From: Daphnia pulex
Lineage: Eukaryota > Arthropoda > Branchiopoda > Diplostraca > Daphniidae
Reading direction: 5' to 3'
Length of the DNA: 64,000 nucleotides
Assembly (NCBI RefSeq): GCF_021134715.1
Contig: NC_060018.1
Span: forward strand, 3,923,501 to 3,987,500
The notes beneath the pieces are model-generated. The model had not been told where the DNA came from and did not search any database. It saw only the letters and a program-made list of their open reading frames with translations. Shown here piece by piece: positions 1-64,000 of this stretch (positions are counted from its first letter, which is position 1; every line of letters starts with the position of its first letter). The position numbers and the translations under genes are program-made.

Positions 1-1972
1 CCAGGTAAAACCCATCAAATCTGTTTTATTAGTTGGCCGTTTGGTAACTAAATGAAGATTCATTGACACAATTTGGGGCTGTGTTCTTCTTAAACAGGGG
101 GTCGATGTTGAGGATTGCATTCGGTGCGCCAAGGAGTTTGGACGTCGTCTGGCCACTGAACTTTCGGTGCCCGTTTACCTGTACGGAATGGCGGCCGAAA
201 AAGGAGCTCATCGGGTCACTTTGCCTCAAATCCGGGCCGGCGAGTACGAGGCAATCAGCCAGAAAGTAAATAGAAAAACCCCCAAAACAAATTTCCCCCA
301 TTTATTAATGTTATTCAGTTTCATGTGAGTCAAGTTTATTTTGTCTGTGTGTGTGATTGATGATGGATTGGTTGTAACTCTTATGTACACACGTCTAATG
401 AATAATTTATCGCCGTTAAACAAAAAGATAAACAAGGAAGAGTGGATGCCGGATTTCGGCCCGTCTGAATTCGTTTCACGTTGGGGCGCCACGGCGACGG
501 GCGTCCGAAAATTCCTGATCGCCTTCAACGTCAACGTGCTGGGCACCAAGGAGCAGGCTCATCGCATCGCTCTGAATTTGCGTGAGCAGGGCAGAGGCCC
601 TAACGAGCCGGGCCGTCTCAAGGCTGTCCAGGGCATCGGCTGGTGGCTGGAAGAGGCTCAGATCGCTCAAATATCTCTCAACTTGACCGATCACGATGTC
701 ACGCCCATTCACACGGCCTATGAGGAGGCACGCAAGGACGCCGGCCAACTCAACGTGGCCATCACCGGCTCGGAGATTGTCGGCCTCATCCCACTCAAGG
801 CCATCCTCCAAGCGGCCGACTATTACGTCCAAAAAGAGAAGTTGATGGTCCTGGAAGAAGAGCAACGAGTCCGGCTAGCCATCGACCGCCTCGGTCTGGC
901 CGCTCTTCATCCCTTCAACCCAAAGTATAAATGACCCAGTCTAAATTCATTTTTACCTTTTTCTTCTTTTTTAACGATGGAAATAAGATACACACGTGCC
1001 CATTTGTCCTTATAAGGGAGAGGATCATCGAGTATCGAATGGACATCATCAATGTCGGTCCTCTTGCCCGGCTGTCCGTTGAAAAGTTTGTCCTGAGCGT
1101 CGGAGCCCGGACTTCGGCACCCGGAGGAGGTTCGGTCGCCGCCCTTTTAGCTGGACTGGTATGTTTTAATTTTTCACTTCTATCTTTATTTTTTAAAAAT
1201 AAAAAGTTGTTGTTGTAGGGTTGCGGCTTGTCGACCATGGTCGGCCAAATGACTTACGGCAAACGCCAATTTGAGGATGTGGATGAAACGATCCGGCAGC
1301 TGTTGCCGCCGCTGTACAACGCCATGATTCACTCGGTTCCGATGATCGACGCCGATACGGACGCTTTCAACGACTACATGGTCTGTGTTTTGTTTGTCTA
1401 TACTCGATTTAATGGCGTAGTAAATTAACGGGTGCCACTGACAAATTCGGAGAGAAAACAAAAAGTTGAAACCATTATTTTGAAAATTCCTTTCGGCGGG
1501 GAGGACAGAACGCTATGAAACTGTCACCGGAGGCTGGAAGGGAATCCGCCATGGATGCCGGATTGCGCCAGGCCATTAACGTCCCGCTCAACTTGGCCAA
1601 ACATGTCGACACTGTCTGGGACACGCTGGTCCAGATGGCCGCCGTCGGCAACATCAACTGTAAATCTGATCTGCAGGTATTTTTTTAAAAAACAAAAGAG
1701 CGGGGCGAATCTATGACCTCGTTACGGTTGGAAACGGGTTGTGTAATGACACGGTCGGTGATGGATGGTTTGTTGTTTCCTTTTTTCTTTAGGTGGCGGC
1801 CCGGTGCTTGAAGACGGCCGTCCAGTCGGCCGGCGACAACGTCATCATTAACTTGTCGAACATCAAAGACGAAACGTACAAAGTGGAAACGCGTCAAACG
1901 ATCGATCGACTGGTGGAAAAGGCCCGCGCTCAATGCCGACAGGTGCTGGACGTCCTGGATAAAAGGGGATGA
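1..1972 (+). CDS. FTCD: Formimidoyltransferase-cyclodeaminase, 3' part (5' end outside window)
   Basis: Bifunctional folate enzyme of histidine breakdown: it moves the formimino group from formiminoglutamate to tetrahydrofolate and then deaminates it. The window opens at the last four bases of an exon (CAG then a GT donor at 5). Exons read in phase are 98-265, 437-924, 1017-1158, 1219-1380, 1509-1676 and 1793-1972 (TGA). Formiminotransferase motifs include [38 protein letters not shown] and [12 protein letters not shown]. The linker PKERIIEY leads into the cyclodeaminase part with [16 protein letters not shown] and [12 protein letters not shown]. The N-terminal exons lie left of the window. 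The family match is residue by residue over most of the length. It converges with SMYD4, 153 bases away. Confidence 0.96.
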
Positions 1973-1975
1973 CCC

Positions 1976-2076
1976 AATAAAACAATTTCCAGGCAATTGC
2001 ATTGAATGCCAACTTCCATTTTATATGACGGTAGTACTAAAAAAAAATGTTGTAGAACCACAACAAATAAAATAAA
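1976..2076 (+). promoter_or_regulatory. Candidate poly(A) signals of FTCD
   Basis: AATAAA hexamers occur at 1976-1981 (four bases after the FTCD stop), 2066-2071 and 2071-2076. The two distal overlapping copies leave a more usual 3' UTR length and come just before the convergent SMYD4 stop codon. Confidence 0.5.
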
Positions 2077-2125
2077 GTTTTGACTGGCAACAGCAGCTGC
2101 TGGACACTCTTGTCCATTATAAAAT

Positions 2126-5100
2126 TTATTTCGTCGTGTTGTTGGTCACGGCTTTCATCGTCAAATGGGTAGTGGCGCAGTATTTGGTCCCGTAAGTGCC
2201 CAGGCAGAGGCGGAGGGCTTCCTGCGCCAGGAGGAGTTCACGGACCGGAACGTCTGCCACCAGCGTCTCCATCATTTCTATGTAGACGCCGAGGACCCGG
2301 ATGGCTTTTTCCACTTGGCCCAGGTCCATCAATCGCATGGCCGTCTGGTAGAGCGTCGTGATCTCCGCCACCGGCCGGCGGATGGCCTCCCACAGCGATT
2401 GCTTCTTGCACTTGAGGCAGCGGGCGTAGGAGTCGTTGACGGATTGAACGGTCCCGCGACACAGCGGGCAGCAGGTCAGGATCGTTTCCATATCAGTCAT
2501 CCCGTCGTAGACGGGCCAGTCGTTTTGGCAGGCCAGACATTGGCAGTTGAACCAATAACGGCCCTGCAAACTCTGCTGGCGGTCCGTCAGATGCTTGTGC
2601 GTGAAAATCGGCCCGTAGTTCTCGGCCACCATTTGGCCGCGTTTGACGCAACGGGTCGATGTGATCACCATCGTCGTTCCCAGGAAGTACCTGAACAAAA
2701 CACATTTAAAATAAACTTTGGACAGGAAATTGAAAAGGTCAAGTCGATGATTAATGACGCACCTCGCAACATCCGGTCGACAGCTGTGATTAAAAAAGGC
2801 GACCGTCTGTAAATATTCAAAGATTATATCAGTCCGATGGTCATAAACATTTTTAAATGTTGGTTGCATTCGACAACAATTCCATGCAGATAACGTCATC
2901 ATGTTACGAGATAACGCACCGGATAAATGCCCACGCCAATGTAAACCGTTTTCGTGCTTCTCATATTCTTTTCGTTCAATTGCCTGTCGGGTTTACGAAA
3001 TCCAAATGATTATCAGCAAATTATAAACATGTATAACTGATTTTGAAAGTCATCATTTTTACACGAATTCGTGGATTTCGTGAGCGTTGAACTGGAGCAA
3101 CTGCAAGTGCCGCAGGAGCAAAGAAGCGAAGTAAATCTCGTCCTCGGTGATGTTGAGGGAATCTTCTTCGTAGCGGAAGCGCGTCTGCAGGTAACCGGAA
3201 GCTCTGAGACACTGGAAGAGGAACAGCGCCATAAAAGTGCGGTCGAAAAAGTCCTTGTCCGACCGCAGGTGGGACAGCGTAGCCAAATGATAAATGCCGC
3301 TGTAACTGTCCGGATTCCGGGCGGAAGCGAGCAGTCGCCCGCCGTCTCCGTCTTTTTCCAGCTCCTCGCGAGCCTCCAGGAAATCTTCCATCTTCCCTTT
3401 CGTCAAAATCCTCAAGGCGATCCAGGACAGGATCGAAGAACCCGAGGCGATCATATAATCGATGATCCCACCTGCGACATTCAATTGGATGAAAAATAAA
3501 TGAAACCAAAATAGAAAAGATTCAATCAAATGAATTACATTCGTATTGGTGGTAAGTCGAAGCGGCTTCATCACGACACTCGACGCTGCAATAGAAAACC
3601 CCCCGGCAAGTGAGGCATCCCAGCGGAGCGATCAATCTGTCGTTCGGGAAAGAAACAAAATGCAACACATTTATTCGGCGTTGATCACGAGCTGTTCAAA
3701 CAACATTATACAACAACAACAGCCAAAGCCAAGTATAGGGCTATAGGCGGATGTTACATGCACCGGCCTTGTTATTACATATAGAGATCCGTCAGTGAAT
3801 TCAATCAGCTTTTAGTGATGGAATAACATTATCTAAATATCGATGGAATTTGTTCATTCCCCCCCGCTTCCTCATATTGTTACGCCCAACATTATCACGT
3901 CGAGGGGTTAGAAAATGAAAGAGATTATTCAGATTTGAGATTCGACGGCACGCTTGACCCCGCTATTCCGGTCGATTCTATTTGATATGGATTTCTCTCA
4001 TGTATATACGGTTGTATTATATATATACCTGACGAAACAATGATGGCAGTGGCTGGTGAACTTTCCAGGAAGGAGACAAGCAGCGTAGGGTTTCTCGCAG
4101 ACGAGCGTCTGACCCGGTTTGATATCGTCGGCTGCCACGTAATACCGGCCCGAATTGTCGTCCACTTCCATGGCCAGACTCTTTGATGCATTGGGGATAT
4201 TTGAATTGGCCCCGGACACCAATTCGGGCAAGGCGTTGGTGGCATTTGCATTGGCTGTGGAGTGGTTGCTGTTGTTGTTGTTGTTGTTGCTGTTTGATGG
4301 ATTATTGGATGGTAATTTAGCTCGACTCTTTTCCACAGTTTGGCGCCAGTTGTCCAGCGCCGCTGGCTCCAGATCGCTTTCCTCGAGACAATCCAAGGCG
4401 ATGGTGAAGGCCAGCCGGGCTTTGGCCGTCTCGCCCAGCTGTTGGTGGCAGTAGCCCATTCGATCGTACAGCTTGTACCGTTGTTTCTCCGGGTAGTTGG
4501 ACTGCAGCGACAACTGGATGTCCCGGATGGCCAATGCGAATTCCTTCAAGTGAACCAGAACGGCCGAGCGATTGGCCAGCGCCAATGCCAGAGTCGTTTT
4601 CTCCAGTAACGAACCTTCAAGCAAAACAATTCCCTCATTATCTTTGTAGTTATATACTGAATGAATAATTATTATTTATCGTTTTATTATACTGTAAGGA
4701 GCGTAGACGACGCTCTGATTGTACATGACCAGGGCTTTGCGATAATCTTTCTCCCTGAAAGCTTCGTTGCCTTGCTCACGTCGTTTGATCGACTCGTCGG
4801 CCGATTTGCCACGGTACGACGGCCGGAAGCTCTTCATCGTTTTGTGTAGGGCCGGAAGTGTCCAGCAGTAAACCACGCGATCGCGATCCGTTTGCTGTTT
4901 GGTGAATCCTTCAAACTCCTCATCGCTGACTTGTTCAACAATCGCCGAAAGATAATCCTGTAATGTTCATCAAAGGAAAATGAGAAATATTCCCGACTAA
5001 TTATCAGCATTCGTTCTGGTATAACTTTTATTAGAATTTATCGCTTTATAGTTTGAGTGTAGCTGTTGGCTAGTTTTTTTTAAATCCCGTGCCGGTTGGA

Positions 5101-5389
5101 ATTTGTTAATGGCGGGTCAAAGTTAAATGAGTCGAGATTATTGCAATCAGTTGTATAAAACCCCATTGAAAGAATATATAGTGCTGCGGCCCATTTTGAA
5201 TGAGATACGAATAACATTTCTCAGGGAAAAAGTATACAAAGTAAAGTTTAAAAAGAAAAATATATATTCCTTATATCTGTCAAGCCATTTATATACCTTA
5301 AAGAATCCTTCCTTTTTGGTCTGGAGAGTGAGATCACTACACAGTCGGCGGTAATCCGTGAGTTGACCGAGTCCATCAATTTCATCCAT
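2126..5389 (-). CDS. SMYD4: SET and MYND domain protein, SMYD4-like
   Basis: Probable SMYD4-type protein of the SET/MYND methyltransferase family. Eight exons stay in phase for 698 codons: 5297-5389, 4693-4957, 4029-4614, 3539-3636, 3063-3471, 2920-2956, 2763-2806 and 2126-2690. The start MDEIDGLGQL at 5389 is the ATG nearest the first donor. A TPR region (ALALANRSAVLVHL, YDRMGYCHQQLGE) comes first. Next is an Asn/Ser/Thr-rich insert, then the first half of SET (YYVAADDIKPGQTLVCEKPY). The MYND zinc cluster (CHHCF, CLTC, YCSVEC, YHQYEC) spans an intron, and the SET core NHSC is followed by NYGP and a post-SET cysteine group. Human SMYD4 is about 100 residues longer. Exon 6 is only 37 bases and was placed by family alignment (YIGVGIYPTVAFFNHSC). 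Confidence 0.93.
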
Positions 5390-7091
5390 ACCGTTCTCTT
5401 TTTTTTCTTTTTCCTTACTTCTTTCTAAGAAATGCAAATGCAAATCACAAATAGTGTGTGTTGAATACAAAAGAGAAAGCTGAGACGTGCAGCACAAACA
5501 CACACGAGAGCTTGTCGTTGGCAAAACTTTCGGTCGGGGGAGAGACTGCTAAAGTAATCTTCGACACTCTGCTGGTCGGGACGCAGGTCTTCTCTTCTCT
5601 TTCCCCATCACAAGTTAAAAATAGTTCACCCCGCCAGAGACCTACTTTGCGCTTTTTTCCTTCCTGAACGGCGAACGCTACAGCCTTCTCCCCTTTTGCT
5701 GCTGCTGTCCTAATGTCGTCGTGTTCTTTCTCTATTTTTAAAAAAAAGAATCCCTTTTTTTGCTTTAACTACCGCCATGGCCGGCAGAGAATGACTTTTT
5801 AGTTGCTTTCGAAGTTGATGATATCTTTTCAGGCGAAAAGTCATCATCTTTTTAGAAGCTGTAGAGACTAGAGAGAGATCGAATGGTTTTATTTATTGTT
5901 TAGCCAAACAGGCCGAATGGTTATACATCACTCGGACATTTTACGCGCATATAGAGAGATGAGAGAAGGAAATGATATGCTATACTACAACAACAACAAC
6001 AGCAACAGCGGACGATTTATTGTTATAAGATTCATCTGATAGCCGCATCGACTTGGGGGGGGGGGGGAAATTCGTAACCGTGAACCCAATTAAAAAGAGG
6101 TTGGGTTTATATACGTGCGCGGATCAAATGTATCGAGACGGGCAACAAGACGAACGACCGATCCAATTTGGGCGATTTTTATGGATGGACGTAAATAAAA
6201 AAAGAAAAGAAGAAAAAACAAAACGTATTCTTTATTTATTCATTTATTCATTTGTTTCTGCTTATTATGCACATCACCATTTTTATTTTTGATTACTCGG
6301 CTGTTGATTTCAGATTTTCTTTCAACATGAAAGTCACTAAACGACACGAATGCTGCCTATATACAGTCGGCTGATCATTATTTGCTCCAGTTTAGCTGGC
6401 CGTCGCTTTGTTCCTGTTATGTAAAAGGGGTGCGGCCCAACCGGACGACAAGGACCGCGCTGAGTCATCCTCATAGACACCTGCTCTCCTCGGCAGGGCT
6501 GCCGTTCCCCTTTTCTTTTGATTTTTACAGATCGAGATAAATCAGTTATCACGGGCCGTGTCATTTTTTTTTTATTATTATGGAGAGAATCCGTCGGAGC
6601 ATTCACGATTACTGAACGGGTTATTTTGTTTTTCGTTCGCGAGATTCTAAACACGTATGTGGTTTTATTGATCAGTTCGATTTGGTGCCAACAGATGACT
6701 TGAATTAAAACATTCACATTTTTCAATGGGATGATTGATTTCGATAGACATAGGATCATAGCCCATAAAAATTCCGATGCGATGGCTTTTAATAATGTCG
6801 TAAAACTGGAGAAAATCGAGCCAACACCCAAGTTCAGGGTTCATAAAGACGTTCTCAGATACTTTTTTAAAAGCTCATAATTAATCGTATTTTGATAAAC
6901 ACATTATCCCTAGCGCATAAATTGAGAAAAACGATATCGTCTAAATGAGACGGGTGCGGTAATTCTGAGTCTGAGACTTATTGAATATGGGTTCTCAAAT
7001 CCTAACTTTGTCCATTTTGAAAGCCACGCCTAGAGTATCCGTGACTTTATGAGTTTAAACAAATAAGAAAATATCCAACAATTTTAAGCGT
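5390..7091. other. Non-coding stretch between SMYD4 and the next ORF
   Basis: No convincing coding exon was seen. The part next to 5389 is probably the SMYD4 promoter and 5' UTR. There is a CAA/CAG-rich patch near 5989-6008 and an uninterrupted G run of about 13 at 6055-6067. The open frames here have no domain-like composition. Confidence 0.5.
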
Positions 7092-7676
7092 TCAATTTGA
7101 AAAGAAGGAAAATTCACTAAAATGACGGATACTAATTTTCTCTGAAAGCAAATCAAAAGTTGATGGAATTACAATATCAAGCAGACCATCCAGAATGCTG
7201 GACGTTTGCAACAAAGTATTCTTGTACTTTCTGTTGTTTGCCAACATCTCCATTCGTCTTCGATCGTATCGGCCCCTTGTGTCACCAAAGATGTTATGGA
7301 TGACTCTCTCGGTCAACTTGATTCGCATCCTGACGGATTCTTCGTTCAACGCCCCCCTGAGCTCGGTCCATTCACCTGCTGGGGGGGAAAAAGAGATCAC
7401 ATTTTCGTCATCCGGCAACTGATCGTTATCTTCCTGTTGATGGCTCTTTTCTTGTGTGACATCATCATTATCAGCTGTTCGCGTGTTCTTTCTCTGCTGC
7501 AGCATTCCGGTCCTTCCTGTCCACCCGCGCACTCGATCCAAGATAGCCGCAAGCACCGATTGCAAACAGAAATTGCTTTGCCAGGGTCTAGAAACTGTTG
7601 AGTGGGAACTTTGACCGCCGAAAAAATTCGAATTATATTTTGAAAGTCGATTTACGGAAGAGTATCGATTCGACAT
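7092..7676 (-). CDS. Unrecognised 194-residue ORF
   Basis: I do not recognise this protein. It opens with ATG at 7676 and runs uninterrupted to 7092. The N-terminal third is Ser/Asn-rich. The middle is acidic and polar (DNDDVTQEKSHQQEDNDQ). The last half looks like a charged helical domain (RMRIKLTERVIHNIFGDTRG, then RYDRRRMEMLANNRKYKN) followed by a hydrophobic segment (SILDGLLDIVIPSTFDLL). No signal peptide or transmembrane helix is evident. A second open frame, 7633-7836 on the same strand, overlaps its start and could be an upstream exon or noise. It could be a lineage-specific gene, one exon of a larger gene, or a chance ORF. Its composition favours a real protein, but no homologue was recalled. 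Confidence 0.35.
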   Translation of the reverse strand: MSNRYSSVNRLSKYNSNFFGGQSSHSTVSRPWQSNFCLQSVLAAILDRVRGWTGRTGMLQQRKNTRTADNDDVTQEKSHQQEDNDQLPDDENVISFSPPAGEWTELRGALNEESVRMRIKLTERVIHNIFGDTRGRYDRRRMEMLANNRKYKNTLLQTSSILDGLLDIVIPSTFDLLSEKISIRHFSEFSFFSN

Positions 7677-8442
7677 CCGGCGGCATCCACTGTATAACGG
7701 CTAAAGCGAAATTTTGCAATTTTTGAAGGCGGCATAGATTGACGGGATAACGTTCAGAACATTTAGGCTTCACAATTTGGATTTGGGCTCCAAGGGGTCG
7801 GGTTTCTTTAAACCGTACACTTTGACGTGCTCTCATGGCTGGCGCGAAATAAACGGACGTGAAATGCGATTTTTTTCTTCCGCGTCTTTTGGTTTCTTTG
7901 AAGTCGCATTCTCTCCATGTCGAAGGGTTCGAATCCCTTGACGTATTGGCTTATATTGCAACGAAATTAGAAGTAGACAAAGTCTACGGAACACCTCGTG
8001 ATGCAGCACAGACTGATTGGGTAATCGACAAGCCGACTGCAGGTTTCCTTTCAAATTTTTCCAGGTCAAAAAGTCAGGCCGTGTAAAACATCCCTCCCTG
8101 TTGAACTTTTCGGGAAAACATCAAATGATCGCTTTTGAACGCAAACACATTTTCGCATTTATTTTCAACTGTTTTGTGCTACAATAATAAACTGTAATGG
8201 AATGTTAAAATCAATTCTTATCCCCGATACTTAACACAACTACCTGCTTTGATTACTGTAATATCACAGTAAATTTAACATTTGTAAAATCTCTTTCCAT
8301 AATATCAATAACTATTAATTTCAAAATCTTTTAATTGTTCCATAACCTTTCCTCTAAGGGTCCAAGTGGCTCTTGTAGCACACTGTCGTAAGGACGGAGA
8401 AACTAGTACCGCGCAAAGTGCAATGATTACGTAAGAGATAAT
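7677..8442. other. Intergenic, short open frames only
   Basis: Open frames occur on both strands (7833-8069 minus, 7859-8086 plus), but neither resembles a known family and they contradict each other. A perfect tRNA T-arm-like sequence sits near 7923-7939 without the rest of a tRNA. The right end is the 3' flank of the amidase gene. Confidence 0.35.
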
Positions 8443-11185
8443 TCAGACTCGGAAGGCGGAATCCAGGATACTCATAGTGCGAAGCACAACTTCTTCTTGA
8501 TAGGGAAGACCAATAACTTGGACCGGTATAGGCAAACCAGTAGCTCCCCGAGTAGTCTAGGCAAATAGGAATCAAACGTTACGATTAAATAAAACTCTAA
8601 ATGATTGATTTTTTTTTCTTACCTTTTTAACAAGTTTACAGACCAAATCTCTGAAATCATAGCCACCATTCATAAGCATATTTTGGTCTTCTTCCATTTC
8701 TTTGGTGACGGGAACGATACCAGCAGGTAAGTCAAGGAAATTGTAGAGACACGCATACGCAAATGCAGCTATTAGTCGGAAGAAACCAAAAAATTATTTC
8801 ATTAGCTAATCCGGGCATAAATAAAGTTTGCAAGCGGTGCACCACTTACGTGTTACACGGCCAGTGTCTTTGGCTAGAGGAGCAGGGCAAGCGAATCCCG
8901 GACCGATGCATGTATCCAAGCGAAGATTCCTCCAATCAGCTAGAAAATTCGCTTTATATTCGCTCTGCTTAAGTATTCCATGCCAGAGTTGGTAAGAATG
9001 GCGATACTGATGCCCGGCAGCAGCTAATTCGGCGAATGGAGTAAATTTTAGGCCGTCATTTTATGCTAGAAGACTATCGACTTACCCATGAAACATGGCT
9101 CGAGACGAGGTGCGATTAAAGCCAGCAATGGCCGAATAATTTGCTTTACAAGGTGCGGTAGCTTCAGTGCAACCTAAGAAGACATTCGTTTAAAAAACTT
9201 ATTATAGTAAAATTGAAACAGTTCAACTTACTTTGATTTGTAAAACTAACAATGGATCAATGTCATCAACTGAGCTGTAGGAGAAGATCAAATTAAATTA
9301 TTAGATTCTTTTCCAACTAAACTATTGAAAAGTCGATGACTTACAGAGCCTCCAACACGTATCTGCCTTGATCCGCATAAAACATGCTGATGACAGAACT
9401 GATAACGTAATCAACGCGTGGCGGAACAAATGGAATGAGTTCGTGCCCTAACGCCTCCAACTTTTCCTTAGCCACTCGAACAGCTCGTCGGACACCAGGT
9501 GTACAGGGGAAGTAGTCGCATTCTTCGTAGTAACCGATCCGTAATTTGTTAGAAAGGCCAAATATCTATTTTACGTTAATAATTTTACATATTACAAACG
9601 TTTTCATGGGAAAGAAATATTTTTACTAATAATTTCTTACTTGTTCATTCCAAGGAATTGGAAGCAAATCTGGATCGAAGTATCTCCGGATGTAACCATC
9701 GTCAAGGAGTAGTTTGCAGAGCATTATCACGGTTTTTGAATCTCGCGCCAAGATTCCCGGTACAGAAGGAACTACAAAATTGGATTACAAAATTAAAAGA
9801 ATGTAATGGTTTGAAGGTTTGTTGCCTTACTTCCAATGCAACCAACGGCCGATTTTCTAAATCCTTTGTAGCTAGATAGACAGAAAAATATTTCGAATTC
9901 AGGGAAGTGAATAACCAGAATATTGAAATACCTGAGTCTTAAACTGGTAGGTTTAATTGAAAAAACTCCACAGAAAGCCGCCGGAATGCGAATACTTCCC
10001 CCGATATCACTACCAATTCCTGGTAAATGTTATACACGATTTTTTTCTAAACTTTATTTCAATATAATATTAATGTATTCGAAGAATTTTACCGAGTAGG
10101 GAACCTCCAGCAGCAACTAAAGTTGCTTCTCCACCAGAGGAACCGCCTGGTGTTCGCTCTTTACAAAAGGGGTTTTTCGTAGAACCCCATATCGGATTAC
10201 TACATCCAAAACTGTTGGTAGGAGACAAAATGAATTTAAACGTACCATTCTAGCTAAACGCAAAACTGCATTGGCAACTATACCTTAACAATGTTTGGGG
10301 GACATTAGTTCGGCAAAATGGTATGGCCCCAAGGCCTCTGAGTGCAGAGACCAAAGCGGCATCTTCCACTGCAGATTGATCAATAAACTTCGAAATTCCC
10401 GCCGTGCAATCATAGCCAACTAAAAACAAACATAGTGTTTTAATATTATGCTTGATTTTAATATTCTGCCGGCAAAACGGCATACCGTACCGACACTGAC
10501 GTTATCTTTGACGCTAAACGGAAGACCATGGAGCGTTTTTTTTGTATCAGTGCTAGCGTCCAGTTCTTCTGCCCATTTCTGAATAAATATGCATTGCAAT
10601 TGCGTTAACATACAAAGGATATACACAAAAATTATTTCAGACTTTTACAATACCTCTGCTTCTTTGATGAATTCTGTGACACAGTTTAATTCTTTTGTTA
10701 CATCCAGAGCCTAAAAGAAAAAAAAGAGTGATTAATTTTTATCAGTAAAAACACTTGAAGACTTGCTATAGTGATTACCTTTGCTTGATATGCTCTCAGC
10801 ACTTCCAGACAGCTCAAATCCCCATTTTGAAGCTTCTTTAGCAATTCTTCTATATCCAGCTGGACTATCTCCTTACGCTTTTCAATAACTGGGTCATCAT
10901 GATTTTTAAGATGTTGTTCCAATTTATTTTGATTTTCTTTGACCTGACCCAGTTTGCGCCTGATTCTTTCTTTCAGCAACCCCTGGAATAATCCCAGAAA
11001 CATTATTATTACAGAAAAATCATTTTAAAATCACGCGTTGATATCTGTACTAACACACAATGCTTACATACCCTCTTGTTTGTGTATTTTAGAACTTTAA
11101 ATGTTATGTAAACTAATCCCAATCCAATCAAGACCATAAGGAAATTGGAATCCTTTAACCATTTTGCACTGTCTTCAAAATACAT
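8443..11185 (-). CDS. FAAH: Fatty-acid amide hydrolase (amidase signature family, FAAH1-like)
   Basis: Membrane-anchored serine hydrolase predicted to cleave fatty-acid amides such as anandamide. About 14-15 short exons. The first in-frame ATG is at 11185 (MYFEDSAKW); the open frame extends upstream only from a TTG behind a stop. A hydrophobic helix near the start ([19 protein letters not shown]) is the expected membrane anchor. Exon 2 is 10779-10982 ([14 protein letters not shown]) and exon 3 is 10654-10710. The amidase signature is complete: the triad Lys lies in LPFSVKDNV (about 10500), the cis-Ser in [16 protein letters not shown] (about 9990) and the nucleophile region is [11 protein letters not shown] (about 10140). 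Further landmarks are [50 protein letters not shown] and the last exon [19 protein letters not shown]. The C-terminal half follows vertebrate FAAH1 rather than FAAH2. Exon edges in the 3' half are approximate. Confidence 0.92.
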
Positions 11186-11629
11186 GAAGAACACAAGATT
11201 AATCAACACAACAAGGAGAACTAAGGTAAACAGCAAACAGCAATTTTCCTAGGCCCAAGTAGGCTAATATTGCGATTTTCAAATTTTGACAGCTCACAGC
11301 TGACATAAGAACAGCAAAACAGCTGAGAGATTGAAAAATGACATTTGTTATTTTCTATGAATTATGAATGTATTGAAGCTTAATACTATCTATATTAATT
11401 ATAAAATATTTTTTTTTTGTATAAAAATTCAATTATTAAATGAAAAATAATAATAAACAAGTAAAGCGGACTAAAAATTTCCTACTTGGCAACACTGACA
11501 GACGTTGATTTCAGCTTTAAGGCCAACCATACCTTTCTCAGTTAAGCAGGGCCTCGACGAGTAGTCGAAGCCACAGTCCGGCCATTTTTCGCCCTTAAAC
11601 CGAAGCTATTCAAATAATATATCTCCACC
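11186..11629. promoter_or_regulatory. Divergent promoter region of FAAH and RpL5
   Basis: About 440 bases separate the FAAH start codon (minus) from the RpL5 start codon (plus). A pyrimidine-rich stretch (CCATTTTTCGCCCTT) at about 11582-11596 could be the 5' terminal oligopyrimidine start typical of ribosomal protein mRNAs. No TATA box was found for either gene. Confidence 0.45.
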
Positions 11630-12887
11630 ATGGTAAGTTTCTAACGTATAACTTTGTGTCAAGTAACACCCTAACCAAATTTAAAAGTTGCATAACGATA
11701 GATGTCGTATTTAAGTTGTGATATCGTTGGATTCAATATGACTTGTCATGCCGCTTAACGTGTTTGTTTTTTATAGGGATTTATTAAAGTGATCAAGAAC
11801 AAGGCTTATTTCAAGCGGTTTCAAGTCAAGTTCCGCAGGCGTCGTGAGGGAAAGACCGATTACTATGCCCGCCGTCGTCTTGTAGTTCAGGACAAGAACA
11901 AGTACAACACCCCCAAGTACCGCATGATTGTTCGATTCACCAACAAAGACATTTGTTGTCAGGTAATTTTTGGATCACCCACTGACTGCAGTCTTTTCAT
12001 GTTTTGATCTTTCAATTTATTTGTGTCTTGTCTTGCAGATAGCGTACGCTCGTATTGAAGGAGACGTGATTGTTTGTGCTGCATACAGTCATGAACTTCC
12101 TCACTACGGTGTCAAGGTTGGGTTGACTAACTATGCTGCTGCATACTGTACTGGACTTTTGCTCGCAAGAAGAGTAAGTTTGACCGTGTTGTTGAAAAAC
12201 CAGTACAATGACTAAACTGTCAACATTTTCCTGTAGCTGTTGAAGAAGTTCAAGTTGGACACCATCTACCAAGGCTGCACTGAAGTTACTGGAGGAGTCT
12301 TCAATGTTGAAGATGTTGACGATGGACCAGGTGCATTCCGCGCTTGCCTCGATGTCGGTTTGGCCCGCACCACCACCGGTGCTCGCATCTTCGGCGCCAT
12401 GAAGGGAGCCGTCGATGGTGGAATTGACGTTCCCCACAGCACCAAGCGTTTCCCCGGCTACGATTCCGAATCCAAGGATTTCAACGCCGAAGTTCACCGT
12501 AAGCACATCATGGGTGCCCATGTTGCTGACTACATGCGTCAATTGGTGGATGAAGATGAAGAAGCTTACAAGAAGCAATTCTCTCAGTTCATCAAGCATG
12601 GCATTGTTGCCGATACCGTAAGTTCAGTTATTCATATGATTTGCATTAAAAAAACGTAGTTTTTATCTATTATCATTCATCAGGTCGAGACCATGTACAA
12701 GAAGGCCCATGAAGCTATCCGAGCTGACCCCGAGAAGCAGAAGTCCAGCAAGGATCCATCCAAGATCAAGAAGAAGCGCTGGAACGCCAAGAGGCTCACC
12801 CTGGAAGAGCGCAAGGCTCGTGTTGCCACCAAGAAGAGGGAATTCCTCTCCAAACTGGAGGCTTCTGCCGAAGCCGACGACGAGTAG
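11630..12887 (+). CDS. RpL5: 60S ribosomal protein L5 (uL18)
   Basis: Large-subunit protein that binds 5S rRNA with uL5 and is delivered to the central protuberance of the ribosome. Exons are 11630-11632 (only the start ATG), 11777-11962, 12039-12173, 12237-12617 and 12684-12887 (TAG). They give exactly 302 residues, close to the animal norm. Diagnostic stretches are [80 protein letters not shown] and the basic C-terminus [18 protein letters not shown]. An ATG-only first coding exon is common in ribosomal protein genes. AATAAA lies at 12923-12928. No snoRNA-like motif was recognised in its introns. Confidence 0.98.
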
Positions 12888-12922
12888 ATTATTCGACTTC
12901 GTTTGTCTGTGCTCTACGATCC

Positions 12923-12928
12923 AATAAA
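12923..12928 (+). promoter_or_regulatory. Poly(A) signal of RpL5
   Basis: AATAAA 36 bases after the RpL5 stop codon, in the position expected for a short ribosomal protein 3' UTR. Confidence 0.7.
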
Positions 12929-13022
12929 TCGATGGATTGCAGCCATGAATCATGTTTTTTTACTTTTTTTCAGTTAGGAACTAGAAAATGAGGTCTTTCG
13001 TTTTTGTTTGACACGCTTTTTA

Positions 13023-14355
13023 TTATTGGGAACTTTTAACTTTTCCAAATTCTTCAATATCAAGTAATTTGTGTGTTGCATCCCACAGCTTTAATCGCAT
13101 ACTTGGACAGATTGATTTAGTGGCGGGTGTTGTTATTTTGCAATCTGATAAATAGCAACCGCTGGAGTTTTCCAATTCGGGTGAAAATGCTGTATACAAA
13201 ACTCGTTGGGCTGCAACTGGTTCTCTCTATCAAAAGTTTTTAAAAATTAAAGTAACATTATTTACTTTTTCTTTTCTCGTATAACTATACCTTAAGTAAG
13301 AAGCCAACGATACGAAAACCGATTTTCAAAAACCTTCCATTGGCGTACCAGTTGGATTGAATAACACCCGGATGCATGGCGTAGCACTTGACAGGATAGT
13401 TATTTTGTGTCAAACGATCATGGAGCATTTCGTTAAATAAAACCTGTGCTAATTTGGACTGGGAATAAGCCACAAATCTGTTGTAAAAAGACCTTTAAGG
13501 GGTGGGGTAAAAAGAAATTATTAGCTGTTTACTAACGACCCTTAGAAATATTATACTTGGCGTTTAAGTCATTGAGTTCTAGATAGCCGAGGTAAGATAC
13601 ATCTGAAGCAACGTTAACGATTCGTGAAGCATAACGATGATGCTTTCCTGCTTCAATTAATCGAGGTAAGAGTAGATGAGTTAAGAGAAAATGTCCCAGG
13701 TAGTTGACAGCAAACTGTTGCTCTAAACCGTCTGTTGTCAAGCCATAGGGTGTGAACATAACGGCGGCTGTTATCAAAACAAAATTTGTCTTTAAATGTT
13801 TGCCTTGAATAATCACGAGAAAAAAAATACCATTGTTTATGAGTAGACTGATCGGGATGTTTCTGTCAGTGACAACTTTTGCAAAATTTCTGATCGAATT
13901 TAACGATGACAAGTCGAGATTTATCCATTCCACTGAATCGGCTGGAATACCAGCTTCTTCCAAATTCTCAAATAGTTGTTGTTTACTTCTTCCATCCCGG
14001 CAACCTGTATTACGTTAACAGTGTTTAGAATTTCGTCCATTTTGACAGTAGATTGAAAAGAAAACCTGTTTTGTACCTGCAATGACTTTCATTCCAGAAG
14101 CCTGCAAGCCCAGAAGAGTGTAGAAACCTAATCCTCGATTCCCACCGGTGATTATAGCATATTCTTCTCGTCGATTGATAGGATCTGATGAACGAAATGT
14201 AAAATATTGAATCACGAATATGGAAAATAATTTCTTTGTTTACCATTGAGTGGTTTCACAGTTCTGCAGGCTTCTTGGAACAATTGTTTTGCACTGAGAT
14301 AAATAAATTTAACCATGATGTACAATTCGTATACAAAGCTTCGAAAGGCATCCAT
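13023..14355 (-). CDS. Short-chain dehydrogenase/reductase, DHRSX-like
   Basis: NAD(P)-dependent oxidoreductase of the classical SDR fold. Exon 1 (14244-14355, MDAFRSFVYELY) carries a hydrophobic N-terminus. The next exon has the nucleotide-binding motif TGGNRGLG. Then come the strand INLDLSSLNSIRNFAKVV and, across an intron, NNAAVMFTPYG (the NNAG-like motif). QFAVNYLGHFLLTHLLLPRL, the catalytic Ser region SRIVNVASDVSYLG and the active-site YSQSK (Tyr-x-x-x-Lys) follow. After this come HPGVIQSNWY and a last exon REPVAAQRVLYTAFSPELEN ending at 13023. The stretch IPISLLINN..MFTPYGLTTDG closely follows human DHRSX, so I prefer that subgroup to WWOX or RDH11-14. The substrate cannot be read from the sequence. 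Confidence 0.88.
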
Positions 14356-14967
14356 GGTCACACGAAGATTTAGAGACGGCTTCACCCTGAAAGTTATTTT
14401 CCAACGAATGATATCAAGTTAGAAACACAAGCACAGACTGACACGGTTGTGTTCATGAGCCCTGGGCAACACAACACTCTAAGGCATTTTTACTGCCTAA
14501 CGGTCTTACCGTTGTCATGCACTCATGCGCTTTACAACATCCTGCTGATGGAACATGCTAACTTTTTTCAGTTTTTACACTTTAAAAAATGTTTTTCGTA
14601 AGAAACTTTAAATTTCACGATATTCAATTAAATGTAAATTATGAACTTCTCATTCTTTGATTATGGAATAGCAAAAATTGTTTCCCATCACGTTACGGTA
14701 ACCATTTTTATTTTATCTCGTAGATGTCCTCCAAACGGAGCAAACAAAACGCTATGCTACAAGTTGTACAAGCTCAGACATAATATCACTTCTACAAAAG
14801 CTGGATCCATACCACATTTCCCGGATATTTGGTAATTATAATTTTTTTTTAAATAATTAGTGTTAGTTATCGACTCGAGTGTGGAAATTCATGGAAATGA
14901 ATTGACCATTGAATATGTTATTGAGCAAAAGGTTATATACTGATTTTAAAAATGGGTGGGTGGATCA
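14356..14967. other. Spacer between the DHRSX-like gene and the TRPA gene
   Basis: About 610 bases, AT-rich, with no supported coding exon. It should hold the promoter and 5' UTR of the dehydrogenase and the 3' UTR of the TRPA gene, both on the minus strand. Confidence 0.5.
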
Positions 14968-17900
14968 TCAAGCCAGTGAGCTCATTCCAGGAACACTGAA
15001 GGATTCTTCGTTAATCATGGAACAATCACAAGAATGCCTTGTCTGTCGTGATCGAGTCGATGGGTAGTTGTATTTGGCCGTCAGCTGCGCGAGTTGATCT
15101 TCTATCGTCGAATTTATCGTAACGATTTGTGTCATGTAATTATGGAAGAGTTCGTCAACTCTGTTCATCACTTCCGTAAAGAGCTCTCCGTTATTTGAAT
15201 CCAAAGGTATCGTTGCAGTTCGAATGATTGGTACGTGGGACGACTTTTGTTGTGCGCCTTTCTTCTTGTTCGCTATCCTTACAGCAATTATTTTCAACAG
15301 GCTTTCTTTGATTTCGGGTGGGAAGCTTTTATCACGCGGATCGTTGGGTCGGAAGTTGTAATTTTTTCTGGTTTTGGGTGAGACGACCAGGACATTTCGC
15401 CGTATGAATTCACGTCTTGGAACCTTTGACCAGATACTGGAAAAATGGATGGGCCAAGGAAAGAAAACGAAACTTTCCATGCGAGCAATTTGTTTTGTTA
15501 ATCGAACGAGGCGATCCAGACCAGCCGATTTCTGCAAGCCTTGAATATCGGAGACGGCCAAACCGACGAGTAAATTCATCAGAACGATGACGACGAAAAG
15601 AAGAAAAACCAGGAAGACGAAATGGGTTGTTCCGGGATATTTGATTTTTCCCTCGGTATACATGTCGGCGTAATTCATTTCGCCCGTCATCATGACGATC
15701 GTCGTCAAAAGTGCGTAGGGCATGTTGTTATAGACACTTTCCGAAGGAAAGAGAACTGCGAATCCTAGAGAAAATCCCACGATGAGACTCATATAAGCCA
15801 CCAACAGTTTGCCAATGTTCCACGCGACAGTCGTAAACATTTGCACGTACAGACCAAACACTAAAGAAAAATAAAATCAATGAATTAGAGTCTATTAAAA
15901 ATGGAGAGATAAATCAGAACATTACCAGGAAATCGACCGACGTGCAACATGAGATTAATCCATGCCACGATAATAACGATGGCGGCAACGTGATGTTGCC
16001 AATCACCATTATCGGGCTCACCTGTGTGCATTGGGTGAGGGGAAAGGATAAGGATCATTCCAAAGATGGAAATGAGTTGGAAATAGTTCTCTATATCCCT
16101 CGCATATTCGTGCGCATTGCAGTAAAGTTGGAAAAATTCCTTGACACCTGTCGCCGCCCCCAATAAGACTGTCAAATACCACAATGTGGTATCCAACTCC
16201 ATTGGCCAATCAGTGAATGACGTCGAGTTGTTCGTCGTATTGTTCGTTGTTTGCGTATCGTTTACTCTCGTGTTCATTTTAACAACATAAATGGAGTAAA
16301 TGTTGGATGTCAGGGCGAGAACGTATAAAAGTTGAAAGATTAGCGAGACTACAAAAGTGGTGCGAATTTTCATCCACTTCAAGTGAAGAAAAGCCCCAAT
16401 AATTGGATGCTGAAGAATGTGTCGTTGTTCGGCCGCCACCAACGACGTCAGGAAACCCATTTCTCCAACATTTTGCTGGTTGCCCCCTGGTACTAAAACT
16501 CTAAAGGAAAAACTATATTAAAAAAAAAAAATGTTTAATAATTACAAATAAAAGTCAAGTAACCTTAAATCCAACTTCAATTGACAATCAGGATCGGCTG
16601 GCTCGTTGTCGACAACGTCAATAGCTGAATCTAATTTGCGTGAAATGGCTGTCAAGGCGTCGGGTACTCGTCGGACGACTGAGGCCAAAGCCGAAATTTT
16701 TGCTCGATTCTTAATTGACAGATCGGCTCCCGAATGGATCAAAAGGATAGCCAATTTTGAATTTTCATTAAACGCCGCTATGTGAAGTGGCGTTTGTCCA
16801 AACTGATCCTTTGCATTGACATTAGCTCCCTTGGAAATTAACAACTTGACGACCTCGGTCGACTGACGACATTTGACTACAGCCCCGTGAAGTGGCGTCT
16901 CCTTCATTTCATCGCAATTGTCAATTTCCGCTCCGTTTTCCAAGAGTTCTTTAACCGAGTCCACTGATTGAGAAAGGGCCGCCAAATGTAAAGGTGTCCG
17001 ACCTAGGGCATCCTTGGTGTTGATTTGCGCTTTGCTGGTCTGTAAAAGCAATCGAATGCATTCCACGTTGCCTTCGAAAGATGCCAAGTGAAGAGCATTC
17101 CTCCTCTCGGCTCCGAAGACCACACGGATGTCTGCTTGATTTTCCAACAGCAATTGCATACTGAGCCAGTAATTAATTTATTATTATTATTAACTATTAA
17201 TTTATATAATAATTATAATAATAATACCATTGAACGTCGCCTTGGACAGCCGCCACATGAATCGGCGACTCGGTGTAAACTTGCAAACTGTTGACAGCAG
17301 CACCGGCCTTGATTAGACGCGTAGCGCAAACTATCGAACGAGCTCTTATGGCCCATAATAAAGGACTACTACCGTCCAAATGTTTGGGATCGGAAAGCCC
17401 TGCATTGACTTCTGCTCCGGCATTTAAAAGGACTTCGACCAATTCGATACGACCTGAAGCGGCGGCGCAAATGAGCGGAGTCGCTTCTTCGTTTCGATCC
17501 CACACGTCAACGGCTGCACCGTGTTCGATTAATATTTCAATGCATTGGGGGGCGTTTGAACTAGAAGAACTGGCCGCGTAATGTAGGGCCGTCCTGTTCA
17601 GCAAATCGATGGCATTGGCATCACCTCCAAGTCCAAGGAAATATTTCAACATGTCAATATTTCCTTTGAGAGCAGAGACCAAAACACCAATACTATGACA
17701 ATCACTGGGCAAAGTGTCCCAAGCTGGTTGGTCGGCTGAATCGTCAAGAAAAGATTTACACATGCGAATGACGAAGGCCTCTTTGGTGTTGATCAAGTCC
17801 TCAACGGCCGCTGCCAACATTTGCTGCAGCCAAATTGAGCAACCGCTGTACCAAGGCATGGAAGAGAAATTCTCGTGGTGATCAATTCCTTGCAACTCGG

Positions 17901-18330
17901 TATGACTGGTATTTGATTCGCTGGAAATACTGAACGCTCGCTCCAATCGGTGGCCATATTCGTCCCTTGGCATTCTTTTCTTTGACGATTGTTTTTTCTT
18001 TGTTGGTGCAGCGTTGTGGTTTTGGGAATCTCTGAATTTTCGTTTTGCGCAATGCTGCCGATGGTAAGCTTTCCTTTTCTTTTTATCCATGCTCAAGCGT
18101 CTACTCTGATCTTCCACAACGCCATCGTCCTCGTTTTCATCCTCGATGGGTTTATTAAAAAAACGGTTAGCACTGATTGTCTTTTTGATGGTCGAGCGTC
18201 GATATTTTTCTATTTCTCGTTCACTGTTGCCTACTGGTGGGCCCTCGTCCTTAACGAAGGCGTCGTTACTGAATGCACCAGATTCTTCTAATCCACCCGT
18301 GTCTTTTTTAGTCGATTTTCGATTAGACAT
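14968..18330 (-). CDS. TRPA-family ankyrin ion channel, pyrexia/painless-like
   Basis: Predicted cation channel of the TRPA family, whose arthropod members sense heat and irritants. Four exons, 17228-18330, 16564-17160, 15926-16500 and 14968-15860, give 1055 residues in phase. A basic, Ser-rich N-terminus precedes about nine ankyrin repeats (NRTALHYAA, ATPLICAAASGRIELVEVLL, GRTPLHLAALSQSVDSVKEL, QFGQTPLHIAAF). Six membrane segments follow. The S1-S2 loop has several Asn-x-Thr/Ser glycosylation sites. Pore-region landmarks are MMTGEMNYADMY and, after S6, LMNLLVGLAVSDIQGLQKSA, a hallmark of this group. The cytoplasmic tail is about 150 residues and ends in a Ser/Cys-rich stretch. The TGEMNY and VSDIQGLQ signatures resemble pyrexia more than TRPA1 as I remember them. 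Subfamily assignment is an inference. Confidence 0.9.
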
Positions 18331-19871
18331 TTCGATTTTGTTTTGGGGGCTACATCAACAACGTGAATATCACAGGATATCACGGGGCAAAAATGCTGAA
18401 CGGTATTTCACAGGCCACTTTCACGCACGACCAAGCAACTGTACAATTGTCCCTTGAATGATGTGAAGTCCCTGGAAAATGAACTTTTGGCTCACCTGTG
18501 GGGCATGTGTTGCTCACAACAAGTTACAATCCTTCGGGCATTTTTGCCTCCTTTCTCTTCTCTGCAACATTATGTGCCGTTTCGAAAAGGAAGTTTGGAG
18601 GCTGTCTGCTTGTTGGATAGTGAAAGTTGGTTGCGAAACGTATACGTATACTTCCTTTTAAACACTCAACAAAAATCCCCACAAAAGGATTCGACTTTTA
18701 TTTAGGTTGATCTTCTGATATATGTCCTCAGCATAACAATCCGGTTTGCCTTCAAGCAAGACCGGTGGGAGGGGACCCAGCAACACATGATATCACGAAC
18801 CTGTTAAGCAATCCTCCTTTGAAAATTCGTCTTTTCCGATTCATTCCAACGTCAGAAAGATTGAGGAATAAATTAAAAATGTAATGAAACTCTAGTCAAG
18901 AATAAAGGCGTGACCGTATCAAGGCCTTAAAGAATCTTTGGCCGTGAATTGGTATCGTTTCAGTATGTGCATAACAGCTTCATTCAGCAAAAATTAATTT
19001 TTCTTTTCTCTTTTATTTGTCGCTTCGTTTTTCCTTAAAATTTTTCTTAAAATAAAGACGCAAGGTCCTCAGAAGCCCAGGGCTACAATCCAAAAGATGG
19101 TTTCCGTGTTTTGAATTGATGAACCGAGACTCATCAGACTGTCTGATGAGTCTCGGTTCATGTGCACTGCGACTCTTTTGAAGAATGTCATTAATTTTCA
19201 AGGTCTTGGGACGTTTTTTCGTTAAGATTCGGTAGATCTTCTGGTCCGATGGCGTGAATCGCATAACATTCTTCGTATGATTCGGTAGGTATAGATTACA
19301 TTTTAAAACTTAGGTATAAATCGTTATTAAATATACAAGGCGATTATCTCAGCAATCAAGGTTGAATTTTTATATCGGCGACATAAATTTGCATACATTT
19401 TTAGAGCTTTGAAGACTAGACAATTCTCGCAGGTTGCAGCTTTTTTATGAATATTTATGAACGTTTAGTTCCCCTTGAAACGGCCTTGTACTTGTACGCC
19501 ATCTGTCCATAAAACAGCGTGAATGTTTTCCGTTTTAAGTTAAAACAAAGCACGGAATTAAACAAGAAAATTGAGCGCTCTAATTTTAGATTTTCAAAGT
19601 TAATATTAACGCAGAGAATGCGTTAACAAGCAAACTTTTATTCTCTACATTATGCATTTAGTACTTCGAACATTCAACGCTAGAGTTTTTACCAAAAGTC
19701 TTCTTCATATCTGTACTGGTTGCCCAGCTCTCATGTGGGCCTGTAGAGAATAGTCAAGGGAAAGAGATAGGCGATAATAACATCTTAAACGACAGAATCT
19801 CGTAGTCGTCCTTCGGCAGTTGTCCAAATCTTGTCCAAACTTTAACGAATTTTCAGCTTCAGCATAAGAAA
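18331..19871. other. Divergent intergenic region with a long perfect palindrome
   Basis: About 1.5 kb between the TRPA start (minus) and the HYI start (plus). No domain-like ORF is present. The open frame 19013-19264 on the minus strand spans the palindrome and is not convincing. The only distinctive structure is the 43-base palindrome listed separately. Confidence 0.5.
19119..19161. repeat. 43-base perfect inverted repeat (21 + 1 + 21)
   Basis: The left arm at 19119-19139 begins ATGAACCGAG and ends CATCAGAC. One T follows at 19140. The right arm 19141-19161 is its exact reverse complement, beginning GTCTGATG and ending CTCGGTTCAT. All 21 pairs match and the next flanking bases do not. There is effectively no loop, so it would form a cruciform in DNA rather than a usual RNA hairpin. 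It could be a recent local inverted duplication, a transposon-end remnant or a large dyad operator. Confidence 0.85.
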
Positions 19872-21031
19872 ATGGTCCTCAAATTCTGTGCCAATTTGTC
19901 TTTCATGTTTACAGAGAAAACGGACAATTTATTGGAAAGGTACCAACTAGCCTCACAGGCCGGATTCAAAGCTGTCGAATTCACTTTTCCATACCAGTAT
20001 AACGTCGAAGATGTAGTTAAGGTAAATATTTGTTCGATTCAGAGCTTTTACATTACTGCCGTGTATTTAATTATTAATTTTGAATTTCCGAATATGTTAT
20101 TCAAGGCAAAGTCAGCTGCAAACGTGGATCAAATTTTAATCAATGCCTATCCTGGTAAGAATATATAATATAAAAATATTGACATCGCCTTGTGATAATC
20201 ATTGATGCCGATACACATAGGTGATTTGGAACGTGGTGAATTGGGCCTTGCTATCATGAGCGGACGACAGAACGAATTTAGAGAAAGTCTGGAGAAAACT
20301 ATGGAATACGCAGCCGCATTAGACTGCAAAAAGTAAAACATTGATTTTTTTTAAATAATTGGGCATTAAAAGCACATGAACAAGTACCAGATAATACTAT
20401 ATTTTGAATTATTTCAGAATTCATATTATGGCTGGAAAGAAATTTTCCGGAATTGTAGACACTGCAATGGACGATGTTTACAAGGACAATCTAGAGTATG
20501 CCGCCAAAGTTTTTAAAGAAAAAGGTTTCGTTGGTTTAATTGAACCTATTTCAGAAGTTGTGATTCCCCATTACTTTATGAATTCTGTCAGTAAAGGTGA
20601 GTTTAGGATATGATGTGATAGGATTTTACTTTATTATCGACTTTTTGTTTTCTTAGCTTTGCAATTGGTGAAAGAGATTAACAGCGACTCGCTAAAACTT
20701 CAGCTAGATATTTTTCATTTGCAGTTAATTGAAGGCAATTTGACCAACCGGATTAAGGAGCTTTTGCCATATATTGGTAATTATTCGATTTGATAACTGT
20801 ATTGCGCAATTAATTTTGAACGCACTTATAACTCAATTTGCAGGCCATATTCAAATTTCTCAAGCGCCAACTCGTGATTCGCCTGACAGCGAAGGAGAGA
20901 TCAACTACCGCTACATTTTGAAATTGTTAGAAGATCTTGGCTACGAGGGTTTCATAGGGTTGGAATACAAACCGACTAAAGCAAGTGCCGATAGTATCGG
21001 ATGGATTAAAGAGTGGGGATACTCTTTGTGA
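19872..21031 (+). CDS. HYI: Hydroxypyruvate isomerase
   Basis: Predicted isomerase converting hydroxypyruvate to tartronate semialdehyde, a TIM-barrel enzyme of the xylose-isomerase-like family. Exons are 19872-20021, 20106-20154, 20221-20332, 20418-20596, 20657-20776 and 20844-21031 (TGA), for 265 residues, the usual length. Landmarks are FCANLSFMFTEKTDNLLERY at the start, GFKAVEFTFPY, RGELGLAIMSGRQNEFRESL, IHIMAGKKF, GLIEPIS, LQLDIFHLQLIEGNLTNRI, GHIQISQAPTRDSPDSEGEI and GFIGLEYKPTKASADSIGWI at the C-terminus. The barrel acidic and histidine residues that bind metal are expected in GLIEPIS, LDIFHLQ, HIQISQ and GLEYKP, and all are present. It converges with the hexosaminidase gene. Confidence 0.95.
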
Positions 21032-21462
21032 TGTCAGTATCTATGAACACGCAAATGATCGTAAATAACTTGATTTAGAATTTTTATGGGGTATTAAGTT
21101 TTTGTACTTTTGGAAAATAATAAATTTATTTCGTGGTTAATGTTGGTGATTATGAAGAGACTGATGACGTTACGTGTTACGTCAAATCAATTTTGAATTT
21201 CGGTGATTGATGTTTGTTCTTGATTGGATAACGGCGGATAGGTGGCAGGCAATGTCAAGAAATAGAAATAGAACAAAATATCCACACGTAGCAGACGAAA
21301 TACTAAAATTTCCAGCAGTGCTGGTTTTTTAAAAACACCATCAAAACAATTTTGAGAAACATTATCAAACCAAGTGAGCAGTAAGTATGTTTATTTGTGA
21401 CTGGAGGAATAACTATATATTGTTATTTAAAGTGACAGGATATTGTGAAATAGCGTAAATCA
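21032..21462. other. Convergent 3' region of HYI and hexosaminidase
   Basis: About 430 bases, AT-rich. A plus-strand AATAAA-type signal lies near 21117-21124 after HYI. No coding exon was seen. Confidence 0.5.
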
Positions 21463-23946
21463 TTAAAGTATGCAGCTACCATCGTTCTGCACGCAAAATT
21501 CCGGCTGTAATGCATCGGCGGTAATGCCTCTCTCCACCATTCTATTATTATTTAAAGATTTCGTTAGAATAAGGAAGAATGAAACATGTTGTTAGTGTAA
21601 TCTGTAAAGTATTCCACCTTTCACGCTGAATGTGCAGACGGGTTTCAGCAGCAAACCAATTAGTGTCTGGATCGGTCCACAACCGTTCAGCTAGAGCAGA
21701 TAACCGTGGCCATATTTTGCCTTCAATTGCACCCCCTTGAGACTGTTCCAAAAAATAGTTTTAATTTAATCTGTTTGTCAACTGAAAACAGACATGTAGC
21801 AAATTAATCCAACCTGCTCAGCCCATAATGCTGCCTCGCCACCCAAGATTTGATCTTTGTTATAAGGTAGACTGAAGTTTTGAATCATGACTCTAGGGCT
21901 GTTCTCGTAAATCAGTTTCCATCCAGTGTATTGAGGACACCAGTTGTTCAACCCGTTTCCAACCCTATAAGATAATAATTACTTATTCCAATGTCTGTAA
22001 AACCTTACTGTAATATTATATATGGATTATGTTTATACTATCAGTTAATTATATATTTACCAACTTCCGTATCCACAGTCGAGATAAAGAGCGTCATAGT
22101 TGGATATAATCAGCTTGTAACCGCCTTCGTAAAGATCTTTCAAAATCGTGTTGTTCCATGTATTCCAATACTGAATGATGTAGCGATTGGGGTCTAAATA
22201 GTCTTTTGCGTGTTCCTTGGCCGTAAGATCGCTGTTCCAAATTATTACAGGTTGAGTCCTTCCGTGAGCCTCGTCCTGTTTTGTTTTTTATCATTCGATG
22301 TATAGAGGGGGGTCAGAGATAAAAATTAAGTGTTAGACAAATTCTGAATTACCAATTTAGCCAAAGATTGATTCTGAAAGTAGCTCCATAATTTCAAATA
22401 AGGATTCGGATCTTTATCCCATCCTTTATCAGCTAGCCATTTTGTGATATTTTCCGACTCGTTCCAGCATCTCATGTTGACTTCATCGCCGCCCTATAAT
22501 AATAGGGATATAAATGATTAATTATATTATATAACTGGTTAACTATATTAAACCATACCATATGAAACATATCGCTTTGAAATACGTCATCCATATCTTT
22601 GTAAATGTTTTTCAACACGGTATAGATTTTGTCGTTGGTGGGATCGAAGATTCCGCACGGTGGTTGCGCACAATACTCGTCCCATGGCTGCTTGTCGAGA
22701 CAAATAATCAAGTCGCCCATCCCGTAAAGAGGCCCCCAATCCCATCCAGCACCTACGTGACTTGGAGCGTCCAATTCCGGAATAATTTTGACTCCTGTGG
22801 TAATATAATTTGATTAATTTTGAACTTCATGTGTTAGAATATGTTTTAACTTTTAACCTCGGACTTGAGCGTAGTGGACCAATTCTTGAATTTCAGCTGG
22901 GCGATAGACTTTACGAGCAGAAGCGGCCCCGTAAATGGCCATAAGGGGCTCTCGGGTCGAGACAAAAGGGAAGGAATTAGAGTCGGACATGTGCCAATGA
23001 AGAACATTGAGTTTATTGTAAGATAGGCCGTCTATGATGCGCTTGATTAGCGAAATTTCCATGTAATTGCGTGCCGTATCAACAGCGAAGCCGCGGTGTG
23101 GGAAGACGGGCGAATCTTCAATGTGAGCGTTTTGAATCACTACCAAACTATTTGACAGTTCGTCCCAGGTGATGAGTTGACTCAGCGTTTCCATGGCGTG
23201 GCGGGCTCCGAAAAAAGTTTCAGCTACGATGTAGGCCGTTGTAACGGAATTGGTCGTTTTGACGTCCAGTGTGTACGACTCGTCTGTATCAAGAGCCAAT
23301 GGTGCTATGTTCTGAGTGACGATGACTTCAACATTAAATAAATGTTCAGATGAGCTGTACGGTGCAGCTGAGGCGCAGGTATTGGCCGATACTGAACAAT
23401 CGCGAGTCGAACCCCCAAGTCCGTTATTTTCCATTTGTTTTATGTGCTCCGAAAAAATGGCGGCAGCCTCTTTTAGCATGTCCTCTGTCTTGTTTTCGTT
23501 TATTGCAATGTTCATTTACGTAAATATTTGTGTCTAGAATTTCGTGGGAAAATTTAAAAATACCTTTGTCGAATTTGATGTTAGTTTGGCGATTCGAACG
23601 TTGTTGGCGAAAAAGGCGCTAACATCTTTAGACAAACTCGTTTCACCGGTAGGCAAAGGCCATAAAGTTGCTGAATCATAACAAGTTAACTTGCAAACGG
23701 CATTTGACTGGCCTTGGGTTGTTTCAGATGCCCTTGTCCGAAGGCACTTTTTTTCTTTACAGGTCCAAACCCATGGCGACGAGATCCTGCATTTTATACG
23801 AAAGCAGGAAGTTATATTATTTTTTTAGATAAACTTCAAACATTTACATACTCGAAAAAGGTGCTCTGTGCACTAGCCAGCCAAATAATGTTGAGAACAA
23901 AGAGCCATTTTAAAAGGCAGTAGGTTCGTCTAGAAGATTCCGTCAT
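21463..23946 (-). CDS. Secreted beta-N-acetylhexosaminidase (GH20, chitooligosaccharidolytic type)
   Basis: Glycoside hydrolase family 20 enzyme that removes terminal N-acetylglucosamine, in arthropods mainly from chitin oligomers or N-glycans. The start at 23946 gives MTESSRR followed by a hydrophobic segment (WLFVLNIIWLASA), a signal peptide or anchor. Exon 1 is 23852-23946 and exon 2 is 23564-23786 (SPWVWTCKEKKCL, VCKLTCYDSATLWPLPTGET). The GH20b region includes YIVAETFFGARHAMETLSQL. The catalytic barrel begins FPHRGFAVDTARNYM and has NKLNVLHWHMSDSNSFPF, IPELDAPSHVGAGWDWG and the catalytic pair GGDEVNMRCW (Asp-Glu). It ends YRP..EGKIWPRLSALAERLW and EFCVQNDGSC. The start of exon 3 is uncertain: the only in-phase acceptor found is a poor one just before TEDMLKEAAAIF at about 23491. 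Whether it is the chitinolytic or the fused-lobes type was not settled. Confidence 0.92.
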
Positions 23947-24499
23947 GGTTTCAAACTTGATTTAAAAAGAGCTATAATTAAAGTCGTAGGATCTGTTTAG
24001 CAAGGATTACGGATTGAACTAAAGGTTTCTTTACTGTAACCGATTGTAATGCATGTAGCTATGCAATTCAGTACCAATAGAAGTATTCCACATTTTTTAA
24101 AATTTAACGTTTCCTTTCTTGGTTAGAGAAAAATGTTTCTTACCTGTAACTCTTGTCGAGTGCACCACTCTGTGTACGTAATTACGTATGTTTGGTGTTC
24201 TTATAGGAGAAACCTTTGCCACACCCGATTATATTATCTTTGACATTTCATTTTTAGTCTTGCGACACGCAATCAGCGGTATGTGTCGTAAAGGGGAGTC
24301 CCGTACAACAACGCCACAAGTGTAAAAACACACTAGGTAAATAACGGTACATTTGGGTTTAATGACGATAAAAATGTTTTTATTGCGTTTATTCCCACGT
24401 AGGTTGAAAAATCACAAGAAAAAGCGAACTTGATTGGAGTGACGAATCCGTCCTACGTTATCGTCTCTCTTATTGGCTGAAGATATGAAGCCACGGAAT
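23947..24499. other. Intergenic between hexosaminidase and FKBP2-like gene
   Basis: About 550 bases holding the upstream region of the hexosaminidase and the 3' UTR of the FKBP gene, both minus strand. No coding exon or distinctive repeat was seen. Confidence 0.45.
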
Positions 24500-25046
24500 T
24501 TATGACTTGCTGATGCTGACAAGCTCCACATCAAACAGAAGAGTAGCACCTAATATTATCATCAAGGTATAATGAATTAGTATTTTGAAGTGATTTAGCT
24601 ATGTAAAATGACTTGGCTTTATAGAAATCATCAAATAATTGCTTACCTCCTGGAATCACGTTACCAGCTCCTCTCTGGCCGTAACCCAACGCGCTTGGGA
24701 TCGTTAACTTGCGTTTTTCACCTGGACACATTTCAGTCAAACCTAAATCCCAACCTTTAATGACCTGCCCAGAACCAAGACGGAAGCGAAACGGTTGGTT
24801 CCTGTCGAAGCTGTTGAGAAATTCTTTAATTTAACATTGATGCTATTGAGAAATTAATAATGCACGTTACCTTGAATCAAACTTTGTGCCATCAGTTAGT
24901 GTGCCAGTGTAATGCATTGAGAGAAAGTCGCCGTTTTGTGATTTCTGCAGGCAATTACTAGGAAGAGAAACTACATCAACTTTCAAACCATTTTGAGCCT
25001 CGATCAGCCCAATGGCGCAAGCAATGAGTACAATGGTAATCTTCAT
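24500..25046 (-). CDS. FKBP2: FKBP-type peptidyl-prolyl isomerase, FKBP2-like (ER)
   Basis: Small secretory-pathway prolyl isomerase. It starts at 25046 with a signal peptide ([18 protein letters not shown]). Three exons join in phase at about 24870 and 24653. The FKBP domain is recognisable throughout: [80 protein letters not shown] and [13 protein letters not shown]. Total length is about 140 residues as in FKBP2. The C-terminus reads SISKS before TAA and lacks the usual KDEL-like retention tail. Mis-placement of the last few codons is possible, but the stop lies directly in the open frame. Confidence 0.92.
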
Positions 25047-25376
25047 TTTCTTTTAAATTAAGTCTTGTAACAGTCAAACTAGAGAACTTCTCTTCCACAA
25101 CTGAACAGCTAGAGAGAAGCCAACAGAATGAACTTTCAGAACAAGGAACTGGGAAAATGAAGGCCAAGCCACGGGACCACTAGAGACTAAGGTAAACAAA
25201 GAAGCCCTAGGGCACTACAAAATTCGAAACAGGTACATGGAAACTTCGAAAGAAACTGGTTTATATTTTTGATACGCGGTAATATACGGAACAGATCGTG
25301 CTGGCAACCGTAAAAAATAAACAAAAATTAAACAAAAAAAGGACATGTTTTAATTAAAACAAGATTTTAGATTGCT
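25047..25376. other. Intergenic between FKBP2-like gene and AHCY
   Basis: About 330 bases. It holds the FKBP2 promoter and the AHCY 3' UTR, with nothing coding. Confidence 0.45.
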
Positions 25377-27139
<1,763 letters not shown>

Positions 27140-27232
27140 GATGCGACTTTTTCGGGACTTTGGAGCTACGCTTACAGAATACTTGCACGATGATCGGGAG
27201 TAAAAAGAGACCGTCGACGTGGTCTGCACCAC

Positions 27233-27240
27233 TTTTTATA
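27233..27240 (-). promoter_or_regulatory. Probable TATA box of Ahcy
   Basis: On the minus strand the sequence reads GGGTATAAAAAGT, about 95 bases before the start codon at 27139. A start of transcription about 30 bases downstream would leave a short 5' UTR. This fits a strongly expressed housekeeping gene but is not proven. Confidence 0.55.
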
Positions 27241-28306
27241 CCCATCGGTGAGTCACGACATCTGGCGGCAAAATTGAATTGACACGCCTACAAAAACAAT
27301 TTAGGATACCTTAAGTCCTTAACGCAGTTGCATTCTACAAGTACAGTGTTTCTAATTTATTTGTTTGCTTGTTTTTTTTTAGTCATTAAAGCGAACGATC
27401 TGTTTTTTTTTTGTCTTGCACCTTATTTATATTATATAATGTTTTCCATTCTCCACAGAGTTTATGGCTAAGACTGAAGCCTGTACTTGCTAGTGATTCC
27501 GTGGGATCCACGGCGCCGGCAATCCCATTCCCGGTTCCGGCATGGCAATTGGCGACTCCCGGGGGTTTTGCATCATTAGCTTAACTGTTTTTATTATAGG
27601 GGGAGAATTGCAATGTGACTTTTTTTTTATCCATCGCTTAAGAATTAGGATTGCATAATTGACGTGGCGTACTGGCGTGTAGTTACAAAAAATAAAATAA
27701 AATAAAGTCAGTGCCTCACTGTCCAGTGCCCAGGCACTCTAACTGGCCCTGGGGATCTGATTGCATAATATCAAGGAAAACAGATGTGACTTATATAAAG
27801 ATCCGAATGCAAAGTGTGTGCCGAAATTTAAGATTTGAAATAAGAAAAAATAAGTTGACTGTAGTTTGTATTTTCGAAAGACATCTACGGTGAGATGCAA
27901 TTTTTTCCAACAGTATAATCAAATTTAATTATTGCTTTTGGAAACAACAGAGAGTTCAGTATCAACATGTCAAAACAATATTGGGTTCAAATGTGCGGAT
28001 CAAAGCGGACTCAATTTTGCTCTGTTGTATGATTTTGAAAAATAAAGTAATAAGTTTTGCCAATAAATCAAAATAATATCCTTATTTACTTCCTAAATAA
28101 TAAATTTAGTTAAAACAGTTTATTGGTTGACATTTTACTTCAAATTAATTTTAATAACAATCAACTTCAACGGCAACCCCGTACCAAGTGTCATGTGATT
28201 CTGATCTGTCGTCTTGTGACATTGGTCTATCCGGGTCAATTTTTGATTATTTTCTCTTAGCTTTTACTTAGCCAAACAGGTCGCTAGAACATATTTAAGT
28301 GGTAAA
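27241..28306. other. Divergent intergenic region between Ahcy and V-ATPase subunit d
   Basis: About 1.07 kb without a supported ORF. A GC-rich patch at about 27490-27565 stands out from the surrounding AT-rich sequence. Otherwise nothing specific was seen. Confidence 0.45.
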
Positions 28307-29675
28307 ATGAGATTTCAAGAATTCAACATCGACAACGGCTACTTGGAGGGGCTTTGCCGTGGTTTTAAGAACGGAGTCCTGAAACAGGCGGATTACATCA
28401 ACTTGGTGCAGTGCGAAACACTTGATGGTAATGTTTACCGAACACTCCTCAATTTAGCGTAATGTTCTTCATTAATTTGCTTGGTTTCTAGATTTGAAGC
28501 TGCATCTGCAGAGCACCGATTATGGACAATTCTTGGCTAATGAACCTAGTCCATTGGCTGTTTCCGTTATTGATGATCGTCTGAGGGAAAAACTAGTCAT
28601 TGAATTTCAGCACATGAGAAATCATGCTGTTGAACCTCTGGCTACCTTCTTGGATTACATTACGTATGATGAATAAGAGTTGTGGCGCTATTCGTTCCAC
28701 TGCAGTGTCATTATTCTTCTTTATTTTTTTACGTTTGCAGGTACAGCTACATGATTGACAACATCATATTGTTGATTACAGGCACTTTGCATCATCGTCC
28801 CATCACTGAGCTAATCAGCAAGTGCCATCCTTTGGGAAGTTTTGAGCAAATGGAAGCTATTCATGTTGCTTCTACTCCAGCTGAGCTTTACAATGCTGTG
28901 CTGGTAGACACTCCCTTGGCTCCTTTCTTTGTAGATTGCATCAGCGAGCAGGATTTGGATGAAATGAATATTGAGATCATTCGAAACACCCTGTACAAAG
29001 CATATCTTGAATCATTCTACCAGTACTGCCAAACACTGGGAGGAACCACTGCTGAGGTCATGTGTGAAATTTTAGCAGTAAGTTCAAATTTTATTGTGCA
29101 ATTCCTGTGAATTTCTATTAAGTTTTACGACTGCTAATTTAGTTTGAAGCTGATCGCCGCGCTTTGATCATTACTATCAACTCTTTCGGCACTGAACTCT
29201 CCAAGGACGACCGAGTTAAATTGTATCCGACATGTGGCCGACTTCATCCTGACGGTCTCGCGGCCTTGGCTCGCGCTGACGATTTTGAGCAAGTCCGTGG
29301 GATTGCCGAATATTATGCGGTAATTGACAGTTTTATTTCCAAATGATTTTGATTACGATTTATCGGGTTGTATAGGAGTATAAAGAGCTGTTTGATGGTT
29401 CTGGTAACAATCCCGGTGAAAAGACCCTCGAGGACAAGTTTTTCGAATACGAAGTAAGTCAAACCCTATTTCTGACGACTGAAATTGCAGCCTAACAACT
29501 AATTTATCAACAGGTGAAATTGAACATGTACGGATTCATGCAACAGTTCCACTTTGGCGTATTTTACTCTTATTTAAAGCTCAAAGAGCAAGAGTGTCGC
29601 AACATTGTTTGGATATCCGAGTGCGTCGCTCAAAAGCATCGCGCCAAGATCGATAACTACATTCCCATCTTCTAA
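28307..29675 (+). CDS. VhaAC39: V-type proton ATPase subunit d (V0 sector, AC39)
   Basis: Subunit d of the V0 sector couples the central rotor of the V1 motor to the proteolipid ring of the proton pump that acidifies organelles. Exons are 28307-28427, 28492-28663, 28741-29077, 29143-29319, 29376-29453 and 29514-29675 (TAA), giving 348 residues, the family length. Landmarks are [20 protein letters not shown] at the start, [108 protein letters not shown] and [20 protein letters not shown], ending DNYIPIF. It converges with THG1, about 250 bases away. Confidence 0.98.
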
Positions 29676-29928
29676 GAACAAATGCACCAACACAAGCCAT
29701 CTAAGCCAATGAACCTTTTGTTTATGATTTTTTTTCTTCTCCCACGTTCAATAGCTTATCTTATTACCATTGTCCTGTCGTTGAAATCAGATTATATTAG
29801 ACTACTCCTCTTCCCTACTTTTTTTGGTTACTTTTTAACACTATTTGGTAATTCGTCTATGTGGCTGTAGATTTATTCGGTGTGTAAATATATGTTAATT
29901 CAAATTTGTTGTATTAACACTAACACAT

Positions 29929-30883
29929 TTAGGAAATGGTCAACAGATGATTATTTTCGTTCCAAAATTCGTCACCAATAACATCTGTGTGCAGCTGGAC
30001 GATTTGAGATTTTTCTCGTGTTCCACTTCCATCAGGTAGAGCAACTGGAACTTTCCGACGAACGAGAATCGTTCCTTTACGGAGCATTTCTGGCTCCTTG
30101 TTGTAATTTATAGAGAACTGAGAAAAAAGGATTTCATTTTTATCTCCTGAAAGTGTCCCTTTCAGCTTCTGTTCGGCCTAAAGAGTTTCAATTGTTTAAA
30201 CAATCAAGCAAATAGAAAAAAAGTAAGAAATCAAAACTTTATTACCTCTACCGCGGTGAGACCTGCCTTGAGTATTAAGGCCCAGAATGTCGTGTTGTAA
30301 AGATTATTTATGTGGCAATCTGCCTGTCTCCAACTGAGATAATCTCTGATATTCTGATTAGATGGATAAAGCACAGTTCGACCGTCAAACACAGGTGGAT
30401 AAAGCGGTTTGCTAGAGGGAAAGTGTTCACTCCAGTAATAAACAAAAGCAGAAGTAAAGAGGCTGCACACATTTGTAGATAATTTGGCACTTCTTCTGCT
30501 GTAAACTTGAGTCTCCTTCCTATAATAGATTTAAATGCATTTAAGGAATAAATGTAAAAGCATTAACGGTAATACCTGAAGACAAAGCTGTACTCGTCAC
30601 TCTGTCCATATGCCAGACATATGTCTTTAAATTCTTCCATGACCGATGTTGCAGCTTTGTTCATGAGAGATAGAGCTCTCATGTCATTGGGTTTCTCATA
30701 ATCATGTTCCGTTGAGAACTTGTGAAATCCCTTTCCATCCACACGGACAACAATCCCTAATTCCAATAAATTGTATTCACAACCAATAACGAATTGAAAA
30801 AGAAATATTCACTCACAGGAATTTGGCAAGCAGCGGTCTTCAGTTTCAAAAAGCCTTACATACTCAAATTTGCTTTTTGCCAT
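29929..30883 (-). CDS. THG1: tRNA(His) guanylyltransferase
   Basis: Adds the extra 5' guanosine to histidine tRNA, the identity mark read by HisRS, by a reverse (3'-5') polymerase reaction. It starts at 30883 with [20 protein letters not shown]. Exon 2 begins near 30760 with [20 protein letters not shown] (catalytic metal-binding Asp in RVDGKGF). It continues through [20 protein letters not shown] to [13 protein letters not shown]-type residues (here [14 protein letters not shown]). The next exon gives [48 protein letters not shown] and [20 protein letters not shown]. The last exon, from about 30180, contains [29 protein letters not shown] and VIGDEFW, stopping at 29929. About 260 residues in four or five exons. 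Confidence 0.95.
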
Positions 30884-32818
30884 AGTTGAAGATTGATGAA
30901 AAATTCTAGCATGTGACCTATTTTTTTTAATTTTTTAATAATGAGAAATGTATAGATTTACAATCACTAGCCAACTTTTACCAAAGCCCTAAAATATTTC
31001 TTCGAAAAGCTTCCCACCTGACGAAAAAGGACTTGGATGGACGGAATGTTTCCAGAATCACCCGACCCAAACATAAACCAATGAACATTGGCTTCAAAGA
31101 ATTCCAAATCGACGTGGGAATATTGGTTTCCTATATATTTAATTGGGCTAATTAAAAGGAGACGACGTATTTGAAATAGAACATAGACTCATCGTTTTGT
31201 AAGCAGACATAATTTTGAAGGTATGAAAACAATTCTTTATAACAGCGATGCCTACTATCTATATTTCATGACGTCGATTAAAGTATATTTTTTAAAAATG
31301 GTTTGGGATTTGAAATTCCCATGTGATTTACCTTTAAAAGGTATGGAAAAAAAGTAAAGCTTATGAACATTTTGTTATGCAACATCTCGTTGGGGTTGCT
31401 AAACGGCCTTGGGAAAAAAAACCGGTTACGACCAATTCACAGCTTGTTGCGTAACAGACCTTTATGAATGGTCTGATACACGTCTAGGAATGGGAGGAAG
31501 AGAATACACAGGTGGAGTGGGCTGAAAGGGGGTTGAGAAATCCGGCCTCCAGACCGGATCGTACGACGACACGTCGAAATATTTTTTCGTCCAGTCTGGT
31601 TTTTTTTTGTTGTCTAGGTGCTACCCTAGGTGCTACTTTCTCCCATCCTCTCTGTCGGTGGTATAATACCCACTCTTTCTCCAGCCTGTTGCGCGGGGTA
31701 TCGTTGTGTTTGTCTGTGTCTGTCTGTACCCACAGGTCAGTCACAAAAAGGGGAGGGGGGGGTGACTTGGCGAAAAAGAAGGGGGTGTTGGTGGTGGTGG
31801 GGGGATGGTGGTCGTCGGCCGACAGGGCCTTTTTTATTCAAAAGGGAATAATCACCTCGTGTCTGACTCACAGATTAGATAGAAGAAGCACAGCAGCCGG
31901 TCCTGTTGTCTCTCTCTCTCTCTACACGGGTGGTGGGTTATTTAGTCTCTCAGGTTAATTGACGCAACTTTTATTTAAAAAAAACGAACAGCAGTGATCT
32001 TCTTCAAGTGTTTTGTGTGTCTACTATATGTCTTGAACAAAACAATAACCTTGCAATAAGGTTTTTCTTATTACCAGACATGTATATTTGCATGTGAAAT
32101 TGTTCGGCAGCAGATGACATATGGAATCTCGTCTTTTCAAACCGTTTGATTGGTCCTGTTTAATGTCTCGTCACGCCGGCAGGATTCATGCCCACAAGCA
32201 GATTGACCGCCAAACCAGTTGATATTGCCAGGTAAATTTATTTGTTCTTTTTGTTTAAAAAATAATAATTTAACGAGGGAAAAAATTGACAAATGCAAAA
32301 TTATTTTTCGAGAAAACTAGATTTTGCCCCCGTAAATTATTGTTATTTCATTCATTCGTTTTACAAGGTTTATTATTAAATTTTTCTTTCCTGCCCCAAT
32401 TTTTTGTTCCCGGCATATCCCGAGGTCTATTGACCTCTGTTGAGTCCGTCGTTTGACCTCTCTGCCCATCCGAAAAACTGACCATTTCGTATTCTTTTAT
32501 ATTTTTACTCTCTCATCCTTCAATTCTTTTCTATTACTTTTGAGGTCATATTCTGACAATGAGCTTTTCAGTCGTTGTCCGGTCGTCACCGAAATCTGAC
32601 ATGTCTTCACGGGTTCTTTTAATTTTCATTTAATAGTTTCCCTTTTATTTAGACCACGTAGACTCTTTACATTACGTCTACATACGTCCTCTTCAGTGCA
32701 ATAAAAATTCCCAGTGTCGCATTTAGTCGTTTGTTGAGAGGGGTTGCGTGTGGTCGCACATTTTAAATCTTCCGTTGGTGTTTGTTGTTTTTAGAACTCA
32801 GCGAATAACTAAGAAATC
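30884..32818. other. Divergent non-coding region upstream of the pogo-type factor
   Basis: About 1.9 kb. A CT dinucleotide run lies at about 31911-31924 and a GT/G-rich stretch at 31746-31810. Open frames here overlap in opposite directions and have low-complexity translations, so none is called. It probably holds promoters of THG1 and of the downstream gene, with 5' UTR exons not resolved. Confidence 0.45.
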
Positions 32819-35719
32819 ATGACGTCAAAATCACTTGGAGGATCCTGCAGTCCGACACCTCCATCACCACCACCTCCTCCGTTACCTCCACCTAATCCAC
32901 CACCTCCACTAGCATCCATTCAACAAGAAATGCCGAGTTCTTCTTCTTCCATCGAGCAACAACAACGACATCATCATCACGATGTCGTCATGGAAGGATC
33001 AGTGACGCCACCAATATTACCATCGACTTCAACTCATCAAATCTCACCTGGTGCTTCTACTACGACGTCTACTCCATCATCAACTTCATCCGCCAAGGGA
33101 GCTGGATCATCCGGATCGGCCACTACGGCCACGACTGGAACGACTGGAACAACGACCACTACAGCCACGAGGAATAAACGACAAGAATTAAGTTTCGCCG
33201 AACGGATTCAGGTGATCCAGGCCCGAACGTCCGGTAAAAGTATGCGCCAATTGGCGCTGCAATTCGGATGCGGCAAGACTCAAATCCTCAACATTTTGGG
33301 TCAACGTGATGCTTATTTAAAAGAGTGGGAAGACAAACAGGCGGAATCTAATCCGCACATTAGCGCCCGGAAAAGACGTTCTAGGAGAACGGGTAATGAA
33401 GAAACGAATCAAAAAGTTTGGGACTGGTACAACAGGCAGAAGAATATGGGCATACGAGTCACTGGTCCCATGCTCCAGCGAGAGGCTCGATCCATCGCCC
33501 GGAATTTGAACATTCCCAATTTTGCCGCTTCCAACGGATGGCTCGACAGTTTTCGACGACTTCACAACATCGTGAGTATTTTTCTTTTCTTTTTTTAGAT
33601 TTTTGTGGCCTCATTTTCCCTTCACTGTTGACCTGAAAAAATTGAAACGACCTCATGTGACCTTTCCCAACAAAAATGGAACAAAAGGAGACGGAAGGTA
33701 CTGTTGTTGCTATGGGGCGTTTCCACCACAAAAGCAAAATTTTTAAAAAGGGACAGACGGTCACGTACGATTTTAACGAGCCGACCGACAATTTCCCAAT
33801 ACTGGTGTATAGGCCTACCAAATGTTTTCTCGATTGTCACAGGTCAGGGTTTATCCGAACGCTAAGGGATGATTGTAGATAAAAATAGAAACTTTTTTCG
33901 GATTTTTTCGGTTAACCCCCCCGATTGTGGACCGGACACATGTCGCCTTCCCTATTAGTGCGATTTCGAGATGGCCCATTGGTTATTCCGTGTGGGAAAA
34001 AAGAAATGCCCTGCATTAACAATTTTTACAGTGACTTTTTTTTTACCTGTTAAAATGCTCCTTACCTGTCAAAAGTGTCTTCTGTTATCAGAATCGTGGA
34101 TCACAAAGGGCTTCTCATTATATCTTATTTTTCTCACTAACTTTGCTATTTTTTATTTCTTTTTATGTAGGGTCCGCAAAATAAAGGAATGGCGGATCGT
34201 CGCAGTGGAAATCCATCGACTTCTGCTGCTGGGACAGGAGGCGGTCAAAGTTCGACCACCCCGGAACCTCGTCCTGGATATGGTTCCATGATGGTGCCTT
34301 CTTCTTCGTCTTCTATTGAATTCCCAGGATCTTCGCAACTCCCGACTAGCAGTAGGGATCCTCTTCCCGCAACTAGTCAACGACCACCTCCTCCTTTAGA
34401 AGCTTTCGGTTACCCATTGCATTCTTCCGGCTATTACCACCATCATCCGCAAATCCGTCTTGAAGAAGAAGACGAAGAAGATGATGATGAAGAAGAGGAA
34501 GAGGAAGCCAGAAGGGATAACGAAGATATTGAATTTGATCCATCGCGTCCTTCACTTCCGACTATCCATTCGCATAATCGGGATCAAGGAGCGATACATC
34601 ATCCAGAGACGGAATTTGGCAGAAGCTTTGCCATCATGACGAATTTTCACGATTCGTCCAACAGCACAGGAGGGCCGTCCACTCATCATCAGTCTATTAG
34701 TCCTTTACCTTATCATCCAGCACAGTCATCATCCTCCGTGGACGCTTCCGATTTCCACCGTCATCGCGGAGGATATTCCGATCCTTATGATAGGCAACTT
34801 TCGTCCAGCAGTAGCAACAGCGTGGCCTTTTCTCCTACGGAAGTCTACAGCCCTTCGCGACATCCAGGCCATCATAATCAGTCATCCATCGTGGGGCATC
34901 GATCCAACAATAACGGATCTCGTTCCACGGATGTATCGCCAATTGATCGTCGTCGAGTTCCTAGCGGAAATCTCATTTCCCCTTCATTCCAACAGGTATT
35001 TCAATTCTCAATCATTTTCGAGATTACTAATTTAAAAACATTTTTATTTTCAATCGCAGGTTTCCAGCAGTTTGTTTGAACATGATTTTACTCCAGCCCC
35101 GACATTTCAGTCGCAAGAACCTTCCCGCTCCATCATCCAGGATGGCCGTGCTAGAGGAAATGGAGGAAGCTCTATGAGTGGTGGTAATGTGGCCCTTCAA
35201 CAACAGCAGCAGCAGCGACGAACTTCAGTTTTAACTTCGACTCATGCGGTCACTGCAGCTGCCGCGGCCGCCGCTGCTGCCAGTTTGGAGAATCAACAAC
35301 TGCAACAACAACAACAGCAGCAACAGATGCTGATCAACGAAGAGTAAGTCATGAAATTTCAATTTTTCCATTCATTTTAAGATTATCGTAAATTCTACAC
35401 GGTCGATTTTGGATAGTATTTTAGATTTGCAATTGAGAAATCAGGATCTTTATAAACGGAGGAAGAATGGAGATAGAATTTGTTAGACAAAAGAATCCAC
35501 TGGATTGGAGTCGTTACTATGATGTCTTTTGTGTCTGTTTTCTCTTATTGGTTTTGAAACTGAAACTTGGCCTGTTGATTAACTTCACACAGTCCGGGTG
35601 ATGATCGGATGATGGAGCTTGAAGCCGCAATGGGCAACGGCGGCAGTCCGATGCCTAGTCAATGGCTCAATCTTCTGAGCTCAACTCTCAATCTCGATCT
35701 GAACCGCTCCTTTTCTTGA
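32819..35719 (+). CDS. Putative transcription factor with pogo/CENP-B type DNA-binding domain
   Basis: Exons 32819-33571, 34171-34995, 35060-35343 and 35593-35719 give 662 residues in phase. Residues about 12-31 are Pro-rich, and Ser/Thr-rich sequence follows. At about 120-172 is a psq/CENP-B N-terminal helix-turn-helix (LSFAERIQVIQARTSGKSMR, LALQFGCGKTQILNIL). After a basic linker (ARKRRSRRTG), residues about 194-251 form a CENPB-type (Tc5 transposase-like) helix-turn-helix (GPMLQREARSIARNLN, ASNGWLDSFRRLHNI). The rest is low complexity: a run of acidic residues, His, Ser, poly-Gln and an Ala run (THAVTAAAAAAAAAS). No DDE transposase domain follows. The fold family is that of pogo/Tigger transposases and CENP-B, so this looks like a domesticated DNA-binding domain in a host regulator. 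It is not brinker or distal antenna. Its target is unknown. It shares the locus with the next ORF. Confidence 0.82.
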
Positions 35720-36301
35720 ATAGAAACACACACGATTACATCAGTGACGGATTCACGGGAACATTTCCCTCCACGAACCGATCCTTCTTCCATCCCTCAT
35801 CTTCTTCTTTTCTTCTATTTTTGATGGGTACTGATAATAGCGAATTGGGGTCCGTTTTTGACATTGTTTTACTATTATCGAGTTAGCGTTCAAAGTAATG
35901 GTTTTGTCGTCAGTCGAACACGATAATTATTTTATTTTTACAATTTTTTAATACATATCCCCCTTTCTTTTTACTTCAATTTATTTAAATTGTTTTTATT
36001 TACTTTTTTTTTTCTTTTTCTCTATGGATTTTTATCTCCTTGTCTCATTCTGTTTATCCAACTGTTCACAAACAAAAAAAAAAACAAAAAAACAAAAAAA
36101 AAAACTAAATTGTGTGCGTTGTTCTTGAACGATTGATCGATCATTTTGCAACGGGAAAATAAAAGGAGGGCTCGGTCGACGTCCGCACCAGGACTGGAAC
36201 TTTTCCCAGCAGGTAAATACATTTTAATCACTATTCACATCCAACTGACTTAATTGAATAATAATGATATAATAGTAGGGCTGTTTGGTGCTTTGCTATC
36301 T
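35720..36301. other. 3' UTR / spacer between the two Gln-rich genes
   Basis: Contains T-rich and A-rich tracts (about 36062-36104). A possible splice donor lies at 36213 (CCCAGCAG then GTAAAT), with an acceptor near 36278. These could delimit a 5' UTR exon of the downstream gene. An open frame through the upstream side of that donor joins the downstream frame in phase but has no ATG. Confidence 0.4.
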
Positions 36302-37492
36302 ATGGTGCGATCCTGCGGCCTATCGTGTTTGGAATACGCCGATGATCGAGGCGATATCTGGTTGGAAATTAAACCACCTTCGTTTGCTACTTTCCGCGTT
36401 CCATCATTTGGTTATCGAACGCATTTAATGCGACTCCTCGTCGATCGCCATTTATCCTATTGGTTCGAAGTATTGGGCCACTGTGTACGCTCTGGAACTT
36501 TCCGCTCTCTCACTTCCGGTGGAATTGATCCGAGTCTCGTCAAGCCGCTTTTGGATTCTCTCAATGGAGGCGCCACCGTTTGCCACGGACGTGGCAGCGT
36601 TCTCAAACGTGTCCACCAATTCCATCCGAAGGAGGCCTTGGAGCAAGGATTGGCCGGGCAGAATTATTTCACTTTGCCGGATTATCGCTATCGATCCTAC
36701 GACTGCGCCCGATTAATTGATGCCAAAACCGGAGCCACTCAATGCTTCGCCTGTTTACAACCGTACGAACCTCATCGACCGGAATCTCCTCTGGACGGCA
36801 TTCACGCTTCATCCGTTATCCGACTTCAGCAACAACAGCCGCGAGATGGTCTCTCGCAACCTTCTGCAGCGTCGCAACAACAAGAAGAACAACACAATCG
36901 GCAACAACAGCAGCAACAACAGCACAATCTTCTAACCAACGAACCGTTAAATTTGAGTATTCATCCAATAATGGAAGAATCAGTTATCGATTCACCAGAA
37001 ATGAAGAAAACTGAATTCCACTTCATGTCTTCCGATGGACTTCCCAATAGGAACATAATTTTTTCGAATCGACGTCTTCTGACGCCTTCGCCTTCCGCCG
37101 TCGCACGACAGTCACCTCTATTACCACTTGCAGCAGTACAACAAACATCACCTCAACCTTCAATCCAGCAACATCACCATCATCACCATCATTACTACAA
37201 CAGTGGTAGTAAACCCAATGCCGCAGATCAGAATCCTGACGATTATCGACTGGCCAAGGAAGCAGCTTTTTTGAGTCTCACGAACGAACGTACGCCCACG
37301 AAAGATCAACGTCGAAGTCAAGATTGGCAACATATTTCCACCACCAACCGAGAAAATTTGGGTTCCAAGTTGGGAACGGGAAGTGAAGTCGAAATGAAAT
37401 CGGATGATCCTGAATTTCCCAATGAGTGGATCAAGCAAGAAGTTTTGGATTCCAGCAACCTGAATACAAACAACATGATTACCTTTAAATAA
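36302..37492 (+). CDS. Uncharacterised Gln/His-rich protein with CtBP-like motif
   Basis: I do not recognise the family. The chosen start is the first ATG of the open frame (MVRSCGLSCLEYADDRGDIW); the frame is open back to 36254 without another ATG. About 397 residues in one exon. Residues 1 to about 165 look like a folded domain: WLEIKPPSFATFRVPSFGYR, HLMRLLVDRHLSYWFEVLGH, GGIDPSLVKPLLDSLNGGAT and LPDYRYRSYDCARLIDAKTG, then CFACLQPYEPHRPE. The rest is disordered: Gln runs, the motif NEPLNLSIHP (like the PxDLS motif that binds the CtBP co-repressor) and a His run. The C-terminus contains WIKQEVLD, resembling a sumoylation site. This suggests a nuclear regulator. It may be an independent gene or the 3' part of the preceding factor's transcription unit. 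Confidence 0.7.
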   Translation: MVRSCGLSCLEYADDRGDIWLEIKPPSFATFRVPSFGYRTHLMRLLVDRHLSYWFEVLGHCVRSGTFRSLTSGGIDPSLVKPLLDSLNGGATVCHGRGSVLKRVHQFHPKEALEQGLAGQNYFTLPDYRYRSYDCARLIDAKTGATQCFACLQPYEPHRPESPLDGIHASSVIRLQQQQPRDGLSQPSAASQQQEEQHNRQQQQQQQHNLLTNEPLNLSIHPIMEESVIDSPEMKKTEFHFMSSDGLPNRNIIFSNRRLLTPSPSAVARQSPLLPLAAVQQTSPQPSIQQHHHHHHHYYNSGSKPNAADQNPDDYRLAKEAAFLSLTNERTPTKDQRRSQDWQHISTTNRENLGSKLGTGSEVEMKSDDPEFPNEWIKQEVLDSSNLNTNNMITFK

Positions 37493-38458
37493 AGAAGTGC
37501 GTAAATAAACAATGCCAATAGAAAATTAATAAAAAGATTTTAGTAGAAGAAATAAAACGACAATCAAAATGTATCAAGGATCTCGGATTTCAGGGAAATA
37601 ATATTTAGTGTGAATTATTAGAAGTGAATTATTGGCATTCGACAAATGTTAGAAAATTTGGTCGTTTTGAAAATTTTTGTCAATTCTTTTTGTTCTATTT
37701 TTGAGTTGTTTATTTTTTGAAATTGTAATTGTTTTGTATGATTGCCTTTCCATCCGCCACGCCTTTAAACTGCGTCTTGGTGATACTCAAAAATTTAAAA
37801 TTAGTACTTTAATATTCCCTATCCCTTTTTTTACATGCAACTAAACTCTCATTAAAAATAAGTTTTTGGGTGGACTTTTCTCTCTATCTTTCCCCTTCTT
37901 TCTTCAGTCTACTAGAACATCTCATCTCGATTCAAAATTTCGGGTAGATTCTAGAATACAAAAAGTCGCAAATTCACAATACAAAAAGCAACTAAACGAT
38001 CTTGTTTTCAATTACTATTGTTTTGAAACCCAGTTGGAAACAACCATGAACATTTGAAAGCGTGAGACTGATTCTCGGTAAAAAAAACTTCTTTCTGAAT
38101 TTCTGATTGATTTATAAGAAAAAGAATTAAGAATTAAAAAAGATGAAACAGGATTTCGAATGGGACTAGAAGAGGCTTTATTTCTCTGTCGTGAAGTAGT
38201 ATGAGCTCACGTGGTCGTCTGCTCAAAATTACACGTTTAGAATTTGGAACGAATAACAGAAGCGAAATCTGTTAATTCAAAAGATTTTGCATTAATTTTG
38301 TTTTAAGTTGTAGCACTTATAGGTATAAAGTAATTTGTTAAACTTGTGTGCAAGCTATACTCAAATCTGATTTTCATGCAATAGAGAGCTTTATCCATTT
38401 GGTTTTAGTTTTTACTTTGAGGTCTTTTGCAATCCAGTGTAGCCTTTCAACATCGAAC
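37493..38458. other. Intergenic upstream of CDKAL1
   Basis: About 960 bases, AT-rich, with the 3' UTR of the preceding gene at the left. A frame is open into the CDKAL1 start from 38348 but has no better start codon context. No other feature was seen. Confidence 0.45.
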
Positions 38459-40650
38459 ATGTCAGCCGATGATGTTTTGGACGATATCGAAGACATTGTA
38501 GGAGAAGGAGATTTAACTGCATTAGAAAGATCTGTAGCAAGATCTAATGCTGTTGGGAAACGAGTGAAAAAAACTCCCAACAACAAAGATCCTGCCAAGT
38601 CCAATAAAGTTATCCCCAAAGTGGAGGAGAATGGCAGCATTATTCCTGGCACCCAAAAAATTTGGGTTAAAACATGGGGTGAGTGAACTGATCATTTCGT
38701 GAAACAACCTATTAACTTATTTCCCTCGGTTTCTGTCCAGGCTGCGCTCACAATAATTCTGATTCTGAGTACATGGCAGGACAGCTGGCTGCTTACGGAT
38801 ATTCATTAACCGGTAAATAACATTGTAAAAAAAAAATCGTTTTATGCTAAATAATAAACATTGAATTTTTAGATGAAAAATATGAGGCAGATTTGTGGCT
38901 TCTCAATTCGTGCACTGTTAAAACACCTGCAGAGGACCACTTCAAAAATGAAATTGATGATGGGAGAGCCAGAGGCACTCCAGTTGTTGTGGCTGGATGT
39001 GGTATGCTATGTCATTCTCATAATTTTATTTGGTCTCTTTATCAAGATATTGTTTTTTAGTTCCACAGGGACAACCTAAAGCAAATTACTTGCAAGGATT
39101 AAGTATCATTGGGGTTCAGCAAATAGACAGAGTAGTTGAAGTAGTAGAGGAAACTTTAAAAGGTTTTGTTCATTTGAAATCACTTTGCAACAGTAATTCT
39201 AATTGTATTGTAAATCCATTCTTAGGCCATTCCGTTCGTCTTTTGGGCACGAAAAAGGACGCAGAGAAGAAAAAAACTGGAGGAGCTTCGTTGCTGTTGC
39301 CAAAAATTCGAAAGAATCCTTTGATAGAAATCATCCCAATCAACACAGGCTGTCTGAATCAGTGCACATATTGTAAAACCAAACACGCACGCGGAGAATT
39401 GGGGAGTTATCCACCAGAAGAAATTGTAGCCCGAGCTATCCAGTCTTTCCAGGAAGGTGTTTGCGAGATTTGGTTGACATCCGAAGACACGGGCGCCTAT
39501 GGAAGAGACATTGGGAGTTCATTGCCGGAACTCTTGAGGCAACTCGTTCAAGTTATTCCGGATGGATGCATGCTTCGGTTAGGCATGACCAATCCTCCTT
39601 ACATCCTTGAACATCTTGAGGTAAATCTCGTTAAATTTCCTGAAATACTTTGCGCAGTTTTAATGATTTGGTTGCGCAGGCGATCGCTGAAATTCTAAAC
39701 CACCCCCGAGTTTACGCTTTCCTCCACTTGCCCGTTCAATCCGGCAGTGATGCAGTCCTCACTGACATGAAACGAGAATACTGCGTAGCTGATTTTGAGA
39801 GGGTCGTAAATTTTCTTCGAGAGCGGTAACATTTTGAAATTTGAATTATTAGATTTGAATGAACGAACTTTATGTAAACAATTCTTTACGACAGTGTTCC
39901 AGGCATTTCAATCGCCACCGACATAATTTGTGGATTCCCTACCGAAACGGAACAAGATTTTGATTTGACGATGGAACTTTGTTCCAAACATCGTTTCCCT
40001 AGTTTATTCATTAATCAATTCTTCCCGCGTGTAGGCACTCCCGCCTATCGCATGGAACGCGTTCCAACTAAACAGGTTTGCAATTACTCATGCAGTTAAA
40101 TTTGTCATGCAACTAACAGATCATGTTATTTATTTGATGATTGTTCAGGTGAAAAATCGAACGAAACGACTTAGCGAATTATTCAAGTCATATCAACCAT
40201 ATGATAATCAAGTTGGTCAACGGCAGTCCGTTCTGGTTACGGACATCTCTCACGATAAGAATTATTACGTTGGGCACAACAAGGAATACGTTCAGGTAAA
40301 CAAATGCCAACTCATTCTTCTTATCGATGACTGATTATTTTACTCATTCGTGGATCAAGGTGCTAGTCCCGATGGAGCCAAACTACATGGGCAAAATGGT
40401 AGAGGTTCTCATAACTTCTGCCAGCAAGTTTTCGTTAATGAGCGAACCTCTGACTAGTCCTAAACGTCCAGACGTCCCAGAAGCCCTTGAAAAGGGCCAG
40501 ATATCCGGACTAGCAGCTTCCAACACCAGTAGCAATCCTGGTGCAGTAGCATCCAGCAGTTTGAGTGGGAGACTGTGGCCTATTCTGGGCATTTCGGCCG
40601 TCGTTGGTCTTAGATTGGCCTGGATTTTTTACTGGCGTGGACGCCGATAA
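38459..40650 (+). CDS. CDKAL1: tRNA threonylcarbamoyladenosine methylthiotransferase, CDKAL1
   Basis: Radical-SAM enzyme that adds a methylthio group to t6A37 of lysine tRNA (UUU), acting at the ER. Nine exons: 38459-38678, 38741-38812, 38873-39001, 39061-39162, 39226-39620, 39680-39825, 39895-40075, 40149-40295 and 40360-40650, giving 560 residues in phase. The UPF0004 domain has [20 protein letters not shown] and [19 protein letters not shown]. The radical-SAM cluster motif is CLNQCTYCK (Cys-x3-Cys-x2-Cys). After it come [34 protein letters not shown] and [15 protein letters not shown]. The TRAM region follows. The C-terminus ([20 protein letters not shown]) is a single membrane helix followed by WRGRR, typical of tail-anchored CDKAL1 and absent from CDK5RAP1. 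Start MSADDV is taken at 38459 although the frame is open upstream. Confidence 0.96.
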
Positions 40651-42241
40651 AGAAACAACCGGCAATTTCACCATTTCCTCATTTTCCGTTGCTGGTTCAT
40701 ACAAAATTCTTATTATTATTTGTACAGCAATTGTGTGGCGTTTAAGTCTCTTTCTGACCTTGCCACTGGAGGGTTCTTTGCCCTTTGGATGTTTTCTTTT
40801 TAAATTTTGCTTTCTGGTCAACAAGAAACAAAATGAACTCAACTTAGTGTGTCAAAAGTCTTTAATCTTATCTCTTTCTTTTTCTGCCGTGCCTGTGTTT
40901 GACGTTTACAGTATACACGGGCACATCCTCATTTGCTCTGTGTTACTCTTTGGTCAATGGTCGAAATGACCACTTTGTTTTTGTCCTTTATACCGTTAGA
41001 GATAATCGCAGTGAACTGCAGTTGCGATAAGGCCTCACCCACCCGCTAGAAGAAGATATTGGAGGAGAAAAAGAAAAGAAAAAAGTCGTCCGGAATATTT
41101 GGTGGGTCCTATTTTTATACACATTTTTTTGTTTTGAATTTCTTGCTGCGCGTAACGAAGGGAAGCTCATGCGCATAAGCGTCGCATTCTGCTCCCCCGT
41201 TTTTCTTTTTCAAGTGGAGAAGGGGGGAGGAGGGAGAGGAGGAGGTGTAATCCGCGCAGACGCCGTTCATTTCATGGCGGCCGTCGTCGTCGTTCATCGC
41301 CGTCGCCCGCGTCAGCCGCACGTTCACATCTCCGTGGATCTTTCAACTCCATCACACAATTCACCGTGTAAGTCTCACATTTTATTTTATTGAACCCAAC
41401 ATTTGTTTCGTGTGTTTTTCTTTTCATTGCGGGAAATTGTTTTCGGGATCTTTGGATTTAAAAAAAAAAAGGTTTTGTTCGTTTTATTTTGACTCGAGTT
41501 GGTCGTGTGCAGTATGTGTGTGTGGCTGTTATCGGAATATTCTCTGTGCTGCCTGTGTTCCCTCTACTGCTCCAGATATGAACTCCCCCTCCCCCCGGTC
41601 TACCTCCCTAATGTTATTGAGTGGGTGGGTGGGTTGGTTGCAGGGGAGTTTTGGAGGGGAAACGAACGCACATGTGGTGTTGTGCTGGTGGGGCCGTTTA
41701 CTATATAGAAGCGAAATTCAACACTCGTTTTCCTTCTATGTGTTTCATTCTGTACGATAGACAGGCTGGGGCAGGCGGGTTTCAAATTTTTCTTTGACTT
41801 TTTTCTCTTTTTCCATCGCCCACTTTTTATGTGTTGTTCTGCCTCCCTGTCGTTTTGTCCAGTTGGTCTGTCCGTCCAATTTGTGGGTGTTTTTATCTTT
41901 GCCAGCTTTTTCTCGGTGATGGTAGTGGTGGTTGGCGGCTGCGGCTCCCATCGACATCTCTTTTTCCCTACAGACCTGTTTTCATTTTAATTATTCACAT
42001 TATTCCTCATTAATTAGTTCTCTTCATTTATTTCTCTTCAATCCTTATTAGAACAAACATTTCTCTCGTTTGTTTCAATTGAAACTAAACGGACGTCACT
42101 TCTTTATTTGGGGTGGCGGCTTCCATTTCCGACACGAAATTCTTTCTGACATTCTTCTTCTTCTTTCTGGTGGTGGTGGTTGTTGGTGTTGGATCTCCTC
42201 TTTGGCGATTCAAAAATAGCCAAAAGACTAACCATTTCGTT
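40651..42241. other. Intergenic and 5' UTR of the zinc finger gene
   Basis: About 1.6 kb. A consensus donor (CCGTGTAAGT at about 41366) and an acceptor (TTATTAG near 42045-42051) suggest a 5' UTR intron of about 680 bases ahead of the zinc finger start codon. The interval 41219-41250 is G/A-rich. No coding exon was seen. Confidence 0.45.
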
Positions 42242-44221
42242 ATGGCATCGACGAAACGGTTGCGCAGCCGCACGGTTCAACAGCCAGAAAAGAAACAAAA
42301 CCAACAGCAACAAATTGTGAAAGAAGAAGAAGACGAGCCAGTGACTGAGGAAGAAGAAGAAGAAGAAGATGAGGAGGAGGATGATGAAGAAATGGTCTCC
42401 AGTGACGAAGAAGAATTGGACGAGGAAGACGAAGAAGAAGAAGAAACAGGATCGAAGAAAACCGGCAAAAAGAAACACATTTGCTCCACGTGTCACAAAG
42501 GATTCGGTGCCAAATCCGACCTCCAAAAACACATCCGCATCCACACTGGAGAACGACCGTATTGTTGAAAACATGTTTCTATTCCTTTATTTATTCATCA
42601 TTCATTTGTTTGCCAAATCTGACCACAGGTTCAAATGCGACGTGTGCCAACAGGCCTTTACTCAGGTGGGCACTTTCAAGGCCCATTTGGCTCGCCACAC
42701 GGGACTCAAACCTTTTTGTTGCGAAATTTGTGGCAAAGCTTTCCCTGTCAAACAGCGACTCATCGTTCACCTGCGTGTCCATTCGGGAGAGAAACCCGTA
42801 AGATTCGATTTCATCTTCTTTCGGTTACAATTCATTTCATCCGTTGTTTTCGTATTTATATATTAAAACAGTACGCTTGCAGCCATTGTGGGAAGAAGTT
42901 TGCACGAGGCGGTCAATTGCTGCAGCACGAACGAACGCACACTGGCGAGCGGCCATATCAGTGCGACCAGTGCGATCAGAGATTTACCTGCTCTACCAAC
43001 CTCAAAGTGAGTTCAGTTCAAATATCTGACACTGTTGTAATAACTTGCTGTAATGCGATATTCCAAATGTTTTCAGATGCATTTGAGACGACACACGGGA
43101 GAGAGGAATTACCCGTGTCCGGTTTGCGGCAAAGCTTTTGCCCGATCTGACGGGTTGCGCAAACATTTGAGCTGCTACCACGGCGGCATGAAACCCTTCC
43201 AGTGTCCAGTCTGCCAGCGATCCTTCAAAGGGCATTTCCTCCAACATTTGCGCACTCACACGGACGAAAAACCCTTTAGTTGCGAAACTTGTGGCCACAG
43301 CTTTGCACAGCGTTCACAACTCAAAGTCCACATGCGAACGCACACTGGCGAGCGACCGGTACTTTGTTTTGATTCCATTCGGATGTATTTTAAATATGGA
43401 AATTAATTTATTTGAAATTGCGCAGTACAAGTGCAAGATATGCAAACAGGCCTTTTCCCACTCGACGGCACTCAAGTTGCACATCCGACTGCACACGGGC
43501 GAAAAGCCTTTCCAGTGTCAACTCTGTTCTTCCTCTTTCCTCCAACTGCCTCACCTCAAGAAACACATGCGCTGCATCCACAAACAAGACCGGTCAGTCG
43601 TCTGTGCACAAATTCATAATTCGTTTGACTGACCCACTCAACACCTTTTATTCATTCAGGCCCTACGTCTGTCTGCCGTGCAACGAATTCTTCCAGACGA
43701 AAAATGAACTGACGTTGCACACGGCCTCGCACAACGCCAAAGAAAAGGATCCGGAAGATCAAGAGAACCAAGAAGAGACGGACAATGACGAAGAGAATTC
43801 ATCCGCCAACAACGAACCGTCCACCGATCAACAACCCAACAACAAGACGCAATTGGTCGAGCTGCCCAACGGCACTAAAATTGAATTGCAAAACGTTCAA
43901 AACGGTCAGCTGATGTCCCTGGAGCGAATGCGGATGCTGTTGGCTATTCTTTTGAAACGCATTTCTACGCCCAATCGACTGCGACGTCTCGGCTACGGAT
44001 CCAAATTGATCGATATTGTTCTGGTCAAGTCGATCGAGAGCTCGGGACGCAAGCCAGTCGATAACGTGACGGCGGGATCGGTAACCGAACTCGACACGAG
44101 ATCCATGCTCAAGGGAAATATCGAGATCCTCCTCGACTGGACTATACCGCGAGAACACATGGATCATTTTCGTCAGGAGAAGAAGACGGTAGAAGAAATC
44201 CTGGAAGAACTCACGTCTTAA
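42242..44221 (+). CDS. C2H2 zinc finger protein with eleven fingers
   Basis: Probable sequence-specific DNA-binding regulator. Exons 42242-42558, 42629-42797, 42872-43006, 43077-43358, 43426-43592 and 43660-44221 give 543 residues. The N-terminus is basic and Gln-rich, then very acidic (long Glu/Asp runs, about residues 32-70). Eleven C2H2 units follow, mostly with TGEKP-type linkers. They begin [20 protein letters not shown] and end [20 protein letters not shown], and introns often fall at the linker. Finger 7 ([20 protein letters not shown]) is two residues short between the second Cys and first His. After the fingers there is an acidic/Asn-rich linker and a C-terminal region with helical predictions ([40 protein letters not shown]). 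It resembles generic multi-finger proteins and I could not name an orthologue. Confidence 0.93.
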
Positions 44222-45264
44222 TTATCGTTTTTTCGTTTTTTTTCTGTCTGCCGGCATGAGTATTTGATGTTGCCGTTATTTAACCGTCTGTCTGATAGGA
44301 TTTCATCCCCATAAAATTCAGCAATTTCCATTTTAATTATTGCCTAATATTGTCAATAGAACACGCGTGCAAAAATTGCTAGTCGGACAAGAGAAAACGT
44401 TGGTGCTTCAATTTCATTCACACCATATGTGTATCTCTTTTTTTTTTAATTTTCCTTTCATTTTTATTTTGTGCGCCATAATATTGAAATGTCATTTTGG
44501 TCAATGGTCTTGTTTATTCATAATTTCGTTTTGTTTGTTCACCAAAGTCAATAGAGTAATTTTGTCCATTGCACGTGTGAGCTACTTTAATTATCTTTTG
44601 ACGTGTTTGTTCTTTATCTGATACACCAAAACACCAAAACTACCGCAAACCGAAAGAAAAATATGTTGGGCAAAAATGTAGCTGTGCTGGGATTGCTTCA
44701 TATTACGGATTTACGGTATCTTATCAAAACATGACAAACAAAAGTATTTTTGTTTTTAACAGTGTATAATAATTGATGATAACTTGAAAAACAGAAATTT
44801 TAATTATTGATTTTTTAAGCTATTTTAAATAATAACTAAGATTCTACGAAATAAAAAGTTCAAATCGTTTAAAGTAAAGCTGTCGACCCTGGAAATGTCA
44901 TCTTGAAAACTGAGTTGCCCCTTGTTTACTATTTACATATCCTACCGGCCTTATCTTTCGAGCTCCATGGATCGACGAGGACACGAGTCAACACCAACAT
45001 ATTGATCTCAACAAGCGATTAGTCATAGACATCACATCGTCTCAGAAATAGCAGTGGAAATCGTCGCAATTAACCAACAGCTCAACATCCACCCATTCAG
45101 TTGGCACCCTGTTGCAAAACGGAATTTAAACAAAGTACTGTTACATCACTTTTTTTCTTATAAAAAAATAAAAGTAGGTCCCAATTCCTTAAATAATTTA
45201 AGACTTTGTTTCTGTAAACTGTATAATTCATTATGTAATGATTTTTTTTGCAAGGCAATTCAAA
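44222..45264. other. Intergenic upstream of DGAT1
   Basis: About 1 kb, AT-rich. The frame is open into the DGAT1 start from 45238, but a good acceptor (TTTTTTTTGCAAG, ending 45254) just before it suggests an upstream 5' UTR intron. Nothing else was recognised. Confidence 0.4.
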
Positions 45265-47563
45265 ATGCTGCCTCCAAGTGAGGGTGCTGGTGAAGCCAGG
45301 ATAGAACCCTCAGAACCTATTCCAACACAAACAGTCAACAGTTTGTCAAAAGATGAAATAGATGGAAAAAAATCTGTCACCTACCTGGTTGATGACAGGA
45401 GGCAAAATCTGAGGCTGAGAAGAACGAAATCTGTAGCCAGAGCAGAAGAAATCACCAAAGAAGCTGAAAAAGTCAGGAAATCACAACCAGATAAACCGTA
45501 ATTAATAATCATGCATTTTCTCATAGCTAAATATCATTATAACGTTTTTTTTTATAAAGATGTCACAAGCCTAGGGATTCATTGTTTTCATGGTCTTCAG
45601 AGTTTCGTGACTTCACAGGACTTGTCAACTGGGGTTTCTTACTGCTGTTTATGGGAGGACTCAGACTTTCTCTGGAAAATTTGCTCAAGTATAAAGAAAA
45701 CAACTTTCTCATTGTTTTACTTGGAACACTTTTGTTGTCATGAGAACAGGTGTTATATATTATCATTTATTCATTTGTATCTAGATATGGAATCCGTATT
45801 GATCCCATTCAATGGATAATAGTACTTAACGGCGGCACGGCTGAGTTCAGTATTGAGAATCCATCTGTTTATCTTTTTATTTGTAAGTATTTTCATTAAG
45901 TTTTTTAAAAAATCTTATATATATATATACACACTGGTAAAATTTAATTTACCTTTTTGTGTTTTACATCAGACATCAATGTTCACATACTGTTTACTCT
46001 CTGGGTTGAGAAGCTTTTGGCTAAGGTAAATTAAAAATTTAAGGAAAATGTTGTATTTGTTGTTGTAATCATCAACTGAATCATTTTCAACGTTCAGGAA
46101 CGAATAAGATGGAATCAGGCGTTGCTGCTTCATATCTGTAATTTGTCGTTGATCATAATGATTCCAGTAATTTCTAGTTGGACGCTAAAAAACAAATTTG
46201 GTCTTGGTAAATCACACTTTAGATTTAGTTTGTTATTCTTATTTTTTAACTGAACATTTGTAAATGCAGTGGGACTCACATTGCTTTGCACTGTTTACAC
46301 AATCACATTCCTGAAATTGTGGTCTTACATCCACGTCAACTATTGGTGCCGTCTCGTTCGGAGTAAAAGTCAACAGCAGCGACGCCGAGCATTCTCCGTT
46401 GTTCAGCCACGTGCGTACTAGCCATATAACTTATCATTCAAGGCCAGTTATCCTCTAAACCGGTTTCTGATTTTTACTATGTATTTGTTTAGATCCTTCT
46501 GATGTAGACAACGGCAAATCTATGAACGAAGTAGTATCCTATCCAAATAATCTGACTGTCCATGACTTGTATTTTTTTATGGCAATCCCCACGCTGTGCT
46601 ACGAACTCAATTTTCCACGTACTTCCCGTATCCGCAAGCGGTTTTTGATCAAACGAGTCATCGAAGTATTAGTGGGAATGCAAGTTGTTCTGGGTCTTTT
46701 CCAGCAATGGATAATTCCCAGCGTTAAAAACTCGCTCGAAACATTCTCGGTTTGTCCTTTTTTCTTTATTCATTGATTCATCGATCATAAATCATACTCT
46801 TGTAATTTATTTATGCAGAAAATGGAACCTGTACCTGCCACCGAAAGATTATTGAAATTAGCGGTGCGCTACAAATAAGATATTCATATTTTTCTAATGA
46901 AACGATTGTTGTTAAACTGTTTTCTATTTTTACACAGATTCCCAATCACTTACTATGGCTCATCTGGTTCTATCTTTGCTTCCATTCCTATTTTAACATG
47001 TTGGGCGAGGTTCTTAAATTCGCCGATCGCGATTTTTATGGTGACTGGTGGAACGCGACTAATATCGATGTTTTTTGGCGCTCTTGGAACATGCCAATTC
47101 ACCGGTGGGCCGTTAGGTATGTTTTATCTTAATTATCGGTTAATCCGTGTAATATAAAAATACAATTTTGATATTTAGGCACTTGTACATGCCACTGATC
47201 GAAAGAGGCTATGGTAAAACTGTCGGTTCCGTGTCCGTCTTCCTGCTCAGCGCGTTTTTTCACGAGTACTTGGTCAGTGTCCCATTACGAATGTTTAATT
47301 TGTGGGCGTTCTCTGGCATGATGCTGCAGGTATTACAATTATCACCTTAATCGATTTTTAAATAACTTAAATCTTTTACCCAGATACCATTGTCTGCCGT
47401 GTCTCACTTTGTCGAGAAAAAAGCTGGGCCGCGATTAGGTAATGTTTTGGTGTGGATGTCGCTCATACTCGGTCAACCTCTTTGCATCATGATGTACTAC
47501 CATGACTATGTAATTACTCATTTTGGTAAAGACTTGATGGAACAGTTCAGCAAAATGCGATAG
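45265..47563 (+). CDS. DGAT1: Diacylglycerol O-acyltransferase 1
   Basis: ER membrane acyltransferase of the MBOAT superfamily that makes triacylglycerol from diacylglycerol and acyl-CoA. The start [15 protein letters not shown] at 45265 is followed by a cytosolic N-terminus with a basic stretch ([19 protein letters not shown]). Then come [40 protein letters not shown] and successive hydrophobic segments over about ten exons. Family motifs are [20 protein letters not shown], the acyl-CoA-binding [25 protein letters not shown] and [12 protein letters not shown]. The catalytic His lies in [16 protein letters not shown]. The C-terminus is [18 protein letters not shown], ending FSKMR. These identify DGAT1 rather than the sterol acyltransferases. 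AATAAA is at 47823-47828. Exon borders in the middle of the gene were not all fixed. Confidence 0.95.
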
Positions 47564-48008
47564 AATTCACATTGTCTAAAGTGCCACGGTGGGGTTTTTT
47601 CAACCAATTACTTTCCTGTTAACTATGCTGGTCTAAAAACGTTCCTCATGAAAATAATGGTGAAATTAGTCTCGAGTCTATTTAGTTCTGAAATATTGTC
47701 ATTCCGCACACACGAGTTCTTTTTTATACTCCTTTTTTGTTACATGAAATAGTACTCAACTACTTTGTGATCTGCCTGGGATTCCTATTCTAGTTACTTA
47801 TACCCCTTGTTGTCCAATGAATAATAAACCATGGATTATTAGCAAAATTTTGTCTTAATTTGTTTTTTTGTTTTTTTTTTTTTTTATTTTAAATACAGTT
47901 GATAACAATGTTGCATTGTCGTTTGCTGATTGGCTCATTGCGTTGCGACGCTTGAGGTGTGTAATCTATCTGGCAACCCGGCGCGTAAGAAGTTTGTCTT
48001 CATACAAG
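47564..48008. other. 3' UTR of DGAT1 and upstream region of Uev1A
   Basis: About 445 bases. A poly(A) signal lies at 47823-47828 and a T-rich tract at about 47862-47885. The Uev1A start is within about 180 bases of the DGAT1 poly(A) signal, so the promoter must be compact. Confidence 0.5.
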
Positions 48009-48922
48009 ATGGCAACCACAGGAGTAGGATCAGCGGGTAATTCTTACGTCTCTAAATTTGGTTTTTAATTATTTAATTCGTATGGTTGACACAAATTTAA
48101 TGAAATTCAATCAAACTTTACGTGTCTGACTTCATTTGGATCACTTGGCATATTATTGCCAATATCCAGGGTTCGGTTAAAATCGTATCGGTTTTCTGAC
48201 TGATTAGTTGTTTTCCTTTTCTCCATTTTTTGCTGTCAGATTGTGTCAAAAAATAGAAAAAAAAATTTAATTGGTCTAACTCTTTAAAGAGATTATTTTT
48301 CTAAAGCTTATTTCATTTTCATATTATTGGCTAGCCATATTATCAAATGTATAAATGGTGGATATTGTAACCTTAGATGTGGTAGTGCCACGAAACTTTC
48401 GATTATTGGAAGAACTTGAACAAGGACAGAAAGGAGTTGGTGATGGAACCATCAGTTGGGGTTTGGAGGATGACAGTGATATGACCCTGTCACACTGGAC
48501 AGGCATGATCATTGGCCCCCCTCGAGTAAGCTTGTATTTAAACACGCCTTATAACTTGATAATTATTTTGTGCCTTTTTTGTAGACTGCATTTGAGAACA
48601 GAATGTATAGTTTGAAGATTGAGTGTGGTATGAAATATCCAGAGGAGTGCCCACTGATCAGATTTACAACTCGTATCAATATGAATGGTGTGCACAACAC
48701 AACAGGAATGGTAAATAATAATCTGACATTGTTTTTATATATTTATGGATTTCATTTATTTAACCAAACTATTGTTGGTAGGTTGACAAACGAATGGTGA
48801 GCATCTTGGTCAAATGGCAGCGCAACTATACGATCAAAACGCTATTGCAAGAGTTAAGAAGGATGATGACCCTTAAAGAAAACATGAAGCTGCCCCAACC
48901 ACCAGAGGGAACCAATTTTTAA
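48009..48922 (+). CDS. Uev1A: Ubiquitin-conjugating enzyme E2 variant (UBE2V/Uev1A)
   Basis: Catalytically dead E2 partner of Ubc13 in Lys63-linked ubiquitin chain synthesis, for DNA damage tolerance and innate immune signalling. Exons 48009-48036, 48377-48525, 48585-48710 and 48782-48922 give 147 residues, the family length. It reads MATTGVGSA, then [94 protein letters not shown] and [20 protein letters not shown]. No active-site cysteine is present at the E2 position, as expected. The first intron is 340 bases and the others about 60-70. AATAAA is at 48971-48976. Confidence 0.98.
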
Positions 48923-48970
48923 GTTGTTATTACGGAAAAAAATGATGTCGTCGTCGTCATGGTGGAAAAT

Positions 48971-48976
48971 AATAAA
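48971..48976 (+). promoter_or_regulatory. Poly(A) signal of Uev1A
   Basis: AATAAA about 50 bases after the Uev1A stop codon. Confidence 0.65.
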
Positions 48977-49913
48977 AGGAAACTTTCATTCTTTCTTTGC
49001 GGAACGTTCATCCTATTGGCCTAATCCCCTTCTCAAAAATGATGTAAAATCTTATAGCTTCATTGGAATATAGGCCAATACACATGCAAGTCAAATATTT
49101 GATTTGGTTATGATTTATATCACAACCAAATAAACAGAAGGACAGACATTTTCAGTGTTCTTTTTCATCCGTTATCACGTTTTATTACATCACCTTAATA
49201 TATAAATTTGTAATTCCTATTAGCTATTAGGAGTGGTATTGGGCTATTCGGCAGTATCAAGAACGAATTTACTGGCGCCACACTGACCATGCCATCTATC
49301 CAGGGAATGTCCAAGTAAGAATGTAAGCATGGCATCGACTCCTCCCCTTTTACACTTTCTTGTTTTCATTCGTATTTTCTTCGTGTCGTGTAAACCTCGC
49401 GTGATTAGTTTTTCATTATAGAAGCAGCACATTTCTCCCGGAAGGTTGTGCTGAATTTTGGATTATCATAACGTTATAGGGATTCTTTAGGAAATTATAA
49501 TCATCGTTTTTAAGTGACAGTTGTTTTTTTGAAAACATTCGTGTTGTTTTTCCTCTTTTTTCCCCTCAGGACTCGTGTCTAAATAGTAACATGTTAATAC
49601 TTAATAGTACTTACCTTTGATGAAATTGACCATATTCTAACAAACAGCTGCCTTGAGGTGTCTCTACTGTCAAGTTGTCAGCATGTACCTTGCTCGTATA
49701 TTCACATTGAAATTGCGTCAGAAGCTTGATGCAAAATTGACTTATTCAAGGTTCATAGGTAATTTTTCTAGTTCCTAATAATCTAAGTTTGTTCAAATTA
49801 ACACTTTCCAATTTGGTGGGTTGTCATTGCCAATTAAAAGTTGCTAAATCTTTACATAAAAGGGTACCCCATTTTATTTTGCACACATAAAGAAAAATAA
49901 CAAATCAAAGTAT
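48977..49913. other. Convergent intergenic region, Uev1A / NIMA-related kinase
   Basis: About 940 bases of AT-rich sequence with no supported exon. The right part is the 3' UTR of the kinase on the minus strand. Confidence 0.45.
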
Positions 49914-51431
49914 TTAAACACCAAAATTGCTGAGGTAAAGACGTCTTTGAAAGGTAAAAAAATCCACCAGCTCGTTGATGGATGATTCCGAAATTTTATT
50001 AAACAAAATGTCACGTACGACGTATTCCACTTCTGATATCGCTGCATTCACCAGACGCCCACTAACTTGAAACAAAAGACATATAAATTAATTACATTAT
50101 TCACGAGGCAAACATTAAACTTTTTATCTACCATCTTTCAGTAGTTTGACGCCATGGACTGCTTCAAGAGAGACCATCCAACGTTCCAGTCGGTGATATT
50201 GCGTTTCATCAGATGTCCTCACGATAGTATTCCGGTCGTTGATGCAGCAGAGAATATCGGAATCAACTGATTGCTGCGACTCGTCTGATTCATCGTAAGT
50301 ATTCTCAGAGAGATGATCAAGTGACCATGATCGGTCATTTGTCAAAGTGTAAGTAGACGTCGCGTCCGTCAGTGTTAACGAGCTGAGAGCACCGATCAAA
50401 GTTTGCGTTGGTGGATTCCACCTTCGACGAGGATCTTTTTTAGTCTTAACAATTTGGCTCTTACTTTTGACGAATGTTCCTTTTGCAGGCCGTGTTAGCG
50501 GGGTAGCATAGACCGAAAGAGACCCGAGTGATTTGCGGTTGATGGAACTGATAACTAGCTTTCGTTTGGTAACAGACTGATGCGTCTGTTTGATTGAGAA
50601 AAGGCGTTTCCTGAGGAGAGCTTCAGCTGATGGTCGGTCTTCGGGATTCTTTCGCAACATTGTTGCTACAGTCTGTCGCAGTTCGTAGCTGTAACGGGCC
50701 GGCATCGGGGGGAAGTGGCCGCGCACTATGGCGATCAACAACTGGTTCATGTTACGCCCCGTGAATGGCGGCCGAAGGGTCATTAACTGGTACAAGACAC
50801 ACCCCAAACTCCAGATATCACTTTTACTGTTGTATTGGCGATTCCCGCAAATCTCAGGCGACAAATATCCCGGCGTACCGACGCACGTCCGTGCCATTTG
50901 GCCAGTCCGTTCAAGCACTTTGGCCACACCGAAATCGCCAAGTTTCAGTACCGAAGGATTGGCCGTCACAAAAATGTTGCCCGTTTTGATATCTCTGTGT
51001 AGGATTTTCCGCTTGTGAAGGTAATCCAGGGCTGAGGCTAGTTGTTGAAACCAATTGAGAATTTGTGTCTCTGGGATTGGAACACCTCGTCTTTGACGAA
51101 TGACAGCTGCGACGTCACCTCCTGGGCAATACTCCATCACGAGACATAAATTTCCGGTGACGGGTGATTCAAAAGAGTCGAAATAGCGAATGATATTCGA
51201 ATGATTCAACTGAGACAAGAGTCGGCCTTCCTGACGGGCAGCATCGCGTTGTTTTTCATCTCGGATGCAGATTTCCTTCAGCACGTAATTCAAAGCTCCG
51301 TTTTCAGGACTTTTGCAATTGCTACGTACCCCGTTTGCTCCTTTCGCCTCAGCCGTCGCCATTCGTATCAAGAAAACAGTCCCAAAAGATCCACGACCGA
51401 GCACTCGTTCCTTGATGTAATTCAACGCCAT
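49914..51431 (-). CDS. NIMA-related serine/threonine kinase (Nek family)
   Basis: Protein kinase with an N-terminal catalytic domain. The start at 51431 gives MALNYIKERVLGRGSFGTVF (Gly-rich loop). The nucleotide-binding Lys is in NYVLKEI, and later motifs are LVMEYCPGGDVAAVI, HRDIKTGNIF, LGDFGVAKVL, CVGTPGYLSPEI, YNSKSDIWSLGCVLYQL and RPPFTGRNMNQLLIAIVRG. The catalytic domain ends near residue 275. The basic, then Ser/Asp-rich, tail has no obvious coiled coil. The open frame reaches a stop at 50124, but a donor at 50131 joins in phase to 49914-50065 (LVNAAISEVEYVVRDILFNK, INELVDFFTFQRRLYLSNFG), making 483 residues. I prefer the spliced form. The GTPGYLSPE and loop motifs fit the Nek family; the subgroup is undecided. 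Confidence 0.9.
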
Positions 51432-53505
51432 TTTGTTGTTGTTATTCTTCCGCTCTGTGCCGTGTGAGCTGTACGCACTCGATTGATCTCTCCCTCTTTC
51501 TGTGATATCCCTTTGTTTACTTATTTTCCGTCACCTAGGCAACCGTAACTATTTAGTTCTAGTTAGTATATATTTCTTCGAATAATTTGTCTTTCTTTTT
51601 GCTTTTACGTCGATTATATCATACCACCTAAAATCTAATATAATAAGAAGTTGAAATAGATTTACGGACTTTGGATAACGTTGGTATTCATCTGCGCATT
51701 TTACTTTTAGAAAACAAATTGACTATGGCGCTACTGCGCCTGCTCAGTTCATATCCATTCACTATTCCTGTGCTGACTTTTATTTGAAACTTGAAACAGC
51801 CCAAGTAAAATGTGACGTGAAAGTAAAAGTACGGTAATTTGTGGCTCTAAATAAAAATTATTTATGTCAAAATTTGTTTAAAATGTTTCAGCTCATTAAG
51901 CGTTAGTCATTAAACTAAATAAGTCTTAACAATGCGATTTTTCGGTACTTTAAAAGAAACGATTGCGGTGCGCTCTTAATTAGCGACTGCGAAATATTCG
52001 ACATTTTGAGGAGGGAGCGGGAAAAAAATTCCAACGACTTCGCATGACTTGGTTTACGTTAGCGGTGGAATAGAAAGGCGAACGATATGATTGTATCACG
52101 AAAAAAATTGACAGCGATCTAACCACTAATTCTATTTTATAGACGTAGGCGGCCGTATTTGCTTTGTATTAACGGTACATTTTCCATTCGTAAAAAATAA
52201 AAATCTATTAACACTTCCTTTTCAAATGCTCATTCACACGGAAATTCTTCAATTTTTTTTAAATGCAAAACAATGGGGTCCGTTAACTTTTTGTGACGTC
52301 ACCGAGTTCTTGTTGGTTGGTTTGTCCATCGTTGAACTCTCTCGAAATCTTTTGGATGTGCATTTCAACGTGCTGGTTCCCTTATTGAGTTTTAATAGAC
52401 GTAACCGGTCATGAGTATTTGGTTGTTGACCAGCGGCGGGTTCACGACGCTCCTTTATTTATTCTCGATGCGAACGAACGAGAGAAAACCAAAAAATGTT
52501 CTACTTTTCTATTTTTCGTTATCGTTTCTTTTGAAAGGTGAAAATTGTGGTTGCGAGTTTCTTTTCTTGACTGCATTTATGCATAAATTTAAATTTTCAT
52601 CCCCAAATGTCGCTTGTTACATCATAGCAACAGCAGACAACAGACTGCAAATCACAGCTGTCTGCTTAGTTGAATTTATGCAACAATGGGTAGAGTTGGC
52701 GGATGGGCGTGATTTCAGAATAAAAAAGAAGTTCACCTTGCCGTGCAACCTTCCTCCAAGGCAACCCGGACATATCACTCGACTGGTGGGTAACTGAAGT
52801 AAAAAGTATTGGTGGGAAAACCCGTGCGAAGTGCGTATCAGCCGTGTAGTGTTGAAGTTCAACAGAAATCATCATCCAAAATATTTCTACTAGTTCATTT
52901 TAACCCTTCTTTCACATTTTTCAAACAAGTGTTGTTTGGTAGCACCTTAACCAAACAAGTTTCTGAAGAGCCCATTCCCCGGAACGATAGTATCGAGATA
53001 AAGAGAAAGTCCAAGACTTTCACCATCAGCAGAGACTTTCACGCTATGTGAGAGGCCCACACTGCCCCGGGACTTGAACGCAGTGCTACAGGCAATCAGG
53101 ATATACATATACATATTTTTTTTTTCTTTTTAAGTCGCAGTCATATAGAGGATACCGACTGTTGCAGATGTCGTGCAGCGGGTAAGTTGGCCAATTTTAA
53201 ATTAAACTCAGGAAATGCAAAATAATTTTCCCTTTTGTTATTTGGATTGACAGGAAGCCGCTTGTTTAATGCACAATCACGCAGTTGTCGGTTACGAAAT
53301 GCAGGTACAAAAGCCTTTTTTGACAGAGTTTGCGTGAGCATAATATAGTACGAGCTTTAACAAAGAGAAAAGAATCAAAGTCGGCCAACTAAGCCACATT
53401 CTCCCCAACTTGCGCGTGTTTTTATTATTACAGAATATAGTACTGTTAGTTATTATTTGAACAGCAGTGTTTTCACCACAGTAGCTCAGTGTCTGTGTCC
53501 TGGGC
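51432..53505. other. Intergenic and 5' UTR exons of the SLC10 gene
   Basis: About 2.1 kb. The left part is the kinase promoter. Near the right end, splice-like signals (donor after GTGCAGCG at about 53179, acceptor GACAG at about 53261, donor after AAATGCAG at about 53305, acceptor TTACAG at about 53437) suggest small 5' UTR exons ahead of the transporter start. Open frames between 52226 and 52875 conflict on both strands and show no family resemblance. Confidence 0.4.
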
Positions 53506-55274
53506 ATGATGTGCATAATGTGGTCGGTGAATTCCTTACTTCGTGCGACGTGTTTATTGATCATCAATGTAATTACAACAACCAGTTGTAACGGTCAATA
53601 TGTGAATCGAACCAACATCGACAACTCCGATGGTCTATGGGTCTTGACTGCTGATCCACTGAAACTTGAAAAAATCACGGAAAAATTTCCGTATACCATC
53701 AATCTAACCTTGAGTTATGCCAAAAGTGAGGATGATTCGCCACCGGTTTACGCAGCCACACCAGAAGCCTTTCGTTTTGTCGTAAAAGTCTCAATGTCAA
53801 ATCGACAGACTGTGGCAATTCAGGATAACAACCAGAAAATCGAGTTTACTTGGGCCGAAATTACTGAAGGAACTAACAAGTCCATCGAAGTTATCGGGCA
53901 AGTAATTGGTTACGTCGATCTCAACTTTGTTTTGGACATTTTACCTGCAAACGATTCATCCGTTCCTGTGAAAACGATCCCCATTTTATCCAGCTATTTG
54001 GTGACCGTCGTTCGGGCTAGTGATACGCTGGATAACGTATTCACCATGTAAGTAATGTTACTTAAAAAATTCTATCAGTCAATTAACTTTAATTTGTTCT
54101 TTATTTCATTTCGACAGTATTATGATTGTAATGGCCGTGCTTAACTTAATTAATATGGGATGCGCACTTGACTTGGCTATCGTAAAACAAAACATTCTCC
54201 GTCCAGTCGGATTAATCGTTGGATTCATCTCCCAGTTTACTTTCATGCCATTGGTAAGTTGATAAATATAGACGCGTGAACTGATTGTGTGATGAATAAC
54301 AATATGTTTCTTCATTTGCGAACAGTTTTCATTTGGCGTAGCTATGCTCATGATCCAGGACCCTCTGATGGGTTTTGGATTGTTGGTGATTGGCGTTTGC
54401 CCCGGTGGCATAGCCTCGAATTTTTGGACGTTGCTGTTGGACGGTGACGTCAATCTGAGTATAACTATGACCTTCGTTTCATCCATTGCTGCCATGGGTA
54501 AGCGTTATCATTCAGAATCCCCGCGCACGAAAATAATTATTTTCTATTCGTAGGAATGATGCCATTGTGGCTTTGGCTATTGTCTGGGTTCTTCTTACCT
54601 AAAGGATCGTCCGTCAAAGTGCCTTATGATAACATGGCCCTATCTTTAATTTTATTGACATTTCCACTTGGAATCGGAATTTTGATTCGTCGATTCAAAT
54701 TTTCTCTCGCCGAATTTTTAACTGGGAAAATTCTGAAAAAGTTTTCCGTCTTTTTCATCATCTTTATTATCGGAGTAAAACAATAATTTACGACCTAACA
54801 TCATGACTTGTGACATAACAAGTTGATTTCTTTTTCTAGCTGGGAATTTACAGCATGTCGCACATAACCGTTCTAATGGATTGGATTTTGTTAGCTGCCG
54901 GATTAGCCGTGACAGTGTCGGGTTTCCTGTTTGGCGCTGTTTTCGCTTGGGTTGCGCGGCTCAGTCGCCCACAGATTATTGCCGTGTCGTTAGAGACGGC
55001 TATGCAAAACGCCAATATTGCCTTCGTCCTACTGAAGACAACTTTACCGACTCCATACAGCGATATTGCTGCACTTCCGGCAGTGGCTCAGATAATCATG
55101 ACAACTTCTATATTGTTTTTCTTTCTAGGAATCAATACCACGTATAAATGCGCTCAGAAATACTGCATACAACCCAAAAAAGAAAAAGAGGAAATAGAAA
55201 CAAACAATTCCAGTGGATATCGCAACAAAGCATATTGCACCGATGAAACGACTGCAGTAGGAAATCCATTGTAA
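53506..55274 (+). CDS. SLC10-family (bile acid:sodium symporter-like) transporter
   Basis: Predicted sodium-coupled solute transporter of the SLC10 family. Exons 53506-54047, 54118-54253, 54326-54497, 54554-54774 and 54840-55274 give 501 residues. A signal peptide-like segment (LLRATCLLIINVITTTSC) is followed by about 150 mostly extracellular residues with Asn-linked glycosylation sites. The membrane domain then begins (FTIIMIVMAVLNLINMGCAL). Family motifs are ILRPVGLIVGFISQFTFMPL, GFGLLVIGVCPGGIASNFWT, LDGDVNLSITMTFVSSIAAM, GMMPLWLWLLSGFFLP and ETAMQNANIAFVLLKTTLPT. The long N-terminal ectodomain resembles the SLC10A3/SLC10A5 (P3-like) branch more than the compact NTCP/ASBT proteins. The substrate cannot be predicted. 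The C-terminus is cytosolic, Lys/Glu-rich and ends TTAVGNPL. Confidence 0.92.
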
Positions 55275-56122
55275 TCCAATCTCTTGCAACTGTAAATATT
55301 TTAAAAATCCCAAACGAGTATAATAGACTAGAGCAATATGGGATATATTGCGGTCTTAGGAATACAGATATGCTGAGGGAGTCATTGAACGTTTTGATTA
55401 CATTATTCAGACAAGCACAATTTATTACTTTATCCAAGTGACATAAAAATACCTTTATAAGAATGCCAAACATTCCTTTCCAATTTTGTATTGTACTTGG
55501 TGATTTGTCGAATAAACTTTTGAATTTTTTATTGTTTGAACTTTGAACAAGAATAACTACGAAATTAAAAAATCCGATAACTTGATGTGCGGCGCAAGTT
55601 TTTCCCTAGGACTATAGGAGCACTTGCGTTGAATCCTTACAAATTTAGTTTAATCTTAAAAAAGAAATTTTGATTTGTGGAATATATTTGGAATCGATTT
55701 TCAAATCTTTCGATTTTCAAATTTCAGTCTAGTGCAGTCTCCCTATCACTCTGAGAGGACAGTGCCATCTTATCGGATGATGGAGGAGACAGTAAAAAAC
55801 ATAGTTTCGTCCTCCAGATGTCTCTGCTCTATGATACGAGTTAATGTCAGCTTTTTGTACTGAACATTTCGGTCACTTCTATTTCTTCGCTCACACGTGC
55901 TGTGACATTTCATACTACGTCGCCATTGTAAAAAATTTTTGTTACTGTAAAAGTTAAATATCTAGTTTGATTTAGTTGTCCAGTAGAAAAGTCTTTTTGT
56001 AATTGGAAAAATCTGAGTTTGATTTAGGATGTTACTTAGTTGATTTATACTTTAATTTAGATTAATTTAAGTCACATGTATAAATTTCCGATCATCGTCC
56101 GTCGAGAATGTTTGCTTGAAAG
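55275..56122 (+). other. Intergenic; upstream part of a probable non-coding host gene
   Basis: No coding exon was seen after the SLC10 stop. A pyrimidine-rich segment (CACTTCTATTTCTTCGC near 55874) could be a TOP-like transcription start for the snoRNA-type host gene whose first recognised donor is at 56123. The start and any further upstream exons are not resolved. Confidence 0.3.
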
Positions 56123-56155
56123 GTAAATTTTGCATACCATTTGAACGTTGTTATA

Positions 56156-56277
56156 TCCTCCTACTAATCTGCCATTTCTCTTTGGAATGCTGGAGTTATA
56201 AGAGGGAAAAGTAAAATGAGTGGGCACGTTAGCATTCAGACTGTTACATGGTCTTTGTGTATCAAGAAACTCTTTCA
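56156..56277 (+). ncRNA. H/ACA-like snoRNA candidate, copy 1
   Basis: First of three paralogues. It begins TCCTCCTACTAATCTG and ends AACTCTTTCA. The 5' hairpin has lower pairing CCTC/GAGG and upper stem CATTTC/GGAATG, leaving a pocket with ACTAATCTG on its left. The hinge GAAAAGTAAAA contains an H-box form (ANANNA, AAAGTA). The 3' hairpin has lower stem GAGT/ACTC, a pocket GGGCACGTTA/ATCAAGAA, and upper stem GCAT..AGAC/GTCT..GTGT. The pocket-to-end distance of about 15 bases is right for H/ACA RNAs. The terminal box reads TCA rather than ACA, which lowers certainty. Confidence 0.55.
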
Positions 56278-56479
56278 AAAATCGTGAAACTTCTACTTGT
56301 GTAATTTTGGTTAATTATACTTATGTTGTTGCCATCAACAGGTTTCCAGTGAGGAGTCCACTTGCTGTTATTATCCAATGGTTGATGTCGGATTCTTGAA
56401 AAGATGGCTTGAAATGTCAAGTCATATTTGGTCGTGAACCAAAAGGCATGTTATATTCATTATGATCATTCCTTAGTGT

Positions 56480-56602
56480 AACCTCTAACTAATCTGCTAT
56501 TTCTTTATGGAGTAGTGGAATTTTAAGGGGTAAAAGTACAAAGAGTGGGCACGTTAGCATTTAGACTGTCATTTGGTCTTGATGTATCAAGATACTCTTT
56601 CA
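56480..56602 (+). ncRNA. H/ACA-like snoRNA candidate, copy 2
   Basis: Second paralogue, about 324 bases after copy 1. It begins AACCTCTAACTAATCTG. Its differences keep the fold: ACCTCT now pairs with AGGGGT by one G-T wobble. The 5' upper stem is CTATTTC/GGAGTAG (C-G changed to T-A against copy 3). The 3' upper stem is GCATTTAGAC/GTCTTGATGT, with one wobble replaced by a Watson-Crick pair. The pocket GGGCACGTTA is unchanged, while the apical loop differs (TGTCATTTG). This pattern of paired changes supports selection on structure. Confidence 0.55.
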
Positions 56603-56799
56603 GTGATAATCTTCTATTGTCTATTCATTAAATGTTTATTAATTTGATGTTTGTTCACAGGTGCATTTCCATTGAAAAGCCATTGCTGATAAACCATGAG
56701 CTGACTGAATTTCACTGAACTGAATCTTTTTTGCATGAAGAGATGGTCATCAACATTCACATTCTTCATTAGAAAGGTATATTTTCTCATATGTTTTAT

Positions 56800-56924
56800 A
56801 ACCTCTAACTAATCTGCCATTTTCCTTTGAAATGGTGGAATTCTAAGAGGTAAAAGTAAATAAAGAGTGGGCACGTTAGCATTCAGACTGTTACGTGGTC
56901 TTTGTGTATCAAGAAACTTTTTCA
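56800..56924 (+). ncRNA. H/ACA-like snoRNA candidate, copy 3
   Basis: Third paralogue, 320 bases after copy 2. It has the best 5' hairpin: ACCTCT/AGAGGT closes it and CCATTT/AAATGG forms the upper stem. The hinge is AAAAGTAAATA. The 3' hairpin again carries the invariant AGAGTGGGCACGTTAGCATT, with upper stem AGAC/GTCT and apical loop TGTTACGTG. The terminal sequence is CTTTTTCA, so the ACA box is again replaced by TCA. It lies 23 bases after its donor and 68 before its acceptor. Confidence 0.55.
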
Positions 56925-57013
56925 ATTGGAATTTTATAGAAAATTCCAGTAGTTACTGCAACTAAGATACTAACTGTTTATTTTCTCTTAAGGTTTTGAA
57001 GATTCTCTGGAGG

Positions 57014-57645
57014 GTAAGTGTTGGGGTACTTCAGTCATTGTATGTATGAAATGGTAAGTATTGTGAAATACTGGATTATACCTGAGAAGTGTATTTATTT
57101 ACATGTAAAAAAATACATTTTTTCTTGATTATCCTGTTTGTTTTATTGTGTCTAAATGCCTCAAGAGTTTTGTTAAGATGAAAGAGGAAAAAACATACCT
57201 GTATTTAATTCGAAGTAGCCTAGTTACCTGAGTTGAAACCGTGTGAAAAGAAACTTCGTAAGGCTAAGTTTCTATTTATTCACTTTACCTATGACTTCGC
57301 TTTATGAATTGATGTCGGATATAAATTATACCCGACAACAATACCGTATAATAGAAATATCGAAGTGGGATTAAAGTAAAAGTGAGATGGGAAGTAATAT
57401 ATGGGTTTCATAAGCTAGCTTCATTGAGGATGACATTGAAATTTTGCAGATATCTTTTAGAAGTGTTTAAACTTAGATTTTGTTACACGTGACTGATATA
57501 GATGAAGTGTTTGCCAAGCTATCTTGGCAGGCGTTCTCGTAATGTTCATTCGTGTATTGTTCGTGACGTGATAAGTAGAACAGATTACAGTAGGGTTTTT
57601 AAGCGATACACTGAAATGTTACAACATTAAGTAATATGTTTAACT
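57014..57645. other. Intergenic between snoRNA-type locus and Ddc
   Basis: About 630 AT-rich bases; no fourth repeat copy and no coding exon. The right side is the Ddc 3' UTR on the minus strand. Confidence 0.45.
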
Positions 57646-60052
57646 TCAGTTTTTCAACAGTTGCTGCTGACCCGTTAGAGCATCGGCGTGACTTCTAAGT
57701 TCCTGCCAAGCAAAAAGAATATCGCGTGATTCGGTGTAACGAGAACAGACGGCCAGTCGAAGAACGAATTGTCCGCGAAGCTTAGCCGGCACCATGTGTA
57801 TCCTTCCCGCATCGTTGATTCTTTTCAGTAATGTTTCGTTCAAACTATTTTCTCCCTTTGAGTGCACATAATTAATTGAATAACAATTTTTGGTCGAAAT
57901 CCATATTTGTTAAGTCCAATACCTTCATCCGGAAGCAAACAAGGCCCAAGGCAGGAGGAACTGGAACCTCAAAGCGATCGTCGTTGACCACCAGTTGGTG
58001 GAATTCACAGGCCAGTTTGATCTGACGGCGAATGTGAGCCCGCAGTCCTTCCGCGCCGTAAGTACGCATTACAAACCAGAGTTTCAGTGAGCGAAATCGC
58101 CTCCCCAGGGGAATTTGCCAATGCTGCAAAGTGTAAAGTTTCTTTCAATCTACTGTATACAATTTAATATAATCTCTACCCGGTAATCCGGTGCTTGTCC
58201 CTGTCGATCGTGTTTCAAGTACAAAGGATCGACGTTGAAAGCATCTACCACATCATTTGCATTTTTCAACCTATCGGTAATAATCAATATTATGTCATAG
58301 TAGTCTAGTAAAATTTCCGTTTGAACTCTGTTTCAGTTTATTACCACATAGCAGAGCAGTCAAAATTGACTAAAAGCCATTTGTGCGGGTTGAAGTTGAA
58401 CGAATCGGCCAACTCTAGACCATTCAAATGGTGGCGGTATTCATCGCAAATGAAAGCTGAGCCTGTACAGTTAGAAAAATGTTGAAGAGAATTAAACCGG
58501 ATTTTTTTTTAGATATTTACCAGCATAGGCGGCGTCAACGTGCAGCCAAATATTTTCAAATTGATGACAGACTGGGCCGATCTCGGACAGGTCGTCGAAA
58601 GCGCAAGAAGGTGTTGTACCCAAAGTTGCCGTAACCTAAGTTTCCACATATTTCTGTGTTTTTTATTTAATTATTTTCATTAGGTTGAATCTATTATACA
58701 AAGAACGGGATGAATCCTTTAGCTCTATCTTCTTCCATTGCCAATTTTAGAGTTTCTCCTCGCAGACTGAAAAGTTCGTCACTCTGAAGAAGACGAACCC
58801 GAACGCCGGCCAGAATTCCAGCTCTTTCCACCGAAGAATGCGATTGATCTAGAAGATACGTATGTTTAGCAATGATAGAAATCACACTGAACTACAGTAA
58901 AAAAACATTTTGAATACCTGAAGAGTAAGCAAGCAATCGACCGACAATTTGGCTTTCATCGACTTCTGGATCCATTGCTTTCAAACGATTGATGGCCTTC
59001 GCTTTTGCTGCCAAGAGAGCCACAAGGGTTGCCTCACTAGCCGTTCCCTTTGGAACAAATTCAATTACTTTAAATAACTTAAAAGTTATAGTAAAAGGAA
59101 CTAGGATACTTGAATCACGCCACCTCCTGTCCCTCCGGAACAGGCGAGAAATTGAGAAGGAAGACCGAGTAGTTGTCCCAACCAGTCCATCATGACAACT
59201 TCTAGGTCAGTACAAGCAGGACTCGCAATCTGTTCCCACATTATTTCAGTATTACATTAAAACTTTTATTTTGAATAATTAACAGATAAATTGAATTGTA
59301 TGGTGCTTACCCAAGAAAAGCCAATGCAACCAATAGCGTCACTCAAAATATCGGCTAAAATAGCCGGCCAAGAATTGCCAGTAGGAAAATAAGCGTGGAA
59401 ATGAGGAGAGTGCCAGTGAGTTACCTAAAAACAAAATAGGTTACAATCTCCATCTATACTACGTAACTTACTTACTACGTAAATTTAATCAGTGATTAAT
59501 TACCCCAGGCATAATAACTCGTTCAACATCTTGGAAAATTGCTTGCCATGGCTCCCCTTGTTCCGGTGCGGTTGCGGGTATCATATCCCGAATGTAGCCG
59601 GGTTGGACCGTCGGCAGGACACGCCTACATGATAACATTTCATCAACGACACAAGCCCACGTATTATTCTTTTCCTACTTCATTATTGCATATTAAGCTC
59701 GCCAATAATTCAGCCCAAAAGAGATCTCCAGTTAATTGGACAATGAATCAGACTGTCTCATTTCATTAGTTTCATCAACAGACTAAAGGGGGAGATGAAA
59801 AAATATAATAAGGGAAGGCGGATCTCTTCCCCTACTCCTTTTGCCACCGACGTGATAACACTTGCTTCCCTTGAGAAATGTACAGTCACCATATCATATC
59901 TCATACTGATTTCTTTCTTCTTTCTGCTAGTGAGACCGCGTGATTCCTTTAATCAACAAAAATGCGACTAACCTGCTGCGGATATTTTCCAGATAGTCGA
60001 TGATGAAGTCAATCATCTCGTGAGCAGCGGAGCGAAACTGTTGCGCATCCAT
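57646..60052 (-). CDS. Ddc: Aromatic-L-amino-acid (DOPA) decarboxylase
   Basis: Pyridoxal-phosphate enzyme making dopamine and serotonin, and in arthropods supplying cuticle hardening. Eleven exons give 482 residues in phase: 59973-60052, 59504-59624, 59311-59424, 59110-59229, 58918-59047, 58700-58848, 58521-58635, 58345-58462, 58180-58270, 57923-58123 and 57646-57855. It starts [20 protein letters not shown], followed by [82 protein letters not shown] and [31 protein letters not shown] and [20 protein letters not shown] (cofactor Lys) follow, then [16 protein letters not shown]. The match to vertebrate DDC is close along the whole protein, so I choose DDC over tyrosine or histidine decarboxylase. 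A TATA box lies upstream. Confidence 0.96.
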
Positions 60053-60185
60053 GTTTTCAAGTAAACAAAAAGAACTTGTAATTGATTTCAAATTCGAATA
60101 GATACAGGCGCGAGACGTCGTGAAGATGATGTCGTGAAGGGGAGAAAGACTTGGAGTGGGAGTGCCGAGCTTGGTCCAACTCTGG

Positions 60186-60193
60186 TTTTTATA
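60186..60193 (-). promoter_or_regulatory. Probable TATA box of Ddc
   Basis: The minus strand reads GTATAAAAACC about 135 bases before the start codon. Transcription starting about 30 bases downstream would give a 5' UTR near 100 bases. Tissue-specific, strongly induced genes such as Ddc often use TATA promoters; that link is inference. Confidence 0.55.
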
Positions 60194-63123
60194 CATTTGG
60201 CTAGAGTAGGGAGGGAAAGAGGGCGGATGCGCGCATGTCTGTACATTTTCATCTTGAAAAAGAGGGAAGCGATAGCGTATATAGCTACAATATATGTTTA
60301 GAATACAATCAAAATTGATGAAATTAGGTTGAGTTCATCTCAATGGATTGCATTAGCAAAGCGAAATGCTGTGCAGTATGGAATAATAATCAAAGCGATC
60401 GGGATCGATGGTTCCATTGTACATAAAAAGAAGCTTTCAGCTCGAAGCGATTGGACGGCGAAAGTCATTAATTCAACGGCTTTTTGGATGGCGATGCGAT
60501 CTTGAGTGCACCTTGATGGCTAAACAAACAGGAGAGTATCGAGAATGAGAGAGTAGCAACGGATGTGCCATCTATCAAGCTGCCGGAATCCTTATTCAAC
60601 CAGACGCTGTCCCTTGTTTAGTAGGTTTTATATTCTTTTTTTTCTTCTATCTTGTAAAAGAAGAGACAAGTGTGCAATCTCGTAACGAAAGCTCAAATGA
60701 AATTCAGTGCGTAGGATGGAGCTGCGGTTTCCAACTCCAATGGCTGTCACATTTGAGCGTGCATGCTGCTGCGTGATCAACCCTCTTGGCCGTGACAACC
60801 GTCTAATTGCTATTCTTAGCCATCTTTTATTCTCCTCTGTCGTCATTCGCGCAGACGAAGATCTGGATTGAAAATAATTGGCTATATCAACGTTCCAACA
60901 TGAAAATAATCCTAGTCGAGTGAGCAACTATTCCAATAAAAGACACTGATTGTCCCGTACAAAAGATGTGTAACGAGCAACTCTTGTGATCCGTACCAAC
61001 GAGTCTATTCTTCTGGAAACGATTCTTCGCCTTTGATTCGTTCTTGGCATCGTCTCGCATCGATTTGCTGTGACACTTGTTTGCGATGGTGGCTGAAGAC
61101 GACGGTTATAACTATCGGAATAGTGAAATATTCTCCTAGAACTTTTTTTTTATCTGAATGTTAAACACGAGCAGCAGGTAGCCATTAACTTTAATTTATT
61201 TGAAGAATGTTGGAATATTAATTGACATATTTCCTTTAGATTCAACATGACTAACTGTTTGATGCCAAAGTTAGTTGGAACTCAACTCACTGTGCGTACT
61301 CTAAAAATACAGATAACTGGTGCTGTTGCCTTTCAGCCACCGGCAGGAAAATGATTCTTTTCTTCAGAAAATTGCAAGTTTAATTTTTTGTCTTGACCCC
61401 CAACACTTTCTGTTAATATTATAGATTTTTATGTTGAAAGAGTTACAAAGTTTGAAAAGCTAACTAAAAACTTTGTGTATTTGTGTCATAAGGAAAGCTG
61501 CTGGAGTAATCTGGTGGTCATGCTCATTTGATTCATTTCGTGCCAGCTAGTGAAAGCCGAAAGGCATGTCGAATTCAATTGAGCTGCTGCGTGCTGTCTC
61601 GAAGGAAGCAATCCAGCCGTTGCGTTCAGTCATTTGGAACAGGAATCTAATGGCACTGTCAATAGGTGGCTGTGAATAAGTGGCTGTATGATGTCCACCA
61701 GGTAGCGCGAGTGTCTTCAGGGACGCTTAGCGGCCATTTTGATCCAAGACGCAGCAGAAGTGGGTTGTTGGTTGTGACGTTTCTCACGATGAAAATTAAA
61801 AGGTATTTTCCGTATTTATTGTTAAATTTCCTATTGTTATTGAATGTAAAATGTTGATGTGAAAATTTACAGGTGATTTAGCATGTAGAAACCAATTTGC
61901 CAAATCATTCAACTCAGACTTGGGAAGTGCCTGTACATTTCCGAAATGGCGTGCCTCGTGTGTCTCGCTGCCTGTTCTTTAGCTTACGTCTCACCCCATT
62001 CAACAGTAAAAAGTAATTATTTTGATCAAATGTCTTGCAAAAGTACTACAGATTTAGTTTATTATAGAAGCTTTGAATCGGATATCAAAGTTTTTCTGTT
62101 GGACTGCGTAGTTTTCTGTCACTCTTTGTATTCTTTTGTTATAATGTGTACACAGTTGTGTTTCTCGAAAATAATTTTCTTTTCTTAAACAGGTAAAACA
62201 AATGCTGGTGGTTACCTTGTTGCAGCCAAATGGTGAAAGGTGTGACAAAGACAGATTGAACCCTTGTATGCTGAATGCGATTGCAGTGTAATCCAGAAGT
62301 TGCTGTGCTGTTGTAGCTGAGCTGTTCCATCTGGGTTCCTGACTTCAAAAATTTTGTGTTGTCGTTTTCATCCATGCCATACGAAATTGCTCTGCCAGTG
62401 ATATTTTGTGTTGCTGCGTTAAAAGTTTGATCTGTTGTCTTGAGTTTTCATTCAATCATGCAGTATACGACTGAGGCAACCTGATCAATGTCAGGTTTGA
62501 AACAGTCGAGAACTGCTAGATAAAACAAGCTTTCTGCACCAAACAAATAATAACTTGCATATAACTTGCATCATGTTATTATCGCGGTAGAGAAAGCGAC
62601 AGGCCCCCCCCCCCTGGGGGCCACAGGATAAATAAATGTATGTGATCATTATGAAAATAAATTTTTTATGCAATAAAAATTCGTATCAAATTTTTTAGCA
62701 AAATTTTTAAAAAACTTTGTAAGGGGGGATTTTTTTAAATTTTTTTTCAAAAACAAAAGTCTGGACTTAGCAGAAAATAATGCAGCATGGTCTTTGAATA
62801 TTTTGGTCTTTGAATTTTAATGATAGAAAAAAATATTTTGAAATGTAAAACAGGGTTTGAATTTTCATTGTTGTATTTTGCAAGATCATTATTTGTAAGT
62901 TTACATAGCACTCAAAAATATTTTCTCACATCATGCAACGATCAGCAGGAGGAAAGGTACTTAAGAGAAAATAGACATGCAATTGTGATTTATGAATCAA
63001 TCTTGTATTTCAACAATCTTTCAACACATCCAAAAAATACTTTAGAACTTCGGTATATAGCTCGGAGTAGCGTAAATAGTGGTGACAAGGTGGAGAGAAT
63101 TGCTGATGTAATACATATGAACC
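60194..63123. other. Large region without a supported protein-coding gene
   Basis: About 2.9 kb. The left part is upstream of Ddc and may hold its enhancers. Between 61500 and 62400 several splice-like sites occur (AAAAG|GTATTT near 61801, TTTACAG near 61872, TTAAACAG near 62193) without a convincing ORF, so a non-coding transcript is possible. A C-run hairpin (GGCCCCC...GGGGGCC) lies at about 62603-62623. The open frame 61946-62188 has a Cys-rich start but no domain. Confidence 0.4.
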
Positions 63124-63972
63124 TCAGTTTGGTAGTAGTTTGGAGGAGTAATACTTAAATTCCTCGATGTAGTAAGCTAGGCAGCGTACGTAGTTGTGTA
63201 TGGACGCCTTCTTCGGTGTAGTACTTGGGGTCTGCGGTGTTGTAGCTAGGTGTAGCGTAGGTCGTGGTGTAGTAGACTGGAGCATCAGTGTAGTATCTGT
63301 TCGACGCAGCACGAAAGAGCAGCTTTGGTGTAGCAAGTCGGGACTGCGTAATACTTGGCCGCCTCAGTTGTGGTTGTGTAGATCGGGGCAGAGTAGTACT
63401 TTGTCGCTTCAGTGTAGTATTCGACCGTCTTGATGGAGACATCAGCGGGAGCCTCGGTATAGCAGCTGGGAACAGAATAGTATTTAGGAAAATCGGTGCA
63501 ATAAGTATCTGAGAACAGAGTAATACCTAGAAGCCTCGGTGTAGTAGGATAGGCAGTATACGTAGTCATGTGGTGTCATCCGTCGCCTAGATGGTGTAGT
63601 AACTCAGGGCAGAGTAATACTTCAGGGCATCAGTGTAGTGGCTCGGGGCAGCGTAAGTTGTGGTATAAAACTCCCGTGGTTTGGTGGTGTAGTACTTGAA
63701 GACATCGGTGCATGAACTGGTCGTTGCGTAAGTTGAGTAGGAAGGCGGCGGCGTTGCGGTTTGGTTTCCGCCATACCAAGGAGACATCGCTACACCAGCA
63801 GTCGACCCAGCCATCAACGATAGCTACAACACCCAACAGGAGCACGACGCCATAGTTGACTAGACAGTAAATAAATTGAAACATTAAAATTAAATATTAA
63901 CAGGCATATTAAAAAATAGAAAAAAATATAATTGATACAAAACTCAATGTAAAAATAAGAATATTTACCCAT
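63124..63972 (-). pseudogene. Broken Tyr/Thr-rich tandem-repeat secreted protein gene
   Basis: Host structural-type gene that no longer reads in one frame. A two-base-plus start exon (ATG at 63972, then a GTAAAT donor at 63968) joins in phase to 63859, giving the signal-peptide-like MVNYGVVLLLGVVAIV. Immediately after, the Tyr-rich repeat continues in another frame (63587-63817: SYSTYATTSSCTDVFKYYTT, FYTTTYAAPSHYTDALKYYS) and hits a stop. Further repeat units (PKYYSVPSCYTEAP, EYYTEATKYYSAPIYTTTTE, RYYTDAPVYYTTTYATPSYN, AYYIEEFKYYSS) lie in shifting frames down to 63124. The units YYT/KYYS with TEA/TDA spacers recur about every 12-16 residues. At least three frame changes are needed to connect them. 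It could be a decayed gene, a copy with sequencing errors or a gene with unrecognised small introns. I favour decay. The upstream part may continue outside the window. Confidence 0.55.
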
Positions 63973-64000
63973 AATTGCGAATCGGTTACGAGGAAAGCAG

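Follow-up and report, generated by a model that had tools for sequence, protein, structure and literature searches.

Probable H/ACA-like snoRNA paralogs, one per predicted intron of a putative non-coding host gene, in Daphnia pulex

Introduction

A 64,000-nucleotide stretch of the Daphnia pulex genome (contig NC_060018.1, positions 3,923,501 to 3,987,500; 'the window') contains three repeats that are probably paralogous H/ACA-like small nucleolar RNAs (snoRNAs), one to each intron of a non-coding host gene of the UHG/gas5 type, and multiplied by duplication within that gene. This assignment is drawn from sequence comparison and structure prediction. We refer to the RNAs as 'H/ACA-like' because the ACA box was tested for and is absent from all three copies. 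The locus very probably represents a known kind of layout combined with a variant 3' box. A preliminary description of this DNA had already read the repeats as H/ACA-type RNAs, one per intron of a non-coding host, and the fold, the pocket-to-box spacing, the conservation of the pocket, the copy number and the stops in the predicted exons all support that reading. Counted against it are the missing ACA (3/3), the poor fold of copy 1 when taken alone, the 3' hairpin of copy 3, covariation that falls short of significance, a 3' pocket whose difference from the stem regions is likewise not significant, the lack of a match in Rfam, the lack of a convincing target and a GC splice donor.

Sequence conservation and copy number

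Each about 125 nt long, the copies occupy 56154–56278 (copy 1), 56479–56603 (copy 2) and 56801–56925 (copy 3) of the forward strand, where the preliminary description had placed them. Their starts are 325 and 322 bases apart; the near-equal spacing noticed earlier stands, and these values replace the 320–324 given for it. In alignment, copy 1 is 89% and copy 2 is 83% identical to copy 3. An ungapped repeat comparison gives copy 3 an identity of 60%, because two extra nucleotides in its hinge throw the comparison out of step.

Likeness among the copies stops abruptly outside these cores, and conservation ends with the letters TCA. Compared with shuffled sequences, the three pairs of cores stand at z 41 to 58, while all five pairs of predicted exons (z −1.5 to 1.0, with exon 1 taken as the 104 bases preceding the first donor) and all six pairs of predicted intron ends (z −0.9 to 1.7) are near chance. 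The intervening exons are thus as dissimilar as had been stated. A profile built from the three copies (R1) returns them at 153.0, 154.4 and 150.4 bits (copies 1, 2 and 3), scores that are high by construction; its five other matches in the window reach at most 21.0 bits, and three of these lie antisense over the copies. Searches of the 133-Mb genome turned up no further copies, either with a 25-base key allowing up to three mismatches or with a whole copy at E ≤10, the latter in a search that skips very common words. A dispersed transposon is unlikely because the genome yields three copies only, and the homology to a scattered transposable element that the preliminary description had named as fatal to its reading did not appear.

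Predicted secondary structure

When the three copies are aligned and folded together, the forward strand adopts a hairpin–hinge–hairpin structure of −30.1 kcal/mol (alifold). Column-shuffled alignments average −15.6 kcal/mol (sd 3.0, n=1000), and one in the thousand is as good (z about −4.8); the shape earlier ascribed to each copy finds its support here. The antisense alignment fold is equalled by 42 of 500 shuffles, and an antisense RNA was rejected for want of a clear fold. Of the 105 cells of the consensus pairing, 95.2% pair, and 35–50% do so when partners are slid by one to three columns. Changes on both sides occur in two of the 35 pairs (A-U/U-G and C-G/U-A). With three sequences, covariation alone is not significant (63 of 500 partner shuffles reach the observed values), and neither are the pair types (169 of 500 shuffled-partner sets are as good). 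The C-G/U-A change is one that the preliminary description had already named.

The copies fold less convincingly one at a time. Copy 1 does no better than its shuffles (z +0.55; 134 of 200 at least as good); copies 2 and 3 reach z −2.35 and −2.45. Compared with the best fold of each copy, the consensus fold is less stable by 2.3 kcal/mol in copy 1, 3.1 in copy 2 and 2.6 in copy 3, and in copy 3 the lowest-energy 3' hairpin differs from the consensus hairpin.

Box elements and pockets

The hinge carries the invariant sequence AAAGTA in all three copies (56208–56213, 56533–56538 and 56853–56858). It fits the H-box consensus ANANNA, as the preliminary description had supposed of the hinge, and is weak evidence for an H/ACA RNA, being a short motif in a hinge rich in A. 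Directly after the second stem, at the place of the ACA box, all three copies read TCA (56275–56277, 56600–56602 and 56922–56924), which confirms a departure noticed from the start; the predicted mature 3' ends fall near 56280, 56605 and 56927. The ACA that an H/ACA RNA is expected to carry three bases short of its 3' end was found in none of the copies, either at the TCA itself or within the next 15 bases. Expressed human H/ACA snoRNAs are reported to have ACA in 89.4% of cases and the H motif in 55.6% (PMC10234308), and a study of Drosophila calls degenerate boxes frequent (PMC5932544).

Counted from the unpaired base that opens each pocket, the place of the box is reached after 13 nt (5' hairpin) or 14 nt (3' hairpin), the same in 3/3 copies and inside the 13–16 nt expected between a pocket and its H or ACA box. 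The modified uridine is described as lying 14–16 nt before the box (PMC2780460, PMC3542256), and a 13–16 nt rule has been given from trypanosome RNAs (PMC2613932).

The 3' pocket strands are GGGCACGTTA / ATCAAGAA, and the first of these is the strand that had been called invariant; it is indeed identical in all three copies. The left side of the pocket occupies 56222–56231, 56547–56556 and 56869–56878 in copies 1, 2 and 3, and the right side 56261–56268, 56586–56593 and 56908–56915. These columns are nearly invariant: one of 18 varies (0/10 on the left strand, 1/8 on the right), compared with 3/12 in the 5' pocket, 6/10 in the apical loops and 15/72 in the stem regions. The 3' pocket is less variable than the apical loops (p 0.003); against the stem regions, the difference in column variation is not significant (p 0.18).

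Comparison with RNA families extends to the whole window. The covariance search against Rfam that had been proposed was negative there at the gathering score, and at E values up to 10 it gave two matches only, both at chance level, so that no known Rfam family can be named for the repeats. A search of 55800–57800 for box C/D RNAs found none with a terminal stem of at least three pairs.

The predicted host gene and its neighbours

On the forward strand, predicted intron 1 spans 56123–56341 (219 nt), intron 2 spans 56446–56660 (215 nt) and intron 3 spans 56777–56992 (216 nt). The preliminary description had given the same lengths, and these and the AG acceptors hold; introns 1 and 3 begin with GT, and intron 2 requires a GC donor (AAAG/GCATGT) that had gone unmentioned. 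Each predicted intron contains one copy, beginning 24–33 nt past the donor and ending 58–68 nt ahead of the acceptor (counted from the A of TCA). Predicted exons 2 (56342–56445) and 3 (56661–56776) resemble none of the others, and predicted exon 4 (56993–57013) is followed directly by a GTAAGT donor at 57014. Once the predicted exons are joined, every one of the three frames is interrupted by stops, and the longest forward-strand ATG frame overlapping 55400–57700 is 42 aa.

Just to the left of the predicted host gene, at 53485–55274 on the forward strand, are frames resembling a membrane transporter, two pieces of which were scanned without a Pfam match. On the reverse strand, a protein kinase domain is encoded by a 468-aa frame at 50124–51530, and the right-hand neighbour (57872–59206) shows a pyridoxal-dependent decarboxylase domain in each of two pieces. 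An E-box (CACGTG) lies at 55894–55899, some 230 bases ahead of the first predicted donor; snoRNA genes have been reported as Myc targets (PMC4430873). This E-box may be there by chance, because it is one of seven in the window.

Search for targets

DNA and pattern searches of the assembly for the animal's own rDNA yielded one degenerate 28S copy, and an 18S core query had no match. The 28S copy is degenerate and shortened (L006:5467–7568, contig C9; 833.6 bits). Eukaryotic rDNA contaminating bacterial and viral contigs served as target proxies: among the rRNA-pattern matches, all eight contigs filed as bacterial (L014–L021) and both filed as viral (L012, L013) carry eukaryotic rRNA genes, so that public collections contain contaminated records. 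Against the proxy rRNA L017 the real guides perform at chance, with 61 to 238 of 300 shuffled guides as good over eight settings. The best 28S candidate comes from an arthropod-type 28S segment, and pairs by 3 + 8 bp in the pocket register, with one G-U. Its score is reached by 21 of 2000 shuffled guides over the L017 rRNA, before any correction for the eight settings. The same segment scores 23 and 21 in proxies L018 and L019, with the register shifted by one. We regard this segment as a candidate target in the sense of a weak lead only. It does not coincide with yeast pseudouridine 776, the site of snR80, since it falls near position 872 when counted on a yeast 25S sequence.

Single pocket strands also show complementarity: CAGGUUAGUU can pair over 10 bp, out of pocket register, with the left strand of the 5' pocket, and CUGACGUGC over 9–11 bp with that of the 3' pocket. 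These runs were not counted because, on a rough estimate, some 0.2 to 1 of them are expected by chance. The sense strands of the animal's own U2 and U5 genes (two loci each) offered nothing notable, with a best score of 11 in U2 and none in U5, and a scan of U6, comprising divergent-looking copies from the genome together with one further U6 sequence, produced no convincing target. Contig C8 carries a tandem array (about 6941829–6973456) whose unit contains U2-like and U5 genes and recurs every 8,871 bases exactly; the snRNA matches within it comprise four U5, four stronger U2 and four weak U2.

Proposed origin and action

If the assignment is right, each RNA would be released when its host intron is spliced out and debranched, and exonucleases would trim it to about 125–128 nt. 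Dyskerin, Nop10, Nhp2 and Gar1 would bind the trimmed RNA, with UCA taking over from ACA as the box at the 3' end. The 3' pocket would then pair around a uridine of the target RNA, and dyskerin would convert that uridine to pseudouridine. The copies themselves probably came from tandem duplication inside the host, after which the parts of each unit outside the RNA drifted beyond recognition. Duplication within a gene, with new copies placed in neighbouring introns, is described as one way in which snoRNAs expand (PMC2653536).

Alternative explanations

The three RNAs might be orphans, derived from H/ACA RNAs, made and bound by dyskerin, and serving in regulation, processing or as chaperones instead of guiding the modification of rRNA or snRNA. 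The unusual UCA box speaks for this, as does the failure to find a convincing target in proxy rRNA, in other snRNA sequences or in the animal's own U2 and U5, and Drosophila is said to have poorly conserved H/ACA RNAs without a plausible target (PMC5932544). The 3' pocket is, however, the least variable part of the copies, as expected of a guide, and the negative rRNA result is one for proxies of the animal's rRNA; we judge orphan status rather unlikely. A structured intronic RNA of some other class, or a cis element acting, for example, on splicing, would dispense with H/ACA proteins altogether. The missing ACA, the missing Rfam relative and the weak single fold of copy 1 are what might be expected of such an element, but two hairpins with internal loops, a hinge box and the right spacing make up the H/ACA layout in 3/3 copies, and the search of 55800–57800 revealed no box C/D RNA closed by a terminal stem; this explanation is quite improbable.

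Small Cajal body-specific RNAs (scaRNAs), which guide the modification of spliceosomal RNAs, have the same overall fold, and U2 and U5 are their usual targets. The best score of 11 in the animal's own U2, and none in its U5, nonetheless argue against a scaRNA, as do the six apical loops, none of which contains UGAG, the sequence given for the CAB motif (PMC4053766). The RNAs are very improbably of this kind. Least credible of all is a recent, non-functional tandem duplication of one exon–intron unit. Although the near-equal spacing of 325 and 322, the weak fold of copy 1 and the non-significant covariation would suit it, after such an event the exons and intron ends should still resemble one another, whereas both are near chance and the cores stand 41–58 SD above it; nor does it sit well with a fold confined to the sense strand that one shuffle in 1000 matches.

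Comparison with known systems

Taken as H/ACA-like snoRNAs, the Daphnia copies share with the box H/ACA snoRNAs of animals the hairpin–hinge–hairpin–tail order, an ANANNA hinge, the pocket-to-box distance, a length near 125 nt and a predicted position within introns. They differ in reading UCA for ACA (3/3) and in matching no Rfam family. The nematode H/ACA family ceN88, one of the two Rfam matches mentioned above, aligns weakly with copy 2, including the hinge AAAAGUA, but it scores 14.1 bits where the cut-off is 40 and has an E value of 7.9; the match is at chance level, and we claim no relationship. The predicted host resembles the UHG/gas5-type genes of vertebrates in having one RNA per predicted intron and short predicted exons without an open frame; unlike them, a single RNA family was seen in its three introns, and the gene itself is a prediction from sequence. 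Non-coding snoRNA host genes are also described in Drosophila (Uhg1–Uhg8; PMC13228274). The four DmSnR60 copies of the Drosophila mfl gene are likewise paralogous small RNAs that spread through successive introns by duplication, but they are of the box C/D type and their host codes for protein (PMC1821038). No catalogue of Daphnia snoRNAs was seen among the open-literature matches listed.

Apart from the variant box, then, the gene layout is well known, and the RNA family is one that Rfam misses. A bolder interpretation, unlikely on our assessment, is that the copies belong to a branch of H/ACA RNAs peculiar to crustaceans, whose ACA gave way to a stable UCA that was kept through two duplications, with a target possibly outside the rRNAs and spliceosomal RNAs. 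A fold, an H box and a pocket that survived two duplications in the company of UCA would test how strictly the dyskerin particles of animals need ACA.
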